NCBI GenBank assembly: GCA_013214705.1
Contig: JABSRZ010000003.1
Span: 527,443-591,442, forward strand
Origin: Hyphomicrobiales bacterium
GTDB taxonomy: Bacteria; Pseudomonadota; Alphaproteobacteria; Rhizobiales; OSC116
DNA length: 64,000 nt
Direction: 5' to 3'
Positions 1 to 64,000 of the stretch are shown in pieces; within the stretch, counting starts at the first letter, position 1; each line of letters starts with the position of its first letter. The translations under genes and the position numbers were made by a program. Below the pieces are notes generated by a model. It had not been told where the DNA came from, did not search any database, and was given only the letters and a program-made list of their open reading frames with translations.

Positions 1-447
1 TTCAACCATGGCCGCTTCGGCAAAACTTACATTATCGGCTAGTTTATAAGTAAAGGCTGCGGGGTGCACAACGCTTGCGGTTAAGCAACCATGCACCGGC
101 GGTGTGGCCCAAAACCTCACTGCTGGGTCGACATTATATATGCCCAATTTTGTCGCGCGAGATTTAAAGTTAGGCACGCCCGGCTCCATACACACCCTGT
201 CGCCAATAGCCAAGCCAGACACATTTGCGCCAACTTCGGTGACTACGCCTGATGCCTCATGCCCCAAAACCATGGGTGCATTTACGACAAAATTGCCAAT
301 GGAACCATGGGTGTAATAATGCACATCACTGCCACATATACCCACTGTATGAATTTGAATGCGTACATCATCCGCGCTCAAAAAACTTGGCACATCTATA
401 TCTCGCAAGTTTAATTGATGTTTTTTTTCTAATACCAAAGCACGCAT
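1..447 (-). CDS. zinc-type polyol (xylitol/sorbitol) dehydrogenase, partial (C-terminus off left edge)
   Basis: This gene is absent from the ORF track because it runs off the window, but the minus strand is open from an ATG at 447 to base 1 (149 codons). The start has a GAGG-type ribosome site just upstream. The N-terminus is that of a medium-chain dehydrogenase of the sorbitol/xylitol dehydrogenase group: the catalytic-zinc motifs CGSDVHYY and GHEASG are present, followed by PPVHG. Family members oxidise a polyol to a ketose with NAD+ in the cytoplasm. In the lobe where many relatives carry four structural-zinc cysteines, this protein reads [10 protein letters not shown], so the structural zinc site appears to be missing; I believe a subgroup with this feature exists. 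The exact substrate cannot be told from this fragment. Confidence 0.85.
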
Positions 448-471
448 ATTTTTCCTCACCTAAAACTAAGC

Positions 472-981
472 CTATATTAATGTCAATTGCTCGGCAGGTA
501 TAGTGATGCCTTCCAATTGCAATAATATTTTTTTGTTTTTTATGCCGCCACCAAACCCGGTCATCGAGCCATCTGCGCCAATGATGCGATGGCAAGGGAT
601 GATGATAGGGATAGGGTTGGCATTATTGGCCCGGCCAACCGCGCGGCTGGCGCCTTTATTGCCAATTTTAGCCGCAATGTCGCCATAAGACGCGGTTTCC
701 CCATATTTTATGCCACATAAAGCTTGCCAAACAGAAAGTTGGAATTCTGTGCCTGATGGTGATATGGCAATGTCAAACTCGGCCGCCTCGCCGGCAAAGT
801 ATCGCTCAAGTGGCGATATAGCGTATAGAAGCGGAGCGGCATCGTGTCGCCATTCGGCCTGTATTTTGAACGGCTCGGTTGCAGCGAAGGCGGTAAAATG
901 CAATTCGCTATCTGTGCCGATTGTTAAAAACTTACCGACCGGGCTAGGCATAAAATCATAATAAACTTGTTGCATATTCAC
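472..981 (-). CDS. ogt: methylated-DNA--[protein]-cysteine S-methyltransferase
   Basis: The 169-residue protein is a suicide DNA repair enzyme that transfers the methyl group of O6-methylguanine to its own cysteine. The active-site motif PCHRII and the following GFGGGIKNKKILLQLEG block are both seen near the C-terminus, together with the upstream GETASYGDIA helix-turn-helix region that binds DNA. The length fits the short Ogt/MGMT form without the Ada regulatory domain. It lies 24 bp upstream of the polyol dehydrogenase on the same strand and may be cotranscribed, but the two have no obvious functional link. The start could be either of two close methionines (residue 1 or 3). Confidence 0.93.
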   Translation of the reverse strand: MNMQQVYYDFMPSPVGKFLTIGTDSELHFTAFAATEPFKIQAEWRHDAAPLLYAISPLERYFAGEAAEFDIAISPSGTEFQLSVWQALCGIKYGETASYGDIAAKIGNKGASRAVGRANNANPIPIIIPCHRIIGADGSMTGFGGGIKNKKILLQLEGITIPAEQLTLI

Positions 982-1019
982 ACCAAAATCAACTGACCTT
1001 AAACCTAGCCCGATTCTAG

Positions 1020-1727
1020 CTAGTTGGATAGCTTATTAAAGCCTTTGAAAATTAACCACAGGCTCAAGAAAACTTCGAACAACCCACCGGGGATGACGCT
1101 TATCATCTCGACCAGGTCATTATGGCCATAAATTTCTAACACCGAACCGATAAACAACACTGAATAGCCAACAATTCCCCACACGGCCATAAACCGTGGC
1201 AATAGTTTTGAGCTGAATAACAGGCTGCAAAATAACAAGCCAGCCACCGACCATATCGCCATGCCCATATGATAGGCGTAGACTCCAGCTTGGGTCAGCA
1301 AGGTGGCGATAAGCTCATAATTGGCCATTTGGTCGGCTTGTGCAGTCAAAAATGCCTCGCCCAATGGAATGAGCGATAAAAGCATAATCACCCCAATGAT
1401 AAGCGTTATGGTGGCGGCAATTGCCAGTGAAAGATAGCCATAGGCCAAGCGTTGGTTATATGGTTTTAATATCGGCAGAACCAACACTGGCAGAGCTATA
1501 TTCATAAAAGTATGCACCAAAGCCATTAATATCGCGCCTGATGCAATGTCAAAACGGCTCGCAAATGCCATGCCGAGTGGATTTTCGCTGCCGGTAACGT
1601 CAGAAATCAAGAAGCTGCCAAAGCCATATGACAGAAAGGTAAGGATAAAAAATATCCCGAACCATCTTGCCGATTGTCTTATGTCATTGGTCTGTTGGCT
1701 TGAGCCGGTGGTGGTTTGTGAATTCAT
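1020..1727 (-). CDS. DUF4386-type integral membrane protein
   Basis: This 235-residue protein has about six hydrophobic segments, with a first one around residues 23-42 and a last one near residues 205-230. The C-terminal stretch GLFEVFLSLWLIFKGF is typical of the DUF4386 family. Family members are membrane proteins of unknown function found in many bacteria. No catalytic motif is visible. A polar, serine/threonine/glutamine-rich N-terminus precedes the first membrane span. It stands between the methyltransferase and a LysR gene on the same strand, with gaps of 38 bp and 116 bp. I cannot assign a role. Confidence 0.75.
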   Translation of the reverse strand: MNSQTTTGSSQQTNDIRQSARWFGIFFILTFLSYGFGSFLISDVTGSENPLGMAFASRFDIASGAILMALVHTFMNIALPVLVLPILKPYNQRLAYGYLSLAIAATITLIIGVIMLLSLIPLGEAFLTAQADQMANYELIATLLTQAGVYAYHMGMAIWSVAGLLFCSLLFSSKLLPRFMAVWGIVGYSVLFIGSVLEIYGHNDLVEMISVIPGGLFEVFLSLWLIFKGFNKLSN

Positions 1728-1843
1728 AATAATCTCCTATTTTCACATGGTTTAAATTTAATGATGCGAATATAGGCGCTGCAAATAATAATGAAATTGC
1801 CTAAATATGTAGAATTGATATGCAAAAATGCATGGAACAGTGT

Positions 1844-2731
1844 TTATTTGGCCAATTCTTGCGCCAATAAATCATAGACTATGCGAATGCGAGCGCTTGA
1901 GTTTAACTCTCTATGCGCCACCAACCAGACCGAGGCTGTTAGCGGCTTAAGATTGGGCAATACCCGCGCTACCTTGGGTTCTAAATCACCAAAATTGCTA
2001 TCTAATATGCCAATGCCGAGGCCATTTTTAACAAATTCCCACATCACCAACCAGTTTTCGGCAATGATCGGAAAATTGTTATCCGTCAGCTTGAAGCCAG
2101 ATTTATTAAGGCCATGCATCAATGTGCCTTCATGGTCGATGCCAATAAATTCAGCTTCAGTTAAATCGTCAGGCGAGTTTAGTTTGCCCAATTTTTTAAT
2201 ATATTCAGGGGTTGCATATAAGCGCGCGGGAATGTCTTTTATTTTCTTGGCAATTAAGTCTGGCTCTGTCGGCCTAAAGTTGCGTATGGCTATATCTGCC
2301 TCGCGCCTTAGCAAATCACTGGACGAGTTAGAGGTGATGACTTCGATGTGAATATCCGGCTGTAATATACGCAATTTTGCGATGATGGCAGGCAATGAGA
2401 AAGCGGCATATACCTCGCTGGCGGCGATGAGCACGGTTCCCTGAATGGAATCAGACCGGCCGGTGGATTTTAGCGACATTTGAGTTGCCGCATCGCCCAT
2501 ATCGCGCACTGAAGATAATAAATCTTGCCCAGTCGGGGTTAATGTTAGGCCTCGGCCTACCCGTTCAAACAGCACAACGCCTAGCTGCGCCTCCAATGCG
2601 CTAACCTGCCGCCCTAATGTCGGTTGCGCCACACCAAGCAGCCTTGCCGCTGCCGATAATGAACCTTCTTCGGCAGTGACCAAAAAAGCCCGCGCGTGAT
2701 TCCAGTCAAATTTTATTGAGCGTCTATCCAT
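1844..2731 (-). CDS. LysR-family transcriptional regulator
   Basis: The 295-residue protein has the LysR winged helix-turn-helix at about residues 8-66 (FLVTAEEGSLSAAARLLGVA and the following QPTLGRQVSALE) and a periplasmic-binding-type effector domain from about residue 92 to the end. It starts 27 bp downstream of fdhD on the same strand, at the distal end of the formate dehydrogenase operon. Position suggests, but does not prove, a link to formate metabolism. LysR proteins usually bind near their own promoter and respond to a small molecule; the effector here is unknown. Confidence 0.9.
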   Translation of the reverse strand: MDRRSIKFDWNHARAFLVTAEEGSLSAAARLLGVAQPTLGRQVSALEAQLGVVLFERVGRGLTLTPTGQDLLSSVRDMGDAATQMSLKSTGRSDSIQGTVLIAASEVYAAFSLPAIIAKLRILQPDIHIEVITSNSSSDLLRREADIAIRNFRPTEPDLIAKKIKDIPARLYATPEYIKKLGKLNSPDDLTEAEFIGIDHEGTLMHGLNKSGFKLTDNNFPIIAENWLVMWEFVKNGLGIGILDSNFGDLEPKVARVLPNLKPLTASVWLVAHRELNSSARIRIVYDLLAQELAK

Positions 2732-2758
2732 GCATAAATAAATAGCAACTAGGTAAAA

Positions 2759-3583
2759 TTAGTCAACTGGTTTTAAACAAATTCTATCGATCTCTGAAAA
2801 TACCATCAGCTCTGAACCGCCCGAAAAAGCCGCAAAAGTCATATTGGTTTTGGTTGCCAATTCTACCGCCATACTGGTCGGCGCAGAAATCGAAACCACC
2901 ACCGCAAACCCCATACGTGCAGATTTTTGTGCCAATTCAAATGCAAAGCGGCTGGTTAGAATGATAAATCCTTGGCCAAAATCTTGCTGGTTTTTACTTA
3001 AAGTGCCAATTAATTTGTCGAGCGCATTATGCCTACCAACATCTTCTTTGGCATATAATATATTGCCACCCACATCGGCAAATGCCGCTGCGTGGACAGA
3101 TCGACTTTGGTTATATAACGGGGTGAAGTTCGACAATTGCTTTTTGGCTTTTATGAAGGCATTTACCGAAACCAATAAATCCGATTGAATTTTTGGCAAC
3201 GGCTCTACTATATGCGATAGGGATGTGAGGCCGCATATGCCACAGCCCGAAGCGCCTGCCATATTGCGGCGTTTGTCAATAATGTTAAACCGGTCTAGTG
3301 CCTCGTCAGATAGTTCTACATCGACCTCAAAACCATGTTTGAGCTGTTTGGCAACCATGCCAATAATCGCCTGACTGTTTTTTACCAGCCCTTCACTAAG
3401 ACAAAAACCAAGAGCAAAATCTTCTAAATCTAGCGGTGTGGCCAGCATAATGGCGTAGGTTTGGCCGTTGATTTTTATGTCGATGGGGGTTTCTTGCGGC
3501 AATATCCAACTATGTGGAGTTTGCGAATTCTCGCCCGTTAACTGGCCTGTTGTCGCTTCTGTGCTACCTGAATCTGCCATCAT
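2759..3583 (-). CDS. fdhD: formate dehydrogenase accessory sulfurtransferase FdhD (FdsC)
   Basis: FdhD passes sulfur to the bis-MGD molybdenum cofactor before it is inserted into formate dehydrogenase. The signature cysteine loop SGCGICG is seen at about residues 112-118, and the C-terminal block GRHNALDKLIG, ILTSRFAFELAQK and ISAPTSMAVELA is conserved. At 274 residues it is normal size. Its ATG overlaps the stop codon of fdsA in an ATGA junction, so the two are translationally coupled. In Rhodobacter-type operons the same protein is called FdsC and is followed by fdsD; here a LysR gene follows directly. Confidence 0.95.
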   Translation of the reverse strand: MMADSGSTEATTGQLTGENSQTPHSWILPQETPIDIKINGQTYAIMLATPLDLEDFALGFCLSEGLVKNSQAIIGMVAKQLKHGFEVDVELSDEALDRFNIIDKRRNMAGASGCGICGLTSLSHIVEPLPKIQSDLLVSVNAFIKAKKQLSNFTPLYNQSRSVHAAAFADVGGNILYAKEDVGRHNALDKLIGTLSKNQQDFGQGFIILTSRFAFELAQKSARMGFAVVVSISAPTSMAVELATKTNMTFAAFSGGSELMVFSEIDRICLKPVD

Positions 3584-6423
3584 TCTACCGGCAATATAGC
3601 GTGTTGGTTAGGCACTATATTTCGCCTTTTAGATTGCCAAGCGGAATGATCGTTGGTTAAACGAACCTGCACCGCGGTCACTTTATATTCTGGGCAATCT
3701 GTCGCCCAATCGGAATTTTCTGTGGTGATAACATTGGCGCCGGTTTCGGGGTGATGGAATGTTGTGTAAACCACGCCTATTTGCATGCGGTCAGAAATTT
3801 TGGCAGGCACAGATATTTTGCCTTTGCGCGAGGCTATTTGCACCAAATCGCCATCGGCAATGCCGCGCAATTCGGCATCGGCGGTGTGTATTTCGAGCAC
3901 ATCTTGCTCCAGCCAAATGTTATTTTTTGTCCGACGGGTTTGCGCGCCGACATTATATTGTGACAAAACCCGCCCGGTGGTGAGCAATAAAGGAAATTTT
4001 CGGTTGGCTTTTTCTGTCGTGGGGGTAAATTCGGTGACAAAAAACTTGCCTTTACCGCGGGCAAACTGCCCGACATGCATTATCGGCGTGCCATTTGGCG
4101 CTTGGTCATTCACCGGCCATTGTAGGCTTTCGCCAGCGTCTAAACGTTGGTGCGAAACGCCGCTAAATGCCGGGGTTAATTCAGCTATTTCATCCATAAT
4201 TTGTGATGAATTTTGGTAATCCATGTCATATCCCATGGCGATCGCCAAATCTTGCGTCACTTCCCATTCATGCTTGCCGGTCGCTGGTGGCATGGCCATG
4301 CGCACGCGGTTAATGCGCCGCTCGGCATTGGTAAATGTGCCATCTTTTTCCAAAAAACTAGTGCCGGGCAAGAAAATATGCGCATAACGGGCGGTTTCAT
4401 TCAAAAATAAATCCTGAACAATTAGACAATCTAGGCTCGATAATGCCGCCTCGACATGTTGGGTATCAGGGTCAGATTGGGCAATGTCCTCGCCCTGCAC
4501 ATACATGCCTTTATAATTGCCAGTAATGGCCTGATTGAACATGTTGGGAATGCGATAGCCGGGTTCAGCATCTAATTCAATGCCCCAATGAGCTTCAAAT
4601 ACATGGCGGATTTCATCATCTGCGACCGACCGATAGCCCGGCAATTCGTGCGGAAAACTGCCCATATCGCACGAGCCTTGCACATTGTTTTGGCCGCGCA
4701 ATGGGTTAACGCCGCCGCCATTTTTGCCCAAATTCCCGGTTGCCATGGCTAGGTTTGCGATGCCCATAACCATGGTCGAGCCTTGGCTATGCTCAGTTAC
4801 TCCAAGGCCATAGTAAATGCCTGCATTGCCACCGGTGGCATAAAGCCGCGCGGCTTGGCGCATGTCTTTTGCATTCACTCCAATGGCTTTGGCTTGGCTT
4901 TCTGGTGAATTTTCATCCAACGCGACAAATTTGGCCCACGCTGCAAAACTTTCAAGGTCGCACCTCTCCTCTATAAAGTCATTATCTAGCAGTTCTTCGG
5001 TCACGATTACGTGGCTTAGGGCGTTAATTAAGGCCACATTCATGCCCGGCAATAGGGGCAAAAAATAGTCGGCATGTATATGGGCGCTGTGCACCAGGTC
5101 AATCGCCCTTGGGTCGGCAATGATTAGTTTTGCGCCTTGGCGGATGCGTTGTTTCATCCGCGATGCAAATACCGGATGCGCATCAGTTGGGTTGGCACCA
5201 ATGATAAAAATCACATCGCAATCCTCTACACTTTTAAAATCTTGCGTGCCAGCCGATGTGCCCAATGTTTGGCTAAGGCCATAACCGGTTGGCGAATGGC
5301 AAACCCGGGCGCAGGTGTCGACATTATTGTTGCCAAAAGCTGCTCGAATTAGCTTTTGCACCACATACACTTCTTCATTTGTGCATCGAGACGATGTAAT
5401 GCCACCGATGGATTTACGGCCATGCTTGGCCTGAATGTCAGTTAAGCGTTTGGCCGCAGTATTTATGGCCACATCCCAGCTCACCGGTTGCCATGGGTCG
5501 GTAATTTTATCGCGTATCATCGGTTGGGTGATGCGGTCTTTATGGGTGGCATAGCCAAATGCAAACCGGCCTTTGATGCAAGAATGGCCTTGGTTAGCGC
5601 CGCCGGTTTTATCGGGCGTCATGCGCACCACTTGGTTGCCCTTCATTTCGGCAATAAATGAGCAACCAACACCACAATAGGCGCAGGTGGTTTTAACCGC
5701 CCGGTCTGGTTGGCCAAGATCGATGATGGTTTTTTCGGTCAACGTGGCGGTTGGGCAGGCTTGCACACATGCCCCGCAAGATACACATTCGCTGGCTAAA
5801 AAACCATCGTTAGCGCCAGCGCTGATGGCCGAGCTGAACCCGCGCCCCATAGTGGTTAAGGCAAAACTGCCTTGCACTTCCTCACAGGCCCTTACACAGC
5901 GTTCGCAACTGATGCATTTGCTGCCTTCAAAGCTAAAATAGGGATTGGATGTATCGGTTGGGGCATCGGAATGGTTTTTGCCATCCAGGCCGTATCTGAC
6001 TTCGCGCAAACCCACCACGCCTGCCATATCTTGCAACTCACAATCGCCATTGGCAGAGCAAGTTAAGCAATCTAATGGGTGGTCTGAAATGTATAATTCC
6101 ATCACCCCTCGGCGCAATTTGGCTAGTTTTGGGGTTTCTGTGCTGATGGCCATGCCAGGCTCGAGCGGGGTGGTGCAAGAAGCCGGGGTGCCGCGTCTGC
6201 CGGCGATTTCTATCACGCATAAACGGCAAGAGCCATGCGGCTTCAGGTTATCGGATGCACATAATTTAGGAATGTCGACATCTAACATTTTGGCCGCCCG
6301 CATAATAGACGTGCCTTGGGCCACGGTTATTTCTGTGCCATTAATGGTTGCGGTTATTAGTTTAGTTTTGGCGGTAAGTTTAATTTCTGGCGTGCCAAAA
6401 TCTGCTTGGTCGGGAAATCTCAT
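3580..6423 (-). CDS. fdsA: NAD-dependent formate dehydrogenase, alpha (molybdenum catalytic) subunit
   Basis: This 947-residue catalytic subunit oxidises formate to CO2 at a molybdenum bis-MGD centre and passes electrons through Fe-S clusters to FdsG/FdsB. The order of domains is visible: a 2Fe-2S ferredoxin domain (cysteines about 55-83), a NuoG-like His/Cys cluster (HPLDCLTCSANGDCEL, about 115-130), two 4Fe-4S clusters (CISCERCVRAC and CVSCGACVQACP, about 170-224), another 4Fe-4S site (CAYCGVGC, about 247-254), then the molybdopterin domains. The active-site ligand is Cys375 in CARVCHSP, so this is a cysteine and not a selenocysteine enzyme. It overlaps fdsB and fdhD by 4 nt each, which shows a tightly coupled cytoplasmic complex. 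Confidence 0.97.
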   Translation of the reverse strand: MRFPDQADFGTPEIKLTAKTKLITATINGTEITVAQGTSIMRAAKMLDVDIPKLCASDNLKPHGSCRLCVIEIAGRRGTPASCTTPLEPGMAISTETPKLAKLRRGVMELYISDHPLDCLTCSANGDCELQDMAGVVGLREVRYGLDGKNHSDAPTDTSNPYFSFEGSKCISCERCVRACEEVQGSFALTTMGRGFSSAISAGANDGFLASECVSCGACVQACPTATLTEKTIIDLGQPDRAVKTTCAYCGVGCSFIAEMKGNQVVRMTPDKTGGANQGHSCIKGRFAFGYATHKDRITQPMIRDKITDPWQPVSWDVAINTAAKRLTDIQAKHGRKSIGGITSSRCTNEEVYVVQKLIRAAFGNNNVDTCARVCHSPTGYGLSQTLGTSAGTQDFKSVEDCDVIFIIGANPTDAHPVFASRMKQRIRQGAKLIIADPRAIDLVHSAHIHADYFLPLLPGMNVALINALSHVIVTEELLDNDFIEERCDLESFAAWAKFVALDENSPESQAKAIGVNAKDMRQAARLYATGGNAGIYYGLGVTEHSQGSTMVMGIANLAMATGNLGKNGGGVNPLRGQNNVQGSCDMGSFPHELPGYRSVADDEIRHVFEAHWGIELDAEPGYRIPNMFNQAITGNYKGMYVQGEDIAQSDPDTQHVEAALSSLDCLIVQDLFLNETARYAHIFLPGTSFLEKDGTFTNAERRINRVRMAMPPATGKHEWEVTQDLAIAMGYDMDYQNSSQIMDEIAELTPAFSGVSHQRLDAGESLQWPVNDQAPNGTPIMHVGQFARGKGKFFVTEFTPTTEKANRKFPLLLTTGRVLSQYNVGAQTRRTKNNIWLEQDVLEIHTADAELRGIADGDLVQIASRKGKISVPAKISDRMQIGVVYTTFHHPETGANVITTENSDWATDCPEYKVTAVQVRLTNDHSAWQSKRRNIVPNQHAILPVE

Positions 6424-7946
6424 AAAACCTTTCCTTTGTCGATAAATTCGTCGGCAAAATGTTTAAGCAAACTGCGCACAGGCTTCGGGGTTAAGCCGCC
6501 CATGGCGCAGAGCGAGCCTAATTCCATAGTTTCAAATAAATCATCTAACAGTTCAAAATTGGCCTCGACATTTTTACCAGCCGAAATGTCATCTAAAATC
6601 TCGCCGCCGCGAGTGGCGCCAATGCGGCAAGGTGTGCATTTTCCGCAACTTTCGACCTCGCAAAAAGTAAACGCAAACCGGGCTTGGGCGGCCATATCGG
6701 CTGTGTCATCAAACACAATTATGCCGCCATGGCCAATCGCGCCATCTATGGCGGCAAAACTTTCATAATCTAACGGCGTGTCAAATTCATCGGGGTGGAT
6801 ATAGGAGCCTAATGGCCCTCCAACTTGCACTGCTTTAATCGGCCGGCCGCTATAGGTACCGCCGCCAAAATCTTCAATGAGTTGCCTAAGGGTAAGGCCA
6901 AATTCAACCTCGACCAAGCCGCCGCGTTTGACATTGCCCGCCAACTGAAACGGCAATGTACCGGTTGATTTGCCACTGCCCAAAGCGGCATAATAAGCCG
7001 CGCCTTTGGCCAATATATCGGGCACAGATGCCAAAGTAATGACATTGTTGATGATGGTTGGCTGGCCAAACAAGCCTTCTATGGCTGGCAAAGGCGGTTT
7101 GGCGCGCACCACGCCGCGCTTGCCTTCGATGCTGTTTAATAGCGAGGTTTCTTCGCCGCAAATATAAGCCCCAGCGCCGATGCGTATTTCGATGACAAAA
7201 TCTAAGCCCGAATTGGCAATATTCTTGCCCAAATAATTGGCTTTATAGGCGTTGGCTATGGCTTCAGTTAATATGGTTTTGGATAGCGGGTATTCACTGC
7301 GTAAATATATATAGCCTTTGTTTGCGCCGATGGCCAAGCCGCAAATGAGCATACCTTCGATCAGGGCGAAAGGGTTGGATTCCATTAACAACCTGTCGGA
7401 AAACGTGCCGCCATCACCCTCATCTGCATTGCAAACCACATATTTTTGTTTAGCCTCGATGGCCGCACATGTCCGCCATTTAATGCCGGTTGGAAATGCC
7501 GCACCGCCACGGCCTCGGAGGCCAGAGTCAAACACCATATTTACGGTGTTTTCAGCGCCAAGTTCCAAGGCTTTTTTGAGGCCAAGAAAGCCGCCATACT
7601 GTATATAATCAGCTATCGACACCGGGTCGGTATCGCCTGCATAGGCGAATATCTGGCGGTTTTGCTTTTTGAAATAATCTATGTTTTTTATCAAGCCAAC
7701 ATCGCGCAAATGCGGGGCGTTATTTTGAAAATCGTTGTCCACCAAACCTGCCACATCTTGCGGCCGCACACAGCTAAACCCAACCCGGCCATCTGGCGTG
7801 TCAATTTCGACCAATGGCTCTAACCACGCCGCCCCACGTGAACCGTTGCGTATGACTTTAAACCCGGCGGTGGCAAAATTATCCGCCACCTCATCCGCCC
7901 CCACAGAAACACTGGCGGTATCGCGCGGAACATAAACTATTTTCAT
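6420..7946 (-). CDS. fdsB: NAD-dependent formate dehydrogenase, beta (NADH/FMN) subunit
   Basis: This NuoF-like subunit of 508 residues takes electrons from the Fe-S chain to FMN and reduces NAD+. It has a short N-terminal thioredoxin-like region fused to the NuoF fold, as in other FdsB proteins. The FMN/NADH-binding glycine-rich motif GLRGRGGAAFPTGIKW lies at about residues 163-178. The 4Fe-4S motif CEVESCGKCTPCRIG lies near residue 430. It overlaps fdsG and fdsA by 4 nt at each end. Confidence 0.96.
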   Translation of the reverse strand: MKIVYVPRDTASVSVGADEVADNFATAGFKVIRNGSRGAAWLEPLVEIDTPDGRVGFSCVRPQDVAGLVDNDFQNNAPHLRDVGLIKNIDYFKKQNRQIFAYAGDTDPVSIADYIQYGGFLGLKKALELGAENTVNMVFDSGLRGRGGAAFPTGIKWRTCAAIEAKQKYVVCNADEGDGGTFSDRLLMESNPFALIEGMLICGLAIGANKGYIYLRSEYPLSKTILTEAIANAYKANYLGKNIANSGLDFVIEIRIGAGAYICGEETSLLNSIEGKRGVVRAKPPLPAIEGLFGQPTIINNVITLASVPDILAKGAAYYAALGSGKSTGTLPFQLAGNVKRGGLVEVEFGLTLRQLIEDFGGGTYSGRPIKAVQVGGPLGSYIHPDEFDTPLDYESFAAIDGAIGHGGIIVFDDTADMAAQARFAFTFCEVESCGKCTPCRIGATRGGEILDDISAGKNVEANFELLDDLFETMELGSLCAMGGLTPKPVRSLLKHFADEFIDKGKVL

Positions 7947-8383
7947 AGCCCAGCCTCCATTATCGCTTCAAGCCGTTGTTTATCGACGCGCCCATAGGTT
8001 TTGCCGCCAATAGAGGCCGAGGGCGCAAGCGCACAATTGCCAAGGCAATATACGGTTTTAACTGTGTAGCTTTTTTCCAATTGGGTTTTTAACTTGGCCG
8101 AACCCATAGATTGACAGGCCTCAGATTGGCACAATGTTATGGTGTTTGCAGCCTGTTTGCTGTTGTTAAAATCGTGATAAAAAGTCACAACGCCAAACAC
8201 ATCGGCGCGCGATATATTAAGCGCATCGGCAATTTGTTGATAGGCTTTTACCGGTACATAACCCAGATTGGCCTGAATGATGTGAAAAATTTCAAGCAAC
8301 ATATCTGGTTTGTTTGCGCAAGCTTGACATGCCGATTTAACCATGGCCATTTCAGGATAAATATTTAACGTCACCAAAACCAA
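7943..8383 (-). CDS. fdsG: NAD-dependent formate dehydrogenase, gamma (2Fe-2S) subunit
   Basis: This 146-residue NuoE-like thioredoxin-fold subunit carries one 2Fe-2S cluster between the alpha and beta subunits. The four ligand cysteines are in LCQSEACQSMG and YCLGNCALAP. It is the first gene of the fds operon. The start is uncertain: the tracked start is a TTG at 8383, a GGGAG ribosome site lies a few bases upstream, and in-frame TTG (8377) and GTG (8374) codons are better spaced. The first in-frame ATG (8350) would give a shorter N-terminus and has no ribosome site, so a non-ATG start is likely. Confidence 0.93.
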   Translation of the reverse strand: MVLVTLNIYPEMAMVKSACQACANKPDMLLEIFHIIQANLGYVPVKAYQQIADALNISRADVFGVVTFYHDFNNSKQAANTITLCQSEACQSMGSAKLKTQLEKSYTVKTVYCLGNCALAPSASIGGKTYGRVDKQRLEAIMEAGL

Positions 8384-8471
8384 ATCACTCCCAAAAATAT
8401 TTGATAGTTGATTCTAGACTTTGGTGACGCAGTTTACAATTTAAATAATTAATCGACATTTAATGTGAGAA

Positions 8472-8768
8472 TTACACCACTTCTACCTTATCGGTATGGA
8501 TGATTTCGATTTTGCGATCGATGATATATGGTCCGCCAGTTTCGCGCCAAACGGCCATATGTGGTTGCTTAAAATGCAGTTCTAAATCTTCCCGAGTCTT
8601 CCACCGTTCAACAAAGGTTAGGGTGTTTTCATCTTCCACCGCTTGGTTCAGGTCGTAGCTGATGCAACCAGCTTCGGCGCGCGTGCCCTCTATGCACGGC
8701 ATGGCTGCGGCGATAACTTTATCGGCTGAGCCGGGTTTAATGTTGATGGTGGCGATAACGAAAATCAT
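8472..8768 (-). CDS. ABM-domain (antibiotic biosynthesis monooxygenase-type) small protein
   Basis: This 98-residue protein has the dimeric alpha-beta barrel ABM fold: it opens with IFVIATINIKPGSADKVIAA, and the core contains GCISYDLNQAVEDENTLTFVERWKTREDLELHFKQPH split over adjacent strands. Family members include quinol and aromatic monooxygenases and many uncharacterised stress proteins (YgiN type). Nothing in the sequence tells which. It lies between fdsG and the PrpF-like gene on the same strand with its own 88-bp upstream spacing from the latter. Confidence 0.82.
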   Translation of the reverse strand: MIFVIATINIKPGSADKVIAAAMPCIEGTRAEAGCISYDLNQAVEDENTLTFVERWKTREDLELHFKQPHMAVWRETGGPYIIDRKIEIIHTDKVEVV

Positions 8769-8831
8769 AATATTTTTCTTTCTTAAGGTTTATGCTTGAG
8801 GGCTTATCCGCAATGTTTTTCATATCATAAA

Positions 8832-9911
8832 TTAAGCAAATATCTGGCCATCAAATAATTTTCTGGCGGTTCTCACTATGCTGGCATTGTTGACTTGGCC
8901 ACTCGCATCAAAACTCAAGTTAACGCTCATAATGCCATCTGGGTGCTCAATAGCCACAACTTTACTAGTGCCAACATTGCCTGCTAAATTGGCCACATTA
9001 TATGCCGGACTTTGCGGCAGAAAACAAGATGTTGCGAGGCTCAGCGCGGCAAATATATCTATCGATGCATGGCATTTACCGGCAATAAATGTGCGGGTTG
9101 AAATGGCGCCCCCATGGCTGGCGGGACCAACTAAAATTATATGCGGCAGGGCTTCATCGGCGATATTAGCGACATTCATAAGTTTGCCGGCTTGAGAGCT
9201 AATAGAGTCTAGTTTGGTAAGCAAATCATCATTTTTGGTCAATTGCTCGCTGGTTTCAGCCCCGGTAATGCCGAAGTCTTTGGCCAGCATCACCACACAG
9301 GGCAAGCCGTTATCTATGCAGGTTACGGTTATATCGTCTATCACATCGACCTCATTGCCGGTTGGTAAAAATGCCTCATAGCTACCACCTGCATTGGCCT
9401 TAAAGTCAATCGGAATGGGGCTGGCGGTGCGCGGCACGCCGCTAATTTTGGCCGCACCCGTATAAATAACTTTGCCAGAATTTGTGGCAATTTTTTCAAT
9501 CGCCACTTGGCCGCTATTTTCTAAATAAATGGCAACAGATGTTTCGCCTTCATGCGCTGTTACCAAGCCGCGTTCTATCGCAAATGGCCCAACACCAGCC
9601 AAAATATCGCCGCAACTCAGGGTGCTGGTGACAATCGCTTTGTCAATCAACACCTGCAAAAATAGATAATCGACATCAATGCCATAACGAGATGATTTTT
9701 TAACCACCGCCACTTTGGAGCTTAGCGGGTTTGCGCCGCCTATACCATCAATTTGGTTATCGTCCGGCGAACCCATAATGCGTAATAAAAATTGGTCGCG
9801 CTGCCGCGGATCGGCAGGTAAATCTTGGGCTAAAAAATAAGCCGCTTTAGAGGTGCCGCCGCGCATCCACATGCATCTTACAGAACGTGGCATCGGCACA
9901 AATTTAGACAT
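8832..9911 (-). CDS. PrpF-family isomerase (4-oxalomesaconate tautomerase / aconitate isomerase-like)
   Basis: The 359-residue protein matches the PrpF/DUF453 family, which has a diaminopimelate epimerase-like fold and shifts double bonds in tricarboxylic or related acids. The N-terminal motif MWMRGGTSKAAYF, then GSPDDNQIDGIGGANPLSSK and LSCGDILAGVGPFA, are family hallmarks. Relatives include PrpF of the methylcitrate cycle and GalD of gallate degradation. No acnD, methylcitrate synthase or gallate genes are nearby, so the substrate is open. A strong terminator hairpin lies upstream, between this gene and the LIV substrate-binding protein, so it is probably transcribed separately. Confidence 0.85.
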   Translation of the reverse strand: MSKFVPMPRSVRCMWMRGGTSKAAYFLAQDLPADPRQRDQFLLRIMGSPDDNQIDGIGGANPLSSKVAVVKKSSRYGIDVDYLFLQVLIDKAIVTSTLSCGDILAGVGPFAIERGLVTAHEGETSVAIYLENSGQVAIEKIATNSGKVIYTGAAKISGVPRTASPIPIDFKANAGGSYEAFLPTGNEVDVIDDITVTCIDNGLPCVVMLAKDFGITGAETSEQLTKNDDLLTKLDSISSQAGKLMNVANIADEALPHIILVGPASHGGAISTRTFIAGKCHASIDIFAALSLATSCFLPQSPAYNVANLAGNVGTSKVVAIEHPDGIMSVNLSFDASGQVNNASIVRTARKLFDGQIFA

Positions 9912-10026
9912 ATTACGAGCCTTGTTACAATTTCATTTGGCCACACACTTTAAGTGCATTGCCTGCCAGTGTTTTACAGGTTTTTAGCTCAACAAGTCCA
10001 TGACTTTTATCAATTGAACATAAAAA

Positions 10027-10062
10027 TACCCTCAGCAGATTATCGCTAATCTGCTGAGGGTA
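10027..10062 (-). terminator. Rho-independent terminator of the LIV transporter/ligase operon
   Basis: A perfect 16-bp inverted repeat (arms TACCCTCAGCAGATTA and its complement) encloses a 4-nt loop, TCGC. Read on the minus strand the stem is followed by ATTTTTA. It starts 18 bp after the stop codon of the substrate-binding protein, so it should end that operon. It is the strongest intrinsic terminator seen in the window. Confidence 0.9.
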
Positions 10063-10079
10063 ACTTGTATCATTATGGT

Positions 10080-11243
10080 TTACTTGCCGTCATCAACGAC
10101 AACCCACATACCAGCTTGCACCACTGAGATAACAATGTCATCAGCGCCTTTATGGTCGTTAGGGCCATAGGTGATTTGAGAACCTGTCAATTCATCGGCA
10201 AAATTTAAGGTTTCCATACCCGCGATGAAGCTTTCCGTGGTCAAATCTCTACCGGCCACTTCAAGCGCTTTGGCAACTTGGTTTACAGCTGAATAGCCTA
10301 GCATAGCAAAGCCACCCGGTGCGCTGCCATATTTGGCAGTGTAATCGGCAATAAATTGAGCCGGCACAGGGTCTGCAGCGCGGGCGGTAAGGTCTTTCCA
10401 GCCAGATGATGCGTATAAGCCTTCGGTTACGCCACCCGGAACAGCAGCCACTACAGATAAGAAGCCAGCTGAAGTGTTTAAGAACTGCATATCAACCAAG
10501 CCCATTTTTTTGGCAGTGCCCACAACTGTAATGCTTTGGCGCACACCTAATGCCATCACCACCATTTCGCAATTTGCGGCTTTAAGTTTTGACAATGAGC
10601 CGACAAAATCGGCTTCGTCGCCTTTATGTGTGGTTTCGGCGGCAAATATTAAGCCATCACTAGCCACCGCGCTTTTCGCACCAGCGACAATTTCCTTGCC
10701 AAAATCAGATGGCAAATACATAGCGCAAACATTTTTAAGCCCATGTTTTTTGGTTACAAAACTTGTGCCAGCCGCAGCTTGGTCAAAATAATTGGAGAAG
10801 CCGGTAAATTTATTATGCATCGGCTCGCTCAACATTTTTGTCGAGGCGCTTAACGGTGAAATGTTTGGAATGCCCTGCGGGTCTAGCAATTTAAAACCGG
10901 CAATATTCATGGGTGTGCCAACCGATAACAGCATAGCAAACACTTTATCGCGTTTGAGCAATTTATTGTAACCTTGCATCGCACGGGGGAGCTGATAGCC
11001 GTTATCTTCGACAATAAATTTTAATGTACGGCCATGAATGCCACCCGCGTCATTGATTTGTTGCATCAACAAATTAGCGCCATTAACCGCCGGCACGCCG
11101 ACAGCGGCAAAAATGCCCGAAAGGTCACTAACTGAACCAAACAGAATTTCAGTATCTGATACGCCTTGGGTTTCGGCGAAAGCAGTATTGCTCGCCAGAA
11201 GTGCCGCAAAACCAGCAACAGCAAATTTGAGTTTATTTTTCAT
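10080..11243 (-). CDS. LIV-type ABC transporter periplasmic substrate-binding protein
   Basis: The 387-residue protein has a signal peptide (MKNKLKFAVAGFAALLASNTAFA, cleavage after AFA) and a Peripla_BP_6/LivJ-like binding domain: ILFGSVSDLSGIFA near the N-terminus and the following NGANLLMQQINDAGGIHGR are classic. It captures the substrate in the periplasm for the LivHMGF membrane complex encoded upstream in the same operon. The presence of an acyl-CoA ligase between it and LivF suggests an organic acid rather than an amino acid, but this is inference. It is the last gene before the terminator. Confidence 0.93.
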   Translation of the reverse strand: MKNKLKFAVAGFAALLASNTAFAETQGVSDTEILFGSVSDLSGIFAAVGVPAVNGANLLMQQINDAGGIHGRTLKFIVEDNGYQLPRAMQGYNKLLKRDKVFAMLLSVGTPMNIAGFKLLDPQGIPNISPLSASTKMLSEPMHNKFTGFSNYFDQAAAGTSFVTKKHGLKNVCAMYLPSDFGKEIVAGAKSAVASDGLIFAAETTHKGDEADFVGSLSKLKAANCEMVVMALGVRQSITVVGTAKKMGLVDMQFLNTSAGFLSVVAAVPGGVTEGLYASSGWKDLTARAADPVPAQFIADYTAKYGSAPGGFAMLGYSAVNQVAKALEVAGRDLTTESFIAGMETLNFADELTGSQITYGPNDHKGADDIVISVVQAGMWVVVDDGK

Positions 11244-11313
11244 TTTTCTCTCCCTTTAAAAGTTTATTTATTGTCTCACTTTTCTTCTTCTTCAACTTCC
11301 TCTTCATGCTTAA

Positions 11314-13221
11314 TCAGGTATACATTTCGTCAATTAAATTGCTAAATTTTTTCTCCACAAACCCGCGTTTCAATTTCATTGTTGCAGTCAATTCATCGTC
11401 TTCGGCGGTCAATAAAATGTCAATTAATTTAAATTTTTTGATCTGCTCCACCCGGGCAAAATTCTGGTTCACCCGTTCTATTTCGACTCCCACTAAATTG
11501 GTCACCAGTTCGGCTTGGCATAGCGAGGCAAAATCACTAAATGGTATTTTTTGTTCCTGCGCAAATTTCTCAACATTTTCCTGGTCAATCATGATCAACG
11601 CGGTTAGATATTTTCTACCATCGCCAATCACCACAGCATCGGCGATATAATGCGAGAATTTTAATTCGCTCTCCAATTCGGCCGGGGTGATGTTTTTGCC
11701 GCCAGATGTGATGATGATGTCTTTAATTCTGCCAGTAACGGTTAGAAAACCATCTTTGTCAATCACACCTAAGTCACCGGTTTTTAACCAGCCGTCTGCG
11801 GTAAAGGTTTCGGCGGTTTTTTGAGGGTTTTTCCAATATCCGGCAAATGTGGTTAGCCCGTTGGTCTGTATTTCGCCCGCGTCAGATATACGCGCTTGGG
11901 TGCCAGCCGAGGCTTTGCCAACGCTGCCCAAACGGGTGGCATCAGGGGTGTTTACCGAACACACGGCGGTGTTTTCGGTCATGCCATAACCTTCGCGTAT
12001 CGGCACGCCAATTGCCAAATACCATTTTAACAATTCTGGCGATACCGGCGCTGCGCCCGACACCGCGCGCCTGATGCGGTCCAACCCCAGCATAATTCGC
12101 AAATTTCTCAAAACCAAGGCATCCCAAAAAACATATTTAGCTCTGAGCCATAAGCCAATGGGTTTTGAAGCATAGATAAGCTCGGCTTTGGCCATGCCGA
12201 CTTTTATGGCGCATTTAAAGGCCCATTGGCCCAATGGCGTTGCTTCTTTAGCCAAAATGATTACCGCTGAATATATCTTTTCCCACACCCGCGGCACGGC
12301 GGCAAAAATATGCGGCGAAACTTCGCGCAAATTATCAAATACGGTTTCGGGGCTTTCGGCAAAATTAACAATTGTAGAGGCCGCGATCGAACCAGATATA
12401 CTGGTGCCACGTTCAAAAACATGGCCTAACGGCAAAAAGCACAATTGCTCATCGGTAGATAAATGCGGCAGTGCCACCGAGCCACATGCTGTCGCCGCCA
12501 TGACATTTTCGTTGGTTATCATCGCGCCTTTTGGCTTGCCAGTGGTGCCAGATGTATATATCAGCATGGCGGTGTCTTCGGCTGCGCCGCGCATGATGGC
12601 GTTTTCAAACAAATCTGCTTGTTGTTTAAGGGCATCGCGGCCAATTTCATAAAATTGGTCTAAAAATATTATTTGCGCATCATCAATGTCGTGCAAACCC
12701 TCTGGGTCCAATACAATCACCTTTTTAACCAGCGGCACTTGGTCTCGAATTTTTAAAAATTTATCTAGCTGTTCATCATTTTCAACAATTAGAAATACGC
12801 TTTCACTATCTTGCAATAAATAAGCCAGTTGCGCGGCGCTGTCGGTGGTATAAACGCCCGAGCAAATGCCGCCAATGCCTTGAATGCCGAGGTCAAAATA
12901 AGCCCATTCTTTATTGTCTTCGGACAATATAGAAACCACCTCGCCGCGGTTTAGGCCAAGTGACTTTAGCGCCGCGCCAATTTGCGAGGTGGCGGCCCAA
13001 AAATCGGCCCAACTATAGGCCTTCCAGATGCCGAAATCTTTTTCTCTATGAGCAGTTCTTTGGCCATTATTTTTGCACCTTAAGGCAAATAATTTTGGCA
13101 TGGTGTCGCAATTGTCTATCATTGCCGGGCGCGCGGTCAGGTCTTTATTCAGCATCATGCCATTAACAAAATGAGTCTCTGGCAGCGCAGAGGTGTCTTG
13201 CATTGGTTTTTGTACATTCAT
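11314..13221 (-). CDS. long-chain-type acyl-CoA ligase (AMP-binding enzyme)
   Basis: The enzyme activates a carboxylic acid to its acyl-CoA through an acyl-adenylate. The P-loop-like motif TAMLIYTSGTTGKPKGAMIT is seen near residue 225-245, with EGYGMTE (about 410) and the hinge region GWLKTGDLGVIDKDG plus GRIKDIIITSGGKNI (about 500-530). It belongs to the FAA1/FadD15-like branch. I moved the start from 13254 to the ATG at 13221: GGAGG lies 8 nt upstream of it, and that same GGAGGTAG contains the stop codon of livF, so the two are coupled. The product is 635 residues. Its position inside a LIV operon implies that it acts on the imported substrate. Confidence 0.92.
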   Translation of the reverse strand: MNVQKPMQDTSALPETHFVNGMMLNKDLTARPAMIDNCDTMPKLFALRCKNNGQRTAHREKDFGIWKAYSWADFWAATSQIGAALKSLGLNRGEVVSILSEDNKEWAYFDLGIQGIGGICSGVYTTDSAAQLAYLLQDSESVFLIVENDEQLDKFLKIRDQVPLVKKVIVLDPEGLHDIDDAQIIFLDQFYEIGRDALKQQADLFENAIMRGAAEDTAMLIYTSGTTGKPKGAMITNENVMAATACGSVALPHLSTDEQLCFLPLGHVFERGTSISGSIAASTIVNFAESPETVFDNLREVSPHIFAAVPRVWEKIYSAVIILAKEATPLGQWAFKCAIKVGMAKAELIYASKPIGLWLRAKYVFWDALVLRNLRIMLGLDRIRRAVSGAAPVSPELLKWYLAIGVPIREGYGMTENTAVCSVNTPDATRLGSVGKASAGTQARISDAGEIQTNGLTTFAGYWKNPQKTAETFTADGWLKTGDLGVIDKDGFLTVTGRIKDIIITSGGKNITPAELESELKFSHYIADAVVIGDGRKYLTALIMIDQENVEKFAQEQKIPFSDFASLCQAELVTNLVGVEIERVNQNFARVEQIKKFKLIDILLTAEDDELTATMKLKRGFVEKKFSNLIDEMYT

Positions 13222-13226
13222 CTGCG

Positions 13227-14000
13227 CTACCTCCAGGTCTTTTTTTGCTTCCAACGGCGCTCTTCACGTGCGCCTTCAGCCTTTATGCCTAAATAAAAAT
13301 TCTGAATGTCTTCAGACTGCAACAGCCGTTGGGCAGTGCCGCTCATAACGATGCGGCCAATTTCCATCACATAGCCAATATCTGCCAAATTCAGCGCAAT
13401 CATAGCATTTTGCTCGACCAAAATCATGGTTACATTTTGTTCCGAATTTAAACGTTTTAATATGCCAAATATTTCTTGCACCAATATTGGGCTTAAGCCA
13501 AGGCTTGGTTCATCCAATAACATTATTTTTGGCCGTGCCATTAAAGCCCGGCCAATGGCCAACATTTGTTGTTCACCGCCAGAAAGAAAACCCGCTTCTT
13601 GGTTACGTCTGGCTTTCAGAACCGGAAAATAAGTGAACACCATCTCGCGGTCTAGCTCGACCTCGGCGGCGTCATTGCGGGTGTAAGCGCCCAAAGTTAA
13701 ATTGTCATTCACACTGAGTAGTGGGAACACTTCGCGGCCTTCAGGCACATGCACAATGCCGTGGTTAACAATTTTATACGGGTCTAGACCCTGAATTTCA
13801 TGGCCGTCATATATTATCTGGCCTTTTTCGGGGTCCATAACACCGGATATAGTCTTCATTAAAGTGGTTTTGCCAGCGCCATTTGCACCCAATACGGTAA
13901 CAATCTGGCCAGCATGTACGTCTAAACTCACGCCGCGAATGGCCATTATTGGCCCATAATAGCTTTCAACATTTCTTATTTTCAGCAAAGGTTCTGACAT
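13227..14000 (-). CDS. livF: LIV-type ABC transporter ATP-binding protein LivF
   Basis: This is one of two ATPases of the importer, 257 residues. Walker A is GANGAGKTT (about residues 39-47), the signature is LSGGEQQMLAIGRALMARP and Walker B is IMLLDEPSLGLSP. The pattern of a short Q-loop region and VPEGREVFPLLSVNDNL is typical of LivF. Its start codon overlaps the livG stop by one base (TAATG). The C-terminus is slightly longer and basic (GAREERRWKQKKTWR). Confidence 0.94.
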   Translation of the reverse strand: MSEPLLKIRNVESYYGPIMAIRGVSLDVHAGQIVTVLGANGAGKTTLMKTISGVMDPEKGQIIYDGHEIQGLDPYKIVNHGIVHVPEGREVFPLLSVNDNLTLGAYTRNDAAEVELDREMVFTYFPVLKARRNQEAGFLSGGEQQMLAIGRALMARPKIMLLDEPSLGLSPILVQEIFGILKRLNSEQNVTMILVEQNAMIALNLADIGYVMEIGRIVMSGTAQRLLQSEDIQNFYLGIKAEGAREERRWKQKKTWR

Positions 14001-14764
14001 TAGGCAACCTCTCCCAAATAAGCTTTCAACACCGCTGGGTCGGTTTGCACCTCGGCCGGTGTGCCTTGGGCTAGCTTGCTGCCATCGGCCAGAGCCAACA
14101 CCCGGTCTGACACGTTAGAAACCAAGCCCATATCATGTTCTACCATTAAAACGGTGATGCCCATTTGCCGCCTGATGTCATCTATCCACCAGCGCATATC
14201 GGTGGTTTCTTCAACCGAAAGTCCAGAGGCTGGCTCATCTAACATTAACATTTTTGGCCCGGTGGCCAACGCCCGGCCAAGCTCTACCACTTTGCGCACA
14301 CCATAAGGCAGCCCAGCTATCATTTTGTCCCGATAGGGCTGCAAATCTAAAAATTCGATAATTTCTTCGACCATTTCGCGGTTTTGAATTTCGGCCTTAC
14401 GCACGCTGGGAGTGAAAAATATTTCGGCCAAAAAATTGGTCTTACGGTGGCGATGTCTACCAATAAGCAGGTTTTGCAACACCGTCGAATGGTCAAATAA
14501 TTCATTATTCTGAAAGGTGCGCGCGATGCCGAGTGCCGCCACATCAGAGGCTTTATGGCTCAGTAAATCGTGGCCATCAAAATGAATTTGACCTGCCGTT
14601 GGTTGGTAAAACCGCGAAATTAAATTAAATGCGGTCGATTTGCCAGCGCCATTTGGCCCGACAAGCGCAAAAACCTCACCTTTTTTGACCGAAAAAGATA
14701 AATCATTTACCGCAATCACGCCGCCAAACCTAAGTGTTACATTTTCAAATTCTAACAGGCTCAT
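14000..14764 (-). CDS. livG: LIV-type ABC transporter ATP-binding protein LivG
   Basis: The second ATPase, 254 residues, has Walker [10 protein letters not shown] at about residue 36 and Walker [16 protein letters not shown]. The BCA-type signature is degenerate ([16 protein letters not shown] replaces the LSGGQ style), as is usual for LivG. The insertion after [20 protein letters not shown] is typical. It overlaps livM by 4 nt and livF by 1 nt. Confidence 0.94.
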
Positions 14765-15858
14765 TGCAATCGCTCCGTTTTTAGAAACGATTTTTGGCGT
14801 TTAAACATGCCTTTGCGATAAAACGGAAATAGCTCAAACCAAGTTCTTATTTTTACCCAGCGGCCATATATCCCGTTGGGTTCAAACATGATGAAGGCAA
14901 TTAATATCATGCCAAATACACCAAATTCCAACCCGGGTATGGCCACCGCAGAACCACCGATAAAATCACCCACATATTCTTTGGATATAGATAGGAATTG
15001 CGGCAAAAAGCCAATGATGATGGCGCCAAAAAATGCCCCATGTATCGAACCTAAGCCACCAATTACAATCATCATCAGCAGTTGAATGGATATAACCACC
15101 GAAAAAGTTTCATTGTTAAATATGCCGGCAAACAAGCCCATTAACGCGCCAGCCAAGCCGGTAATGGCGCAAGACAGGCCAAATGAAATCATTTTTGTGC
15201 GGGCGATATTCACCCCCATTGCTTGGGCGGAAACCTCCGAGTCTCGCACTGCCACAAATGAGCGGCCTAAAGGGCTTCGCATTATGTTGGCATAACCAAA
15301 TGTCACAATGATAATGGTCACCAGCGCCACATAATAAAACGCTATCGGTGTGCCCCAGCGGTCAATTTCCATGCCAAACAAAAATATCGGCTCAGAAAAT
15401 ATGCCGCTAACGCCGCCAGTGAAGGGTTCAGCCAACACAATCACATCATCGACCAAAATAGACATGGCCAGAGTGGCAATGGCTAAATATATGCCGCGCA
15501 GGCGCAAAGCCGGTATGGCAACAATCATGCCGACAACGCCAGTGATGACACTAGACAAAGGAAAGGCGATTAAAAACGGCACGCCTTTTTGCACCAATAT
15601 TGCATAACTATAACAGCCCAAAGCCAAAAATGCGGCGTGGCCTAAGCTGGCTTGGCCAGTGTGGCCAGTTAACAGCATTAGCCCCAGCCCGGCAATGGCC
15701 CAAATCAGTACATTGGTCATTTCACCCAGATAGAAAACATCTAAAATATACGGCATTAAAAAGCTGAGGATGATCAGCAATGAATAGACGAATAACGTCC
15801 ATTTGTCTTCGAATAATCGGATATCTTGGTTATAACTGGTTTTAAAATGTACCCGCAT
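14761..15858 (-). CDS. livM: LIV-type ABC transporter permease LivM
   Basis: The 365-residue inner-membrane permease has about ten hydrophobic segments. The family stretch [20 protein letters not shown] lies at about residues 57-76 and the EAA-like cytoplasmic loop [20 protein letters not shown] near residue 195. It carries longer than usual polar ends (an N-terminal [20 protein letters not shown] and a basic C-terminus), which is common for LivM. It lies 3 bp after livH and overlaps livG. Confidence 0.94.
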
Positions 15859-15861
15859 AAG

Positions 15862-16737
15862 TTAAACCTTCTTGTTGCGCTGTTGAGCAAACAAGCCGCT
15901 AGGTCGGAAGATTAACACCAATAATAACAATGCATATGGCGCTATTTGGCTATAGCCCGCTGGCATATAGCGCGAGGCAAATGGCTCGATAATGCCAACG
16001 ATTAGCCCGCCAAGCAACGCGCCCGGCAAACTACCAAACCCACCAATAACCGCGGCCGCAAAAGCCTTTATGCCAATTAACCCGGTGGTCGGGTCGACAC
16101 TGCCTTTGGTGGCAAATAATATACCGGCAATGCCAGCAACTATGCCGCTAAGCGCCCAAATAAAGCCCTGAATGCGCTTAACGGGAACGCCCATATAATA
16201 GGCTGCCAATTGGTTTTGTGAGGCAGCTTGCATGGCCAAGCCAAGTTTGGAACGTTGGAAAAACAAATAAAGCGCAAGGGTTAACAGCAGGGTAATGACA
16301 ATAACCGCCACATCCTCAAGCCCCAAAACAATGCCACCAAAGGCTATATCTTGGCCGATGATCGGGTTTTCGAGTGATTTCGGTTCATGCCCCCAAATGA
16401 GGCCAACCACAAACCTAATGACAAAGCCCAGCGCGATGGTGAGAATGATAACCGAAGTTTGGCTTTCGCCTGCGACGCGGCGCAATATCAACCTGTCCAA
16501 CAAATAACCAATGGCGCCCATCACCACCAATGCCGCGACGATTGACACCGCAAATGGCAGGCCCAAATATTCAGCATTGTTAAAGCCGATCATCACAAAC
16601 GCGCCCAACATCATAAAGTCGCCTTGGGCAAAATTCACCGCCTCTGTGGCTTTGTAAATCATCACAAAACCTAGCGCGATGAGCCCGTAGACGCAGCCGT
16701 TGGCCAATCCACTCACTAGAAGTTGAAATATCTCCAA
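15862..16737 (-). CDS. livH: LIV-type ABC transporter permease LivH
   Basis: The 291-residue permease is the first gene of the operon livH-livM-livG-livF-ligase-substrate binding protein. It opens with LLVSGLANGCVYGLIALGFV, has the NFAQGDFMMLGAF motif typical of LivH at about residues 35-47 and GGFGSLPGALLGGLIVG near the C-terminus. The palindrome at 16833-16858 lies about 100 bp upstream, on a promoter-like TTGACA, so the operon is probably repressed by the TetR protein encoded at 33500. Confidence 0.94.
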   Translation of the reverse strand: MEIFQLLVSGLANGCVYGLIALGFVMIYKATEAVNFAQGDFMMLGAFVMIGFNNAEYLGLPFAVSIVAALVVMGAIGYLLDRLILRRVAGESQTSVIILTIALGFVIRFVVGLIWGHEPKSLENPIIGQDIAFGGIVLGLEDVAVIVITLLLTLALYLFFQRSKLGLAMQAASQNQLAAYYMGVPVKRIQGFIWALSGIVAGIAGILFATKGSVDPTTGLIGIKAFAAAVIGGFGSLPGALLGGLIVGIIEPFASRYMPAGYSQIAPYALLLLVLIFRPSGLFAQQRNKKV

Positions 16738-16832
16738 AATCTATCTCCCTTTTTTGAGCGCCTCCAACCGCCGCCTTTGGCGTGCGTCTAATTTTAGAGG
16801 TTAATTCCAAGTCTTTGCGCCTGTTTACCCAT

Positions 16833-16858
16833 ATAAACATACTAATCGGTATGTTTAT
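16833..16858. promoter_or_regulatory. TetR-type operator 1, on the promoter of the LIV/ligase operon
   Basis: This is a perfect palindrome with 10-bp arms (ATAAACATAC ... GTATGTTTAT) and a 6-bp centre. The core CATACT-N4-GGTATG recurs at 20486 and 30586 in front of other acyl-CoA genes. On the minus strand a TTGACA (plus 16863-16868) is followed 18 bp later by TAGTAT inside the palindrome, so a bound repressor would cover the -10 region of the livH promoter. Binding by the TetR at 33500 is inferred from shared location. Confidence 0.75.
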
Positions 16859-16929
16859 TGTTTGTCAATTGTTAAAAACCAGACCACCGCAATGGCGATG
16901 CTTACCCTACGTCACCGTATGGCAAAGGC

Positions 16930-17817
16930 TCAGGCCAACAAAAAAGCACGGATGAGTTTGGCAATTTTGCCAGGCTGCTGGTGGTGTAACCAATGGTCGG
17001 CATCGGCAATTAATTCAATCTTCACGTCATCGCAATAGTCAAAAATTCCATCTCGCGTTTCAGCCGTTAAAGCCTTATCTTTTTCGCCCCAAATGATCAA
17101 ATGCGGCATGTTTATACGCATGTCAGTTTGGTTAAATTTGAGCAACTTATCTGGCTCCATGGTGTGGCCAGTTTTGGGTATAATTATCGGGCTGGCGCGG
17201 TACCAATTCAGCATGCAATCCAATACGTCTTCATCTTGCCATTGTTGCAAATAATCGCTCAAAACCTCGCCTTGCAGCCACTCACAATCCATACCGTTCG
17301 ACATAAATTCAATGAGCTTGGCAAAATTATTTTGGGCTAATTTATGTGTGCTGGCATCAGTTCGCAACCAATGAAAATACTGGCTAGCAGCGGTTTGCGC
17401 GCCGCCTTTTGCCAACTCATTTTGAAACGCAGCCGGGTGTACGCCGTTCAATATCAGCAGATTATCCACCATATCGGGTATGGCGATGGCCGCGCCATAG
17501 GCGGCGGCTGCGCCCCAGTCATGCCCCAACAAATCTATTTTGCCATTATCCGTATAATGTGAAATAAACCCAGCAATATCACCCACCACTTCCGATATTC
17601 GGTAGTTTTCAACTCCATTTGGCTTGAAGGATTGGCCATAACCGCGTTGGTCTGGCGCGATGCAGAAAAATTCATCGGTCAAGCCTGCCGCCAGTTGGTG
17701 CCAAGCGCCGGAATGTTCTGGAAACCCATGCAACATTAGCAAAGGTCGCTTAGATGCATCGCCCCAAAGGCGCACAAAAAATGAGTTGCCGTTAATTTCA
17801 ATTATTTCGGTTTTCAT
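16930..17817 (-). CDS. alpha/beta hydrolase of the epoxide hydrolase/haloalkane dehalogenase group
   Basis: The 295-residue hydrolase shows the oxyanion-hole motif HGFPEHSGAWHQ (about 31-42), the nucleophile elbow LGHDWGAAAAYG with aspartate as nucleophile (about 98-108) and a catalytic histidine in DADHWLHHQQP near the C-terminus. An aspartate nucleophile in GHDWG marks epoxide hydrolases and fluoroacetate-type dehalogenases rather than serine esterases. It is the last gene of the minus-strand operon that starts at 20399 (oxidoreductase, two SDRs, hydrolase). The substrate is unknown; an epoxide or ester intermediate of the acyl-CoA pathway is possible. Confidence 0.87.
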   Translation of the reverse strand: MKTEIIEINGNSFFVRLWGDASKRPLLMLHGFPEHSGAWHQLAAGLTDEFFCIAPDQRGYGQSFKPNGVENYRISEVVGDIAGFISHYTDNGKIDLLGHDWGAAAAYGAAIAIPDMVDNLLILNGVHPAAFQNELAKGGAQTAASQYFHWLRTDASTHKLAQNNFAKLIEFMSNGMDCEWLQGEVLSDYLQQWQDEDVLDCMLNWYRASPIIIPKTGHTMEPDKLLKFNQTDMRINMPHLIIWGEKDKALTAETRDGIFDYCDDVKIELIADADHWLHHQQPGKIAKLIRAFLLA

Positions 17818-17840
17818 CTGGTCTAATTTCGTTTGGCCAT

Positions 17841-18629
17841 TTAATATTTCATATTTGGCAAGTTTAGCGAGGCGGTGTTGCCACCGTCTACTGCCAGCGA
17901 TTGGCCGGTGATATAACTGGCATCATCGCTAGCTAAAAACGCCACAACCGAGGCTATTTCATAAGCATGGCCGTAGCGCCTAAGTTCACACCGCTCGCCC
18001 AACCTATTTTCTATGCCTTTGTTGCGGGCATAATCAAAAGCTGGTTTGGTCATGTTAGATTCCACCAGACCCGGGCAAATTGCATTGACCCGTATGCCAT
18101 ATTTGCCAAAGTCACATGCAGCGGTTTTGGTCATATTTATGAGCGCGGCTTTAGATGCCGAATAAGCATTGCCGCCTGCCCCAGCGCGTATACCGGCGAC
18201 CGATGCGGTGTTGACGATCGCCCCGCTGTTGGCAGCCATCATATGCGGCGCGACATTGTCCATAAACATCATTGCGCCATAGACATTAACTTCCATAACC
18301 CGCTTCCAATTGGCTAAATTTTGTTCGCCCATTGGACTGGCATCACAAACCATGCCGGCATTGTTAAACAAAACATCTATTTGGCCAAAAGCGTCTATAA
18401 CCTCAGCCACGCAGGCTTTCACCGCGGCTTGGTCGGCTATATCTACAATGTAACATTTGGCTAGGCAGCTAGCTGGCAATATATTTTTTGTCTGTTGCAA
18501 ACTTAATTGATCTAAATCTACCAAGGCTAAATTCGCGCCTTCTGAGGCCAATCTAATGGCTGTGGCTCTGCCAATAGCGCCACCTGCTCCGGTAATTAAC
18601 ACTGTTTTTTGCTTGAATCTGTCCATCAT
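17841..18629 (-). CDS. short-chain dehydrogenase/reductase (SDR)
   Basis: The 262-residue SDR has the cofactor motif GAGGAIGR (about 14-21), the acidic residue in LALVDLDQ that favours NAD(H), NNAG (about 90), the catalytic Ser in NTASVAG and the YSASK pair (about 157-161). The C-terminal ITGQSLAVDGGNT is the classical SDR end. It could act on a hydroxyacyl-CoA or on a free alcohol. It lies 14 bp downstream of a second SDR and 23 bp upstream of the hydrolase. The second ATG (18626) is as likely a start as the first. Confidence 0.9.
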   Translation of the reverse strand: MMDRFKQKTVLITGAGGAIGRATAIRLASEGANLALVDLDQLSLQQTKNILPASCLAKCYIVDIADQAAVKACVAEVIDAFGQIDVLFNNAGMVCDASPMGEQNLANWKRVMEVNVYGAMMFMDNVAPHMMAANSGAIVNTASVAGIRAGAGGNAYSASKAALINMTKTAACDFGKYGIRVNAICPGLVESNMTKPAFDYARNKGIENRLGERCELRRYGHAYEIASVVAFLASDDASYITGQSLAVDGGNTASLNLPNMKY

Positions 18630-18643
18630 TCATCACCTAAGGT

Positions 18644-19396
18644 TTAAATGGTTTCGCCGCCATCCGCCACAATCACTTGGCCGGTTACAAATGCCGAGGC
18701 GCGGGCGGCCAAAAAATGTGCCACGCCAGCAATGTCATCAGGTTCGCCAATGCGCCTTAACGGTGTGGCTTTTTCTTGTCGCGCCATAATTTTCGGGTTT
18801 TCCCACAGCGCACGGGCGAATTCGGTTTTAACCAAGCCCGGCGCGATGGCGTTAACCCGTATTTTATATTTGCCCAATTCATGCGCCAAATTGCGCGCCA
18901 AAGCGGCCTCTGCGGCTTTAGACATGCCGTAAGCGCCAATAACTGTATTGCCTTTTAGGGCGGTGATAGAGGATAATAAAATTATCGAACCCCCACCATT
19001 TTCAATCATAATTGGCGTCACCAAATTGCTCAGCCAAATTGTGCTTTGCACATTAACCCGCATCACTTTATCAAATGCGCTGTCTTCTAAGGTTGACATT
19101 GGCCCATAGGATGGGTTGGTGGCGGCGTTGCAGACCAAAATATCGACCCGCCCCCATTGTTTCATAGTCTGATCAAATAGATTCTGCACTTGGGCTTTGT
19201 CGCCAACATTGCATTTTAGTGCAATGGCGTCTTGGCCTTTGTCTCTAATCGCTTGGGCTATTGGCTCACAAGCGTCTAAATTGCGGCTAGAAATCACCAC
19301 TTTAGCGCCAGCGCGCGCATATTGCTCGGCTATGGCTTGGCCTATACCGCGTGATGAACCGGTGATGATGGCGACTTTACCCGTTAAATCAAACAT
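18644..19396 (-). CDS. short-chain dehydrogenase/reductase (SDR), second copy
   Basis: This SDR has GSSRGIGQA as cofactor motif, CNAATNPSYGP in the NNAG position, a catalytic Ser in LLSSITALKG, YGMSK as active-site pair and FVTGQVIVADGG at the C-terminus. The NPSYGP loop is typical of SDRs found in acyl-CoA degradation clusters (DHRS4-like). I moved the start from 19456 to the ATG at 19396, which has AGGAG 8 nt upstream and restores a normal N-terminus (MFDLTGKVAIITG); the tracked start would overlap the upstream oxidoreductase. The product is 250 residues. Confidence 0.9.
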   Translation of the reverse strand: MFDLTGKVAIITGSSRGIGQAIAEQYARAGAKVVISSRNLDACEPIAQAIRDKGQDAIALKCNVGDKAQVQNLFDQTMKQWGRVDILVCNAATNPSYGPMSTLEDSAFDKVMRVNVQSTIWLSNLVTPIMIENGGGSIILLSSITALKGNTVIGAYGMSKAAEAALARNLAHELGKYKIRVNAIAPGLVKTEFARALWENPKIMARQEKATPLRRIGEPDDIAGVAHFLAARASAFVTGQVIVADGGETI

Positions 19397-19421
19397 TTGG
19401 AGTGCTCCTACAGCTGGTTTA

Positions 19422-20399
19422 TTATGATGTTGTGAGAATAATCTTGCCAATGGCACGGCGGTATTTTAGGTCATTCAAAGCCTCTGCCGCTTGCGACAAT
19501 GGGTAGGTTTTACCAATATGTGGCTTGAGCTTACCTTGCTCATACCAGGCGAACATTTGGGCAAAATTTTCATTGTCTAAGGCCAATTCACGGCCTCTAA
19601 ATGCGCCCCAGAACACCCCCACAACCGAACAGCCTTTTAACAACATTAAATTGGTGGCTATATTGGGTATCGAGCCGGTGGCAAAGCCAACCACCAATAC
19701 CCGGCCGCGCCATGCGGTCGAGCGTAAAGCCTGCTCAAACAAATCGCCGCCAATGGGGTCATAAACCACATCCACCCCTTGACTTTTGGTTAGGGTTTTA
19801 AGCGCGTCTCGTAATGGAGTGGTCGAATAATTTATCAACTCGTCAGCACCAGCTAATTTGGCAGCTTGTAATTTTTCATCACCACTGGCGGCAGCAATCA
19901 CCCGCGCGCCCATTAACTTGCCCAGTTCGACAGCCGCCAAACCAACGCCGCCACCCGCGCCCAAAACCAATAATGTTTCGCCAGCTTTTAGCTGCGCTCG
20001 TTGCTTTAAGGCGTGCATAGATGTGCCATAAGTCATGGCAAAACCTGCGGCTGTGTGGCTGTCCATGCCGGTTGGTCTGGGTAGTAACTTGTCTGGTTCG
20101 ATGAGAATTTGTTCGGCAAACCCGCCATACGGAGCGATCGCAATCACCGGCTCGCCGATGCGGTTTTTGTCCACGCCTTCGCCGACAGCGTCTATGATGC
20201 CAGCAACTTCGCCGCCGGGCGAAAACGGCAATTGCGGCTTAAATTGGTATTTCCCAGCGATGATGAGAGTGTCTGGAAAGTTACAACCGCAAGCCTCGAT
20301 GGCAATGCGCACTTGGCCTTTTGCCGGGGTTAAATCATCAATTTCGGCAACAGATAAACTTTCGGGCTCACCTAATTTGGTGCATAAAACTGCTTTCAC
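19422..20399 (-). CDS. NADPH:quinone oxidoreductase-like MDR protein
   Basis: The 325-residue protein is a zinc-free medium-chain reductase. It has the QOR features CGCNFPDTLIIAGKYQ, FSPGGEVAG, MTYGTSMHAL and the nucleotide-binding motif GAGGGVGLAAVELGK (about 150). It probably reduces a quinone, enal or enoyl substrate with NADPH. It is the first gene of the four-gene minus-strand operon, divergent from the FadB-like gene across a 127-bp region with operator 2. Confidence 0.9.
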   Translation of the reverse strand: MKAVLCTKLGEPESLSVAEIDDLTPAKGQVRIAIEACGCNFPDTLIIAGKYQFKPQLPFSPGGEVAGIIDAVGEGVDKNRIGEPVIAIAPYGGFAEQILIEPDKLLPRPTGMDSHTAAGFAMTYGTSMHALKQRAQLKAGETLLVLGAGGGVGLAAVELGKLMGARVIAAASGDEKLQAAKLAGADELINYSTTPLRDALKTLTKSQGVDVVYDPIGGDLFEQALRSTAWRGRVLVVGFATGSIPNIATNLMLLKGCSVVGVFWGAFRGRELALDNENFAQMFAWYEQGKLKPHIGKTYPLSQAAEALNDLKYRRAIGKIILTTS

Positions 20400-20463
20400 G
20401 GCTAAGCATCCTCGCTGTTTTTACTGGCTTAAAAATCAACATTTAAATCAGTAAACATCAAGG

Positions 20464-20503
20464 TTGACGGCTTGTCAATAAAACAACATACTTAGTAGTA
20501 TGT
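20464..20503. promoter_or_regulatory. Divergent promoter region with TetR-type operator 2
   Basis: The palindrome ACATAC-TTAGTA-GTATGT (20486-20503) shares the CATACT-N4-AGTATG core with operators 1 and 3. On the plus strand a TTGACG (20464-20469) lies 17 bp before CATACT (20487-20492), so the operator overlaps the -10 element of a sigma-70-like promoter for the FadB-like gene. The divergent oxidoreductase operon starts 65 bp to the left and may share the control. Confidence 0.72.
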
Positions 20504-20526
20504 ATTAATTTCTGAAAGTTTTTTCG

Positions 20527-22635
20527 ATGTCTGAAGTCGTTACATTCACCGTGCAAGAAAATATTGGCATCATCAGCATAGACAATCCACCCATTAACGC
20601 TTTGGGCGTTGGCGTGCGTCAGGGCTTGGTAAAATATATCGATGCGGCCAACGCGAATAAAAATGTAGCGGCGATTGTGATTTGTGCCCAAGACCGCACC
20701 TTTCCCGCTGGTGCAGACATTAAAGAATTTGGCCAACCACCGCTCGCGCCGCATTTATCAGATGTGTGCAGCCATGTCGAAAACAGCGCCAAACCAGTTA
20801 TTGCTGCCTTGTTTGGCACGGTGTTGGGCGGCGGGTTCGAACTGGCGCTTGGCGCTCATTTTAGGCTTTCAACCGCCACGGCAAAATTTGGCTTCCCCGA
20901 GGTTTTGCTGGGCATTTTGCCCGGCGCAGGCGGCACCCAGCGCATGCCGCGCATCACCGGCGCTTTACCGGCCTTAAAATTGATGATTTCAGGCGCGCCG
21001 ATAAAGGCCTCACAGGCGCTGGAATTGGGCATAATCGATAAAATTATTGAAGGCTCAGATATCAAGGCCGAAGCTATAAAGTTTGCACAACAAATAGTGG
21101 CCGAAAAAACCAGCATAAAACGCACCGGCCAGCGTTTAGATGGCTTGGCGGATGCCGATATATATGCCGCGCAAATTGCCGCAACGCGGGCTAAATTGGC
21201 CAAAACTAACAAGCTCTTTGCACCGCTTGCCATTGTCGATTGCGTCGAGGCGGCGGCCAAAATTCCGCTTAAACAAGGCTTAGAATTTGAACGCGATAGA
21301 ATAATCGCCTGTATGCGCACCACCGAACATGCGGCGCTGGTGCATGTGTTTTTTGCCGAGCGCAAAAGCGCCAAAATGCCACCAACTGAAAAAGGTGATG
21401 CGCCAGTAAAACCCAGAACCGTAAATGTTTTGGGCATAGTTGGCGGCGGCACTATGGGCGCTGGCATCACGGTATCGGCGCTCAATGCGGGGCTAAAAGT
21501 CATTATGGTCGAGCGCGATCAAGACAGCCTTAACCGCGGCATCCAGAATGTCGAAAAGGTATATTTGCGCAACATTGCCAAAGGCCGGATGGACGCCGCT
21601 AAAATGGCGGCGATAATGGCAAATTATACGCCATCGACAAATTATGCCGACCTATCGGCTGTGGATATGGTGATAGAAGCGGTGTTTGAACAAATGGATG
21701 TTAAAAAAGCGGTATTTAAACAGCTTGATAAAGTGTTGAAAAAAGACGCCGTGCTGGCCACCAATACATCTTATCTTGATATAGATGAGTTGGCTGCAGC
21801 CACCTCTAGAGCCGGGAATATAATCGGTCTGCATTTTTTCTCTCCGGCTAACATTATGCGTTTATTGGAAATTGTTGTGCCAGCCAAAGCCTCGGCCGAG
21901 GTGGTGGCAACTGGTTTTGCCCTTGCCAAACGCTTGGGCAAAGTTGCGGTTCGCGCTGGTGTGTGTGATGGTTTTATTGGCAACCGTATATTGTCCGTCT
22001 ATGCAAAATCTGCGGTATATATGATGGAGGATGGCGCATCACCATATGAAATTGACCGCGCCATTCGAGACTTTGGCTACCCCATTGGCCTCTATCAAAT
22101 GAGTGATTTGGCCGGTGGTGACATTGGTTGGGATACGCGCAAACGCCTAGCAGATAGCCGCGACCCACGCCAAAGATATGTTCATATTGATGACAGAATA
22201 TGCGAAAATGGCTGGTTTGGACAAAAAACCGGCCGCGGTTATTACATATATGAAAATGGCGCTAGAATTGGCACAGAAGACCCCGAAATTTTAGCCATTG
22301 TTGATAAACAACGAAAAATCGCCGGCATAACCCCCAGAAACTTCACCCAAGATGAAATTATGGAACGCTATATGGCGGCAATGGTGAATGAGGCGGCAAA
22401 TGTATTGTCAGAAGGCATTGCATTGCGGCCATCGGATATCGACGTGACATTTATATATGGCTACGGTTTTCCACGTCATAAAGGCGGGCCGATGAAATAT
22501 GCTGACACACTGGGGCTAGATAAAATACTGGCCACAATAGAGCGGTTAAGCCAAGATGACCCGTATTTTTGGCAAGCCGCGCCATTGCTTAAAAAACTTG
22601 TGGCCGAGGGCAAAAAATTTGATAGTTTAAATTAG
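20527..22635 (+). CDS. bifunctional enoyl-CoA hydratase / 3-hydroxyacyl-CoA dehydrogenase (FadB/FadJ-like)
   Basis: The 702-residue fusion carries out two successive beta-oxidation steps. The N-terminal crotonase domain (about 1-190) has the oxyanion-hole segments AGADIKEFG and GTVLGGGFELALGAHFR, and the catalytic-glutamate region FPEVLLGILPGAGGTQR. The dehydrogenase half begins near residue 298 with the NAD motif GIVGGGTMGAGI and has HFFSPANIMRLLEIV (His catalytic), then C-terminal domains with GFPRHKGGPM. The layout is that of FadJ and of the peroxisomal multifunctional enzyme. It starts a plus-strand pair with the next gene, controlled from operator 2. Confidence 0.95.
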   Translation: MSEVVTFTVQENIGIISIDNPPINALGVGVRQGLVKYIDAANANKNVAAIVICAQDRTFPAGADIKEFGQPPLAPHLSDVCSHVENSAKPVIAALFGTVLGGGFELALGAHFRLSTATAKFGFPEVLLGILPGAGGTQRMPRITGALPALKLMISGAPIKASQALELGIIDKIIEGSDIKAEAIKFAQQIVAEKTSIKRTGQRLDGLADADIYAAQIAATRAKLAKTNKLFAPLAIVDCVEAAAKIPLKQGLEFERDRIIACMRTTEHAALVHVFFAERKSAKMPPTEKGDAPVKPRTVNVLGIVGGGTMGAGITVSALNAGLKVIMVERDQDSLNRGIQNVEKVYLRNIAKGRMDAAKMAAIMANYTPSTNYADLSAVDMVIEAVFEQMDVKKAVFKQLDKVLKKDAVLATNTSYLDIDELAAATSRAGNIIGLHFFSPANIMRLLEIVVPAKASAEVVATGFALAKRLGKVAVRAGVCDGFIGNRILSVYAKSAVYMMEDGASPYEIDRAIRDFGYPIGLYQMSDLAGGDIGWDTRKRLADSRDPRQRYVHIDDRICENGWFGQKTGRGYYIYENGARIGTEDPEILAIVDKQRKIAGITPRNFTQDEIMERYMAAMVNEAANVLSEGIALRPSDIDVTFIYGYGFPRHKGGPMKYADTLGLDKILATIERLSQDDPYFWQAAPLLKKLVAEGKKFDSLN

Positions 22636-22658
22636 GTTCAACATTAGATCGAGGCAAG

Positions 22659-23483
22659 ATGACAAATTTACTTAAAAATAGCGGCAATGCCGATTTTGCC
22701 AAATCTGAACGCATTGGCAATTGCATGATTATCACCATAAACCGGCCTAAAGAACGCAACCCAATCTCTGGCGAGTTATTTGAATTGGTCGAGCGATCCA
22801 TTAAAATTGCCGAAGCCGATAACAGCATCGGGGCAATCATATTAACCGGCGCAAGTTTAGAAAATGGCAAAAGCTTTTTCTGTTCAGGTGGCGATTTAAA
22901 TGCCCTTGCCGCCTTGCGTGAATATTCACCAGCCCAAAGACGCGAAACCTTAGAAGTGTTGCATAATTTCACCCGTGCTGTGCGCGGGAGCAATGTGCCA
23001 TTTATAGCCGCGGTAGAGGGCGGCGCTGCGGGCGCTGGTTGTTCCATCGCGCTGACTTGCGATTTTGTCATCAGTGCCAAAGAGGCTATGTTTTCGGTGG
23101 CTTATGTTAATGTTGGCCTCACGCCAGACGGCGGTGTGACCTCATTTTTAGCCGATATATTGCCACGCCAATTGGCCAATGAAATGTGTCTGTTGGGCAA
23201 ACCATTGCTGGCCAGCAGATTGTATGATTTGGGCGTGGTAAATGAATTAACCGCGGCCGAAGACGCGCTGGCTAAAGCCTTAATATGGGGCGAAAAATTG
23301 GCAAATGGCCCGCGCAAAACCATTGCCACCATTAAACATCTTTGCGCTGCGGCTACGGAGAATTCGCTAGAGCAGCAGTTGGAGCTAGAGGCGGTAAAAA
23401 TGGTCGAGGCGCAGGGTTTAGCCGAGGCCAAAGAGGGCATAGAAGCGTTTTTTGGCAAGCGCAAACCAGTATATAATCAATAG
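22659..23483 (+). CDS. enoyl-CoA hydratase/isomerase family protein
   Basis: The 274-residue crotonase has the oxyanion-hole motifs SFFCSGGDLNALA (about 71-83) and EGGAAGAGCSIALTCD (about 123-138), with MFSVAYVNVGLTPDGGVTSFLA following. The aspartate in GLTPDGG takes the place of a catalytic glutamate, as in several isomerase and 1,2-epoxyphenylacetyl-CoA isomerase-like members, so it may be an isomerase rather than a hydratase. It lies 23 bp after the FadB-like gene and ends convergently 24 bp before the acyl-CoA dehydrogenase operon. Confidence 0.88.
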   Translation: MTNLLKNSGNADFAKSERIGNCMIITINRPKERNPISGELFELVERSIKIAEADNSIGAIILTGASLENGKSFFCSGGDLNALAALREYSPAQRRETLEVLHNFTRAVRGSNVPFIAAVEGGAAGAGCSIALTCDFVISAKEAMFSVAYVNVGLTPDGGVTSFLADILPRQLANEMCLLGKPLLASRLYDLGVVNELTAAEDALAKALIWGEKLANGPRKTIATIKHLCAAATENSLEQQLELEAVKMVEAQGLAEAKEGIEAFFGKRKPVYNQ

Positions 23484-23507
23484 TTAAAATCAGATAAAAC
23501 CGATGAA

Positions 23508-24632
23508 TTATACTTTGCTCAACTCGATATAACGCGCCAAATGGTAATCTTCATCGCCAAATAAATGCTCTATCATCACCAAGCGTTTGGCAAAGTGGCT
23601 TACCGGCATTTCCCATGTCATGCCAATGCCGCCATGCATTTGTATGGCTTCTTCGGCGACTTTTGTGCCGGTGGCCGAAACGGTTAATTTGGCAGCGCTT
23701 AAACGCTTGGCTCGGTCAATTTTATCGCATGGCAGTGTCGATGCGTTGATGACCGCCGAACGGGCTTGCTCAATGTCCAATACCAGCTCTACCATGCGAT
23801 GTTGCAATGCCTGAAATTTGCCAATCGGCACGCCAAATTGCTGGCGTAAATTTAAAAACTCAATGGTGCTGAATTTAAGCACCTCCATAATGCCCAAAGC
23901 CTCGGCCGATAAAGCCAAATGCGCATAACCGGCTATGGTTTCGAGTAATTCAAACGCGGCATCACCTTCGGCCAACAACGCTTCTGGCGGCAATGCCACA
24001 TTGGTTAGAGTCAACTGTCCAGATCGCCCGCCTTCTACATTGGCATAATCTTGTATTTCCAACCCGGCTATATCGGCAGCAACGGCAAATATGCCAAGGC
24101 CGGATTGATCATCGACATTGCCCGACAGGCGCGCTGAAATGATGATGATGTCGGCAGCCTCAACATGTGTAACCACGGCTTTATTGCCATTAATCAGGTA
24201 GCCAGAGGCGGTTTTTGTGGCGCTGGTGGCAACATGTTGCAATTGGTAATGGCTTTGATCTTCTTCAAACGCCACCGCGCCAATTTTTTCACCGCTCACA
24301 ATAGAATTCAGCCAGTCTGCATGCTCTGCGCCGCCCGCAGCTAAAGCTTTACCAGTCAATAATGCGCCTAAAAATGGCTCGGGGCACAGGGCACGGCCTA
24401 ACGCTTCAAACACCAAGGCAATGTCAAAACCCTGACCAACAAAACCGCCTTCAATTTCGGTAAATAATGCAGCTACAATGCCCAATTCAGCCATTTCTGC
24501 CCAAATTTGGGCGCTGTGTCCAGTTTCGGAATAAGCGATGTCATTACGTTTTGAAATTGAATATTTATCGGCCAAAAAACGCGAGATTGTATCTTCGAGC
24601 ATGCGCCGATCTTCAGTTAATTTAAAGTCCAT
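23508..24632 (-). CDS. acyl-CoA dehydrogenase, small (beta-like) partner, pair 1
   Basis: The 374-residue flavoprotein has the usual N-terminal helical, middle beta and C-terminal helical parts. QFGVPIGKFQALQHRMVEL and EAIQMHGGIGMTWEMPV mark the C-terminal FAD-binding region, but the usual catalytic loop near the C-terminus (YEGTSEIQ type) is absent. That pattern is seen in non-catalytic partner subunits of heteromeric dehydrogenases such as those for steroid side chains. The next gene upstream (24646-25842) is the matching larger partner, 13 bp away. It is the last gene of the operon that starts at 30507. Confidence 0.88.
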   Translation of the reverse strand: MDFKLTEDRRMLEDTISRFLADKYSISKRNDIAYSETGHSAQIWAEMAELGIVAALFTEIEGGFVGQGFDIALVFEALGRALCPEPFLGALLTGKALAAGGAEHADWLNSIVSGEKIGAVAFEEDQSHYQLQHVATSATKTASGYLINGNKAVVTHVEAADIIIISARLSGNVDDQSGLGIFAVAADIAGLEIQDYANVEGGRSGQLTLTNVALPPEALLAEGDAAFELLETIAGYAHLALSAEALGIMEVLKFSTIEFLNLRQQFGVPIGKFQALQHRMVELVLDIEQARSAVINASTLPCDKIDRAKRLSAAKLTVSATGTKVAEEAIQMHGGIGMTWEMPVSHFAKRLVMIEHLFGDEDYHLARYIELSKV

Positions 24633-24645
24633 TTTTTGCCCTCCC

Positions 24646-25842
24646 TTATAAACCCAGCATCATTTTAGCGACGATGTTTTTTTGAATTTCGTTTGACCCA
24701 CCAAAAATAGATAATTTACGAAAGTTGAAATATTCCTCTGCCGCGTGTAAGGCGTTTTGGGGCCCAACATTCGGCCCATTAAAGCCTATTCCATCAGCTT
24801 CCGGAAAATACGGAATGGCATGTGCGCCCATGGCGCGGCGCATCAGGCTGGTTAATTGTTGGCGAATTTCTGTGCCTTTAATTTTAAGCAACGAGCTTTC
24901 TGCGCCCGGCGCAGCTCCTGCCGCCACATCGGCCAATACCCGCAAATTTGTCGTTTTCATATTTTCTAAGTCAATTTCGACTCTGGCGATGCGGGCGGCA
25001 AAATAGGGGTCATCACTCAATGGTCGGCCATTTATTTTGCGCTGTTTTGCGGCTTGTTTTAATGCCAATAATGCTGCTATTGATGAGCCAACACCGGCAA
25101 TATTGGTGCGTTCATAGGTCAACAGATATTTGGCATAGGTCCAGCCGTTATTTTCTTCGCCGACCAAGTTTTCTACCGGCACTTTTACATCGGTAAAAAA
25201 TACCTCATTCACCTCATGGCCACCTTCAATGGTAATAATTGGCTTTATTTCAACCCCGGGGGCTTTCATATCCATCAGCAAAAAGGATATGCCTTGTTGG
25301 CGTTTGCCCTCGGTTGCAGTGCGCACAAGGCAAAAAATCATATTGGCAAAATGAGCCAATGTGGTCCAGGTTTTTTGGCCGTTGACAATATAATGGTCGC
25401 CTTGGCGAATGGCACTGGTTTTAACCGCCGCCAAATCTGAGCCTGCGCCGGGTTCAGAATAGCCTTGGCACCACCAATCTGAGCCATCGACAATGCGCGG
25501 CAGCCAATGTTTTTTCTGTGCGTCTGAGCCATATTTTATCAATACCGGGGCTAACATGCTCACCCCAAACGGCACGATGGCAGGCGCATATGCCAACCGG
25601 CACTCTAGATCGAATATAAACGCTTGCACCGGGCTCCACCCCGCCCCGCCATATTCTTGTGGCCAATGATGGACAAGCCAACCTCGTTCATTTAATAAGC
25701 TGTGCCATTGTTCTAATTCGGCTTTGCTTGGTGCGCCACCTAGTTTTAGTTTTGCGGCCAATTCGGCGGGTAATTTTTGTTTTATAAAGCTCTGCACTTC
25801 AGCCCGAAAAGCTTCTTCTTCATCGCTAAAATTTAAATCCAT
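24646..25842 (-). CDS. acyl-CoA dehydrogenase, large (alpha-like) partner, pair 1
   Basis: The protein (398 residues from the ATG at 25842, which has GGGGAG 8 nt upstream; the tracked start is a GTG too close to that site) has WCQGYSEPGAGSDLA for FAD/substrate contacts (about 130-145) and ends with RKLSIFGGSNEIQKNIVAK. The position of the MCAD catalytic glutamate is a glycine (FGGSNE for YEGTSQ), while LLTYERTNIAG supplies the glutamate used by isovaleryl-CoA dehydrogenase and by heteromeric FadE enzymes. It is therefore probably the catalytic half of an alpha2-beta2 enzyme with the downstream gene. Confidence 0.9.
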   Translation of the reverse strand: MDLNFSDEEEAFRAEVQSFIKQKLPAELAAKLKLGGAPSKAELEQWHSLLNERGWLVHHWPQEYGGAGWSPVQAFIFDLECRLAYAPAIVPFGVSMLAPVLIKYGSDAQKKHWLPRIVDGSDWWCQGYSEPGAGSDLAAVKTSAIRQGDHYIVNGQKTWTTLAHFANMIFCLVRTATEGKRQQGISFLLMDMKAPGVEIKPIITIEGGHEVNEVFFTDVKVPVENLVGEENNGWTYAKYLLTYERTNIAGVGSSIAALLALKQAAKQRKINGRPLSDDPYFAARIARVEIDLENMKTTNLRVLADVAAGAAPGAESSLLKIKGTEIRQQLTSLMRRAMGAHAIPYFPEADGIGFNGPNVGPQNALHAAEEYFNFRKLSIFGGSNEIQKNIVAKMMLGL

Positions 25843-25860
25843 AACCACATCTCCCCATGT

Positions 25861-26991
25861 TTAAATATTTCTATCTGCCAATAACCAATTTGCATGGCAG
25901 GCATAATCACCCAAAAACTCGCTTAACACTCTGTTTCTTTTCATAAATAATCCTAAATCCAATTCATTGGTCATGCCAATGCCGCCATGCATTTGCACGG
26001 ATTCTTCGGTGGCATATTTGCCCAACCTATCGGCTTTGGCTTTGGCCGCACGGCTTAGTTTTTCCGCCTCATCCGCTTCATTATCCAGCGCGTTTAACGC
26101 CGTAGCCACTAGCGAGGCGGTTAATTCTATTTGGCAATATAAATCGGCGGCGCGGTGCTGCAATGCCTGAAAACTACCAATCACCACGCCAAATTGTTTG
26201 CGGGTATTGAGGTAATCCAAGGTGCGTGCCGCCACCTCTTTGGCGATGCCGACCTGTTCGGCTGCCACAATCGCGCGCCCGGCAGATAAGGCTTTGCTAA
26301 GTATGTTTTGTGCCATCTCACCTTGGACAATTAAGTCAGTTTTTGGTAATATTAAATTGTTAAATTTGGCCGTGGCGCAATTTCTGTTGTCCATCAATAT
26401 CTGCTTGTCTATTTGCAAATTATCGGTTGCCGTGGCCACACAAAATAACGCCAATTCTCCGTCTAATGTGGCGGTTATAATCAGCCGATCGGCTTTATAG
26501 CCATCTATGATAAATTGCTTTTTGCCACTAAGCCGATAACCTTGTTCAGTGGCTATTGCGGTGGCGGCTAATACGGAAGCGTCTAGTGGGTTTAGCTGAT
26601 GTTTTGTGGTTTCATCATGCGCCAATGCCATCACGCATTTGCCGGTGGCGATTTGCTCGCCCCACTGCGCCAACATCGCATCGCCCGCTGCGGCCATAAT
26701 TGTGGCGGCCATTATGGCGGTAGAGGTGAATGGCAAAGCGGTTAAGTTGCGGCCAAGCTGTTGGGCTATCAAACCTGCGGCGCGGTAGCCAAATGCACTG
26801 CCACCATACTTTTCGGGCAATATTAACCCCATCCAACCCAGCTCACTCATCTGCTCAAATGCCGATAGATCATAAGCTAAGTCTGTAGTCTCGGCTTGCA
26901 ACTTGCGAAATGCCGCCACTGGTTGGTGGTCAGCCAAATAGCGCCGCGCGCTGTCGTGCAACATTTGATTGTCTTGGCTTAAAACTTCCAT
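25861..26991 (-). CDS. acyl-CoA dehydrogenase, small (beta-like) partner, pair 2
   Basis: The protein (376 residues from the ATG at 26991; the tracked start is an adjacent TTG) resembles the pair 1 small subunit: RKQFGVVIGSFQALQHRAADLY and ESVQMHGGIGMTNELDLGLF are present and the terminal catalytic loop is not. AGGA 8 nt upstream of the ATG supports the start. It sits 10 bp after the larger partner at 27002-28180, repeating the large-then-small arrangement of pair 1. Confidence 0.87.
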   Translation of the reverse strand: MEVLSQDNQMLHDSARRYLADHQPVAAFRKLQAETTDLAYDLSAFEQMSELGWMGLILPEKYGGSAFGYRAAGLIAQQLGRNLTALPFTSTAIMAATIMAAAGDAMLAQWGEQIATGKCVMALAHDETTKHQLNPLDASVLAATAIATEQGYRLSGKKQFIIDGYKADRLIITATLDGELALFCVATATDNLQIDKQILMDNRNCATAKFNNLILPKTDLIVQGEMAQNILSKALSAGRAIVAAEQVGIAKEVAARTLDYLNTRKQFGVVIGSFQALQHRAADLYCQIELTASLVATALNALDNEADEAEKLSRAAKAKADRLGKYATEESVQMHGGIGMTNELDLGLFMKRNRVLSEFLGDYACHANWLLADRNI

Positions 26992-27001
26992 CAAATCAGT
27001 C

Positions 27002-28180
27002 CTAACTTGGCATTTTCAATACGGCTTTGGCCAATATCGATAACATTATTTCAGATGTGCCACCCTCGATGCTGTTGGCTTTTGAGCGCAACCACTGCCG
27101 CGGCGTTTGGTGGGTTTGGTTGTTGTGGCTGCTCCAAATTAATGCGCCTAACCCGCCGATGGCCATGATGTGGTTTTGGCGTTGTTGGTTCAATTCGGTG
27201 CCCAAATATTTCAGTTCGGCCGACCTTGCGCCCAATTGGTTGCCCGCCCGCATATAGTTTTTGGTCATGGCTAAATGCGCATCAAATGCCATTTCATCAA
27301 TTATAAATTTTGCCAATTCAGCCCGTAATATACTGTCATTAAGTCGGCCGTTTTCATCTACACCAATTTGCGCGCTGGCCAATGCACACACATCTGCGCC
27401 GCCAAATAACAGGTCAGACCCGCCAATCATTTCGCGCTCATGGTTGAGCAGATATTTAGCAATTGTCCAGCCTTGGCCGCGCCCGCCAACTATATTTTGT
27501 TTTGGCACTTTTACCGCGTCAAAAAAGGTTTCACAAAAAACCGATTCGCCCGAAATTAACTCGATAGGTTTGGTCGAGACCCCTTGGCTGGTCATATCAA
27601 ATAATAAAAACGATATGCCTTTATGCTTTTTGGCGTCAGGCTCGGTGCGCACCAAACAAAATATCCAGTCGGCTTTGTCGGCATAAGATGTCCAGATTTT
27701 TTGCCCGGTGACGCTGAAATAATCACCTTCGTCCACGCCTGCGGTTTTTATCGAAGCTAAGTCAGAACCGGCATCTGGTTCGGAATATCCCTGACACCAT
27801 CTAATTTCACCGCTGGCAATTTGCGGCAAATAATGTAGTTTTTGGGCTTCAGAACCAAATTCTAGCAAGGCTGGACCTAACATGCCGATGCCAAAACTTT
27901 GCAACGGCGAACGAGCGTTTATAGCTTGCATTTGTTCGGCCAATATTTTTTGCTGGGCGCCGTTTAGGCCGCCGCCGCCATATTTTTTTGGCCATGCGGG
28001 CACTGTCCAACCGCGGGCGGCCATCCGGTTTAGCCATAAGCGCTGGTCGTCAGAAACAAATGCAAATTCGCGCCCACCCCAACATATTTCATCATCAGGC
28101 ATCGGCGTGCGCATAGTTTTGGGACAGTTCTCATTTAGCCAGTGGCTTACCTCTGCTCTGAAATGGTCGATATCCTGCAT
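27002..28180 (-). CDS. acyl-CoA dehydrogenase, large (alpha-like) partner, pair 2
   Basis: The 392-residue protein has WCQGYSEPDAGSDLASIKT (about 128-146), YLLNHEREMIGG with a candidate catalytic glutamate, and the C-terminal SIEGGTSEIMLSILAK. As in pair 1 the residue in the MCAD glutamate position appears to be glycine. The resemblance is to FadE-type subunits of cholesterol and cyclic or branched acyl-CoA degradation. It follows the MDR oxidoreductase gene by 12 bp in the same operon. Confidence 0.89.
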   Translation of the reverse strand: MQDIDHFRAEVSHWLNENCPKTMRTPMPDDEICWGGREFAFVSDDQRLWLNRMAARGWTVPAWPKKYGGGGLNGAQQKILAEQMQAINARSPLQSFGIGMLGPALLEFGSEAQKLHYLPQIASGEIRWCQGYSEPDAGSDLASIKTAGVDEGDYFSVTGQKIWTSYADKADWIFCLVRTEPDAKKHKGISFLLFDMTSQGVSTKPIELISGESVFCETFFDAVKVPKQNIVGGRGQGWTIAKYLLNHEREMIGGSDLLFGGADVCALASAQIGVDENGRLNDSILRAELAKFIIDEMAFDAHLAMTKNYMRAGNQLGARSAELKYLGTELNQQRQNHIMAIGGLGALIWSSHNNQTHQTPRQWLRSKANSIEGGTSEIMLSILAKAVLKMPS

Positions 28181-28192
28181 GCTGTTTTCCGC

Positions 28193-29251
28193 TTAATAGG
28201 TGATGATGATTTTTCCATCGGTCAGTTTGGTGGCCGCAGCTAGGCCAGCAACAATGTCTTGCATAGGTAATTTAATGGCCACATCGGTTTGCCATCGGCC
28301 GTCGGCAAACCGGGCTTGCACTTCGGTGAAAACCGCAATTTTTTGTTTTGTCGGTGTGGTGCGCATCCAATTTACCAGCCAAAAACCTTCAATTTTTTTG
28401 CCCATAAATATAAATTGCCCCATTTGGGTTAGCTGGGGGTTTTGCGGGCTTAGTTTGCCATAACAAACCCATTTTGCATGCGGCGGCATGGCGGCAAAAA
28501 TATCCGCACTGGTTTGGTCGGCCACCGCGTCTAACATGATGCGCGGCTTTAAATTTTTCATTGCGCTTTGCATTTGGTCGGCAAAATCGGGTTCAGATGT
28601 CACTAAAACCTGTTCTGCGCCCAATTTTTTAAGCGGTTCTGCGGCCTCGGCGCGGCGGATAACTGCAATGGGTTTTAAGCCTAAATCAGCCCCCAAACCA
28701 ACCATTAGCTTTCCCAGTTGGCTAGAGGCAGCGGTGATGATAAAAGCATCACCTTTTTGCGCGGCGTAAGTTTGGCTTACCAAATCCACCATAGCCACTG
28801 CGGTTAAAGGGTTTACAATTAACGCAGCGGCATCGATGTCGCTCACATCAGGGTGCAGCACAATGCAGGTATTTGCATCGGTCAACGCATATTGTGCCCA
28901 TGTGCCAGAGCCGGTTAACGAAACCGCAAATGATACCCTTTTGCCGATAAGTTTAGCACTTGCCGGGTCGCCGGCGGCTACCACAATGCCACAACCTTCA
29001 AACCCAGCGGGAAAACCTTTGCGGCATGGTTGGCCATATTCGCCTTTGATAAAATGCAAATCTGATGGGTTAACCACCGAGGTAATCATCCGCACCAAAA
29101 CTTGGCCTTCTGCGGGCGTGGGCACAGGTATATTGGCATTTTTTACATATTTTGACGCATCACTTATCGAAGGCCCGTCGGCGCTGCCAGAATAGCCATC
29201 ATTAAGTTGAATAACCGCTTGCATGTCTTGGGGTAGGTCAGTTTCGGCCAT
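28193..29251 (-). CDS. MDR-family reductase (quinone oxidoreductase / enoyl reductase-like)
   Basis: I moved the start from 29356 to the ATG at 29251, where AGGAG lies 8 nt upstream and the ATG overlaps the stop of the preceding dehydrogenase gene (TGATG); the extra 35 residues of the tracked ORF are a shadow of that gene. The product is 352 residues. Seen are NPSDLHFIKGEYG, FPAGFEGCGIVVAAG and ITAASSQLGKLMVGLG in the place of the nucleotide-binding motif. No zinc ligands are obvious. It may reduce an enoyl or quinone substrate with NADPH. Its place in the middle of five dehydrogenase genes suggests a reductive step such as double-bond removal. Confidence 0.85.
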   Translation of the reverse strand: MAETDLPQDMQAVIQLNDGYSGSADGPSISDASKYVKNANIPVPTPAEGQVLVRMITSVVNPSDLHFIKGEYGQPCRKGFPAGFEGCGIVVAAGDPASAKLIGKRVSFAVSLTGSGTWAQYALTDANTCIVLHPDVSDIDAAALIVNPLTAVAMVDLVSQTYAAQKGDAFIITAASSQLGKLMVGLGADLGLKPIAVIRRAEAAEPLKKLGAEQVLVTSEPDFADQMQSAMKNLKPRIMLDAVADQTSADIFAAMPPHAKWVCYGKLSPQNPQLTQMGQFIFMGKKIEGFWLVNWMRTTPTKQKIAVFTEVQARFADGRWQTDVAIKLPMQDIVAGLAAATKLTDGKIIITY

Positions 29252-30507
29252 CACCAATTCTCCTGTGAATGTTTTTTCAATTCGGCGCGTGCCACTTGGC
29301 GGCGGTGCACCGCATCGGGCCCATCGGCCAAACGCAGGGTGCGCAATTGTGTCCATTGTAATGCCAACGGCGTGTCTTGGCTCACACCACCACCGCCAAA
29401 CATCTGGATGGCTTCATCGGTAACTTTTAAGGCCACCTGAGGCGCAACCACTTTAATCTGGCTAATCCACGGCGCGGCGGCGCGGGCATCGCCTTTGTCC
29501 ATCATCCAAGCGGCTTTTAGGCATAATAATCGCGCTTGCTCAATATCCATCCGCGATTGGGCAATGATGTCATAATTTGCCCCCAATTTAATCACTGGCT
29601 TGCCAAAAGCCGTGCGTTCCATGCCGCGTTTGCACATCAGTTCCAAGGCCATTTCGGCTTGGCCAATGGCACGCATACAATGGTGAATGCGCCCCGGGCC
29701 TAACCGCCCTTGGCTAATTTCAAAACCTCTGCCCTCGCCCAATAATAAATTGGTGGCGGGCACACGTACATTTTCAAATTTTAGGTGAAAATGCCCATGT
29801 GGCGCATCATCACGGCCAAACACTTGCATCGGGCGCAGCTTGGTAATGCCGCTGGTTTCAGCATCGACCACAATCATCGAATGTTGGTTATGTTTAGCGC
29901 CGGTGTCAGATGTGCGCACCATCACAATATACACTTTGCAGCGCGGGTCGCCCGCGCCAGATGACCACCATTTTTCGCCATTTAGCACATAATCTTGGCC
30001 ATCACGAACACAGCTCATCGATATATTGGTCGCGTCAGATGACGCCACATCGGGTTCGGTCATTAAATATGCCGACCTAATTTCGCCATTTAGCAACGGG
30101 GTTAGCCATTGGTCTTTATGCTGCTTGGTGCCATATCGCTCCAGCACTTCCATATTGCCAGTGTCTGGCGCAGAGCAGTTAAAAACCTCGGCCGCCAAAG
30201 CCGATTTGCCCATTTCTTCGGCCAAATAGGCATATTCGACCGTGCTGAGGCCATAACCTTTTTCAGAATCAGTCAGCCAAAAATTCCACAGGCCAGTGTC
30301 CCGGGCTTTTTGTTTTAGGCTCGATAATATTTCTAATTGTCTGGCGGTATATTGCCACCTGTCACCTATCGAGACTTGCGCGTAAAATTCATCATTTAGC
30401 GGGGCGATGTCATCGGCTACCATTTTGGCAACCTGCTTAGCTAATTCGGCAACCCGCTCGGTCATGCCAAGGCACATGTTGTTTTGGGTGGTATAATTGC
30501 CGCTCAT
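29251..30507 (-). CDS. acyl-CoA dehydrogenase, ACAD10/11-like
   Basis: The start was moved to the ATG at 30507 (AGGGG upstream); the product is 418 residues. AYLMTEPDVASSDATNI, WWSSGAGDPRCK, RTAFGKPVIKLGANYDIIAQ and the C-terminal LRLADGPDAVHRRQVARAEL are features of the ACAD11/ACAD10 dehydrogenase domain. In mammals that domain is fused to an APH-fold kinase, and in the Pseudomonas levulinate pathway the equivalents are LvaC and LvaA. The matching kinase here is encoded at 32413-33441, across the divergent promoter. A role in removing a phosphorylated 4-hydroxyl group from acyl-CoA is therefore a reasonable inference. It is the first gene of the minus-strand operon. Confidence 0.9.
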   Translation of the reverse strand: MSGNYTTQNNMCLGMTERVAELAKQVAKMVADDIAPLNDEFYAQVSIGDRWQYTARQLEILSSLKQKARDTGLWNFWLTDSEKGYGLSTVEYAYLAEEMGKSALAAEVFNCSAPDTGNMEVLERYGTKQHKDQWLTPLLNGEIRSAYLMTEPDVASSDATNISMSCVRDGQDYVLNGEKWWSSGAGDPRCKVYIVMVRTSDTGAKHNQHSMIVVDAETSGITKLRPMQVFGRDDAPHGHFHLKFENVRVPATNLLLGEGRGFEISQGRLGPGRIHHCMRAIGQAEMALELMCKRGMERTAFGKPVIKLGANYDIIAQSRMDIEQARLLCLKAAWMMDKGDARAAAPWISQIKVVAPQVALKVTDEAIQMFGGGGVSQDTPLALQWTQLRTLRLADGPDAVHRRQVARAELKKHSQENW

Positions 30508-30577
30508 CGCGCGTTCCCCTAGGTAAAACTTTGTTGACTTTTTACTAGAAATTGTAAAAATACTTTGCAAAATCAGC

Positions 30578-30610
30578 TATAATCAACCATACTACCGAGT
30601 ATGTTGTCAA
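30578..30610. promoter_or_regulatory. Divergent promoter region with TetR-type operator 3
   Basis: The imperfect palindrome CCATAC-TACCGA-GTATGT (core 30588-30603) shares the CATACT-N4-AGTATG core with operators 1 and 2. A perfect TATAAT (30578-30583) lies just left of it for the plus-strand MaoC operon, though I saw no good -35. A TTGACA for the minus strand (plus 30605-30610) abuts its right side. A bound repressor would therefore block both directions. Confidence 0.7.
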
Positions 30611-30646
30611 TCAATCTAAAAAATCACTAACCAGCCGAGCTTTGCC

Positions 30647-31108
30647 ATGAAAACCGTTTCACTTACCGAGTTGGAAAGCCAAAATGGGCAAGAGGTTGGC
30701 ATATCTGAATGGATAGAAATTCCGCAGTCCATGATAGACCGGTTCGCCAAGGCCACTTTGGATGACCAATTTATTCATTTAGACTCCGCACGGGCAAGGG
30801 CCGAAACTTTTTTGGATGGCAGCATTGCACATGGGTTTTTAACTCTGTCACTCAGTAGCAAAATGGCGATGCAATGTTTGCCGCACATAAAAAACAGCGT
30901 TATGACGTTTAATTATGGCTGTGACAAATTGAGGTTTATCAACCCGGTTTATGCGGGCTCGCGGGTGCGAGGTCGCTACCTTCAAACCAAAATCGAACGT
31001 AAATCAGACAAGCAACTTATCGTCCATCATACATTAACCGTTGAAATAGAAGCCAAAACAAGGCCGGCTTTGGTTGCCGAATGGCAAACCATGTATTTCA
31101 TGGCTTGA
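30647..31108 (+). CDS. MaoC-like (R)-specific enoyl-CoA hydratase
   Basis: The 153-residue hot-dog-fold protein has the MaoC signature: DDQFIHLDSARARAETFLDG followed by SIAHGFLTLSLSSKM, giving the catalytic Asp and His. It is close to the NodN/MaoC subgroup. It probably hydrates an enoyl-CoA with R stereochemistry, complementing the S-specific crotonase genes at 20527 and 22659. It opens the plus-strand operon MaoC-thiolase-kinase-TetR. Confidence 0.88.
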   Translation: MKTVSLTELESQNGQEVGISEWIEIPQSMIDRFAKATLDDQFIHLDSARARAETFLDGSIAHGFLTLSLSSKMAMQCLPHIKNSVMTFNYGCDKLRFINPVYAGSRVRGRYLQTKIERKSDKQLIVHHTLTVEIEAKTRPALVAEWQTMYFMA

Positions 31109-31137
31109 TGATAAATACATAAATATAGGAGATGCTC

Positions 31138-32343
31138 ATGACTAAAGACATTGTAATTGTATCGACCGCACGCACCGCCATCGGCAAGGCCTATCGGGGC
31201 GCATTTAATGACACGCAGGCGCAAACTTTGGCCGGTCATGCCATTAGGCACGCGGTAAAACGCGCAAAAATAGCCGATGACGAAGTTGATGATGTTATCC
31301 TAGGGGCGGCTCTACAACAAGGCTCGACCGGCACAAATTTGGCACGGCAAGCGGCGTTAAGAGCTGAGCTACCTAGCTCGGTTTCAGGCATGATGGTCGA
31401 TCGGCAATGTGCATCGGGTTTAATGGCCATTGCGGTTGCCGCCGGACGCATTGCTGCCAATGAGGTGGACATTGCCATTGGTGGCGGTGTCGAATCAGTA
31501 TCCTTGGTGCAAAACGAAAAAATGAACCTGTTTCGGGCCCAAGACCCGTGGTTGGTGGCCAATAAGCCGCATATTTATATGAGCATGTTAGAAACCGCTG
31601 AGATTGTGGCCAAACGCTATGGCATAAGCCGCAAAGCCCAAGATGAATTTAGCTATCAATCTCAAATGCGCACCGTCAAAGCCCAAGATGATGGCAAGTT
31701 ATTTGACGAAATTGTGCCATTCACCACCTATATGAAAATTCAAAATAGAGACACCAAGGAAATTACCGACCAAGAGGTGACATTGCGCTATGATGAAGGC
31801 GTCAGGATCACCACCACATTGGACGGGTTGCAAGGCTTAAAGCCAGTATTTAAAGACGGGTTGGTTGTCCAACAAGGTGAATATATCACCGCTGGCAATG
31901 CATCGCAATTGTCAGACGGGGCATCGGCCAGCGTGTTGATGAGCGCCAAAATGGCCGAACAGCGTGGCCTTGAACCATTGGGTTATTTTAGAGGCGTAGC
32001 GGTGGCCGGTTGCGAGCCAGACGAAATGGGCATTGGCCCGGTATTGGCAGTGCCGAAATTGCTAAAAAAACATGGGTTAAGCATAGATGATATTGGCCTG
32101 TGGGAATTAAATGAAGCCTTTGCCAGCCAAGCTATATATTGCCAGAAGGTTCTGAATATCGACCCAGAAATAATGAATGTTAATGGCGGCGCCATTGCCA
32201 TTGGCCACCCTTATGGCATGTCGGGTGCGCGCATGGCCGGGCATATTTTAATAGAAGGCAGGCGGCGTGGCGTCAAATATGGCGTAGTGACCATGTGTAT
32301 TGGCGGCGGCATGGGCGCAGCAGGCTTGTTTGAAATTGCCTAA
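31138..32343 (+). CDS. thiolase (acetyl-CoA C-acyltransferase)
   Basis: This enzyme cleaves 3-ketoacyl-CoA to shorten the acyl chain by acetyl- or propionyl-CoA. The nucleophilic cysteine is in [13 protein letters not shown], the His is in [14 protein letters not shown] and the second Cys in [11 protein letters not shown]. The tyrosine and methionine in GHPYGMSG differ from the usual GHPIGASG and may reflect a bulky substrate. I chose the ATG at 31138 rather than the tracked 31132 because AGGAG lies 6 nt upstream of it; the product is 401 residues. Confidence 0.93.
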
Positions 32344-32412
32344 TGAGCCTTAATGCCATTATAGCGCGCCATAATAGTCCGCCACTATAGCGCTCCACTG
32401 GAAAGCCGATTT

Positions 32413-33441
32413 ATGCCCCACAAATTATATGATTTTGACATCGCAAAATTAGAGATTTATTTGCAAGATAATATTGCCGATTTTGGCAGTTTAAACAGCA
32501 TGATAAAATTTAGTGATGGCCAGTCTAACCCGACCTATAAATTATCCACCAACACAGGTAATTATGTATTGCGGGCGAAACCGCCGGGTAAATTACTCGG
32601 TTCGGCGCATCAGGTAGACCGCGAATTTAGGGTGATGAAAAACCTAGCCAATACCGGCGTGGTTGTGCCCAAAATGTACCATTTGGCCGGGGATGAAAAC
32701 CCGTTAGGCGCGATGTTTTTTATTATGGAATTTATCGATGGCCGCATTTTGTGGGACCCTAGATTGCCAGATGCTAGCCACCAACAAAGAAGCCAATATT
32801 ATGCCGAAATGAACCAAGCTCTGGCCACGCTGCATGAAGTAGATATAGAGGCGTGCGGCTTAGCAGATTTCGGCAAACCGGGCAATTATTTCGTGCGCCA
32901 AACTGGGCGATGGGTTAAGCAATACCGCGCCGCTGAAACCATTAAAGACGCGAAAATAGACCGGATAATAGACTGGTTAAATGCCAATATGGTCGATGAT
33001 GATGGCCAAGTTTCGTTGGTGCATGGCGATTACCGTATGGACAATATGGTGTTTGCTACGGACGAGACAAAATTAATTGCTATATTAGATTGGGAATTAT
33101 CGACCATCGGCCATGGGCTTGCCGATTTGGCCTACCAATGTATGCAATGGCGGTTATCGGCCGATGCTGGGCTTGGCGGGCTTGGCGGCATTAAGCGTGA
33201 AGAATTTGGCATACCCAGTGAAGCCGATTATGTGGAACAATATTTAACCGCCCGAAATTTACCACCGATAGAGAATTGGAATTTCTACTTACTTTTCGGC
33301 ATTTTTAGGCTGATTGCCATTGTCCAAGGGGTCATTAAACGAGCCATTGATGGCAATGCATCTGACCCAAAAAGCAAAAATAGAATGATCAAAGTGAGCG
33401 GTCATTTAAGCCAATTGGCAAATGACTTGATAAACCAATAA
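32413..33441 (+). CDS. APH-fold phosphotransferase, ACAD10/11 or LvaA-type acyl-CoA kinase
   Basis: The 342-residue protein has the aminoglycoside phosphotransferase fold: a start like FSDGQSNPTYKL (about 33-44), the catalytic motif HGDYRMDN (204-211) and the metal-binding DWE (226-228), then STIGHGLADLAYQCMQW. This subfamily is found fused to or next to acyl-CoA dehydrogenases of the ACAD11 type, and characterised members phosphorylate the 4-hydroxyl of a 4-hydroxyacyl-CoA. It lies 69 bp after the thiolase and 58 bp before the TetR gene. Antibiotic resistance is unlikely given this context. Confidence 0.88.
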   Translation: MPHKLYDFDIAKLEIYLQDNIADFGSLNSMIKFSDGQSNPTYKLSTNTGNYVLRAKPPGKLLGSAHQVDREFRVMKNLANTGVVVPKMYHLAGDENPLGAMFFIMEFIDGRILWDPRLPDASHQQRSQYYAEMNQALATLHEVDIEACGLADFGKPGNYFVRQTGRWVKQYRAAETIKDAKIDRIIDWLNANMVDDDGQVSLVHGDYRMDNMVFATDETKLIAILDWELSTIGHGLADLAYQCMQWRLSADAGLGGLGGIKREEFGIPSEADYVEQYLTARNLPPIENWNFYLLFGIFRLIAIVQGVIKRAIDGNASDPKSKNRMIKVSGHLSQLANDLINQ

Positions 33442-33499
33442 TCTACTGCTCATAAACCAGCTTGGTTGCGGCGATAGATCAAACAATTTAGGCGAAAAC

Positions 33500-34120
33500 A
33501 TGCAAGAAACCATACCTTCATCAAAAACACAAATATTGGACGCGGCGGCCAATTGTTTTATGAATTTGGGCTCTGATGTGGCGTCGATAGATGACATCGC
33601 CCGCAGCATCGGCGCTACAAAAGGCCGAATTTATCATCATTATCCATCCAAGGGTTCGTTGTTGAGCGCCGTGCGGATGCGCGCGGTGGCCTTTACTTTA
33701 GATGCGTTGGCAACAACTGTTGGGGTGCATAAAGCGCCGGCCGATAAATTGCGTTTAATGGCCTATACACATGTATTGACCGTCATTAAAACATTGCCTT
33801 ACCATAAAGTTGTGTTGCAACATTATCGAGAAAATGTCGCCAAATCGACAACTGAATATGAACGAAAATTAATTGCCGAAATCGAAGACAGACGCAGAAC
33901 ATACGAAAATCTGTTCCGCGAAGTTATAGACCAAGGCATAAAGAATGGCGCTTTTGCCGACCGTGATTCGTCCGTCAGTTTGCATTCGGTGCTGATATTA
34001 CTTAACTCACCGGTGTTTTGGTACACACCGCCTAAAACGGGTGTGGAGCAAAATAGGCAAGCCATTGCCAACCAATTGGCAGACATGGCGCTCGCCAGCC
34101 TAGGTGTTGAAACAATTTAG
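33500..34120 (+). CDS. TetR-family regulator, probable repressor of the acyl-CoA regulon
   Basis: The 206-residue protein has the TetR helix-turn-helix at about residues 10-56 (ILDAAANCFMNLG, then SIDDIARSIGATKGRIYHHY). The ligand domain is alpha helical with no recognisable motif, like regulators that sense acyl-CoA. It is the last gene of the MaoC operon, whose promoter carries operator 3, which would give autoregulation. The same operator sequence occurs at 16833 and 20486, so it may control all the transcription units between 10080 and 34120. Confidence 0.9.
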   Translation: MQETIPSSKTQILDAAANCFMNLGSDVASIDDIARSIGATKGRIYHHYPSKGSLLSAVRMRAVAFTLDALATTVGVHKAPADKLRLMAYTHVLTVIKTLPYHKVVLQHYRENVAKSTTEYERKLIAEIEDRRRTYENLFREVIDQGIKNGAFADRDSSVSLHSVLILLNSPVFWYTPPKTGVEQNRQAIANQLADMALASLGVETI

Positions 34121-34301
34121 ATAATTTAACATGGTGTTTTATTAAAGTGAGGCCGCTGCATCTCCAAGTTTGATATTAATAAAATTAGTAATTGTGTATA
34201 TTGGTCAAAAATCAAATTCCCAAATTAGGCGGAAATTGTTGCAAAAAAAGCATTAAAAAGCTACAGTTTTTGCACAAAAACTAGCGAAAAGAGGCCAAAA
34301 A

Positions 34302-34598
34302 ATGTCATTTTTTAAGAAATTATTCGGCAGAAGTAAGCAAAATAAATCAACCGCTGACGGTGTCGACAAAATTATCGGCGAGGAAACCTATCTCGATTAC
34401 ACCATTCAAGCCATCGAAATGAAACAAAGTGGCGAGTATATTTTGGCCGGCATCATAAGCAAAAACATTGGTGATGAGGTTAAAACTCACAAATTTATCC
34501 GCGCGGATAGGCTACATGGCCAAGAACAAGCGGTTAGCACGACAATCAAAAAAGGCCAACAGATTATCGACCAACAAGGCGATAGCTTATTTAGATGA
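34302..34598 (+). CDS. HlyU-family small protein
   Basis: This 98-residue protein begins MSFFKKLFGR and ends with KGQQIIDQQGDSLF, both of which match the HlyU family common in alphaproteobacteria. The body has a domain with YTIQAIEMKQSGEYILAG and HKFIRADRLH. HlyU was named for a Vibrio haemolysin activator, but the alphaproteobacterial members are uncharacterised. A 181-bp gap separates it from the TetR gene, and it ends 8 bp before the convergent PilZ gene. Confidence 0.8.
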   Translation: MSFFKKLFGRSKQNKSTADGVDKIIGEETYLDYTIQAIEMKQSGEYILAGIISKNIGDEVKTHKFIRADRLHGQEQAVSTTIKKGQQIIDQQGDSLFR

Positions 34599-34606
34599 TG
34601 TTTGAA

Positions 34607-35116
34607 TTATAATTCTTCGAAATGCACGCCAATAAAGTCATTTTTGCGCCATTGCACGCTGCAAATTCGTTCGAAATCGCCTTGCACCGCGCATAAGGTA
34701 AACTCATTAGCGACATATCTGGCGTTGGCGACTTTTAATTTTGCACCGGTTTCAGACAGGTTAACAATCACCCCATCGAATATACTCGAGCGATTGTTGA
34801 AGATGATTTTACACCCTTTGAGCATTTTCTTGCGGCTGGCCACGCGTGATTCTTGGCCTTCATAAAGCGGCTTGTTTCTAGCAGCTGGCAGACCAGTTGT
34901 TGGCTGTGTGCGCGTATTTATAGGTTGGTTTTGAGCCGCTAACGTGGGTTGCGCTACAGCAACAACGGCGGCAGGAGCTAATGTTTGCGGCGGAATGCTG
35001 GCCGGAGCAACAGGCGCATCAATAGCGGTGGTGGCAGGGGAAATAGGCGCAAGGCGAGTGCCGCCTAACGGTTTTTTGCGTTTCCCAAAAATTATATTAT
35101 TGGCCACTTTATACAC
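34607..35116 (-). CDS. PilZ-domain protein (c-di-GMP receptor candidate)
   Basis: The 169-residue protein has a basic start (FGKRKKPLGG), a proline/alanine-rich linker of about 60 residues with repeated A, P and Q, and a C-terminal PilZ domain from about residue 87. The c-di-GMP-binding motifs RVASRKKM (RxxxR) and NLSETGAKL (D/NxSxxG) are both intact. It may connect c-di-GMP level to surface or motility behaviour, but no partner gene is adjacent. Confidence 0.87.
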   Translation of the reverse strand: MYKVANNIIFGKRKKPLGGTRLAPISPATTAIDAPVAPASIPPQTLAPAAVVAVAQPTLAAQNQPINTRTQPTTGLPAARNKPLYEGQESRVASRKKMLKGCKIIFNNRSSIFDGVIVNLSETGAKLKVANARYVANEFTLCAVQGDFERICSVQWRKNDFIGVHFEEL

Positions 35117-35214
35117 CTTATACGCTGGCAGGGGTTAAGCGTCCAGTATGCACCCCAATAGGACAAAATTAAATAAAACTATTGTGACAGGGTAAATAAT
35201 TAGTAAATTAAAAT

Positions 35215-35628
35215 CTAGTTCAATTCGGCATAAGCGAAAAGAACGCTATATTGTTTGCACCAAATGACCACAGACCCAAACTCACTCGGGTCTATATCCA
35301 TAGCCAAATTTAATTGATAGGTTTGGCCGCCGCTGGGCGATTTTAGTATTGCCAATTCAAGGCTGTCGCTTTCTAAGACGGCCTGTGAAGTTTTGGGTGT
35401 TGGATTTTTGACCAGCATGACATATAAATCTGGCCCGGGCGTGACATAGAAGTCTTCAAATGTCAGCACAAATTTGCCATTTTGTTTAGCTAAAGTCGCC
35501 AAACCTGAACCTTGATGGCCGGGGTCGGCATCGGTAAATTCGCCCGTTTTTGACTCAAATGCGGCCGGCGACAACATAGAAAAACCGTTCATTGCAACTG
35601 CAAATAGTATGATTTTAAAAAATTTCAT
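35215..35628 (-). CDS. DM13-domain exported protein
   Basis: The 137-residue protein has a signal peptide (MKFFKIILFAVAMNGFSMLSPAA) and then a DM13 domain: GSGLATLAKQNGKFVLTFEDF, GPDLYVMLVKNP and the C-terminal SVVIWCKQYSVLFAYAEL with the conserved single cysteine. DM13 domains are proposed to take part in electron transfer at the cell surface through that cysteine. The domain is nearly the whole mature protein. Confidence 0.88.
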   Translation of the reverse strand: MKFFKIILFAVAMNGFSMLSPAAFESKTGEFTDADPGHQGSGLATLAKQNGKFVLTFEDFYVTPGPDLYVMLVKNPTPKTSQAVLESDSLELAILKSPSGGQTYQLNLAMDIDPSEFGSVVIWCKQYSVLFAYAELN

Positions 35629-35745
35629 TATTCTCCCCTTTTTATATAAAATTATTAGATCATAAGTTTTGATATATCACAATTCTTGTTTCTTTTATTG
35701 GGTGCATCATGTAGTTTTTAGATCAGTATTTTTTAGGAGAAATAA

Positions 35746-36915
35746 GTGGATTTTGACAAAGTAATCAACCGATTGGATACCCATTCACTTAAATGGGATA
35801 TGATGGAATCACTTTTTGGTGTTAGCCCCAAGAATGGCATTTCTATGTGGGTTGCTGATATGGATTTTCCACCACCTGAGGCTGTCACAGGTGCAGTAAA
35901 AACCATGCTTGCCAACCAAGTGATGGGTTATTATGGCGATGATAGAAGCTATAAACAGGCTATTATTAATTGGATGTCCAAGCGCCATGGCTGGCAGGTT
36001 GAACCTGAGTGGATATTTACCACACATGGTCTGGTAAATGCTTTTGCTTTGTGCATTCAAACCTTTACCGAAAAAAATGATGGGGTGATTATTTTCACAC
36101 CCGTTTATCACATGTTTGCAAAAACCATAAAAGCTGCCGAACGGCAAGTGATCTCGTCAGAGCTGGTGAATAATAATGGCCGCTATGAAATGGATTTGGA
36201 GGCATTAGAGGCGTCATTAACTGGCAATGAAACCATGATGCTATTCTGCTCGCCGCACAACCCATCTGGTCGGGTTTGGACTGCACAAGAATTAAAATCT
36301 GTTGCCGAGTTTTGCCAGAAACATAACCTATTGCTGGTTTCTGATGAAATTCACCATGATTTGGTATTTGGCGGCAATCAACACACTATTATGTCACTTG
36401 CGGCACCCGAACATAGCGCTCGCACCATTATTTTAACCGCCGCAACCAAAACCTTTAACCTAGCGGCCAGCCTCACTGGCAATGTCATTATAGCCGACCC
36501 TGCCCTGCGCGCACAATATGCGAAATCCGCAGCCGGACTTGGCATAGCAGGCAATGCATTTGGTATGAATATGGTGGAAGCGGCTTATAAACACGGCGAA
36601 AAATGGCTAGAAGAATGTGTTGCATATATTGATGGCAACCGAAAGATATTTGATGAAGCTCTAAACCAAATACCGGGGGTTGTCTCGATGAAATTAGACT
36701 CCACTTATTTGGCTTGGGTGGATTTTTCGGGCACCGGTATGAGCCGAGAAGAAATAGCTAAACGGGTGCAAATAAAAGCCGAAATAGCGGCCTCACCGGG
36801 TTTGCAATATAGTAAAGAAACTGGATTATTCTTACGGTTTAACCTTGCTTGTAGCCGCAAAGTGGTTATTGAAGCGACGGAGCGGCTAAAATTGGCTTTT
36901 GCAGATTTGCAATAG
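35746..36915 (+). CDS. MalY/PatB-family PLP-dependent C-S beta-lyase
   Basis: The 389-residue fold-type I enzyme resembles MalY/PatB, which split cystathionine or cysteine conjugates to a thiol, pyruvate and ammonia. Seen are MWVADMDFPPPEAV near the N-terminus, the CSPHNPSGRVW block, VSDEIHHDLVF and the PLP lysine in AATKTFNLA. The gene starts with GTG; TTTTAGGAGA lies 5-8 nt before it and the protein N-terminus is complete from there. A monocistronic layout is likely, since the neighbours point the other way. Confidence 0.92.
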   Translation: MDFDKVINRLDTHSLKWDMMESLFGVSPKNGISMWVADMDFPPPEAVTGAVKTMLANQVMGYYGDDRSYKQAIINWMSKRHGWQVEPEWIFTTHGLVNAFALCIQTFTEKNDGVIIFTPVYHMFAKTIKAAERQVISSELVNNNGRYEMDLEALEASLTGNETMMLFCSPHNPSGRVWTAQELKSVAEFCQKHNLLLVSDEIHHDLVFGGNQHTIMSLAAPEHSARTIILTAATKTFNLAASLTGNVIIADPALRAQYAKSAAGLGIAGNAFGMNMVEAAYKHGEKWLEECVAYIDGNRKIFDEALNQIPGVVSMKLDSTYLAWVDFSGTGMSREEIAKRVQIKAEIAASPGLQYSKETGLFLRFNLACSRKVVIEATERLKLAFADLQ

Positions 36916-36931
36916 GCTTAAAACTTAAATT

Positions 36932-37261
36932 TTAAACCTTAATGTCGGCACTGCCACCTTTTAAGCTGGCGGCGTCGGCCTGAGTGCGCTCACTCTTGGC
37001 AATAGCGGTGTCTATTCTTATTTGTTGCGCTGCACGTATGAGATTGTCAACCACGTTGAAACTGGCATTCACATTAATGGCAAATATATTGGCAGAAGTT
37101 TGCATTCTATTAATGGCAATTTCGGTTTGCTCGCGTTGGCGTTCACGGCGAAGCTCTTCTTGCTTGCGCCGCTGAATGGACCGCTGGCGGCGCACTTCAT
37201 TCATTTCTCTGAAACTTCGCACCTTACGACCGAAGCCCATTTTGTGGCCACCCACTTGCAT
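36932..37261 (-). CDS. small basic coiled-coil protein, unknown function
   Basis: From the ATG at 37261 (GAGG 6 nt upstream) the product is 109 residues; the tracked start at 37294 is less likely. Residues about 15-60 are highly charged (VRRQRSIQRRKQEELRRERQ), which predicts a helical or coiled-coil segment. The second half is a milder helix with INVNASFNVVDNLIRAAQQ. I recognise no family. An inverted repeat covers the ribosome site. The 87-residue orphan and a histidine kinase follow on the same strand upstream. Confidence 0.6.
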   Translation of the reverse strand: MQVGGHKMGFGRKVRSFREMNEVRRQRSIQRRKQEELRRERQREQTEIAINRMQTSANIFAINVNASFNVVDNLIRAAQQIRIDTAIAKSERTQADAASLKGGSADIKV

Positions 37262-37264
37262 AAC

Positions 37265-37283
37265 ATACCTCACATAGAGGTAT
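37265..37283 (-). promoter_or_regulatory. Inverted repeat over the ribosome site of the coiled-coil gene
   Basis: The arms ATACCTC and GAGGTAT (7 bp) are separated by ACATA. On the minus strand the left-hand GAGG is the ribosome site of the gene starting at 37261, so the repeat could be an RNA hairpin that hides it or a protein-binding site. Both readings are inference. Confidence 0.4.
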
Positions 37284-37339
37284 ATTATTAACAAATAGGG
37301 TTAATTATTACTTAATTTTAATGATTTGCTTAGACGCAA

Positions 37340-37603
37340 TTAGCGTTGGCTGCTCAAATTCACAATGAGGATATCATTTTTTTGTCGTATAGCAGTGGCA
37401 ATTTTATGCGCCATGTCTTGATCTGCCTCGGGGCAGCGTAAAGCCGCGTCAACAGCCCGATGCTGGCTTTCTAATACCGCTTGAATCACCGCGCGTTCGA
37501 CAATATTTGCCACATCTGATTGTTGTTTATCATCTAATTTGGATGTAAGTAATTTATTAATTTTTGTAGTGGCTTCTTCGGCAATTGTTTGAAATTTGTC
37601 CAT
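37340..37603 (-). CDS. small helical protein, unknown function
   Basis: The 87-residue protein is soluble and mostly helical by composition (VANIVERAVIQAVLESQHRAVDAALRC). It has one cysteine and no recognised motif. It lies 63 bp before the end of the histidine kinase gene, on the same strand, and 78 bp from the coiled-coil gene, so the three could form one unit. I do not recognise it. Confidence 0.6.
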   Translation of the reverse strand: MDKFQTIAEEATTKINKLLTSKLDDKQQSDVANIVERAVIQAVLESQHRAVDAALRCPEADQDMAHKIATAIRQKNDILIVNLSSQR

Positions 37604-37666
37604 ATACGACCCTCTCCTAAAAACTAAACGCTAAAACTTTATCCAGCATAAGTCAAACAACTTAAC

Positions 37667-39973
37667 TCAGGCGGTTCTGACCTTTTTGTACCTAGGTAAA
37701 CTTAACGACACTTTTGTGCCATTGTCTAATTGGCTTTGCACGTCCAGCGAGCCGCCATGCATTTCAGTTAATGATTTGGATATAGACAATCCAAGCCCGG
37801 TGCCATCGTGATTTTTGGTCAATTGGCTGCCAACTTGGGCAAATGGTTTGCCAATGTTGGCTAATGATTCCGCACTCATGCCAATGCCATCATCGGCTAT
37901 TTGAATTTGAATGCCATCGCCAAAATTTTGAGCGTTAAGTGAAACATGGCCACCTTCATGGCTAAATTTAACCGCGTTTGACAGTAAGTTAAGCAAAATT
38001 TGTTTGAGCGCTCGTTTGTCGGCATTGATATATAAGCCATTTTCTATATTCATATCTAGGTTTATATTATGCTCACTGGCGCGGCCAGAAACAATGCGCA
38101 TGCAACTATTGGCGACTTCAGTTAACTCCACCTTCTGCATTTCCAATTGCATATTGCCAGACTCGATTTTAGACATGTCGAGAATGTCGTTGATTACCAA
38201 CAATAGATGTTCGCCACTTTTATGGATGTCGCCAGCATATTCGACATAGCGGCCTTCCTCTATTTTGCCATAAGTTTCGTTCTGAATGAGTTCAGAAAAG
38301 CCAATGATGGCGTTAAGTGGTGTGCGCAATTCGTGGCTCATATTGGCCAAAAATTCGGTTTTGGCACGGTTGGCGCTGTTGGCCCGATCTGCATAAACTT
38401 CCAATTGGCTTTGTTTGGTTTCTAACTCTCGTTTGGTGCGTTCAAGATCTTGTACGGTTTCGATAAGTTCTTTTTCGCTTTCGACCAATTTGCTTTCGTG
38501 ACGCTTAATGTGTGAAATGTCTGTGCCAACACTTACAATGCTACCGTTTTGGGTGGTGCGTTCTGAAATATGTAACCAGCGATTGTCGGCCAATAAATAT
38601 TCATAAGCGCTATGTCCGTCTTCACTATAATCATCTAACACAATTACATTTTTGGTGATTATTTCTTGCCCAGCGGCAAAGACATCGTCTTGATGCGTGC
38701 CTTTGCGCACATCTTTTGGCTTCAGTTTAAAAAATTGTTGGAATTTTTTGTTACACATGACCAGATTTCGGTCGTTATCCCACATTACGAAGCCTTCAGA
38801 GATGTTTTCGATGGCTTGGCTTAGATACATGTCAGCCAGGTCGGAACGGGCTTCTATGGCCTTGGTTTCGGTAATGTCCGAAGTGACACCAACCAGACGG
38901 ATTGTGGCTTCATATTCTTCTTTAACAATTTCGCCACGGATGTGAAACCAAATCCACTCGCCATTGGCGTGTAACATCCTAAATTCACGATCAAACACTT
39001 TGCCACCAGATTCAATCAGCTCATTTAATTCGGTTATTATGCCTTTATCATCATCATGCAATATGGACTTAATTTCACCATATGACAAAACGTGACGATA
39101 TTTTTTAAGCCCCAATATATCGAACATGGATGACGACCAGAAAATATGCCCGCGGGCTATGTCCCAATCCCACAAGCCAGAATTACCTCTGTCTAACGTG
39201 CGGTTTAAATGATTACCTGTGGCTTCTATGATGGCTTCGGCACGGTTAGAATGCGCCACCTGCATCATAAAACCAATGGTCATCAGCATTAATACAAAAG
39301 TTGTGACCACGGCTAGCGACAGGCTGGTGCCGATGTCTGCCCACCATAATTGGTTTAAGTAGCTTTCTTTTTGCCACACATAAATGGTTAATTTGTGGCT
39401 GGCGAGTTCGACTTTTTGCATAAAGGCCACCACGCCGTTTTGCAAAGTTATGGTTTGGTTATAAGCCCCAGCAGATTGCGAATTTGCAACATTTGCGCCC
39501 ATGAGCACTTGGCTAATCTGCCGCCCAACAAAACCCACGGTTTCTGGCGTTGAGGCCGAAATGATGCCGCTATTGTCGGCCACCATAATGGATTGACCGT
39601 TATAATTAACATTTTTGGGTATGCTAAGTTTTAGATCTTGCACCGAGGGGGCGACCGGCAAAATTGAATTTGCGGCATCTGCATCTTGAGCTTTGGCCAA
39701 ATTATTGGCCACAACTTCGGCTATTAAACCGGTTCTTAATTGTTCTGAATTTTTGATTGCTTGAAATTGGCCTAGCCCTTGGGTGATAACGCCCCAAGCA
39801 ATGACCGCAACAAAAATAATTGATAATATTGGGATGAGTTTTTTCACAAATGGACTATTTGTAAAAATATTTGCCCGCTTCTCCAGCTGTATACCCAGGC
39901 CTAATGGGGTATATGTAGGCTGAATCCTACCCTGATGAGTTGCCACCAACTTGCCTCCTCTAATGATCCGCAT
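37667..39973 (-). CDS. membrane PAS-domain sensor histidine kinase
   Basis: The 768-residue kinase has a transmembrane segment at about residues 44-66, a periplasmic sensing region of about 150 residues and a second membrane span at about 218-240. Then come PAS domains (YRHVLSYGEIKSILHDDD; GFVMWDNDRNLVMCNKKF; a third near IVSVGTDIS), a coiled-coil linker, the HisKA phosphoacceptor in ANMSHELRTPLNAIIGFSEL, and an HATPase domain with LLSNAVKFS, DDGIGMS and GTGLGLSIS. This resembles PleC/DivJ-type kinases. No receiver domain and no neighbouring response regulator are present, so the partner is elsewhere. Confidence 0.92.
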   Translation of the reverse strand: MRIIRGGKLVATHQGRIQPTYTPLGLGIQLEKRANIFTNSPFVKKLIPILSIIFVAVIAWGVITQGLGQFQAIKNSEQLRTGLIAEVVANNLAKAQDADAANSILPVAPSVQDLKLSIPKNVNYNGQSIMVADNSGIISASTPETVGFVGRQISQVLMGANVANSQSAGAYNQTITLQNGVVAFMQKVELASHKLTIYVWQKESYLNQLWWADIGTSLSLAVVTTFVLMLMTIGFMMQVAHSNRAEAIIEATGNHLNRTLDRGNSGLWDWDIARGHIFWSSSMFDILGLKKYRHVLSYGEIKSILHDDDKGIITELNELIESGGKVFDREFRMLHANGEWIWFHIRGEIVKEEYEATIRLVGVTSDITETKAIEARSDLADMYLSQAIENISEGFVMWDNDRNLVMCNKKFQQFFKLKPKDVRKGTHQDDVFAAGQEIITKNVIVLDDYSEDGHSAYEYLLADNRWLHISERTTQNGSIVSVGTDISHIKRHESKLVESEKELIETVQDLERTKRELETKQSQLEVYADRANSANRAKTEFLANMSHELRTPLNAIIGFSELIQNETYGKIEEGRYVEYAGDIHKSGEHLLLVINDILDMSKIESGNMQLEMQKVELTEVANSCMRIVSGRASEHNINLDMNIENGLYINADKRALKQILLNLLSNAVKFSHEGGHVSLNAQNFGDGIQIQIADDGIGMSAESLANIGKPFAQVGSQLTKNHDGTGLGLSISKSLTEMHGGSLDVQSQLDNGTKVSLSLPRYKKVRTA

Positions 39974-40050
39974 CTAAGATTCATAAGATGTGCCGCACCT
40001 TCGAATCGTGTGTTAGTTGTGAGTCATTTTGAGGTGATTTGTCTATTAAA

Positions 40051-40095
40051 ATATGGTTAATGGGGATAAATTTATTTACCTTTTATTAACCATAT
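40051..40095. repeat. 11-bp inverted repeat between the kinase and pepN genes
   Basis: The arms ATATGGTTAAT and ATTAACCATAT match perfectly and are 23 bp apart. It lies upstream of the histidine kinase and downstream of pepN (same strand). The A+T-rich stem makes a good terminator unlikely; it could be an operator. Confidence 0.4.
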
Positions 40096-40117
40096 TTACT
40101 TGACATCAGCTAAGCCA

Positions 40118-42757
40118 TTAAAAACTAAGAGACTTTGTTACAATCTCATATAAATCTTTCGACAGGTTATTCACATCCACAATTTTTTCTAATGCGACTT
40201 TAGCATAAGCTTGGCGGTTTGGTTCTAAACTTTTCCAACTTTTGAGTGGGGTAAGCATGCGCGCGGCAACTTGAGAATTGATGCCATCTAGCTTTATAAT
40301 CACATCTGCCAGATAATTATATCCGCTGCCATCTGCGGAATGAAAACGCAATGGGTTGCCATTTGCAAACCCACCAATGAGCGCGTAAACGTTATTGGGA
40401 GTTTTAAATGAGAATTTATCGTGCTGGGTAAGTTTAACCACCATTTCAAGCGCATTTGCTTGGTTTGACATGGCCTGAAGCCCAAACCATTTATTGATTA
40501 CAATGTGGTTATCGGCAAATTTATCATAAAAATCCTGAATAAATTCTGCTGAATCGAAACCTTCTAGGTTATTGATAATGTTTAAACTGCCCATCATATC
40601 AACCATATTATTGGCGTTGTTATAATGTTGAACCGCTAAATCTGCATATTGCGACATATTAAGTTTGGCCAGAGCCTGCAAACTGGCCATTCTGAGCGCG
40701 CGAATGCCAGCGCCTTTGGCATCTGGCTCAAATGATTTATCTTGGTTTAACTGGTTATAAAGCGCCAATAAATCTGTTTCTAATGTGGCCGATATATGCT
40801 GTGATAAGGTTTCACGCGCCTTATGTATTTTGGTGTGATCGACATTATGGCCGATGTGTATGGCGATTTCGGCTAACGAAGGCAGTGGCAATATTAACGC
40901 CTTTAGCGCGGCATCAATATTGGCATCATTCAGGCTTTTGCCAATGGCCGCCGCATAACGGCCATCCATTATGTCTTGGGCTGGTTTGCTGCCATCGATT
41001 AGCGCCATCAGCGAATTCATCGCCATGCTTTGCCCAGCTTGCCAGCGGTTAAATGGGTCGTTGTCATTGGCCATTAAAAATAGCAATTCATCTATATTTG
41101 GGGCCACATCTACTTTTACCGGCACTGAGAAATCTCGCAAAAAGGATATAATCGGCGGTTCGGTTATGTTTTGAAAGGTAAAAACCTGTTTGGCTTGAGT
41201 TAGTTCAACCATATTATTAGCCAATGGTTTGTCATTGATGATGAGCGGCATGTCATCGCCATTTTTTGCCAGTAAACCCAATTTTATCGGCATGTGATAA
41301 TTTTGTTTTACCGGCTGCCCCGGTGTGGGCGCGCAATTTTGCTCGATGGTGAGTTGGTAGCTATTTTCGGCCTTATTGTATAGACCGCTATAGCTTAAAG
41401 TTGGTGTGCCGGCTTGTGAATACCACAGCTCGAACTGGCTTAAATCTCGGCCTGTTACCTGCTCGAAACAATATAAAAAGTCTTTTACGGTTGCGGCTTG
41501 GCCGTCGAAATTATCAAAATAATAATCCATCGATTTTCTAAAATCTGCGGCGCCAACGAGGCTATGTAGGGCGCGGACAACCTCTGCGCCTTTGCGATAA
41601 ACTGTGGCAGTGTAAAAATTATTAATTTCGATAAATTGATCGGGTCGGCAGGCGTGAGCCATGGGCCCCGCATCTTCGGAAAATTGGCCAACCCGCAGCA
41701 CCTTCACATCATCAATGCGCTTAACCGGACGTGAGCGCAAATCCGAAGTGAATTCGGCATCTCTGAACACGGTTAGGCCTTCTTTTAGGCAGAGTTGGAA
41801 CCAGTCTCGGCAGGTGATGCGGTTGCCGGTCCAATTGTGAAAATATTCATGGCCGATGATGGATTCGATAAGCTCAAAATCTTTGTCGGTTGCGGTTTTA
41901 TTGTCTGCCAATATGTATTTGTCATTAAATATATTAAGTCCCTTATTCTCCATCGCGCCCATATTAAAGTGCGACACAGCGACTATGTTAAAAACCTCTA
42001 AATCATAGATGCGGCCAAACTTGTCTTCATCCCATTTGAAAGAACGTTTAAGCGCGCCCATGGCATATTTGGCTTTGTCGACATTGCCGGTTTCGACATA
42101 TATATTAAGCTCGACATCCTTGCCATCTGCGGTTTTATAGCTATCTGAGAGGCAGTCTAAATCGCCAGCGACCAAGGCGAATAAATAGCTGGGTTTAGGG
42201 TGTGGGTCGCTCCAAATGGCGTAATGAATGTTGGTTTGGCCGGCGACATCGCCCTGCTCTAGCAAATTGCCATTGGAAAGTAATATTGGGTTGCGGGTTT
42301 TATCGGCCTCAAGCCGCACTTTATAAGTCGACAATACATCTGGACGGTCGAGCGAGAAAGTGATTTTACGAAACCCTTCGGCCTCGCATTGGGTGCAATA
42401 AACATCATGAGTTAAGTATAGCCCAGAAAGGCTGGTATTGGCTTTGGGGTTGGCCACTGCAACGGTTGTGAGTTTAAACGGCGCTGTTGGCGGGTTGAAA
42501 ATGGTGAGTAAGTCATCCTCATAACCATATTCATTATCGCTAAGTGGTTTGCCGTCAATGGCAATGGACAATAAAACCAATTCTTGGCCATTAAGCACCA
42601 AGGCGGTTTGTTGGTTATTATTGGGTGCTACATCTAATGTGGCCAAAATTTGAGTGTTGGTTTCTTGTAAAGTGAAATTTAGATCGGTATGAGTGATGAG
42701 GTAATCACTGGGTTTATAATCTTTTAGATATATGGTTTGTGGCAGTTCTAATTTCAT
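40118..42757 (-). CDS. pepN: aminopeptidase N
   Basis: The 879-residue M1 metallopeptidase removes N-terminal residues from peptides in the cytoplasm. The exopeptidase motif GAMENKGLNIF and the zinc site HEYFHNWTGNRITCRDWFQL with the later KEGLTVFRD (HEXXH-18-E) are all present. The length and the E. coli-type four-domain layout match bacterial PepN. The gene stands alone, with 105 bp between its start and the metY end. Confidence 0.96.
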   Translation of the reverse strand: MKLELPQTIYLKDYKPSDYLITHTDLNFTLQETNTQILATLDVAPNNNQQTALVLNGQELVLLSIAIDGKPLSDNEYGYEDDLLTIFNPPTAPFKLTTVAVANPKANTSLSGLYLTHDVYCTQCEAEGFRKITFSLDRPDVLSTYKVRLEADKTRNPILLSNGNLLEQGDVAGQTNIHYAIWSDPHPKPSYLFALVAGDLDCLSDSYKTADGKDVELNIYVETGNVDKAKYAMGALKRSFKWDEDKFGRIYDLEVFNIVAVSHFNMGAMENKGLNIFNDKYILADNKTATDKDFELIESIIGHEYFHNWTGNRITCRDWFQLCLKEGLTVFRDAEFTSDLRSRPVKRIDDVKVLRVGQFSEDAGPMAHACRPDQFIEINNFYTATVYRKGAEVVRALHSLVGAADFRKSMDYYFDNFDGQAATVKDFLYCFEQVTGRDLSQFELWYSQAGTPTLSYSGLYNKAENSYQLTIEQNCAPTPGQPVKQNYHMPIKLGLLAKNGDDMPLIINDKPLANNMVELTQAKQVFTFQNITEPPIISFLRDFSVPVKVDVAPNIDELLFLMANDNDPFNRWQAGQSMAMNSLMALIDGSKPAQDIMDGRYAAAIGKSLNDANIDAALKALILPLPSLAEIAIHIGHNVDHTKIHKARETLSQHISATLETDLLALYNQLNQDKSFEPDAKGAGIRALRMASLQALAKLNMSQYADLAVQHYNNANNMVDMMGSLNIINNLEGFDSAEFIQDFYDKFADNHIVINKWFGLQAMSNQANALEMVVKLTQHDKFSFKTPNNVYALIGGFANGNPLRFHSADGSGYNYLADVIIKLDGINSQVAARMLTPLKSWKSLEPNRQAYAKVALEKIVDVNNLSKDLYEIVTKSLSF

Positions 42758-42862
42758 CTGAATGTCTCGTGTTTTAAGGTCAAGAATTCAATCATATAGG
42801 GTTTAAAATTATTTGCATCTGAAAATAACCGGAGCGGGCAATTAAGCCCGCCCCAAATGCAT

Positions 42863-44140
42863 TTATAAAGCCGCAATATGCTTGTCTAAATCGGCGATGA
42901 TATCATCAACATGTTCGATGCCGATGGACAGGCGAATGATGCCTGATGCCGCACCCGCCGCCTCGCGTTGAGCTTCGGTTAATTGGGCGTGAGTTGTGGC
43001 GGCTGGGTGAATGATTAAGCTGCGTGTATCGCCAATGTTGGCCACATGGCTAAATAATTCCACCGATTCAACAAGTTTAACGCCAGCATCATAACCACCT
43101 TTTAGCCTGAAGGTTAATATAGCACCCGCGCCTTTGGGCAGATATTTTTTTGCCAAATCATGAAATGGATTGTCGGGCAAACCTGCATAAGACACAGACT
43201 CGATTTTGTCATGCCCCGCTAAATATTCAGCTACTTTTTGAGCGTTAGCGACATGTCTTTCCATACGCAATGCTAAAGTTTCTATGCCGGTTTGAATGAG
43301 AAATGCATTCATCGGTGAAATGCACGGGCCAAGATCACGCAAGCCAAGCACGCGGCAGGCAATGGCAAAGGATATGTCGCCCATAGCATCCCACAAAACG
43401 GCGCCATTATATGATGGCAAAGGTTCGCTCAGGCTTGGATATTTACCATTTCCCCAATCGAAATTACCACCATCGACAATCACCCCGCCCATGCTGTTAC
43501 CATGGCCACCCAAATACTTAGTGGCACTATGCACCACAATGTTGGCACCATGTTCTATGGGGCGGCATAAAATTGGCGTTGCCAGCGTGTTGTCGACAAT
43601 CAACGGAATGTCAGCTTCTTTGGCGATGGCGGCAATGGCCGCGATGTCGATGATTATGCCACCTGGGTTGGCAAGGCTTTCTATATGTATGGCCTTGGTT
43701 TTGGGCGTGATGGCAGCTTTCATAGCCGCTGGGTCAGTTGCGTCGGCCCAATTCACTTTCCAACCAAATTTTTTAAAACTATCGCCAAATTGGTTTATTG
43801 AGCCACCATATAATTGTTTGGCGGCCAAAAACTCATCGCCTGCCTCTAACAATGTATGCAATATTATGAGCTGAGCAGCATGGCCTGAAGCCACAGCTAA
43901 TGCAGCTGTGCCGCCTTCTAACGCCGCAACTCGTTCTTCCAACACCGCTTGGGTTGGGTTCATAATGCGCGTATAGATGTTGCCAAATTCTTTGAGGGCA
44001 AACAAATTGGCTGCATGTTCGGATGAGTCAAACTCATAGGCTGTGGTCTGATAAATAGGCGTGGCACGGGCTTTTGTCGTTGGGTCGGCATGCGCGCCAG
44101 CGTGAACCACTAAAGTTTCTATTTTAGGCAAATCATTCAT
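42863..44140 (-). CDS. metY: O-acetylhomoserine aminocarboxypropyltransferase (sulfhydrylase)
   Basis: The enzyme makes homocysteine from O-acetylhomoserine and sulfide with PLP. It shows ETLVVHAGAHADPTTKARATPIYQTTAYEF at the N-terminus, IYTRIMNPT, LASGHAAQ-like VASGHAAQLII, the DNTLATP block and the PLP lysine in VVHSATKYLGGHG. I moved the start from 44203 to the ATG at 44140, which gives the family's usual length of 425 residues; the ATG at 44146 is also possible. The tRNA-Pro gene lies upstream, in the other direction. Confidence 0.95.
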   Translation of the reverse strand: MNDLPKIETLVVHAGAHADPTTKARATPIYQTTAYEFDSSEHAANLFALKEFGNIYTRIMNPTQAVLEERVAALEGGTAALAVASGHAAQLIILHTLLEAGDEFLAAKQLYGGSINQFGDSFKKFGWKVNWADATDPAAMKAAITPKTKAIHIESLANPGGIIIDIAAIAAIAKEADIPLIVDNTLATPILCRPIEHGANIVVHSATKYLGGHGNSMGGVIVDGGNFDWGNGKYPSLSEPLPSYNGAVLWDAMGDISFAIACRVLGLRDLGPCISPMNAFLIQTGIETLALRMERHVANAQKVAEYLAGHDKIESVSYAGLPDNPFHDLAKKYLPKGAGAILTFRLKGGYDAGVKLVESVELFSHVANIGDTRSLIIHPAATTHAQLTEAQREAAGAASGIIRLSIGIEHVDDIIADLDKHIAAL

Positions 44141-44287
44141 TATCATTATCTTTCGTAATGTAGTAATTAATCGAGCTTCTGAGTTATGATGGATTTTACG
44201 CAAAAATCAAAAATATTTTTTGGGAAAAAGGGTTTTTCCACTTGTAACCATTTTAACTACAGCGTATACAGCCCTCACAACTGGCAT

Positions 44288-44364
<77 letters not shown>

Positions 44365-44706
44365 GTTTTTTCCAAATATTTCATAGATTTATTTCAATTA
44401 GTTGAATCAATACATACGCTTATGAATCGCGCTATTTTATGTAGCGCGGCGTTTTGGTTGATGCCAATCTCAGCAACTTATTTTCATTTATGGGGCTATT
44501 TAGTATCTTGCTAAATTTCGTTTAAGTACAATTCAAATATCGCACTACAGATTGGTTGCCCTGTTACATTTGGACAAGCAGTAGATCGCGCTATGGTAAA
44601 CTTGATCTCAGTTGTTGGTGACAGGCTCTTAAATACCTACATAGGATAGATGGATAAATACCAAAACTGCGTCGGACGCGGTTTTGGTATTTGGTCTTAT
44701 CGGTGG
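44365..44706. other. 342-bp non-coding stretch after tRNA-Pro
   Basis: No convincing gene is seen. It holds a 7-bp inverted repeat CGCGCTA/TAGCGCG (44428-44448) and the strong hairpin at 44656-44692 that belongs to the next gene. The rest is A+T-rich sequence without recognised motifs. Confidence 0.6.
44656..44692 (-). terminator. Hairpin terminator of the quinone oxidoreductase gene
   Basis: The arms AAATACCAAAAC and GTTTTGGTATTT (12 bp) enclose GCG/CGC pairing with the loop TCGGA. It starts 15 bp after the stop of the minus-strand gene at 44707. The A tract before and T tract inside the end of the stem fit a Rho-independent terminator, possibly acting in both directions. Confidence 0.7.
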
Positions 44707-45708
44707 TTAAATTTTGATAGAAATTTTGCCGCTTGTATGACCTTGTTCGATAAGGTCGTGGGCTTTGCCTAAGTCCGCAAGATCAAAAACATGTTCGTTG
44801 CGGATTTTTATTGTGCCAGCATCGATGAGTTTAGCGGCTTGTTCCAAAATGGTCGATTGCCATTGACGGGCTTCGGGCATGCCTAGTAACATTGGCGTCA
44901 AAACCAATTCGAAATTTAAACCAAGATTGCGCAATTTTGCCAATTCGATTTGTTCCTGAGTGCAGGGAATTTCGTCCAAGGTGGTGACGCTGCCGTATAC
45001 GGCGGTGCAAGGGAATGAAGCTGCGAAAACGGGGCCGCCGATGGTGTCAAACACAGCGTCTACGCCGACACCGTTGGTTAATTTTAGCACTTCTTCGGCG
45101 AAGTCGACTTGTTTGTAATTGATGCAGTGATCAGCGCCGAAAGATTTGGCTAGCTCGGCTTTTTCTGGGCTGCTGATGGTGACAAAAACTTCAGCGCCTA
45201 AATGCTTTGCGATTTGCACAGCCAAGTAGCCAACACCACCAACCCCAGCATGAATAAGCACGGTTTGGCCACTGCTAACACGGCCATGTTTAACCAAGGC
45301 TTCATATGCAGTAAGGTAGGCAAGCGGCACCGTAGAGGCGGCTTCCATGGACAGTGAAGTGGGCTTTTTTGCCACATAGTCTTCGTGCACAACGGCTAGC
45401 TCTGCGCTATTGCCCGGCTCGCCAGTTCCGACGCCACCTTCCATCCAATAAACTTCGTCCCCGACGCTAAAGCGTTTGACGTTTTCACCAATAGATTCAA
45501 CTATACCCGCACCGTCACAGCCAGGAATAAAGGGTTCTGTACCCGGGCCAAACCCGCCAGCTTCACGGCATTTCCAATCCACAGGGTTAATGCCTGCGGC
45601 TTTAACGCTAATGCGGATGTGATTGGGGTTGGAGATTTGTGGATCGGGAAGTTCGCGAAGTTCTAATTTATCGGAACCGCCGGCACTTGCTACGACTATG
45701 GCTTTCAT
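44707..45708 (-). CDS. NADPH:quinone oxidoreductase-like MDR protein
   Basis: The start was moved to the ATG at 45708, where AAGGA lies upstream; the 29 extra residues in the track have no homology to the family. The 333-residue product has AGINPVDWKCREAGG, FIPGCDGAG, the nucleotide motif HAGVGGVGYLAVQIAK and FDTIGGPVF. This is the zinc-free QOR group that reduces quinones or enones with NADPH. It stands alone with a strong terminator. Confidence 0.9.
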   Translation of the reverse strand: MKAIVVASAGGSDKLELRELPDPQISNPNHIRISVKAAGINPVDWKCREAGGFGPGTEPFIPGCDGAGIVESIGENVKRFSVGDEVYWMEGGVGTGEPGNSAELAVVHEDYVAKKPTSLSMEAASTVPLAYLTAYEALVKHGRVSSGQTVLIHAGVGGVGYLAVQIAKHLGAEVFVTISSPEKAELAKSFGADHCINYKQVDFAEEVLKLTNGVGVDAVFDTIGGPVFAASFPCTAVYGSVTTLDEIPCTQEQIELAKLRNLGLNFELVLTPMLLGMPEARQWQSTILEQAAKLIDAGTIKIRNEHVFDLADLGKAHDLIEQGHTSGKISIKI

Positions 45709-46160
45709 GGGTAATCCTTTGTCCTTTAAATCTGTCAGTATTGCGACACATTTCAGGTTGGTTATGAGAGCTATATGCATTAAGTAAATCGCCATACTCT
45801 GTCAATCTGAAAGATATTTCACTTGCTTGGTTGTGCCGCGAGATAGGCTATAATCAAGGTGAAAATGTTTTGCTAATTCGTCCAGTTTACAATTTTTCAT
45901 CCAGTGTAGCGCGATATTTGAATTGCTACTTAAACGACAGTTAGGAAGATACTAAATAGCTCCATAATTGAAAATAAGTTGCTAAGGTTGGCATCAGCGC
46001 TACAAATTCAAATGGCTGCTTAACTTACACAAATGACCCTTTAACTTACACAAATAGCCCCATGAGTTTTCTGCGCCGCAAAGTGGCGCGCAATGCTTGG
46101 TTATTTTACATTAAACAAATGATTCAAGCCAATGAATCGATTCTGCTTTCATGCTTGGGA
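45709..46160. other. 452-bp non-coding stretch with a 21-bp tandem repeat
   Basis: No supported gene is seen; the tracked plus-strand ORF at 46062-46283 overlaps a real gene and has no family features. TTAACTTACACAAAT occurs twice, 21 bp apart (46020-46034 and 46041-46055). The region should contain the promoter of the oxidoreductase gene on the minus strand. Confidence 0.6.
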
Positions 46161-46505
46161 TTAAGCTTTACCGGCGGTTTGCATTTGATGGGCTCGGGCA
46201 AAAAACTGCATGACATTTTTGTCCTCAATGTCATTAAGGCTTCTGAGCTTTATATGCCGCCTATATTTTCCCTCGCCTTCTAATATTTTGGTGGGGTCAT
46301 CTAGCAAATGGCCGTGCGAAAAATCGACCTTTAGGTGCAATTTACTGGCGAAAATACCGCCTATTAGGGTTTTTGGAGTTTTTGCTTCTAGCTCAAAAAC
46401 CAGGCCCCCATACATGGTTCGCCAATGGCCGGGCAATTCTAGCTGTTTAATTTGGGCGATTATTAGTGCCTGCATTTCTTCGAATAAACCTGAATTATCT
46501 GGCAT
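46161..46505 (-). CDS. DUF1801 (YdhG-like) small protein
   Basis: The 114-residue protein has the YjbR/CyaY-like DUF1801 pattern: MYGGLVFELEAK, IGGIFASKLHLKVDFSHG, then DPTKILEGEGKYRRHIKLRSLNDIEDK. The family has no settled function; some members are thought to bind iron or act in stress. It lies 20 bp after the cardiolipin synthase gene and is probably cotranscribed with it. Confidence 0.83.
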   Translation of the reverse strand: MPDNSGLFEEMQALIIAQIKQLELPGHWRTMYGGLVFELEAKTPKTLIGGIFASKLHLKVDFSHGHLLDDPTKILEGEGKYRRHIKLRSLNDIEDKNVMQFFARAHQMQTAGKA

Positions 46506-46525
46506 GATTGACCTTTTGAGTTTGG

Positions 46526-47974
46526 TTATAATAGCGGGCCAAGCATCGCCACCGCATTGTATAATATTTTACGGCTTGCCGGCCATTTGGCAACACTCAT
46601 TTTGTCAATGACATCGGAGCTTGATATATATTGATTTTGGGTTTGGGTAAGTTCTGCCACCAATTCGGGGTCGTAAATCAACAGGTTATTCTCATAATTT
46701 AGATCGAAACTTCGCCGGTCCAAATTCGCCGAGCCGATCATCGCGAATTCACCATCTATGGTTAAAGTTTTGGCGTGCAGTAAACCGGCCGTATATTCAA
46801 AAATCCGCACGCCGGCATTTAGCAATTCTTCATAATAACTATGGCTTGCGCATTGCAACACCCAGCTGTCATTTTTTGCCGGAAAAATCATCGTGGTTTT
46901 GACGCCGCGATAGGCTGCTGCCTGCAACGCACTCTGAATGGCGGCATTGGGAATAAAATAAGGTGTTGTTATGGTTATGTTTTTACGTGATGAGGTGATT
47001 AAGGCCACAAACATTTGTGACATGGCCGAATGGCGATCTGTTGGCCCTGTGCCAATGACTTGGGCGGTTAAACGCGCCGGGTTATCTGCCGAAATCTGCA
47101 GTGGAAGGTGTAGCAAATCGCTTATATCTTCGCCGGTGCAAATCATCCAATCGCTGGCAAATAAATATTGATTTTGGCGGGCAACCGGCCCTTCAATTCT
47201 TAACATCACATCGACCCAAATTAAGCTATCAGGCTCTCCCTCAACCGCCGCATTGGCACAGTTTTGGCTACCGCAATAAGTTATGGAATCATCTATTATG
47301 ACAAGTTTACGGTGGTTTCTGAGGTCTATTCTGCTTCTGATAATTTTGCGAATTAGGTTGCCAATGGGCAAAATTTCACCGGCTAAGATGCCCTGCTGGG
47401 CAAGTTGCGCCCAATGGCTTGAGTTTATCAGCTCTGTCGAGCCAATGCTATCGACCATAAGCCTACACTTAACCCCCCGTTTGGCGGCGCGTTTGAGGGC
47501 GGCTAACACCAGCAGGCCACTGCTATCTGGCTGCCAAATGTAGAATAGCAAATGCACGTGATCTGTTGCGGTGTCGATATCGGCAACTAATGAATTAATC
47601 ATTTGTTCAGAATCAGGTAGCAGTTTTGCGGTTTTGTTGGCAACCGGGTCGAACCTACTGATAGATTTGCCTAATTTAAATATATGGTTGAAATTTTGCG
47701 ACGCTATGGCGGGTTGTTCGAGGCTATATTGCGACAACATATTTGAAAAATTTGGCAAATTATCCTGGATTTTTTGGATTTTTATAATGCGGTTGCGGCC
47801 GATATTCACCTCGCCCAGCAGCCAATAGGCCAAAGCGCCGACAAATGGCAACAATATAATGGTCGCCACCCACGCGATGCGAGAGGCAGGTTGGCGATGT
47901 GGCCGGAGCAGAACGCGCAAAATAGCCACGACGTCAAATACCAACCCAATAGATATAACAATGTAAAAGACCAT
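46526..47974 (-). CDS. cls: cardiolipin synthase (phospholipase D superfamily)
   Basis: The 482-residue enzyme condenses two phosphatidylglycerols into cardiolipin at the inner membrane. Two N-terminal membrane spans (PLDN region, about 3-22 and 35-55) are followed by the two HKD motifs, HRKLVIIDDSITYCGSQN (about 222) and HAKTLTIDGEFAMIGSAN (about 400). The length matches ClsA. The second motif is followed by LDRRSFDLNYENN as expected. Confidence 0.93.
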   Translation of the reverse strand: MVFYIVISIGLVFDVVAILRVLLRPHRQPASRIAWVATIILLPFVGALAYWLLGEVNIGRNRIIKIQKIQDNLPNFSNMLSQYSLEQPAIASQNFNHIFKLGKSISRFDPVANKTAKLLPDSEQMINSLVADIDTATDHVHLLFYIWQPDSSGLLVLAALKRAAKRGVKCRLMVDSIGSTELINSSHWAQLAQQGILAGEILPIGNLIRKIIRSRIDLRNHRKLVIIDDSITYCGSQNCANAAVEGEPDSLIWVDVMLRIEGPVARQNQYLFASDWMICTGEDISDLLHLPLQISADNPARLTAQVIGTGPTDRHSAMSQMFVALITSSRKNITITTPYFIPNAAIQSALQAAAYRGVKTTMIFPAKNDSWVLQCASHSYYEELLNAGVRIFEYTAGLLHAKTLTIDGEFAMIGSANLDRRSFDLNYENNLLIYDPELVAELTQTQNQYISSSDVIDKMSVAKWPASRKILYNAVAMLGPLL

Positions 47975-48578
47975 AATATGCCAATCATAACATTATAGTT
48001 TAATTTTGGCGATTCATTCGAGACGTTGTTAGCCAGCCTTGGCTAAACTGTAAAATTCCCAAACTCTATGGTTTGATTGCCAAAATTTGAGCAAATTATT
48101 AATTTATATGATCGGTATAACTTGGCTGATTTTTGAATTAATTTTTGGCCCGAAGCCATGCATAAAAGTGATTGAAAGTTAAAAAAATGTTACATTTATG
48201 AATAAAAAATCTGTTTATTGCACCATTATTACGGTTAAAAAGTATAAAAAACAGTTATTTTGTCCGGTTATTTGGCCAATATTTTTTACAATCTACTAAA
48301 TAACTCAAAAAATAAATCATTTTACTAATTAATTGCCTGACCATTTATTCAATATATTCAGCGGCTTAAATATTTCTTGTGGCATTTTTAACTCAAATGC
48401 ACAAACTAATTAACAAAATCGAATAAACTGCTTTCATATTTCCACAGAATAGGTATAAATACATTTAACAAATGAATGATTGTTATAGCGACGTGTCAAA
48501 AAATGCCAAGCTAATCATGTTGGTGTCACCAATTAGGTCAGGAAATTTGTAGAACGCACCAATTGAGGATATTATATC
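47975..48578. other. 604-bp A+T-rich non-coding stretch with the cspA leader
   Basis: No gene is supported; the 61-residue minus-strand ORF at 48483-48668 lies mostly opposite cspA. A TATAAA at 48454-48459 with a weak CTTTCA 17 bp upstream could be the cold-shock promoter, which would give a leader of about 110 nt. Long structured leaders are typical of cspA-type genes. The rest is very A+T-rich and could hold a small RNA that I cannot recognise. Confidence 0.45.
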
Positions 48579-48785
48579 ATGGCGACAGGTAAAGTTAAAT
48601 TTTTTAACGAATCTAAAGGTTTCGGTTTTATTGAAGCTGACGATGGCACTAAAGATGTATTCGTACATTTTTCAGCGATTGTTGGTGAGGGCTTTCAAAC
48701 ATTGGCTGATGGCCAAAAAGTAAGCTTCGAAATCAAACAGGGCAAAAAAGGCCCTGAAGCTGATCAAGTAACTAAACTTGACTAA
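48579..48785 (+). CDS. cspA: CspA-family cold-shock protein
   Basis: The 68-residue OB-fold protein binds single-stranded RNA and DNA and acts as an RNA chaperone. Both RNA-binding motifs are present: KGFGFIE (RNP1) and DVFVHFSAI (RNP2). TGAGGA lies 9 nt upstream of the ATG. The gene stands alone, between a long A+T-rich leader region and its own terminator. Confidence 0.96.
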
Positions 48786-48811
48786 AGCTTAATCAAATTC
48801 TATTTGATTTT

Positions 48812-48840
48812 AAACGCCTCCAATTTTTTTGGGGGCGTTT
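48812..48840 (+). terminator. Rho-independent terminator of cspA
   Basis: The arms AAACGCCTCC and GGGGGCGTTT (one G-T pair) enclose AATTTTTTT and are followed by a T-rich tail. It starts 27 bp after the cspA stop. Confidence 0.88.
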
Positions 48841-48873
48841 TATTTTGTTCTTTTACTGTAAGTGAGGTGTAGT

Positions 48874-49281
48874 ATGAGCTATTTCGGCAGTTGCTATTGT
48901 GGGGAAATTCATATTGAAATAAACGGAAATATAGATTCTATAATTCATTGTCATTGCTCCCGCTGTCGCAAGGCCTCTGGTACAGCCTATGCCACCAATG
49001 GAGTTGTCAATATAGATGATTTCAAAATCTTATCGGGCGTTAAATTTATCGGCAAATATAGCAAAATAACGGGTAAATATCGGCATTTCTGTACGCAGTG
49101 TGCATCCCCAATTTACAGCTCTAGAGATGATAACCCCAAAAGCATTCGCCTTCGGCTCGGAATTTTAGACAGTGATATTGCTGAACGGCCAATGTCGCAC
49201 AATTTTGTGACTTCAAAAGCTAATTGGGAAGATTTTGACACCGAATTACCACATTTTGACACCTACGAGCCAGGTCGGTAG
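48874..49281 (+). CDS. GFA/CENP-V-family zinc protein
   Basis: From the ATG at 48874 (GAGG 6 nt upstream; the tracked start is a GTG at 48862) the product is 135 residues. The zinc ligands are seen as CYCGEIHIE, HCHCSRCRKASGTAY and HFCTQCASPIYS, the pattern of glutathione-dependent formaldehyde-activating enzyme-like proteins. Family members beyond Gfa have unknown reactions. It follows the cspA terminator and meets DUF2461 tail to tail with only one base between stops. Confidence 0.9.
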   Translation: MSYFGSCYCGEIHIEINGNIDSIIHCHCSRCRKASGTAYATNGVVNIDDFKILSGVKFIGKYSKITGKYRHFCTQCASPIYSSRDDNPKSIRLRLGILDSDIAERPMSHNFVTSKANWEDFDTELPHFDTYEPGR

Positions 49282-49282
49282 T

Positions 49283-49963
49283 TTAGCTCAGCCGCTTCAG
49301 CCAATCATATAATTCCTGACATTGGCTACAGGTATTCAACATATTGCCGACGGCATCTTTGCTTTTTAACACTTCTACATCCATTTCCAACCACACGGCC
49401 ATGCCTTTGCGTTTGAGCCATTGGGCATTTTTATGGTCTTTATCATAACCAGATGGTACGCGTTTTAACGACGGGTCATTAACAGTAAAGCCTTGTTTAA
49501 ATAGCCCGTTGACGATGGTTAAAAAATCAGCCGACAGCTCTTCATCGACCATGGCCTTGCGGAATTTATCGAGTGTAGGTTTGTCGAATTGCATGACGCC
49601 CACACCAACACGAACTATATCGGCTTCGATGGAAAAATAAAAAATCGGGATGTCGCCACTATTTTGTTGGGTGCGCCCAGCTGGGTATAGCAACATTCTG
49701 ACATTGGTTTTATATGGAGATTTATCTTTGCTAAACCTGACATCGCGGTAAAAACGAAAAATCTTGCCATCCATTTCGCGGTCAGTCAAAATAATTAGCG
49801 ATGATTTTAGATTTTCCAGTAGGTTTTTGGCCGGTAGCTCTAATTCAGCCTGGTATATATGTTTGTTTTCGGCAAACCATTCGCGGTTGTTATTTTGCTC
49901 GATATCTGCCAAAAACTGAAATGCAGAGTCACCAAAACCTAGAAAATTTTTATCATCGTTCAT
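49283..49963 (-). CDS. DUF2461 (TIGR02453) family protein
   Basis: The start was moved to the ATG at 49963 (AAGG 8 nt upstream), giving 226 residues, the usual size for the family. NNREWFAENKHIYQAEL, FRFYRDVRFSKDKSPYKTNV and IFYFSIEADIVRVGVGV are characteristic. The family is widespread and its function is unknown. It is read divergently from the NDUFS4-like gene. Confidence 0.87.
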   Translation of the reverse strand: MNDDKNFLGFGDSAFQFLADIEQNNNREWFAENKHIYQAELELPAKNLLENLKSSLIILTDREMDGKIFRFYRDVRFSKDKSPYKTNVRMLLYPAGRTQQNSGDIPIFYFSIEADIVRVGVGVMQFDKPTLDKFRKAMVDEELSADFLTIVNGLFKQGFTVNDPSLKRVPSGYDKDHKNAQWLKRKGMAVWLEMDVEVLKSKDAVGNMLNTCSQCQELYDWLKRLS

Positions 49964-50092
49964 ATTGCATGCCTTTTTGGGGTATTTTACACATAAATTT
50001 GCACATATTGGCAAAAATTTGACATTTTTTATATAATTATTAGCCTCAATATATATTATCAAATTAGTTTCTAGCTCTCAAAAGGTATTCAC

Positions 50093-50401
50093 ATGCTTGT
50101 TCATATTTATCAACCCGCTCGCAACCCTATGCAATCTGGCGTCGGCAAAACGAAAGTTTGGCTGTTGGAATTTGAACCGAGTGAGAAAAAGAATATTGGC
50201 GCTTTGGCGGGATATTTGGGTTCGGGCGATACATTGTCTACCCAGCTTAAAATGAGTTTTGACAGCAAAGAAGATGCCATTACGTTTGCGGTTAAAAAGG
50301 GTTTGGCCTATAAAATTAGCGAACCGACTAAAAGAGCCCGTACGCCCAAAGCCTATTCGGATAATTTTGCATATGGTCGCAAACTTAACTGGACACACTG
50401 A
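50093..50401 (+). CDS. NDUFS4-like complex I accessory subunit
   Basis: The 102-residue protein matches the ETC complex I subunit domain of NDUFS4 (the 18-kDa/AQDQ subunit): MQSGVGKTKVWLLEFEP, then LSTQLKMSFDSKEDAITFAVKKG and YSDNFAYGRKLNWTH. This supernumerary subunit is found in alphaproteobacteria and mitochondria, which supports the taxonomic call. It binds the peripheral arm of NADH dehydrogenase near the NADH-oxidising module. It stands alone, away from any nuo operon. Confidence 0.92.
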   Translation: MLVHIYQPARNPMQSGVGKTKVWLLEFEPSEKKNIGALAGYLGSGDTLSTQLKMSFDSKEDAITFAVKKGLAYKISEPTKRARTPKAYSDNFAYGRKLNWTH

Positions 50402-50512
50402 ATAAATTGTATCCACATCTAAAGGCAAAATTGCCCGTATATGTGAATTAAGACGGCGACAAATAGTAATTTATTGTTTAGTTTGCGCCTTATCTTGGCG
50501 TAATTGCCAGCC

Positions 50513-50589
<77 letters not shown>

Positions 50590-50844
50590 TTTCCTTTTGT
50601 TTTTATTAGGAAAATTAAGATACACTATAATTTACCCACAACCAATCTTCTGGCTTAATTTCGATCGGTTTAAAGGCGGCAGGTTACAGGTCAGGTGCAG
50701 GTCATCACTCTTTCGATGACCGTGGACACTCTGTTGCTATATTTTTTTAAAATGTTTTTGAAATCAAATTTTGAAGAGAAGCCAAAGCTATTGCAAAAGG
50801 TTTTTATCAGTTAGACTGACCTATTCGGCATATAATCAACCATT

Positions 50845-52455
50845 CTATATGATCTGCCCCATCATTTTGCCGCTGTGCTTCCCTTGATCAATTACAATGG
50901 TTCCCGCCATGATGACTTTTTCAATTCCGCGCGAATACTGATGAGGGTTTTCAAAACTTGCCATGTCGATGACAGTATCGGGATTAAAAATGGTTATATC
51001 TGCTATCATGCCCGGCGCAATCGTGCCGCGTGTATCCAAGCCCATAATTTTAGCCGGCATTGATGTCATCTTCTTAATGGCAGTTTCCAAAGTCATTAAC
51101 TTTTCCTCTCTTACATATTTACCAAGTATGCGGGGGAACGCCCCGTAGTATCGTGGGTGCGGGCTGCCTTTAGACAGCTCGCCATATGTTGCCACTGCCC
51201 GTGCATCACTGGAAATGATTGTCTGCGGATGCTGCAGAATCGTCATAATGTCAGTTTCGTCCATGCAAAAAACCAAAGTCTTTACCATGCCTTTTTCTGC
51301 AATTAATAAATCAAATATAAAATCAAAAGGGTCAACTCCACGCTCTTCTGCAATGTCAGCGATACGTCGCCCCATCAAATGCTTGTTTTCTTTTGAGCGA
51401 ATCATCGCGATCTGGACGTTATCCCAAGAGGCGGTATTAAAAGCGTGATCACCAGTTTCGATTTCCGCGTCAATCTCAGCTCGGATCTTTTTGCGCGTGG
51501 ATGGGTCCTGTAATAGCCTCACCAACTCCTCATGACCAGATTTAGTCACCCAAGCTGGAATGTAATCGACAAGTCCTGTCCCCCACGCGGTGTACGGATA
51601 CTGGTCCCACGACAGACGCACGCCCCGCTCCACGGCGTTTTCAAGCAAGTCGAACAATTTTTTTGTCTTACCCCAATTGAATTCCCCACCCAGTTTCAAA
51701 TGTGAAATTTGTAAGCGACAACCTGATTCTTCGGCTGTTTGGATGGCCTCTTCGACGGCAGGGAACAATGTTTGAGCCTCGCTGCGCATGTGTGTGGCAT
51801 ACAATTTGTCCTTACGTGCAACCACTTTGCAAAGTTGAATAAGTTCTTCGGTTTTGGCAAAAGACTCTGGCACATATTCAAGCCCAGTTGATAAGCCAGC
51901 AGCTCCGGCATCCAGGCTTTGTTCAAGCAAATGTTCCATTTCGGCCATCTCTTCAGCGCTCGGCACATCGACTTTATGACCCATCACAGCGGACCTCAAT
52001 GTACCAAAACCAACCAACGGCATCATATTTATTCCCAAAGGGAGTGCGTTCAGATAGTCGATATATTCGCCAAAGGTCTGCCATGAATCTCCCAAAGTCT
52101 CCATAGCCCCAAAATCGGAATTGATTGTCAGATGATCTTTCAAATCAGGCATGAACTTTTGTGTCAGTGGTGCAGCGCTCATACCGCAGTTTCCAACAAC
52201 TTCGGTGGTAACACCTTGCCGAATCTTGCTTTCAGCACGTGGATTTACAATGATGGTTGCATCTGTATGCGAATGGATATCAATAAACCCTGGGCACACA
52301 ATAAGACCACTAGCGTCAATTATTTGTTCGCTTTCCATCTTAAGAACTGGTGCCATATCAACAATTTTCCCATCACTGATAGCAATATCCATTTTTATTG
52401 CTGGCGTTCCTGTTCCATCCACTAACTGTCCATTTTTTATCAGTAAATCTACCAT
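50845..52455 (-). CDS. D-aminoacylase-type amidohydrolase (N-acyl-D-amino-acid deacylase family)
   Basis: The 536-residue enzyme has the amidohydrolase layout: a small beta domain, then PGFIDIHSHTDATI with the metal-binding His61 and His63, TTEVVGNCGMSAAPL, THMRSEAQTLFPAVEEAI, LQISHLKLGG and ISSDARAVATYG near the C-terminus. Relatives remove acyl groups from N-acyl-D-amino acids, or open related cyclic amides. It lies at the distal end of the cluster, 95 bp after the oligopeptide ABC genes, and probably acts on the imported compound. The precise substrate is not readable from sequence. Confidence 0.9.
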   Translation of the reverse strand: MVDLLIKNGQLVDGTGTPAIKMDIAISDGKIVDMAPVLKMESEQIIDASGLIVCPGFIDIHSHTDATIIVNPRAESKIRQGVTTEVVGNCGMSAAPLTQKFMPDLKDHLTINSDFGAMETLGDSWQTFGEYIDYLNALPLGINMMPLVGFGTLRSAVMGHKVDVPSAEEMAEMEHLLEQSLDAGAAGLSTGLEYVPESFAKTEELIQLCKVVARKDKLYATHMRSEAQTLFPAVEEAIQTAEESGCRLQISHLKLGGEFNWGKTKKLFDLLENAVERGVRLSWDQYPYTAWGTGLVDYIPAWVTKSGHEELVRLLQDPSTRKKIRAEIDAEIETGDHAFNTASWDNVQIAMIRSKENKHLMGRRIADIAEERGVDPFDFIFDLLIAEKGMVKTLVFCMDETDIMTILQHPQTIISSDARAVATYGELSKGSPHPRYYGAFPRILGKYVREEKLMTLETAIKKMTSMPAKIMGLDTRGTIAPGMIADITIFNPDTVIDMASFENPHQYSRGIEKVIMAGTIVIDQGKHSGKMMGQII

Positions 52456-52550
52456 ATTATTTCTCCTGGATACAAAGTATATTCATATTTAAAGTGCTAA
52501 AACTTAGGCATAGTTGCAATCATGCATTGACTAATTGCAGCCCACTATAT

Positions 52551-53531
52551 TTAATTTAATGGAAAGTGACATGCTACCTGACCTCCATCTGCCGTGGTCT
52601 CTAATTGCGGCGCCAATTCAGTGCAGGATGGTTTTACGTGCGGGCATCGCGATGCAAAACCGCAACCAGAAGGCAAGTTAAATGGACTAGGCACTTCGCC
52701 TTCTAAAATTTCAATATCGGCAATGTTTCCAGGTGTTGTGGTGAATACATTGTCTATCAATGCCTTCGTATACGGGTGATGCGCTTGAGTGCCGACGTTG
52801 TCTGCGCTAATAATTTCAACGATTCTACCAAGATACATTACCACCACTCGATCGCAAAAATAACTGACTAGGGATAAATCATGAGAAATGAATAGATAGG
52901 TTAAATTTAATTTTTCTCGTAAAGATTCTAATAAATTTATGATTTGGGCTTGCACAGAAACATCAAGCGCGGCTGTTGGCTCATCCAATATTAAAAACTC
53001 GGGGTTTAATGCCAATGCGCGTGCTATATCTGCTCGTTGTTTCTGCCCACCAGATAGCTCATGCGGATAAGAAAAACCATGTTCAGGTGATAGACCAACC
53101 ATTTCGAGCAGTTCATTAACAATTTCATGTCGTTCTTCGCGACTATGTTTGATGCCCCTGATTTCAAAAGGTTCGCTCAAGCTTCTAAAAATAGTGTATC
53201 TTGGGTCCATTACAGAATATGGGTCTTGAAAAACCATCCGCATATTATCCCGTTGAATTTTCATTTTTTGTTTCGACAGCTCAAGAATGTTTTTCCCATC
53301 CACCTCGACACTACCTGTGTTGGCTTCAATGAGCCGCAGCATGAGCCGCGCTAAAGTGGATTTTCCACAGCCGGACTCGCCAACCACCCCTAAAATTTCA
53401 CCTTTTTTTATTGAGAATGAAACATCATTGACGGCTTTCACAACACCTATAGTTCGAAGCAAAAGTCCACCGCTTACTTTAAATGAAACCGAAAGATTTT
53501 TAACCTCAATATAATTTTTGGATATACTCAT
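52551..53531 (-). CDS. oligopeptide/dipeptide ABC transporter ATP-binding protein (OppF/DppF type)
   Basis: The 326-residue ATPase has Walker A GESGCGKST, signature LSGGQKQRADIARALALNP and Walker B ILDEPTAALDVSVQAQ. The C-terminal extension with CGFASRCPHVKPSC is the oligopeptide ABC C-terminal domain with a cysteine cluster. It forms the ATPase pair with the next gene (15 bp away). Confidence 0.94.
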   Translation of the reverse strand: MSISKNYIEVKNLSVSFKVSGGLLLRTIGVVKAVNDVSFSIKKGEILGVVGESGCGKSTLARLMLRLIEANTGSVEVDGKNILELSKQKMKIQRDNMRMVFQDPYSVMDPRYTIFRSLSEPFEIRGIKHSREERHEIVNELLEMVGLSPEHGFSYPHELSGGQKQRADIARALALNPEFLILDEPTAALDVSVQAQIINLLESLREKLNLTYLFISHDLSLVSYFCDRVVVMYLGRIVEIISADNVGTQAHHPYTKALIDNVFTTTPGNIADIEILEGEVPSPFNLPSGCGFASRCPHVKPSCTELAPQLETTADGGQVACHFPLN

Positions 53532-53546
53532 ATCAATGCTCTCCCA

Positions 53547-54524
53547 CTAATGTCTTGGCAAATTAAGGTCAAACTTATTGCAGGTGACTTTTGTGCCACA
53601 GGCTAATTCTATTGTCTCCGGAAATTCCGTTTTACATTGGGGTATTACATAGGGACAGCGGGAACTATAGCGACAGCCTTTTGGGAAATTGCTTGGCGTA
53701 GGAACATTGCCCTCAATGGCTTTAAGCGAGCCCTTTTTCATACCAATATAAGGAATACAGTCCAACAATGCTCGCGTATAGGGATGTTTAGGATCTGAAA
53801 ATACTGTTTTAATATCGCCATGCTCTACCACGTTGCCAGCATACATAACCGCAATTTTATCGCATATTTGGGCAATAACGCCGAGGTCATGAGTTATCAA
53901 TAGCAGGCCAACATTATTTGCGACGGTTAATTCCTTGAACAATCTGATAATCTGGGCTTGAACGGTTACATCCAATGCAGTTGTTGGTTCATCAGCAATA
54001 ATTAATTTAGGTTCTGTACCAATGCCGATGGCAATTACAATTCGTTGTTTTAAACCACCCGAGAGCTGATGCGGATATTGTTCAAAAACTCGTTCAGCGT
54101 TTGGAATTCGCAGCTGCTCCATAAGTTCAATGGCACGTTTTTTTGCCGCCCATTTGGTGATCTTCAAATGTTTAAGCAAGCCTTCGACAATTTGATCGCC
54201 CACTCTATATACAGGGTCAAGTGAGGTCATAGGATTTTGCGGGATGAATGATATTTCGGCGCCACGAATGCTCTGCATGTCTTTGTGAGACTTAGACAAC
54301 AGATCTTTGCCTTCAAATACAATTTGACCAGAAATTTTACCCCCAACCAAAGAGGTTAAACCCATAATTGCATGCGCGGTTAGCGATTTTCCAGATCCAG
54401 TTTCACCAACGACACCTAGCACTTCACCTTTTTGCATTTCAAAGGATATGCCACTAATGGGCCGTATTGTTTTTTTGTCGACAGTAAATTCAACCGCCAA
54501 ATCTGATACTTTAAGCATACTCAC
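53547..54524 (-). CDS. oligopeptide/dipeptide ABC transporter ATP-binding protein (OppD/DppD type)
   Basis: The 325-residue ATPase has Walker A GETGSGKSLTA, signature LSGGLKQRIVIAIGIGTEP and Walker B IIADEPTTALDVTVQAQ, followed by CRYSSRCPYVIPQC at the C-terminus. The FIPQNPMTSLDPVYRVGDQI stretch is a DppD/OppD hallmark. Leucine in the LSGGLKQR signature is a slight departure from LSGGMRQR. It overlaps the OppC-type gene by 4 nt. Confidence 0.94.
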   Translation of the reverse strand: MSMLKVSDLAVEFTVDKKTIRPISGISFEMQKGEVLGVVGETGSGKSLTAHAIMGLTSLVGGKISGQIVFEGKDLLSKSHKDMQSIRGAEISFIPQNPMTSLDPVYRVGDQIVEGLLKHLKITKWAAKKRAIELMEQLRIPNAERVFEQYPHQLSGGLKQRIVIAIGIGTEPKLIIADEPTTALDVTVQAQIIRLFKELTVANNVGLLLITHDLGVIAQICDKIAVMYAGNVVEHGDIKTVFSDPKHPYTRALLDCIPYIGMKKGSLKAIEGNVPTPSNFPKGCRYSSRCPYVIPQCKTEFPETIELACGTKVTCNKFDLNLPRH

Positions 54525-55402
54525 AAGTTTGACTCTCTATTTTTGACATCCATTATATCTACAAGGGCATCACCAAATAAGTTAAATCCCAAAACTGTGA
54601 TCATCATGGCTATTCCGGGAAAAACTATCACCCATGGTGAAATGAATAAATAGGCGGTTCCACTACTCATCATAGCTCCCCAACTCGGTGTTGGTGGCTG
54701 AGCACCCATGCCTAAAAACCCCAGAGTGGCTTCTAAAACTATCGCATTCCCAACGCCAATTGTTGCGGCAACAATCACCGGCGAAATGCTGTTTGGTATC
54801 AGATGTTTGACCAGAATCACAAAATCACTGGCGCCTAAAGACCTGGTCGCTTCAATATACACCGAGGTTTTAAGCGATAAAATCTGGCCTCTTATCAACC
54901 TTGCATATTGTGCCCAATAAGAAAGGCCGATCGCCAACACGACACTTTCCAAGCCAGGGCCAATGATGGCTACCAAAAGCAAGGCAATTAATATAGACGG
55001 CATTGACCACGTTAAGTCGGCAAAACTTGTCAATATAAGGTCTACTTTTCCACCAAAATAACCTGCAAGTCCGCCAACAACTAACCCAATGAGAACGGAC
55101 ATCGCGACCGAAACAACTCCCACCGTAAATGAAATTCTGGCGCCCCTAATAATGCGGCTAAGTAAATCGCGGCCAAATTCATCAGTGCCTAATAAATGAG
55201 TTAGGGACGGTGGCTGGCTCATATTGCTAATATCTTGTAACTTATAAGAATAAGGTTCTAATATATGCGCGAATGCCGCCACAAAAATAAGTATTAGAAT
55301 GACAACAACTCCAGCCAAGCCCATCTTATTTTGTGCCAATCTTTTTAAAAGAACTTTTAAAGGCGACTTATGTTTTTTTGTTTTTTGATAATCAATTGAC
55401 AT
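54521..55402 (-). CDS. oligopeptide/dipeptide ABC transporter permease (OppC/DppC type)
   Basis: The 293-residue permease has an N-terminal cytoplasmic tail of basic residues, a first membrane span at about residues 30-50, the typical LLGTDEFGRDLLSRIIRGAR motif and the EAA-like loop IEATRSLGASDFVILVKHLIPN. Five or six spans are visible. It lies 16 bp after the OppB-type gene. Confidence 0.93.
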   Translation of the reverse strand: MSIDYQKTKKHKSPLKVLLKRLAQNKMGLAGVVVILILIFVAAFAHILEPYSYKLQDISNMSQPPSLTHLLGTDEFGRDLLSRIIRGARISFTVGVVSVAMSVLIGLVVGGLAGYFGGKVDLILTSFADLTWSMPSILIALLLVAIIGPGLESVVLAIGLSYWAQYARLIRGQILSLKTSVYIEATRSLGASDFVILVKHLIPNSISPVIVAATIGVGNAIVLEATLGFLGMGAQPPTPSWGAMMSSGTAYLFISPWVIVFPGIAMMITVLGFNLFGDALVDIMDVKNRESNL

Positions 55403-55418
55403 TGTAAACCCTTAATTT

Positions 55419-56345
55419 TTATTTATATAAATCGCGTACACGAGGGTCAGCATAGGAGTAGATAATATCCGTTATAAATGCCCCTATAATCACCGCCATG
55501 GTCAGAAAGATTAGCGAGGCTTGAACGACGGGGTAATCACGTCTGAAAAGCGCTGTCAATAACATGCTGCCAATTCCCGGTCGGCCAAATACGATTTCAA
55601 TCGACACCGCGCCGCCCAATATAAACCCAAGCCTTAAGCCTAAAATTGTAATTACCGGCATTATGGCGTTTCGGAGTATGTGTTTAATGACAATGGCATT
55701 TTGACTAATGCCTTTGGCGTGGAGCAGCAGGACAAAATCTTGATTATATATTTCGAGCATACTGACCCGGGTGATTCTCGCCACCAAACCCGCACCTCCT
55801 AAGCCGACAGAAATAGCTGGTAATATGAGATACTCGATGCCACCAGAGCCCGAAACGGGTAGCCAAGATAATTCTACAGCAAAAATGAGAATGAGAATAA
55901 GGCCTAGCCAGAAAGCTGGCACCGTTACGCCAAGCAAAGCAATAATCATTGAGATGTAATCAATTATCGTATTCTTTTTAACCGCAGAAATAATTCCTAA
56001 CGTAATTCCAACAAAAAAGGAAATAGCAAGAGATAGAAGGCCCAGCCGCAGTGTGAATGGCATATTATAAAAAATCATATCTGCAACAGGTTGTTTTTCG
56101 ATAATGGATTGCCCCATATCACCCATTACAAAATCTTTTATCCAACGTAGATATTGTATCCACAAAGGCTGATCTAAGCCATAGGCTATCAAAAGAGCGT
56201 CTCTATCATCAAGGGTTGATCCTGGACCTAACAGAGAACTTATTGGGTCGCCGGGTACTAAATGGATTAGAGAAAAAACAACCACAGTAATTACAAAGAA
56301 TATTGGAATTAGTAAAAGCGTTCGTCTAAATATATATAGCCACAT
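55419..56345 (-). CDS. oligopeptide/dipeptide ABC transporter permease (OppB/DppB type)
   Basis: The 308-residue permease has the N-terminal span LLLIPIFFVITVVVFSLIHL, the LVPGDPISSLLGPG motif and the EAA loop around LHAKGISQNAIVIKHILRN. It ends with ITDIIYSYADPRVRDLYK, usual for DppB-type proteins. It is the first gene after the hairpin pair that follows the substrate-binding protein gene. Confidence 0.93.
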   Translation of the reverse strand: MWLYIFRRTLLLIPIFFVITVVVFSLIHLVPGDPISSLLGPGSTLDDRDALLIAYGLDQPLWIQYLRWIKDFVMGDMGQSIIEKQPVADMIFYNMPFTLRLGLLSLAISFFVGITLGIISAVKKNTIIDYISMIIALLGVTVPAFWLGLILILIFAVELSWLPVSGSGGIEYLILPAISVGLGGAGLVARITRVSMLEIYNQDFVLLLHAKGISQNAIVIKHILRNAIMPVITILGLRLGFILGGAVSIEIVFGRPGIGSMLLTALFRRDYPVVQASLIFLTMAVIIGAFITDIIYSYADPRVRDLYK

Positions 56346-56372
56346 GTTGTCCCTCTTTTTTAAAATTCTATG

Positions 56373-56431
56373 AGATCAGAACCTATTAATCTTATCTATT
56401 TGGCAAAGATGAAATTAATAGGTTCTGATCT
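56373..56431. repeat. 18-bp perfect inverted repeat upstream of the OppB-type gene
   Basis: The arms AGATCAGAACCTATTAAT and its exact complement are separated by 23 bp. It lies between the substrate-binding protein gene and the permease genes. It could fold as an RNA hairpin that limits read-through or stabilises the upstream message, or serve as an operator. Confidence 0.6.
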
Positions 56432-56457
56432 AAAATTGATGTTTACATTTGTAATAA

Positions 56458-56504
56458 TCATCACCCATCTAACGTTGTTTATCTACTAATTAGACGGGTG
56501 ATGA
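56458..56504 (-). terminator. Hairpin just after the substrate-binding protein gene
   Basis: The stem TCATCACCC/GGGTGATGA is extended, after one mismatch, by TCTA/TAGA around a 19-nt loop. It starts 22 bp after the stop codon of the minus-strand gene and has only a weak T-rich tail, so partial termination is likely. Confidence 0.6.
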
Positions 56505-56526
56505 CGTGGGGGAATAATGAAATTCC

Positions 56527-58098
56527 TTAGTCTAGTTTCATATCTTGAACTGGAGGTCCTACCAAGATTTTGAACCGTGGTTCAGGCATCGAAACTCTTT
56601 TGTTAATCGCATGAATATTAACAGAGTTTACAATTGGCGCCCAAATAAACTGGCTTAAAAGATATTCGTGATAGTCACGGAAGTTCACAATGCGGTCGTC
56701 TGCATTTTTAGAACGGGTCATGGCTTTTTGCATCAGATAATCTGATTCATTGTCATGCCACATGGCTACGTTAGGGTAACCTAGACGAGCAGAGTTAAAG
56801 AACCACTCTAAGATATCCGCATTATCCCAACCGTATGAGCGCACCACTAAGGCTTGCTTGCCTGTTTTAAATTGAGCACGAATTGAGCTAGGGTCAAATT
56901 GTTCAATAACCACATCGATGCCTAATTCAGCGAGTTGCGCTTGGATAATAACTGATATCTTGCGTTCACTAGATTCGCTTTTACTCCATAAGGTCATTGA
57001 TAATTTTTTGCCATCTTTGGCTAAAATACCATCATCACCTTTAACCCAACCCAAATCAGCCATGATAGTTTTTGCTTTTTCGGTATCTGGATGTATTTCG
57101 AATTCTGCAGCAACTTTACGAGCTGGCAACCTATCAATTAGATAGGTATAAGCAGGTGTACCATTGCCTTGGAATACGGCTTTCAATATGGCGTCTTGGT
57201 TGACTGATAACGCAATAGCTTGGCGGATTTTAACGTCTTTCAAAAACTCATTGGTTGTATTCATAACCATATGGTAATTGCCATTACTAGCCATTGTGAC
57301 TAGATTTGCGTTTGGATCATCTTTGATTTTGTCTAAGAACAGCGTTGGAGCATCTTCAAGAATATCAACACCACCGGTTTTAAATTCTAAAAAGCGGGTT
57401 GAATCTTCCAGAATTTCTCTGAATATCACTTTGTCTATATACGCAGGGCCTTGGTTATCGGAAAGTGCAGAACCCCATTGATAGTCTTCATTTTTTACGA
57501 CTACAATTTCAGCGCCAGATTTCCACGATACAAATTCAAAAGGTCCGGTACCAATAACAACTTTACGGCCAAAATCTTCGCCATACTTTTCGATAGCTTC
57601 CATGCTGGGTACACCAGTGAATGAAGAGGTAAAGTTGTATAGAATGTTAGGATCTGGGCGGCTTAGTGTAATTTCAACGCTTAAATCGTTCAATATTTTA
57701 ATGTCTTCAAACGCGTCGACCATGTATTTGGACTTGCCTGTAGAAAGTTTTTCTAAAAACCATTTCAATACTGTTGAATCTAACTTTGAACCATCATGGA
57801 AAGTTACACCTTCTCTTAGATTGAAGGTAATCATCAGACCATCGTCTGAAACCGTCCAAGATTCTAATAGATGTGGGTAGATGATGCCATCAGCACCCAT
57901 TTCAACCAAACGGTCATACACCATGTAATAGACGTTATTCGTTCTATTGGTGGTGAACGGGTTGAAACTATCTTGTCCCGCATTGCCCGCTGACATCGAC
58001 ATCGTAAGAACAGTTTCGGCCGAGGCTGTTGTTGCCGTCACCCCTATCGGCAAGGCCAAAAGCCCGGCCATTATTGCCATTTTTAGTGTTTTTTTCAT
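56527..58098 (-). CDS. oligopeptide-type ABC transporter substrate-binding protein (family 5)
   Basis: The start was moved to the ATG at 58098 (AGGGAG 6 nt upstream; the tracked start is a TTG). The 523-residue product has a signal peptide (MKKTLKMAIMAGLLALPIGVTATTASA) and the SBP_bac_5 fold: FNPFTTNRTNNVYYMVYDRLVEMG, TFNLREGVTFHDGSKLDSTVLKWFLE split over strand and loop, and GTGPFEFVSWKSG. The DppA/OppA group binds peptides, glutathione, opines or other amide-rich compounds. Expression is likely higher than that of the permeases because of the hairpins after it. Confidence 0.93.
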   Translation of the reverse strand: MKKTLKMAIMAGLLALPIGVTATTASAETVLTMSMSAGNAGQDSFNPFTTNRTNNVYYMVYDRLVEMGADGIIYPHLLESWTVSDDGLMITFNLREGVTFHDGSKLDSTVLKWFLEKLSTGKSKYMVDAFEDIKILNDLSVEITLSRPDPNILYNFTSSFTGVPSMEAIEKYGEDFGRKVVIGTGPFEFVSWKSGAEIVVVKNEDYQWGSALSDNQGPAYIDKVIFREILEDSTRFLEFKTGGVDILEDAPTLFLDKIKDDPNANLVTMASNGNYHMVMNTTNEFLKDVKIRQAIALSVNQDAILKAVFQGNGTPAYTYLIDRLPARKVAAEFEIHPDTEKAKTIMADLGWVKGDDGILAKDGKKLSMTLWSKSESSERKISVIIQAQLAELGIDVVIEQFDPSSIRAQFKTGKQALVVRSYGWDNADILEWFFNSARLGYPNVAMWHDNESDYLMQKAMTRSKNADDRIVNFRDYHEYLLSQFIWAPIVNSVNIHAINKRVSMPEPRFKILVGPPVQDMKLD

Positions 58099-58110
58099 GT
58101 GCTGCTCCCT

Positions 58111-58146
58111 AAGCAAGGTTTATACCATAAGCAAGGTTTATACCAT
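58111..58146. repeat. tandem 18-bp repeat upstream of the substrate-binding protein gene
   Basis: AAGCAAGGTTTATACCAT occurs twice, directly adjoining and identical. It lies 13 bp before the start codon. Read on the minus strand each copy has a TATAAAC that could serve as a -10 element, so the duplication may have doubled a promoter or an operator. Confidence 0.8.
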
Positions 58147-58373
58147 TTTGTTTATATTCAAATTTGTTTCGGTTTTGATTGCCAATGTTTTTTAAATACA
58201 TAACCATTCGCAATGAACTATAATATTTCTTATTTTTATTTTTGGTCAACGCCAATAGTCACGCATTTATCGACAATTTTACCGCATTAGTTAGCTTTTG
58301 CGTATTTTTCACCCTTAAAGCGCATAACTAACGCAAATTCGAGTTTCTGCTGCCCTAGTCTTAACCAGTGAAA

Positions 58374-59516
58374 TCACACCTGCAAATGTGGGTATGCTGA
58401 TTTAGAAAATCTAGCGGGTGAAAAAATAGACACCGAAACACCAATTTTTTTGAGCTCGATAGAAATATTTTCACCTAAAATTAGTGAGCTAGCAATTGAT
58501 GCCACTGCCGGAGCTGTTTGAATTCCATAGCCGCCTTGCCCTGCCAACCAGAAAAACCCATTTTCTGCTGAATCATAACCTATAACAAAGTCTCTATCCG
58601 GTGAAAACACTCGTAACCCAGCCCAACTTGCCTCCACTTTTATCGGCTCTATGTTAAGTATATTGGCAATCTGATCAATCGCCATGGCAACATCCATATC
58701 GTCGGCCCAAGCATCACAAGCAGGTGATGGAATTTCATCTTCGGGAGATAAAAATAGATTGCTCCCTTCTGGCTTACAATACCAATTTTCATCAATGTCA
58801 TTTAGAAAACACATATCTGGGTTGATTGGTTTATCAAATTTCACAACTGCTGCGGTTCGCTTTAATGCCTGTAAGCCAACCGGTTTAATGCCAGCTAGCA
58901 TAGCTATTTCATCAGCCCAAGCCCCTGCTGCGTTTACAACAATTGGCGCTTGATAAGATTCTTTTCCGGATTCAAGAAACCACATTTTGTTTTCATAACG
59001 CAGTGATTTTACTTCTTGGTTACAAAATAATTTTGCCCCATTATGCGCAGCCTGTTTTAAATATCCTTGGTGAAGTGCGGCCACATCAATATCTGAAGCA
59101 TCCGGTTCGGACAGGCCAGCAATAATATGGTCAGTATTTAAATATGGTATTAATACCACCAAATCATCTTGGGATAATCGTTTCAGTGTTGAATTGGATT
59201 TTTCAAAAATTTCCAATTGTTTTAATTGATCCACACGCGCAAGATGAATTATACCGCGTTCGGTTAGCAAGGGAACTTGACTGAACCCATTTGGCGGCTG
59301 CATAAAAAAGTTTTTTGACGCTTTGGTTAAGGCTTGCACGGCGTCTGAGCCATAATTAACAGTGAATAAAGCTGCCGACCTTCCTGTCGTATGATAACCA
59401 GGTTGATCTTCCATTTCCAATATAATAACTTCTTTTGATTTGGATAATATTGAAGCAACGGAGGCGCCTGCAATACCAGCCCCGATTACGATAATGTCGG
59501 CGGTTATCATTGCCAT
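58374..59516 (-). CDS. FAD-dependent amino-acid oxidase/dehydrogenase-like (DAO family)
   Basis: The 380-residue protein has the dinucleotide motif VIGAGIAGASVASIL at the N-terminus, HTTGRSAALFTVNYG, VVNAAGAWADEIA in the middle and a C-terminal FWLAGQGGYGIQTAPA. These place it in the DadA/glycine oxidase/sarcosine oxidase family, which oxidises secondary or D-amino acids to imino acids. In context it probably acts on a D- or N-substituted amino acid freed by the amidohydrolase. It lies 257 bp upstream of the substrate-binding protein gene. Confidence 0.88.
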   Translation of the reverse strand: MAMITADIIVIGAGIAGASVASILSKSKEVIILEMEDQPGYHTTGRSAALFTVNYGSDAVQALTKASKNFFMQPPNGFSQVPLLTERGIIHLARVDQLKQLEIFEKSNSTLKRLSQDDLVVLIPYLNTDHIIAGLSEPDASDIDVAALHQGYLKQAAHNGAKLFCNQEVKSLRYENKMWFLESGKESYQAPIVVNAAGAWADEIAMLAGIKPVGLQALKRTAAVVKFDKPINPDMCFLNDIDENWYCKPEGSNLFLSPEDEIPSPACDAWADDMDVAMAIDQIANILNIEPIKVEASWAGLRVFSPDRDFVIGYDSAENGFFWLAGQGGYGIQTAPAVASIASSLILGENISIELKKIGVSVSIFSPARFSKSAYPHLQV

Positions 59517-59674
59517 TTGCTTTATCTCTCTCTATGCCGCAAGACTCAGTTAATATATGCTGTTCTATAACTGAGGCTTGCGCCTAACTCAATATTTATC
59601 CATTGTCAGATGGAGTATTCCTGTCAATATTTTGGTATATGTAAAAAAATCACATATAACTAGGGTTGCCTAAA

Positions 59675-59995
59675 CTATTCGGATATTTCAATATCCATTA
59701 GTGGCGCATATTGTTGAGCTCCGAAAATATCTGGATCACCCGGGCTGCCGCTAGGTCGATCGCGTAAAATGGTGAATTTTATCGCAAAAGCAGGATCAAA
59801 CTCTTCAAAATCAGTAATTCTGTCTTGGCGCAAACTATAGAGTTTTGAAATGGATGCCCGCGTTATAGATCGGCTTTTTAATACCATTCTGTAATCTTGT
59901 TCGGTTTCAAAAATAATATCAAAGGTAATTTTGTCGACCCCTGCATTTTTACTACGGATTGTTTTGGCTATATCTACAAGTTTTCTGGTGGTCAT
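59675..59995 (-). CDS. DUF4387-family protein (AtuA partner)
   Basis: The 106-residue protein matches the small DUF4387 family: RSKNAGVDKITFDIIFE, then ITDFEEFDP and the C-terminal DPDIFGAQQYAPLMDIEI. The family nearly always lies next to an AtuA/DUF1446 gene, and here it starts 5 bp after that gene ends. The two are probably subunits of one enzyme. The reaction is not established. Confidence 0.87.
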   Translation of the reverse strand: MTTRKLVDIAKTIRSKNAGVDKITFDIIFETEQDYRMVLKSRSITRASISKLYSLRQDRITDFEEFDPAFAIKFTILRDRPSGSPGDPDIFGAQQYAPLMDIEISE

Positions 59996-60000
59996 GGCAA

Positions 60001-61374
60001 TTAAACCCCTGCGCTGATAATTTTGGTTGGAAAAAGCTCTAAACCGTCGCTTACTGACATGGTATGATTAAGTGTCCAAATGCAAGCAGGACTTGCTTTT
60101 AAAACCTCATCGAATACAAATGACACGCCACCCGCGGTGCCTTTTACATTTTCCAAACGAGCATAAAACAACTGTCTCGTTGCGATTAAAGTTAATTCTT
60201 CGGCCATTTCTTCTGTTGGCGCGACCCCTTGAACAATAAGGCATAATTCGTGTGATGGTGTATCTTTTAGTGGTTCAAGTTCACCCATTATTCCGTTGCG
60301 ACCATATACATTATAATGAAGTTCATATCCGTCATCACCGAAACGTTCTTTAACCGCATCCTTAGCCCAATCAATCACTTGGTCTACTTTAGCGATGGTT
60401 TGGGGGTCACGGATGCCCGCAATGCCTACAAAACGATAGCCAAGAAAACCAGAACCTTCTAATTTAACTCGAATTCCTTCAGAGGGGGTAAATTTTGCGC
60501 CCGTAACTCTGGTGGTTTTTTCAGAAATTTGTTTATAATTGCAGTGGGTCATATCTAATAAACCACCTGCAACAAATTCATGGAAAGGGTTTGAGCGTTC
60601 ATACATTGCATGCCCCGCGACGGATGCGACTGTACATCTTTGACCGGGATGCATGGCGGTTACACTAACTGAATCTTGTGTTATTTCCCCTAATACGGTT
60701 TCTTTGCCACCATATGGTTCTGCACAAAATGATGCACATTCAAGTACTTTTCCCAAATAATAGGCCTGACTTTCAGGGAAACCATGATGCAACGCTGCCG
60801 ATGCAAAAATTGCACTGTCACTGCTGCGCCCGCCAATGATGACATCTGCACCTTCTTCAAGAAGTTTTAAAAATGGATGCACTCCGGCCATAGCGACAAT
60901 ATTTTCTGTCGCATCTAGATCTTTTTCTGTCAATGCAGGGCGACCATCTAGCCCGGTGATTTCGTCATCATTTAGAATTTTAGTTCTGATAATCTCTTTG
61001 TCGACTTCTGAATAGAAAAATCCGAGTTTAAATTTTTCAAGTTTATGTTGTTTGGCTATATCAATAATCATGGCTACATATTTATCAACTCGGCTATTTG
61101 TACCTGTATCACCAGCACTACCAATAATCATCGGAACTTTGTTTTTGCGTGCGGCGAGCAACATATGCTCAAGATCGTGACGCTGCCAACTTTCTGGGCT
61201 GGCTGAGGTGTCTGTTCCTAACGGGACTGGACCAATATCATCACTGCCCGAATCTGCAGCGATATAATCCATCCCGGCCTTTACACCCAAATTGAAGCTA
61301 TCGACTTTCAGTGGTGCGAATCCTAGATGCCCATTTGGACAGATTATTCTGAGTGTTTCCATTGTTTTTCTCAT
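60001..61374 (-). CDS. AtuA/DUF1446-family acyclic terpene utilisation-like protein
   Basis: The 457-residue protein matches the AtuA family, named for acyclic terpene utilisation in Pseudomonas but much more widespread. Seen are YIAADSGSDDIGPVPLG, LLAARKNKVPMIIGSAGDTG, GADVIIGGRSSDSAIFA and RPGQRCTVAS-like MHPGQRCTVASVAGHAMYE. In Pseudomonas, AtuA has no clear enzymatic role. With DUF4387 it may act on an acidic intermediate. No other atu genes (AtuC/F carboxylase) are near, so terpene use is unlikely. The start may be the ATG at 61362 (METLRII); neither has a strong ribosome site. Confidence 0.88.
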   Translation of the reverse strand: MRKTMETLRIICPNGHLGFAPLKVDSFNLGVKAGMDYIAADSGSDDIGPVPLGTDTSASPESWQRHDLEHMLLAARKNKVPMIIGSAGDTGTNSRVDKYVAMIIDIAKQHKLEKFKLGFFYSEVDKEIIRTKILNDDEITGLDGRPALTEKDLDATENIVAMAGVHPFLKLLEEGADVIIGGRSSDSAIFASAALHHGFPESQAYYLGKVLECASFCAEPYGGKETVLGEITQDSVSVTAMHPGQRCTVASVAGHAMYERSNPFHEFVAGGLLDMTHCNYKQISEKTTRVTGAKFTPSEGIRVKLEGSGFLGYRFVGIAGIRDPQTIAKVDQVIDWAKDAVKERFGDDGYELHYNVYGRNGIMGELEPLKDTPSHELCLIVQGVAPTEEMAEELTLIATRQLFYARLENVKGTAGGVSFVFDEVLKASPACIWTLNHTMSVSDGLELFPTKIISAGV

Positions 61375-61425
61375 TCTTCGAAATTGACGGTTTAACGGCA
61401 GCCACTATTAATTAGTTTGGCGTAT

Positions 61426-61454
61426 CGAGATTGTATTTTGTTTCCCCAATCTCG
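61426..61454. promoter_or_regulatory. 8-bp inverted repeat upstream of the AtuA-like gene
   Basis: The arms CGAGATTG and CAATCTCG are 13 bp apart, in the gap between the regulator gene and the AtuA-like gene. It could be the binding site of the Fis-type HTH regulator encoded next to it, or an RNA hairpin. No sigma-54 promoter (TGGC-N8-TGC type) was found in this gap by eye. Confidence 0.45.
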
Positions 61455-61538
61455 GTCAATGAGTGAGATTTTTTCTTTTACTAATGATAATGAAGTGGTA
61501 TTAGCAACTTGAGCGTAGATTGCTCATCTTGCGCGCAT

Positions 61539-62519
61539 TTAACGCATATGTAGCTTGTTCATTTGATGACGCAATGCATGTCGAGACAGTCCAAGCAAGT
61601 CCGCGGCTTGTGATAATTTGCCGTTTTTAAGAGATAAAGCGTTTTGAATAATTTTCACCTGAAATTCACTGGTCGCGTCTTGAAACGATTTATTGACGCC
61701 AATAATCTCAGTAAGGGAATTTGAGTGGGTTAAACTTGCACCGCTTTCAAGTTCACGCATAATTCTCGGTGGAATATGCTTCACCAAAATCTGATCGTCG
61801 GTTTCTAAAACAAAAATTCTTTCCAAAAGGTTTTCGAGTTCACGCACATTTCCAGGCCAGTGATAGGCTCTAAAAATTTCTGATATACTGGGTTCCCAGC
61901 CTTTAACCGTCCGTCCATATCTGCGGTTAAACTCCTTAATGAAATATTCTGCTAGGATGAGGCTATCATCACCTCGTTCGCGTAATGGTGGGATGTTAAT
62001 AGAAACCACCTGTAGTCGAAAATATAGGTCATTTCTAAATTTACCAGCTTTAACTTCTTTAAATAGGATTCTGTTGGTGGCGCATATGAAGCGAATATCC
62101 ACTTCAACATCTCTTACAGATCCAATACGCCTGAATCTTCTCCTATCTAACAATCCCAATAATTTAGTTTGCGATAGATGGTTTAATTCCGGAACTTCAT
62201 CTAAAAATAATGTACCGCCGTTTGCTGCATTAATAAGCCCATTATTGCGTAATAAAACGTTAGAAAGCTTGCCTCTTTCTTGACCAAAAAATTCTTGGTC
62301 AAACAGATCGACAGGAATAGATGCACAATTTACATCAATAAATGGTTTTTGTGAGCGAACTGATTGTTGATGTAATTTTTCGGCAATCAAGCCTTTTCCT
62401 GTACCAGTCTCACCATATATTAATACCGCCAACGCCTTGCTGCGGGCAACGCGTTGAACCATTTTCTTAACTTCTAAGATCGCGGTTGAATCACCGATAA
62501 TTTCGTGGGAATACATCAT
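61539..62519 (-). CDS. NtrC-type AAA+ regulator with degenerate GAFTGA and no sensor domain
   Basis: The 326-residue protein is an AAA+ domain followed by a Fis-type HTH. Walker A is GETGTGKG (36-43), Walker B GGTLFLDEV (101-109), the arginine finger region RNDLYFRLQ is intact and the HTH is KLSQAADLLGLSRHALRHQM. The GAFTGA loop, which normally contacts sigma-54, reads GKLSNV (83-88). It has no N-terminal receiver, PAS or GAF domain. Loss of GAFTGA suggests it does not work with sigma-54; Rhodobacter capsulatus NtrC is a precedent for such a protein acting with sigma-70. It probably controls this cluster. Confidence 0.9.
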   Translation of the reverse strand: MMYSHEIIGDSTAILEVKKMVQRVARSKALAVLIYGETGTGKGLIAEKLHQQSVRSQKPFIDVNCASIPVDLFDQEFFGQERGKLSNVLLRNNGLINAANGGTLFLDEVPELNHLSQTKLLGLLDRRRFRRIGSVRDVEVDIRFICATNRILFKEVKAGKFRNDLYFRLQVVSINIPPLRERGDDSLILAEYFIKEFNRRYGRTVKGWEPSISEIFRAYHWPGNVRELENLLERIFVLETDDQILVKHIPPRIMRELESGASLTHSNSLTEIIGVNKSFQDATSEFQVKIIQNALSLKNGKLSQAADLLGLSRHALRHQMNKLHMR

Positions 62520-62583
62520 ATTTTTTAAACACCAGTTAATTGGCTATTAATATCATACTTATTAGTTGAATCATTCTCCAAAC

Positions 62584-63645
62584 TCAAAATTTATATATTT
62601 CCCATTTGTTTGAGCAAGGATTTCCAGTGCAAAATTGTAATTTCTGATCGGCGCAAAAATAAATCGCAGATGAAATAGTGTGCCCCTCACCCACCGCGCC
62701 GTGGCAACATATAGATTCTGAGTTTTCACCGTGCGAGGCCATTAAATTAATGATATTATTGGCAATAAACGGTTGCTCACTAGCAGATAACACTTTATGC
62801 ACTTTGTTCATACGCCCACTAGAACTTTCAAAATATCCTTGTTCAGTTTCTGCACTTTGAAATGGAATGAGGTTTGGGTCAATGTAATGATTTGTGTGAG
62901 ACAAATAACCCGTATCGGCGCGCTTAATCGCTAATTCTGATTGACCAAGTTCGATGGTTGCAATATTACCAGTTTTATCGGCCAAACCAAGAGTTCCACC
63001 GCCTATATGTTGAACAGATGATAGAATTTCAATGGCATCATCTACAGTTTTTGCTTTCCACAAAATTTCGCTCATCAGAAAATACCGCAACCACCCCACG
63101 TTGGGCTTAGAGTAGCCCACATGGGTATCGGCGACTGCCAAACCATATTTATTCATACCACTTGAATACGCTCCTGGGCTACCAAGGCTGGTCACAAACA
63201 GACACTCATTGTCAGTATATTTGGGGTCTCTATGCAGCACAACTTGCTGTATTTTTAAGTGTGAAGTGCCAAAATCTCGATTTTTTGCTAAAATCGGACC
63301 TGAATCGCTATTGCTGACGGCAATAATTGTACAACCATCGTTGTTTTTACTCGCCGCATCTATGGCACTTACATGCAGATATGTAAAAAGATCGTGCGGT
63401 GAAATTCCATAGCCTTCTGCCAAACCATGTAATTCTTCCAAATGGTCATTTGCATGTTTTTCGGTGAATTTCCATTGAGCGTCAATAAAATTTTTGGCTT
63501 CAGAACTTGTTATACTGTCTTTAGCGTCTTCTAGACGTAGTTTGACAGCATCCTGAACCTGTTGATTAAGTTCGGGGCGAGCGTTTGACTGAGCCAATCC
63601 TCTTTGTCTTGAATCGCCATTGAGTATAATTAAATTTGATTTCAT
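62584..63645 (-). CDS. C45-family Ntn hydrolase (isopenicillin N acyltransferase-like)
   Basis: The 353-residue protein belongs to the peptidase C45 / acyl-CoA:6-aminopenicillanate acyltransferase family. Such proteins cleave themselves before a cysteine, which then becomes the nucleophile; here it is Cys105 in NNDGCTIIAV. AKNRDF follows at the expected distance, with TSLGSPGAYSSGMNKYGLAV. Bacterial members hydrolyse or form amide bonds in N-acyl-amino acids or similar compounds. It is translationally coupled (ATGA overlap) with the ornithine cyclodeaminase-like gene. Confidence 0.9.
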   Translation of the reverse strand: MKSNLIILNGDSRQRGLAQSNARPELNQQVQDAVKLRLEDAKDSITSSEAKNFIDAQWKFTEKHANDHLEELHGLAEGYGISPHDLFTYLHVSAIDAASKNNDGCTIIAVSNSDSGPILAKNRDFGTSHLKIQQVVLHRDPKYTDNECLFVTSLGSPGAYSSGMNKYGLAVADTHVGYSKPNVGWLRYFLMSEILWKAKTVDDAIEILSSVQHIGGGTLGLADKTGNIATIELGQSELAIKRADTGYLSHTNHYIDPNLIPFQSAETEQGYFESSSGRMNKVHKVLSASEQPFIANNIINLMASHGENSESICCHGAVGEGHTISSAIYFCADQKLQFCTGNPCSNKWEIYKF

Positions 63646-64000
63646 AATTCATATGCCAATTTTGCAGCCGCTAAATCTTCCAAGGCCGCGCCTACAGATT
63701 TAAACATTGTGATTTGATGATCATTCGACCTACCCGAATGTTGGCCAAGGCACAATTGTTTAAGATCTGCCAAGATATGAGTTTTGTCAATTAAACCTGA
63801 TTCTATTGGAAACAACACATCACCACCTTCCGCTAGGGCGCCTTCTCGTGTGTCCACAAAGAGAGCTGATATCTTCACCGCTTCATCATCACTTTCTCGC
63901 ATATTTGGTTTAAAAGCGCCAACCAAGTCAATATGAGTGCCTGCTTTCAACCACTCCCCCAAAACTATTGGTTGTTGGGACAGCGTGCAACAACTAATTA
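63642..64000 (-). CDS. ornithine cyclodeaminase/mu-crystallin-family protein, partial (N-terminus off right edge)
   Basis: The tracked ORF begins at a TTG (63962), but the frame stays open to the window end (TLSQQPIVLGEWLKAG and so on), so this is the C-terminal part of a longer gene. GEWLKAGTHIDLVGAFKPNMRE, then SALFVDTREGALAEGGD and TMFKSVGAALEDLAAAKLAYE, are conserved in the family. Members include ornithine cyclodeaminase, alanine dehydrogenase and ketimine reductases, which interconvert imino and amino acids. The Rossmann part is outside the window. Confidence 0.88.
   Translation of the reverse strand, partial: ISCCTLSQQPIVLGEWLKAGTHIDLVGAFKPNMRESDDEAVKISALFVDTREGALAEGGDVLFPIESGLIDKTHILADLKQLCLGQHSGRSNDHQITMFKSVGAALEDLAAAKLAYEL

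Follow-up and report, generated by a model that had tools for sequence, protein, structure and literature searches.

The window, by which we mean the whole stretch of 64,000 nucleotides that was analysed, carries on its minus strand (50845-63962) all of the genes named in the original prediction, each of them open and each matching its own family well above threshold, which bears out the one-strand inventory given there. At the distal end lies a D-aminoacylase-type amidohydrolase of 536 residues (50845-52455, PF07969), adjoined by an importer consisting of OppF-type (52551-53531) and OppD-type (53547-54524) ATPases (both PF00005 and PF08352), OppC-type (54521-55402; PF00528, PF12911) and OppB-type (55419-56345; PF00528, PF19300) permeases and a family 5 solute-binding protein (56527-58116; PF00496, E 9e-77), for which the ATG at 58098 is the likelier start. 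Next come a DauA-like FAD-dependent D-amino acid dehydrogenase (58374-59516; PF01266), the DUF4387 protein (59675-59995; PF14330, E 1.1e-34), AtuA (60001-61374; PF07287), a regulator of the enhancer-binding-protein type (61539-62519; PF00158, PF25601, PF02954) and a C45 Ntn hydrolase/acyltransferase (62584-63645), while the window edge cuts an OCD-family gene and leaves its 3' part (63642-64000). The original prediction knew of no described pathway with this gene set, and none was found in our literature search.

Two of the encoded enzymes belong to amide-cleaving families. The C45 protein scores 165 bits against NF040521 (cut-off 85) and positions its Cys nucleophile directly after Gly at the predicted self-cleavage site (Gly104-Cys105), an arrangement invariant in 49/49 sequences. 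Its structure model (pLDDT 89) has the Ntn fold, the top PDB match being isopenicillin N acyltransferase (C45 family, PDB 2x1c; TM about 0.8). The fold and the self-cleaving Gly-Cys are shared with that enzyme, whereas identity in the structural match is only 15% and the window offers no beta-lactam context. The amidohydrolase is equally near to N-acyl-D-Glu deacylase (PDB 3gip, E 1.7e-81) and to D-aminoacylase (PDB 1m7j), and falls below the cut-off of the D-aminoacylase subfamily NF006560 (209 vs 340 bits). In the alignment the HxH motif, the metal Cys, two His and the catalytic Asp are kept, and a 60-residue insert is present. The structure model of the binding protein is poor (pLDDT 65), so no ligand was read from it.

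The oxidase is nearest to DauA (PDB 3nyc, E 1.3e-78), to which it is homologous over the whole length, and it retains Arg222, Arg305, Tyr53, Tyr249 and Gln336, the first four of which we take to be the carboxylate-binding residues of DauA. The side-chain ligand Glu87, presumably the acidic residue that binds guanidinium and other cationic side chains, is replaced by Ile (Ile89 of the window protein), and Leu stands at the position of His48. The OCD gene, whole in L002 (85-1017, 310 residues), shares 4 bases with the start of the C45 gene, scores 421 bits against the pyrroline/piperideine-2-carboxylate reductase equivalog NF004793 (cut-off 322) and matches PDB 7rbp and 6t3e. DauA and DauB of Pseudomonas aeruginosa, which convert D-Arg to L-Arg, likewise combine an FAD D-amino acid dehydrogenase with a mu-crystallin/OCD-family reductase in one cluster, DauB being the OCD-family protein. 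The window differs in having Ile where Glu87 of DauA holds guanidinium, in an OCD of the pyrroline/piperideine-2-carboxylate reductase type and in the absence of the OCD from sister loci.

When named genomes were scanned with the AtuA clade, 183 relatives emerged, the best 80 of which were kept as loci. AtuA and DUF4387 stand side by side on one strand in 80/80 of these best 80 of 183; since the loci were sampled by an AtuA search, the pairing is not an independent result. The order C45-regulator-AtuA-DUF4387 recurs in 48 of the best 80 of 183, far beyond chance, with Opp directly before C45 in 44 of those 48 and complete from the binding protein on in 36. The amidohydrolase and the oxidase accompany this core in only 3 of the best 80 of 183 (L012-L014; 58-87% identity, the amidohydrolase copies 86-87%), where they lie 34-45 bases behind DUF4387 in the same operon; the amidohydrolase is placed differently there and in the window. 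The window-type OCD was found in 0 of the best 80 of 183, the one partial OCD-like match (68 bits) being at L045; at L012-L014, where it was also not found, the sequence upstream of C45 is in part short. Of the gene order put forward for comparison in the original prediction, the core thus stands and the whole set does not. Opp-C45-regulator-AtuA-DUF4387 is therefore the unit that is conserved, to which one small clade has added the D-amino acid part. This clade also uses a different importer from that of the other loci, its binding protein being 78% identical to that of L013 and 21-26% identical to those of the canonical loci. The AtuA/DUF4387 lyase family, otherwise annotated as serving terpene use or as of unknown function, hereby gains a concrete and widely conserved gene context. 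Closer to the window, five genomes of the same genus yielded no DUF4387, and AtuA above about 60% identity occurs in only 5/385 genomes of the class, its own genome included. At L012 the window-type cluster has an IS110-type transposase gene (439-1533) on its upstream side.

The original prediction was right that DUF4387 and AtuA are present; their assignment is corrected here. In PDB 9erq, chain A is matched by AtuA (E 1.1e-79) and chain B by DUF4387 (E 7.7e-23), with 9evf also matching, and the former entry was deposited as the citramalate lyase subunits CmlA and CmlB, a naming that is the depositors' own. Searches of the literature for DUF4387 and for CmlAB found no paper, so the function of the pair rests on those names, and no more than a single pair of the family seems to have been solved. 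Both window subunits are homologous to CmlAB over nearly their whole length and are encoded by adjacent genes, and alignment of AtuA with CmlA reveals glycine-rich and acidic motifs common to both throughout. The pair is therefore best viewed as a predicted two-subunit enzyme of the citramalate-lyase type and not as a protein of unknown function. Unlike CmlAB, its neighbours are an importer and amidases and not methylaspartate pathway genes, and because the large subunit is only roughly a third identical to CmlA it may cleave an acid other than citramalate. In enterobacterial glutamate clusters a DUF1446 gene of unknown function follows mal, and the fate of citramalate was left open in that 2015 study (PMC4682846).

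The best clue to the substrate of the lyase is a minimal Burkholderiales operon (16 loci) comprising AtuA-DUF4387 and a TctC-type receptor only, the usual unit also including the regulator. Such an arrangement suggests that the lyase acts on a small free carboxylate and that the products would enter central metabolism directly, needing no further dedicated enzyme. At L045 (2757-11700) two distinct AtuA/DUF4387 pairs, whose AtuA proteins share 47% and 71% identity with that of the window, flank a single Opp operon on either side, which suggests that a single imported compound is served by two lyases. At L010 (13971-15703) a plasmid-borne AtuA/DUF4387 copy has no regulator and no sigma-54 promoter upstream, and sits beside an iron-type ABC importer.

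The existence of a dedicated regulator, also part of the original prediction, is upheld; the loss of its sigma-54 contact motif had been overlooked. The protein consists of AAA+ and Fis-type HTH domains only, with no N-terminal sensor. Walker A, Walker B and the arginine-finger region are intact, and GKLSNV stands in place of the GAFTGA loop. Changed loops are also present at L013 (GTISSA), L053 (GTLAGA) and L012 (GTFTGA, close to the functional motif). Where the regulator carries GAFTGA or GSFTGA, a -24/-12 site lies no more than 150 bases upstream of atuA in 73/73 loci, as against 0/4 among the changed-loop loci (the window, L012, L013 and L053). In the tree the four changed-loop regulators group as a single clade with SH-aLRT 100, which sits on a long branch nested among the sigma-54 loci, so that they count as one evolutionary event and not four. 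At L014 just the last ten codons of the regulator gene (1140-1169) are left, with operator, promoter-like element and enzyme genes still present. TyrR, DhaR and HupR are known to have lost GAFTGA and to depend on sigma-70 (PMC3162934). The window regulator resembles them in being an AAA+ protein that descends from sigma-54 activators and whose contact loop is broken, but differs in lacking an N-terminal sensor domain and in having intact-loop orthologues with sigma-54 promoters available for direct comparison. The orthologous loci, some of the sigma-54 type and some sigma-70-like, thus provide a natural series in which a change of sigma factor can be tested stepwise.

Operator sites were sought with a matrix (consensus nGCGTGnAnTnCACGCn) trained upstream of atuA in 61 other loci. 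Over 31.6 kb of the window's own locus the top site, at 19.6 bits, is the putative operator TGCGTTAAATGCGCGCA upstream of atuA (61530-61546, minus strand), and the next best, at 8.1 bits (58319-58335), lies upstream of the binding-protein gene, where together with a site of 5.6 bits (58299-58315) it makes up a pair of weak putative operators (58299-58335, minus strand). Upstream of the binding-protein gene, strong operator sites and a sigma-54-type promoter are each present in 36/45 loci, so that the ancestral regulon probably included both operons.

In place of the -24/-12 sites the window has two minus-strand elements of sigma-70-like form. TTGACC-N18-TACAAT upstream of atuA (61430-61459) is identical in L012 and L014 and weaker in L013 and L053, and TTGACC-N18-TATTAT upstream of the binding-protein gene (58220-58249) has a counterpart at L013 (14700); at L053 neither operator nor element was found upstream of the latter gene. 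The pattern TTGACC-N18-TANNAT occurs six times in the five loci, against 0.16 expected, always on the transcribed strand; five of these sites are upstream of atuA or the binding-protein gene and one is beyond the oxidase gene at a contig end. None was found upstream of atuA in 80 other loci tested. Across the window's own genome the pattern is not enriched (11 vs 7 in the control), so a promoter role is proposed from position and conservation. Just before the binding-protein start (58110-58146, minus strand) is a tandem 18-base repeat, ATGGTATAAACCTTGCTT, whose copies resemble -24/-12 sites; the two tandem TGGTATAAACCTTGCT copies upstream of this gene score 13.5 and leave only about 14-32 bases between their ends and the ATG. 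The regulator, of sigma-54-activator descent and with its putative operator kept at both operons, most likely now acts at sigma-70-type promoters, and the comparison of loci looks like the rewiring of a regulon from sigma-54 to sigma-70 in a single evolutionary event.

The enzyme families, together with the operator at both operons, support the catabolic cluster of the original prediction, with its importer, two amide-cleaving families, D-amino-acid-type oxidase, imine reductase and dedicated regulator. With slightly better than even confidence, we read it as a catabolic regulon of two operons that serves a small amide-linked molecule; its steps are suggested by families and context. The Opp-type ABC importer would take up an N-acyl amino acid or similar amide, whose amide bonds would be cut by the C45 Ntn hydrolase and the D-aminoacylase-type amidohydrolase. 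The D-amino acid released, which is probably uncharged, would be oxidised by the DauA-like flavoenzyme to an imino or oxo acid, the OCD would, in this genome, reduce a cyclic imine, and the AtuA/DUF4387 lyase would split the freed hydroxy acid into central metabolites. The regulator would act at both operons, most likely on sigma-70-type promoters. More tentatively, and at somewhat less than even confidence, the observations can be joined into a fuller account in which a local regulon switched from sigma-54 to sigma-70, keeping its operators, losing the activator loop and replacing the -24/-12 sites of both operons with TTGACC-N18-TANNAT, and acquired both a D-amino acid module and a new importer, the substrate being an undescribed amide, the acid part of which the citramalate-lyase-type enzyme would cleave.

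Extension to the right, which the original prediction had proposed, revealed etfA, etfB, a CoA-transferase, an acyl-CoA dehydrogenase and a divergent LysR gene beyond the OCD, that is, a glutarate operon. The CoA-transferase is closest to succinate-glutarate CoA-transferase. The arrangement is like that of the gcdHG glutarate operon with its LysR regulator GcdR (PMC6667623), with the difference that the flank here is native to the genus and probably outside the cluster. Glutarate genes are present in the genus without the cluster (dehydrogenase 91% identical in G002) and are therefore probably native neighbours. In four Rhodobacteraceae loci homologues of the glutarate-type CoA-transferase and dehydrogenase directly follow DUF4387, making a link of the cluster to C5 diacids possible. 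A second glutaryl-CoA dehydrogenase-like gene, 70% identical to the cluster-side one, is present elsewhere in the window's own genome (contig C5, 1729-2907).

This flank bears on an alternative that we consider unlikely, in which all genes act in a single pathway for conjugates of the D-lysine or D-ornithine type: the D-aminoacylase would release the amino acid, the oxidase form a cyclic imine and the OCD reduce it to L-pipecolate or L-proline, leading into the glutarate genes. The OCD score above the reductase cut-off is consistent with such a route, as are the glutarate-type genes adjoining the OCD and those behind DUF4387 in the four Rhodobacteraceae loci. However, the oxidase is without the acidic residue for cationic side chains (given the role we assume for Glu87), the genus has the glutarate genes without the cluster, the OCD was not found at L012-L014 in their partly short stretches upstream of C45, and the lyase would be left without a role. 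Somewhat less probable again are two unrelated adjacent units, Opp-C45-lyase and an N-acyl-D-amino acid unit (amidohydrolase and oxidase), sharing only the regulator. The rarity of the D-amino acid genes (3/80 vs 48/80 for the core, best 80 of 183) and the differing position of the amidohydrolase in the window and in L012-L014 would suit such a division, but in L012-L014 both genes lie within 34-45 bases of DUF4387 in the same operon, and operator and promoter element are common to both window operons. That AtuA/DUF4387 is another enzyme of the same superfamily and no lyase, which would make the acid part of the scheme wrong, could be argued from its structural precedent, which appears to be the only one, is named by its depositors and yielded no paper in our search, but is improbable given the glycine-rich and acidic motifs common along the whole length.

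Returning to the regulon for an amide-linked molecule, several specific substrates were considered. The opines and lactams of the original prediction are unsupported. Carboxylate siderophores containing D-ornithine would fit a lyase with D-amino acid enzymes, and were rejected on the absence of a siderophore receptor among the neighbours and of an acidic pocket residue in the oxidase. Beta-lactams with a D-aminoadipyl side chain, suggested by the oxidase, the Ntn hydrolase and the glutarate genes, were set aside since the resemblance is one of family only and members of the genus that lack the cluster also have the glutarate genes. PADLOC gave no meaningful match for a defence function.

The window's own genome has one rpoN, located elsewhere. 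In 21 loci (between L015 and L075, at positions of about 0.3-2.2 kb), nearly all from Rhodobacteraceae, an rpoN gene directly precedes the binding-protein gene, two of these having been confirmed by Pfam, and forms a cluster-linked sigma factor.
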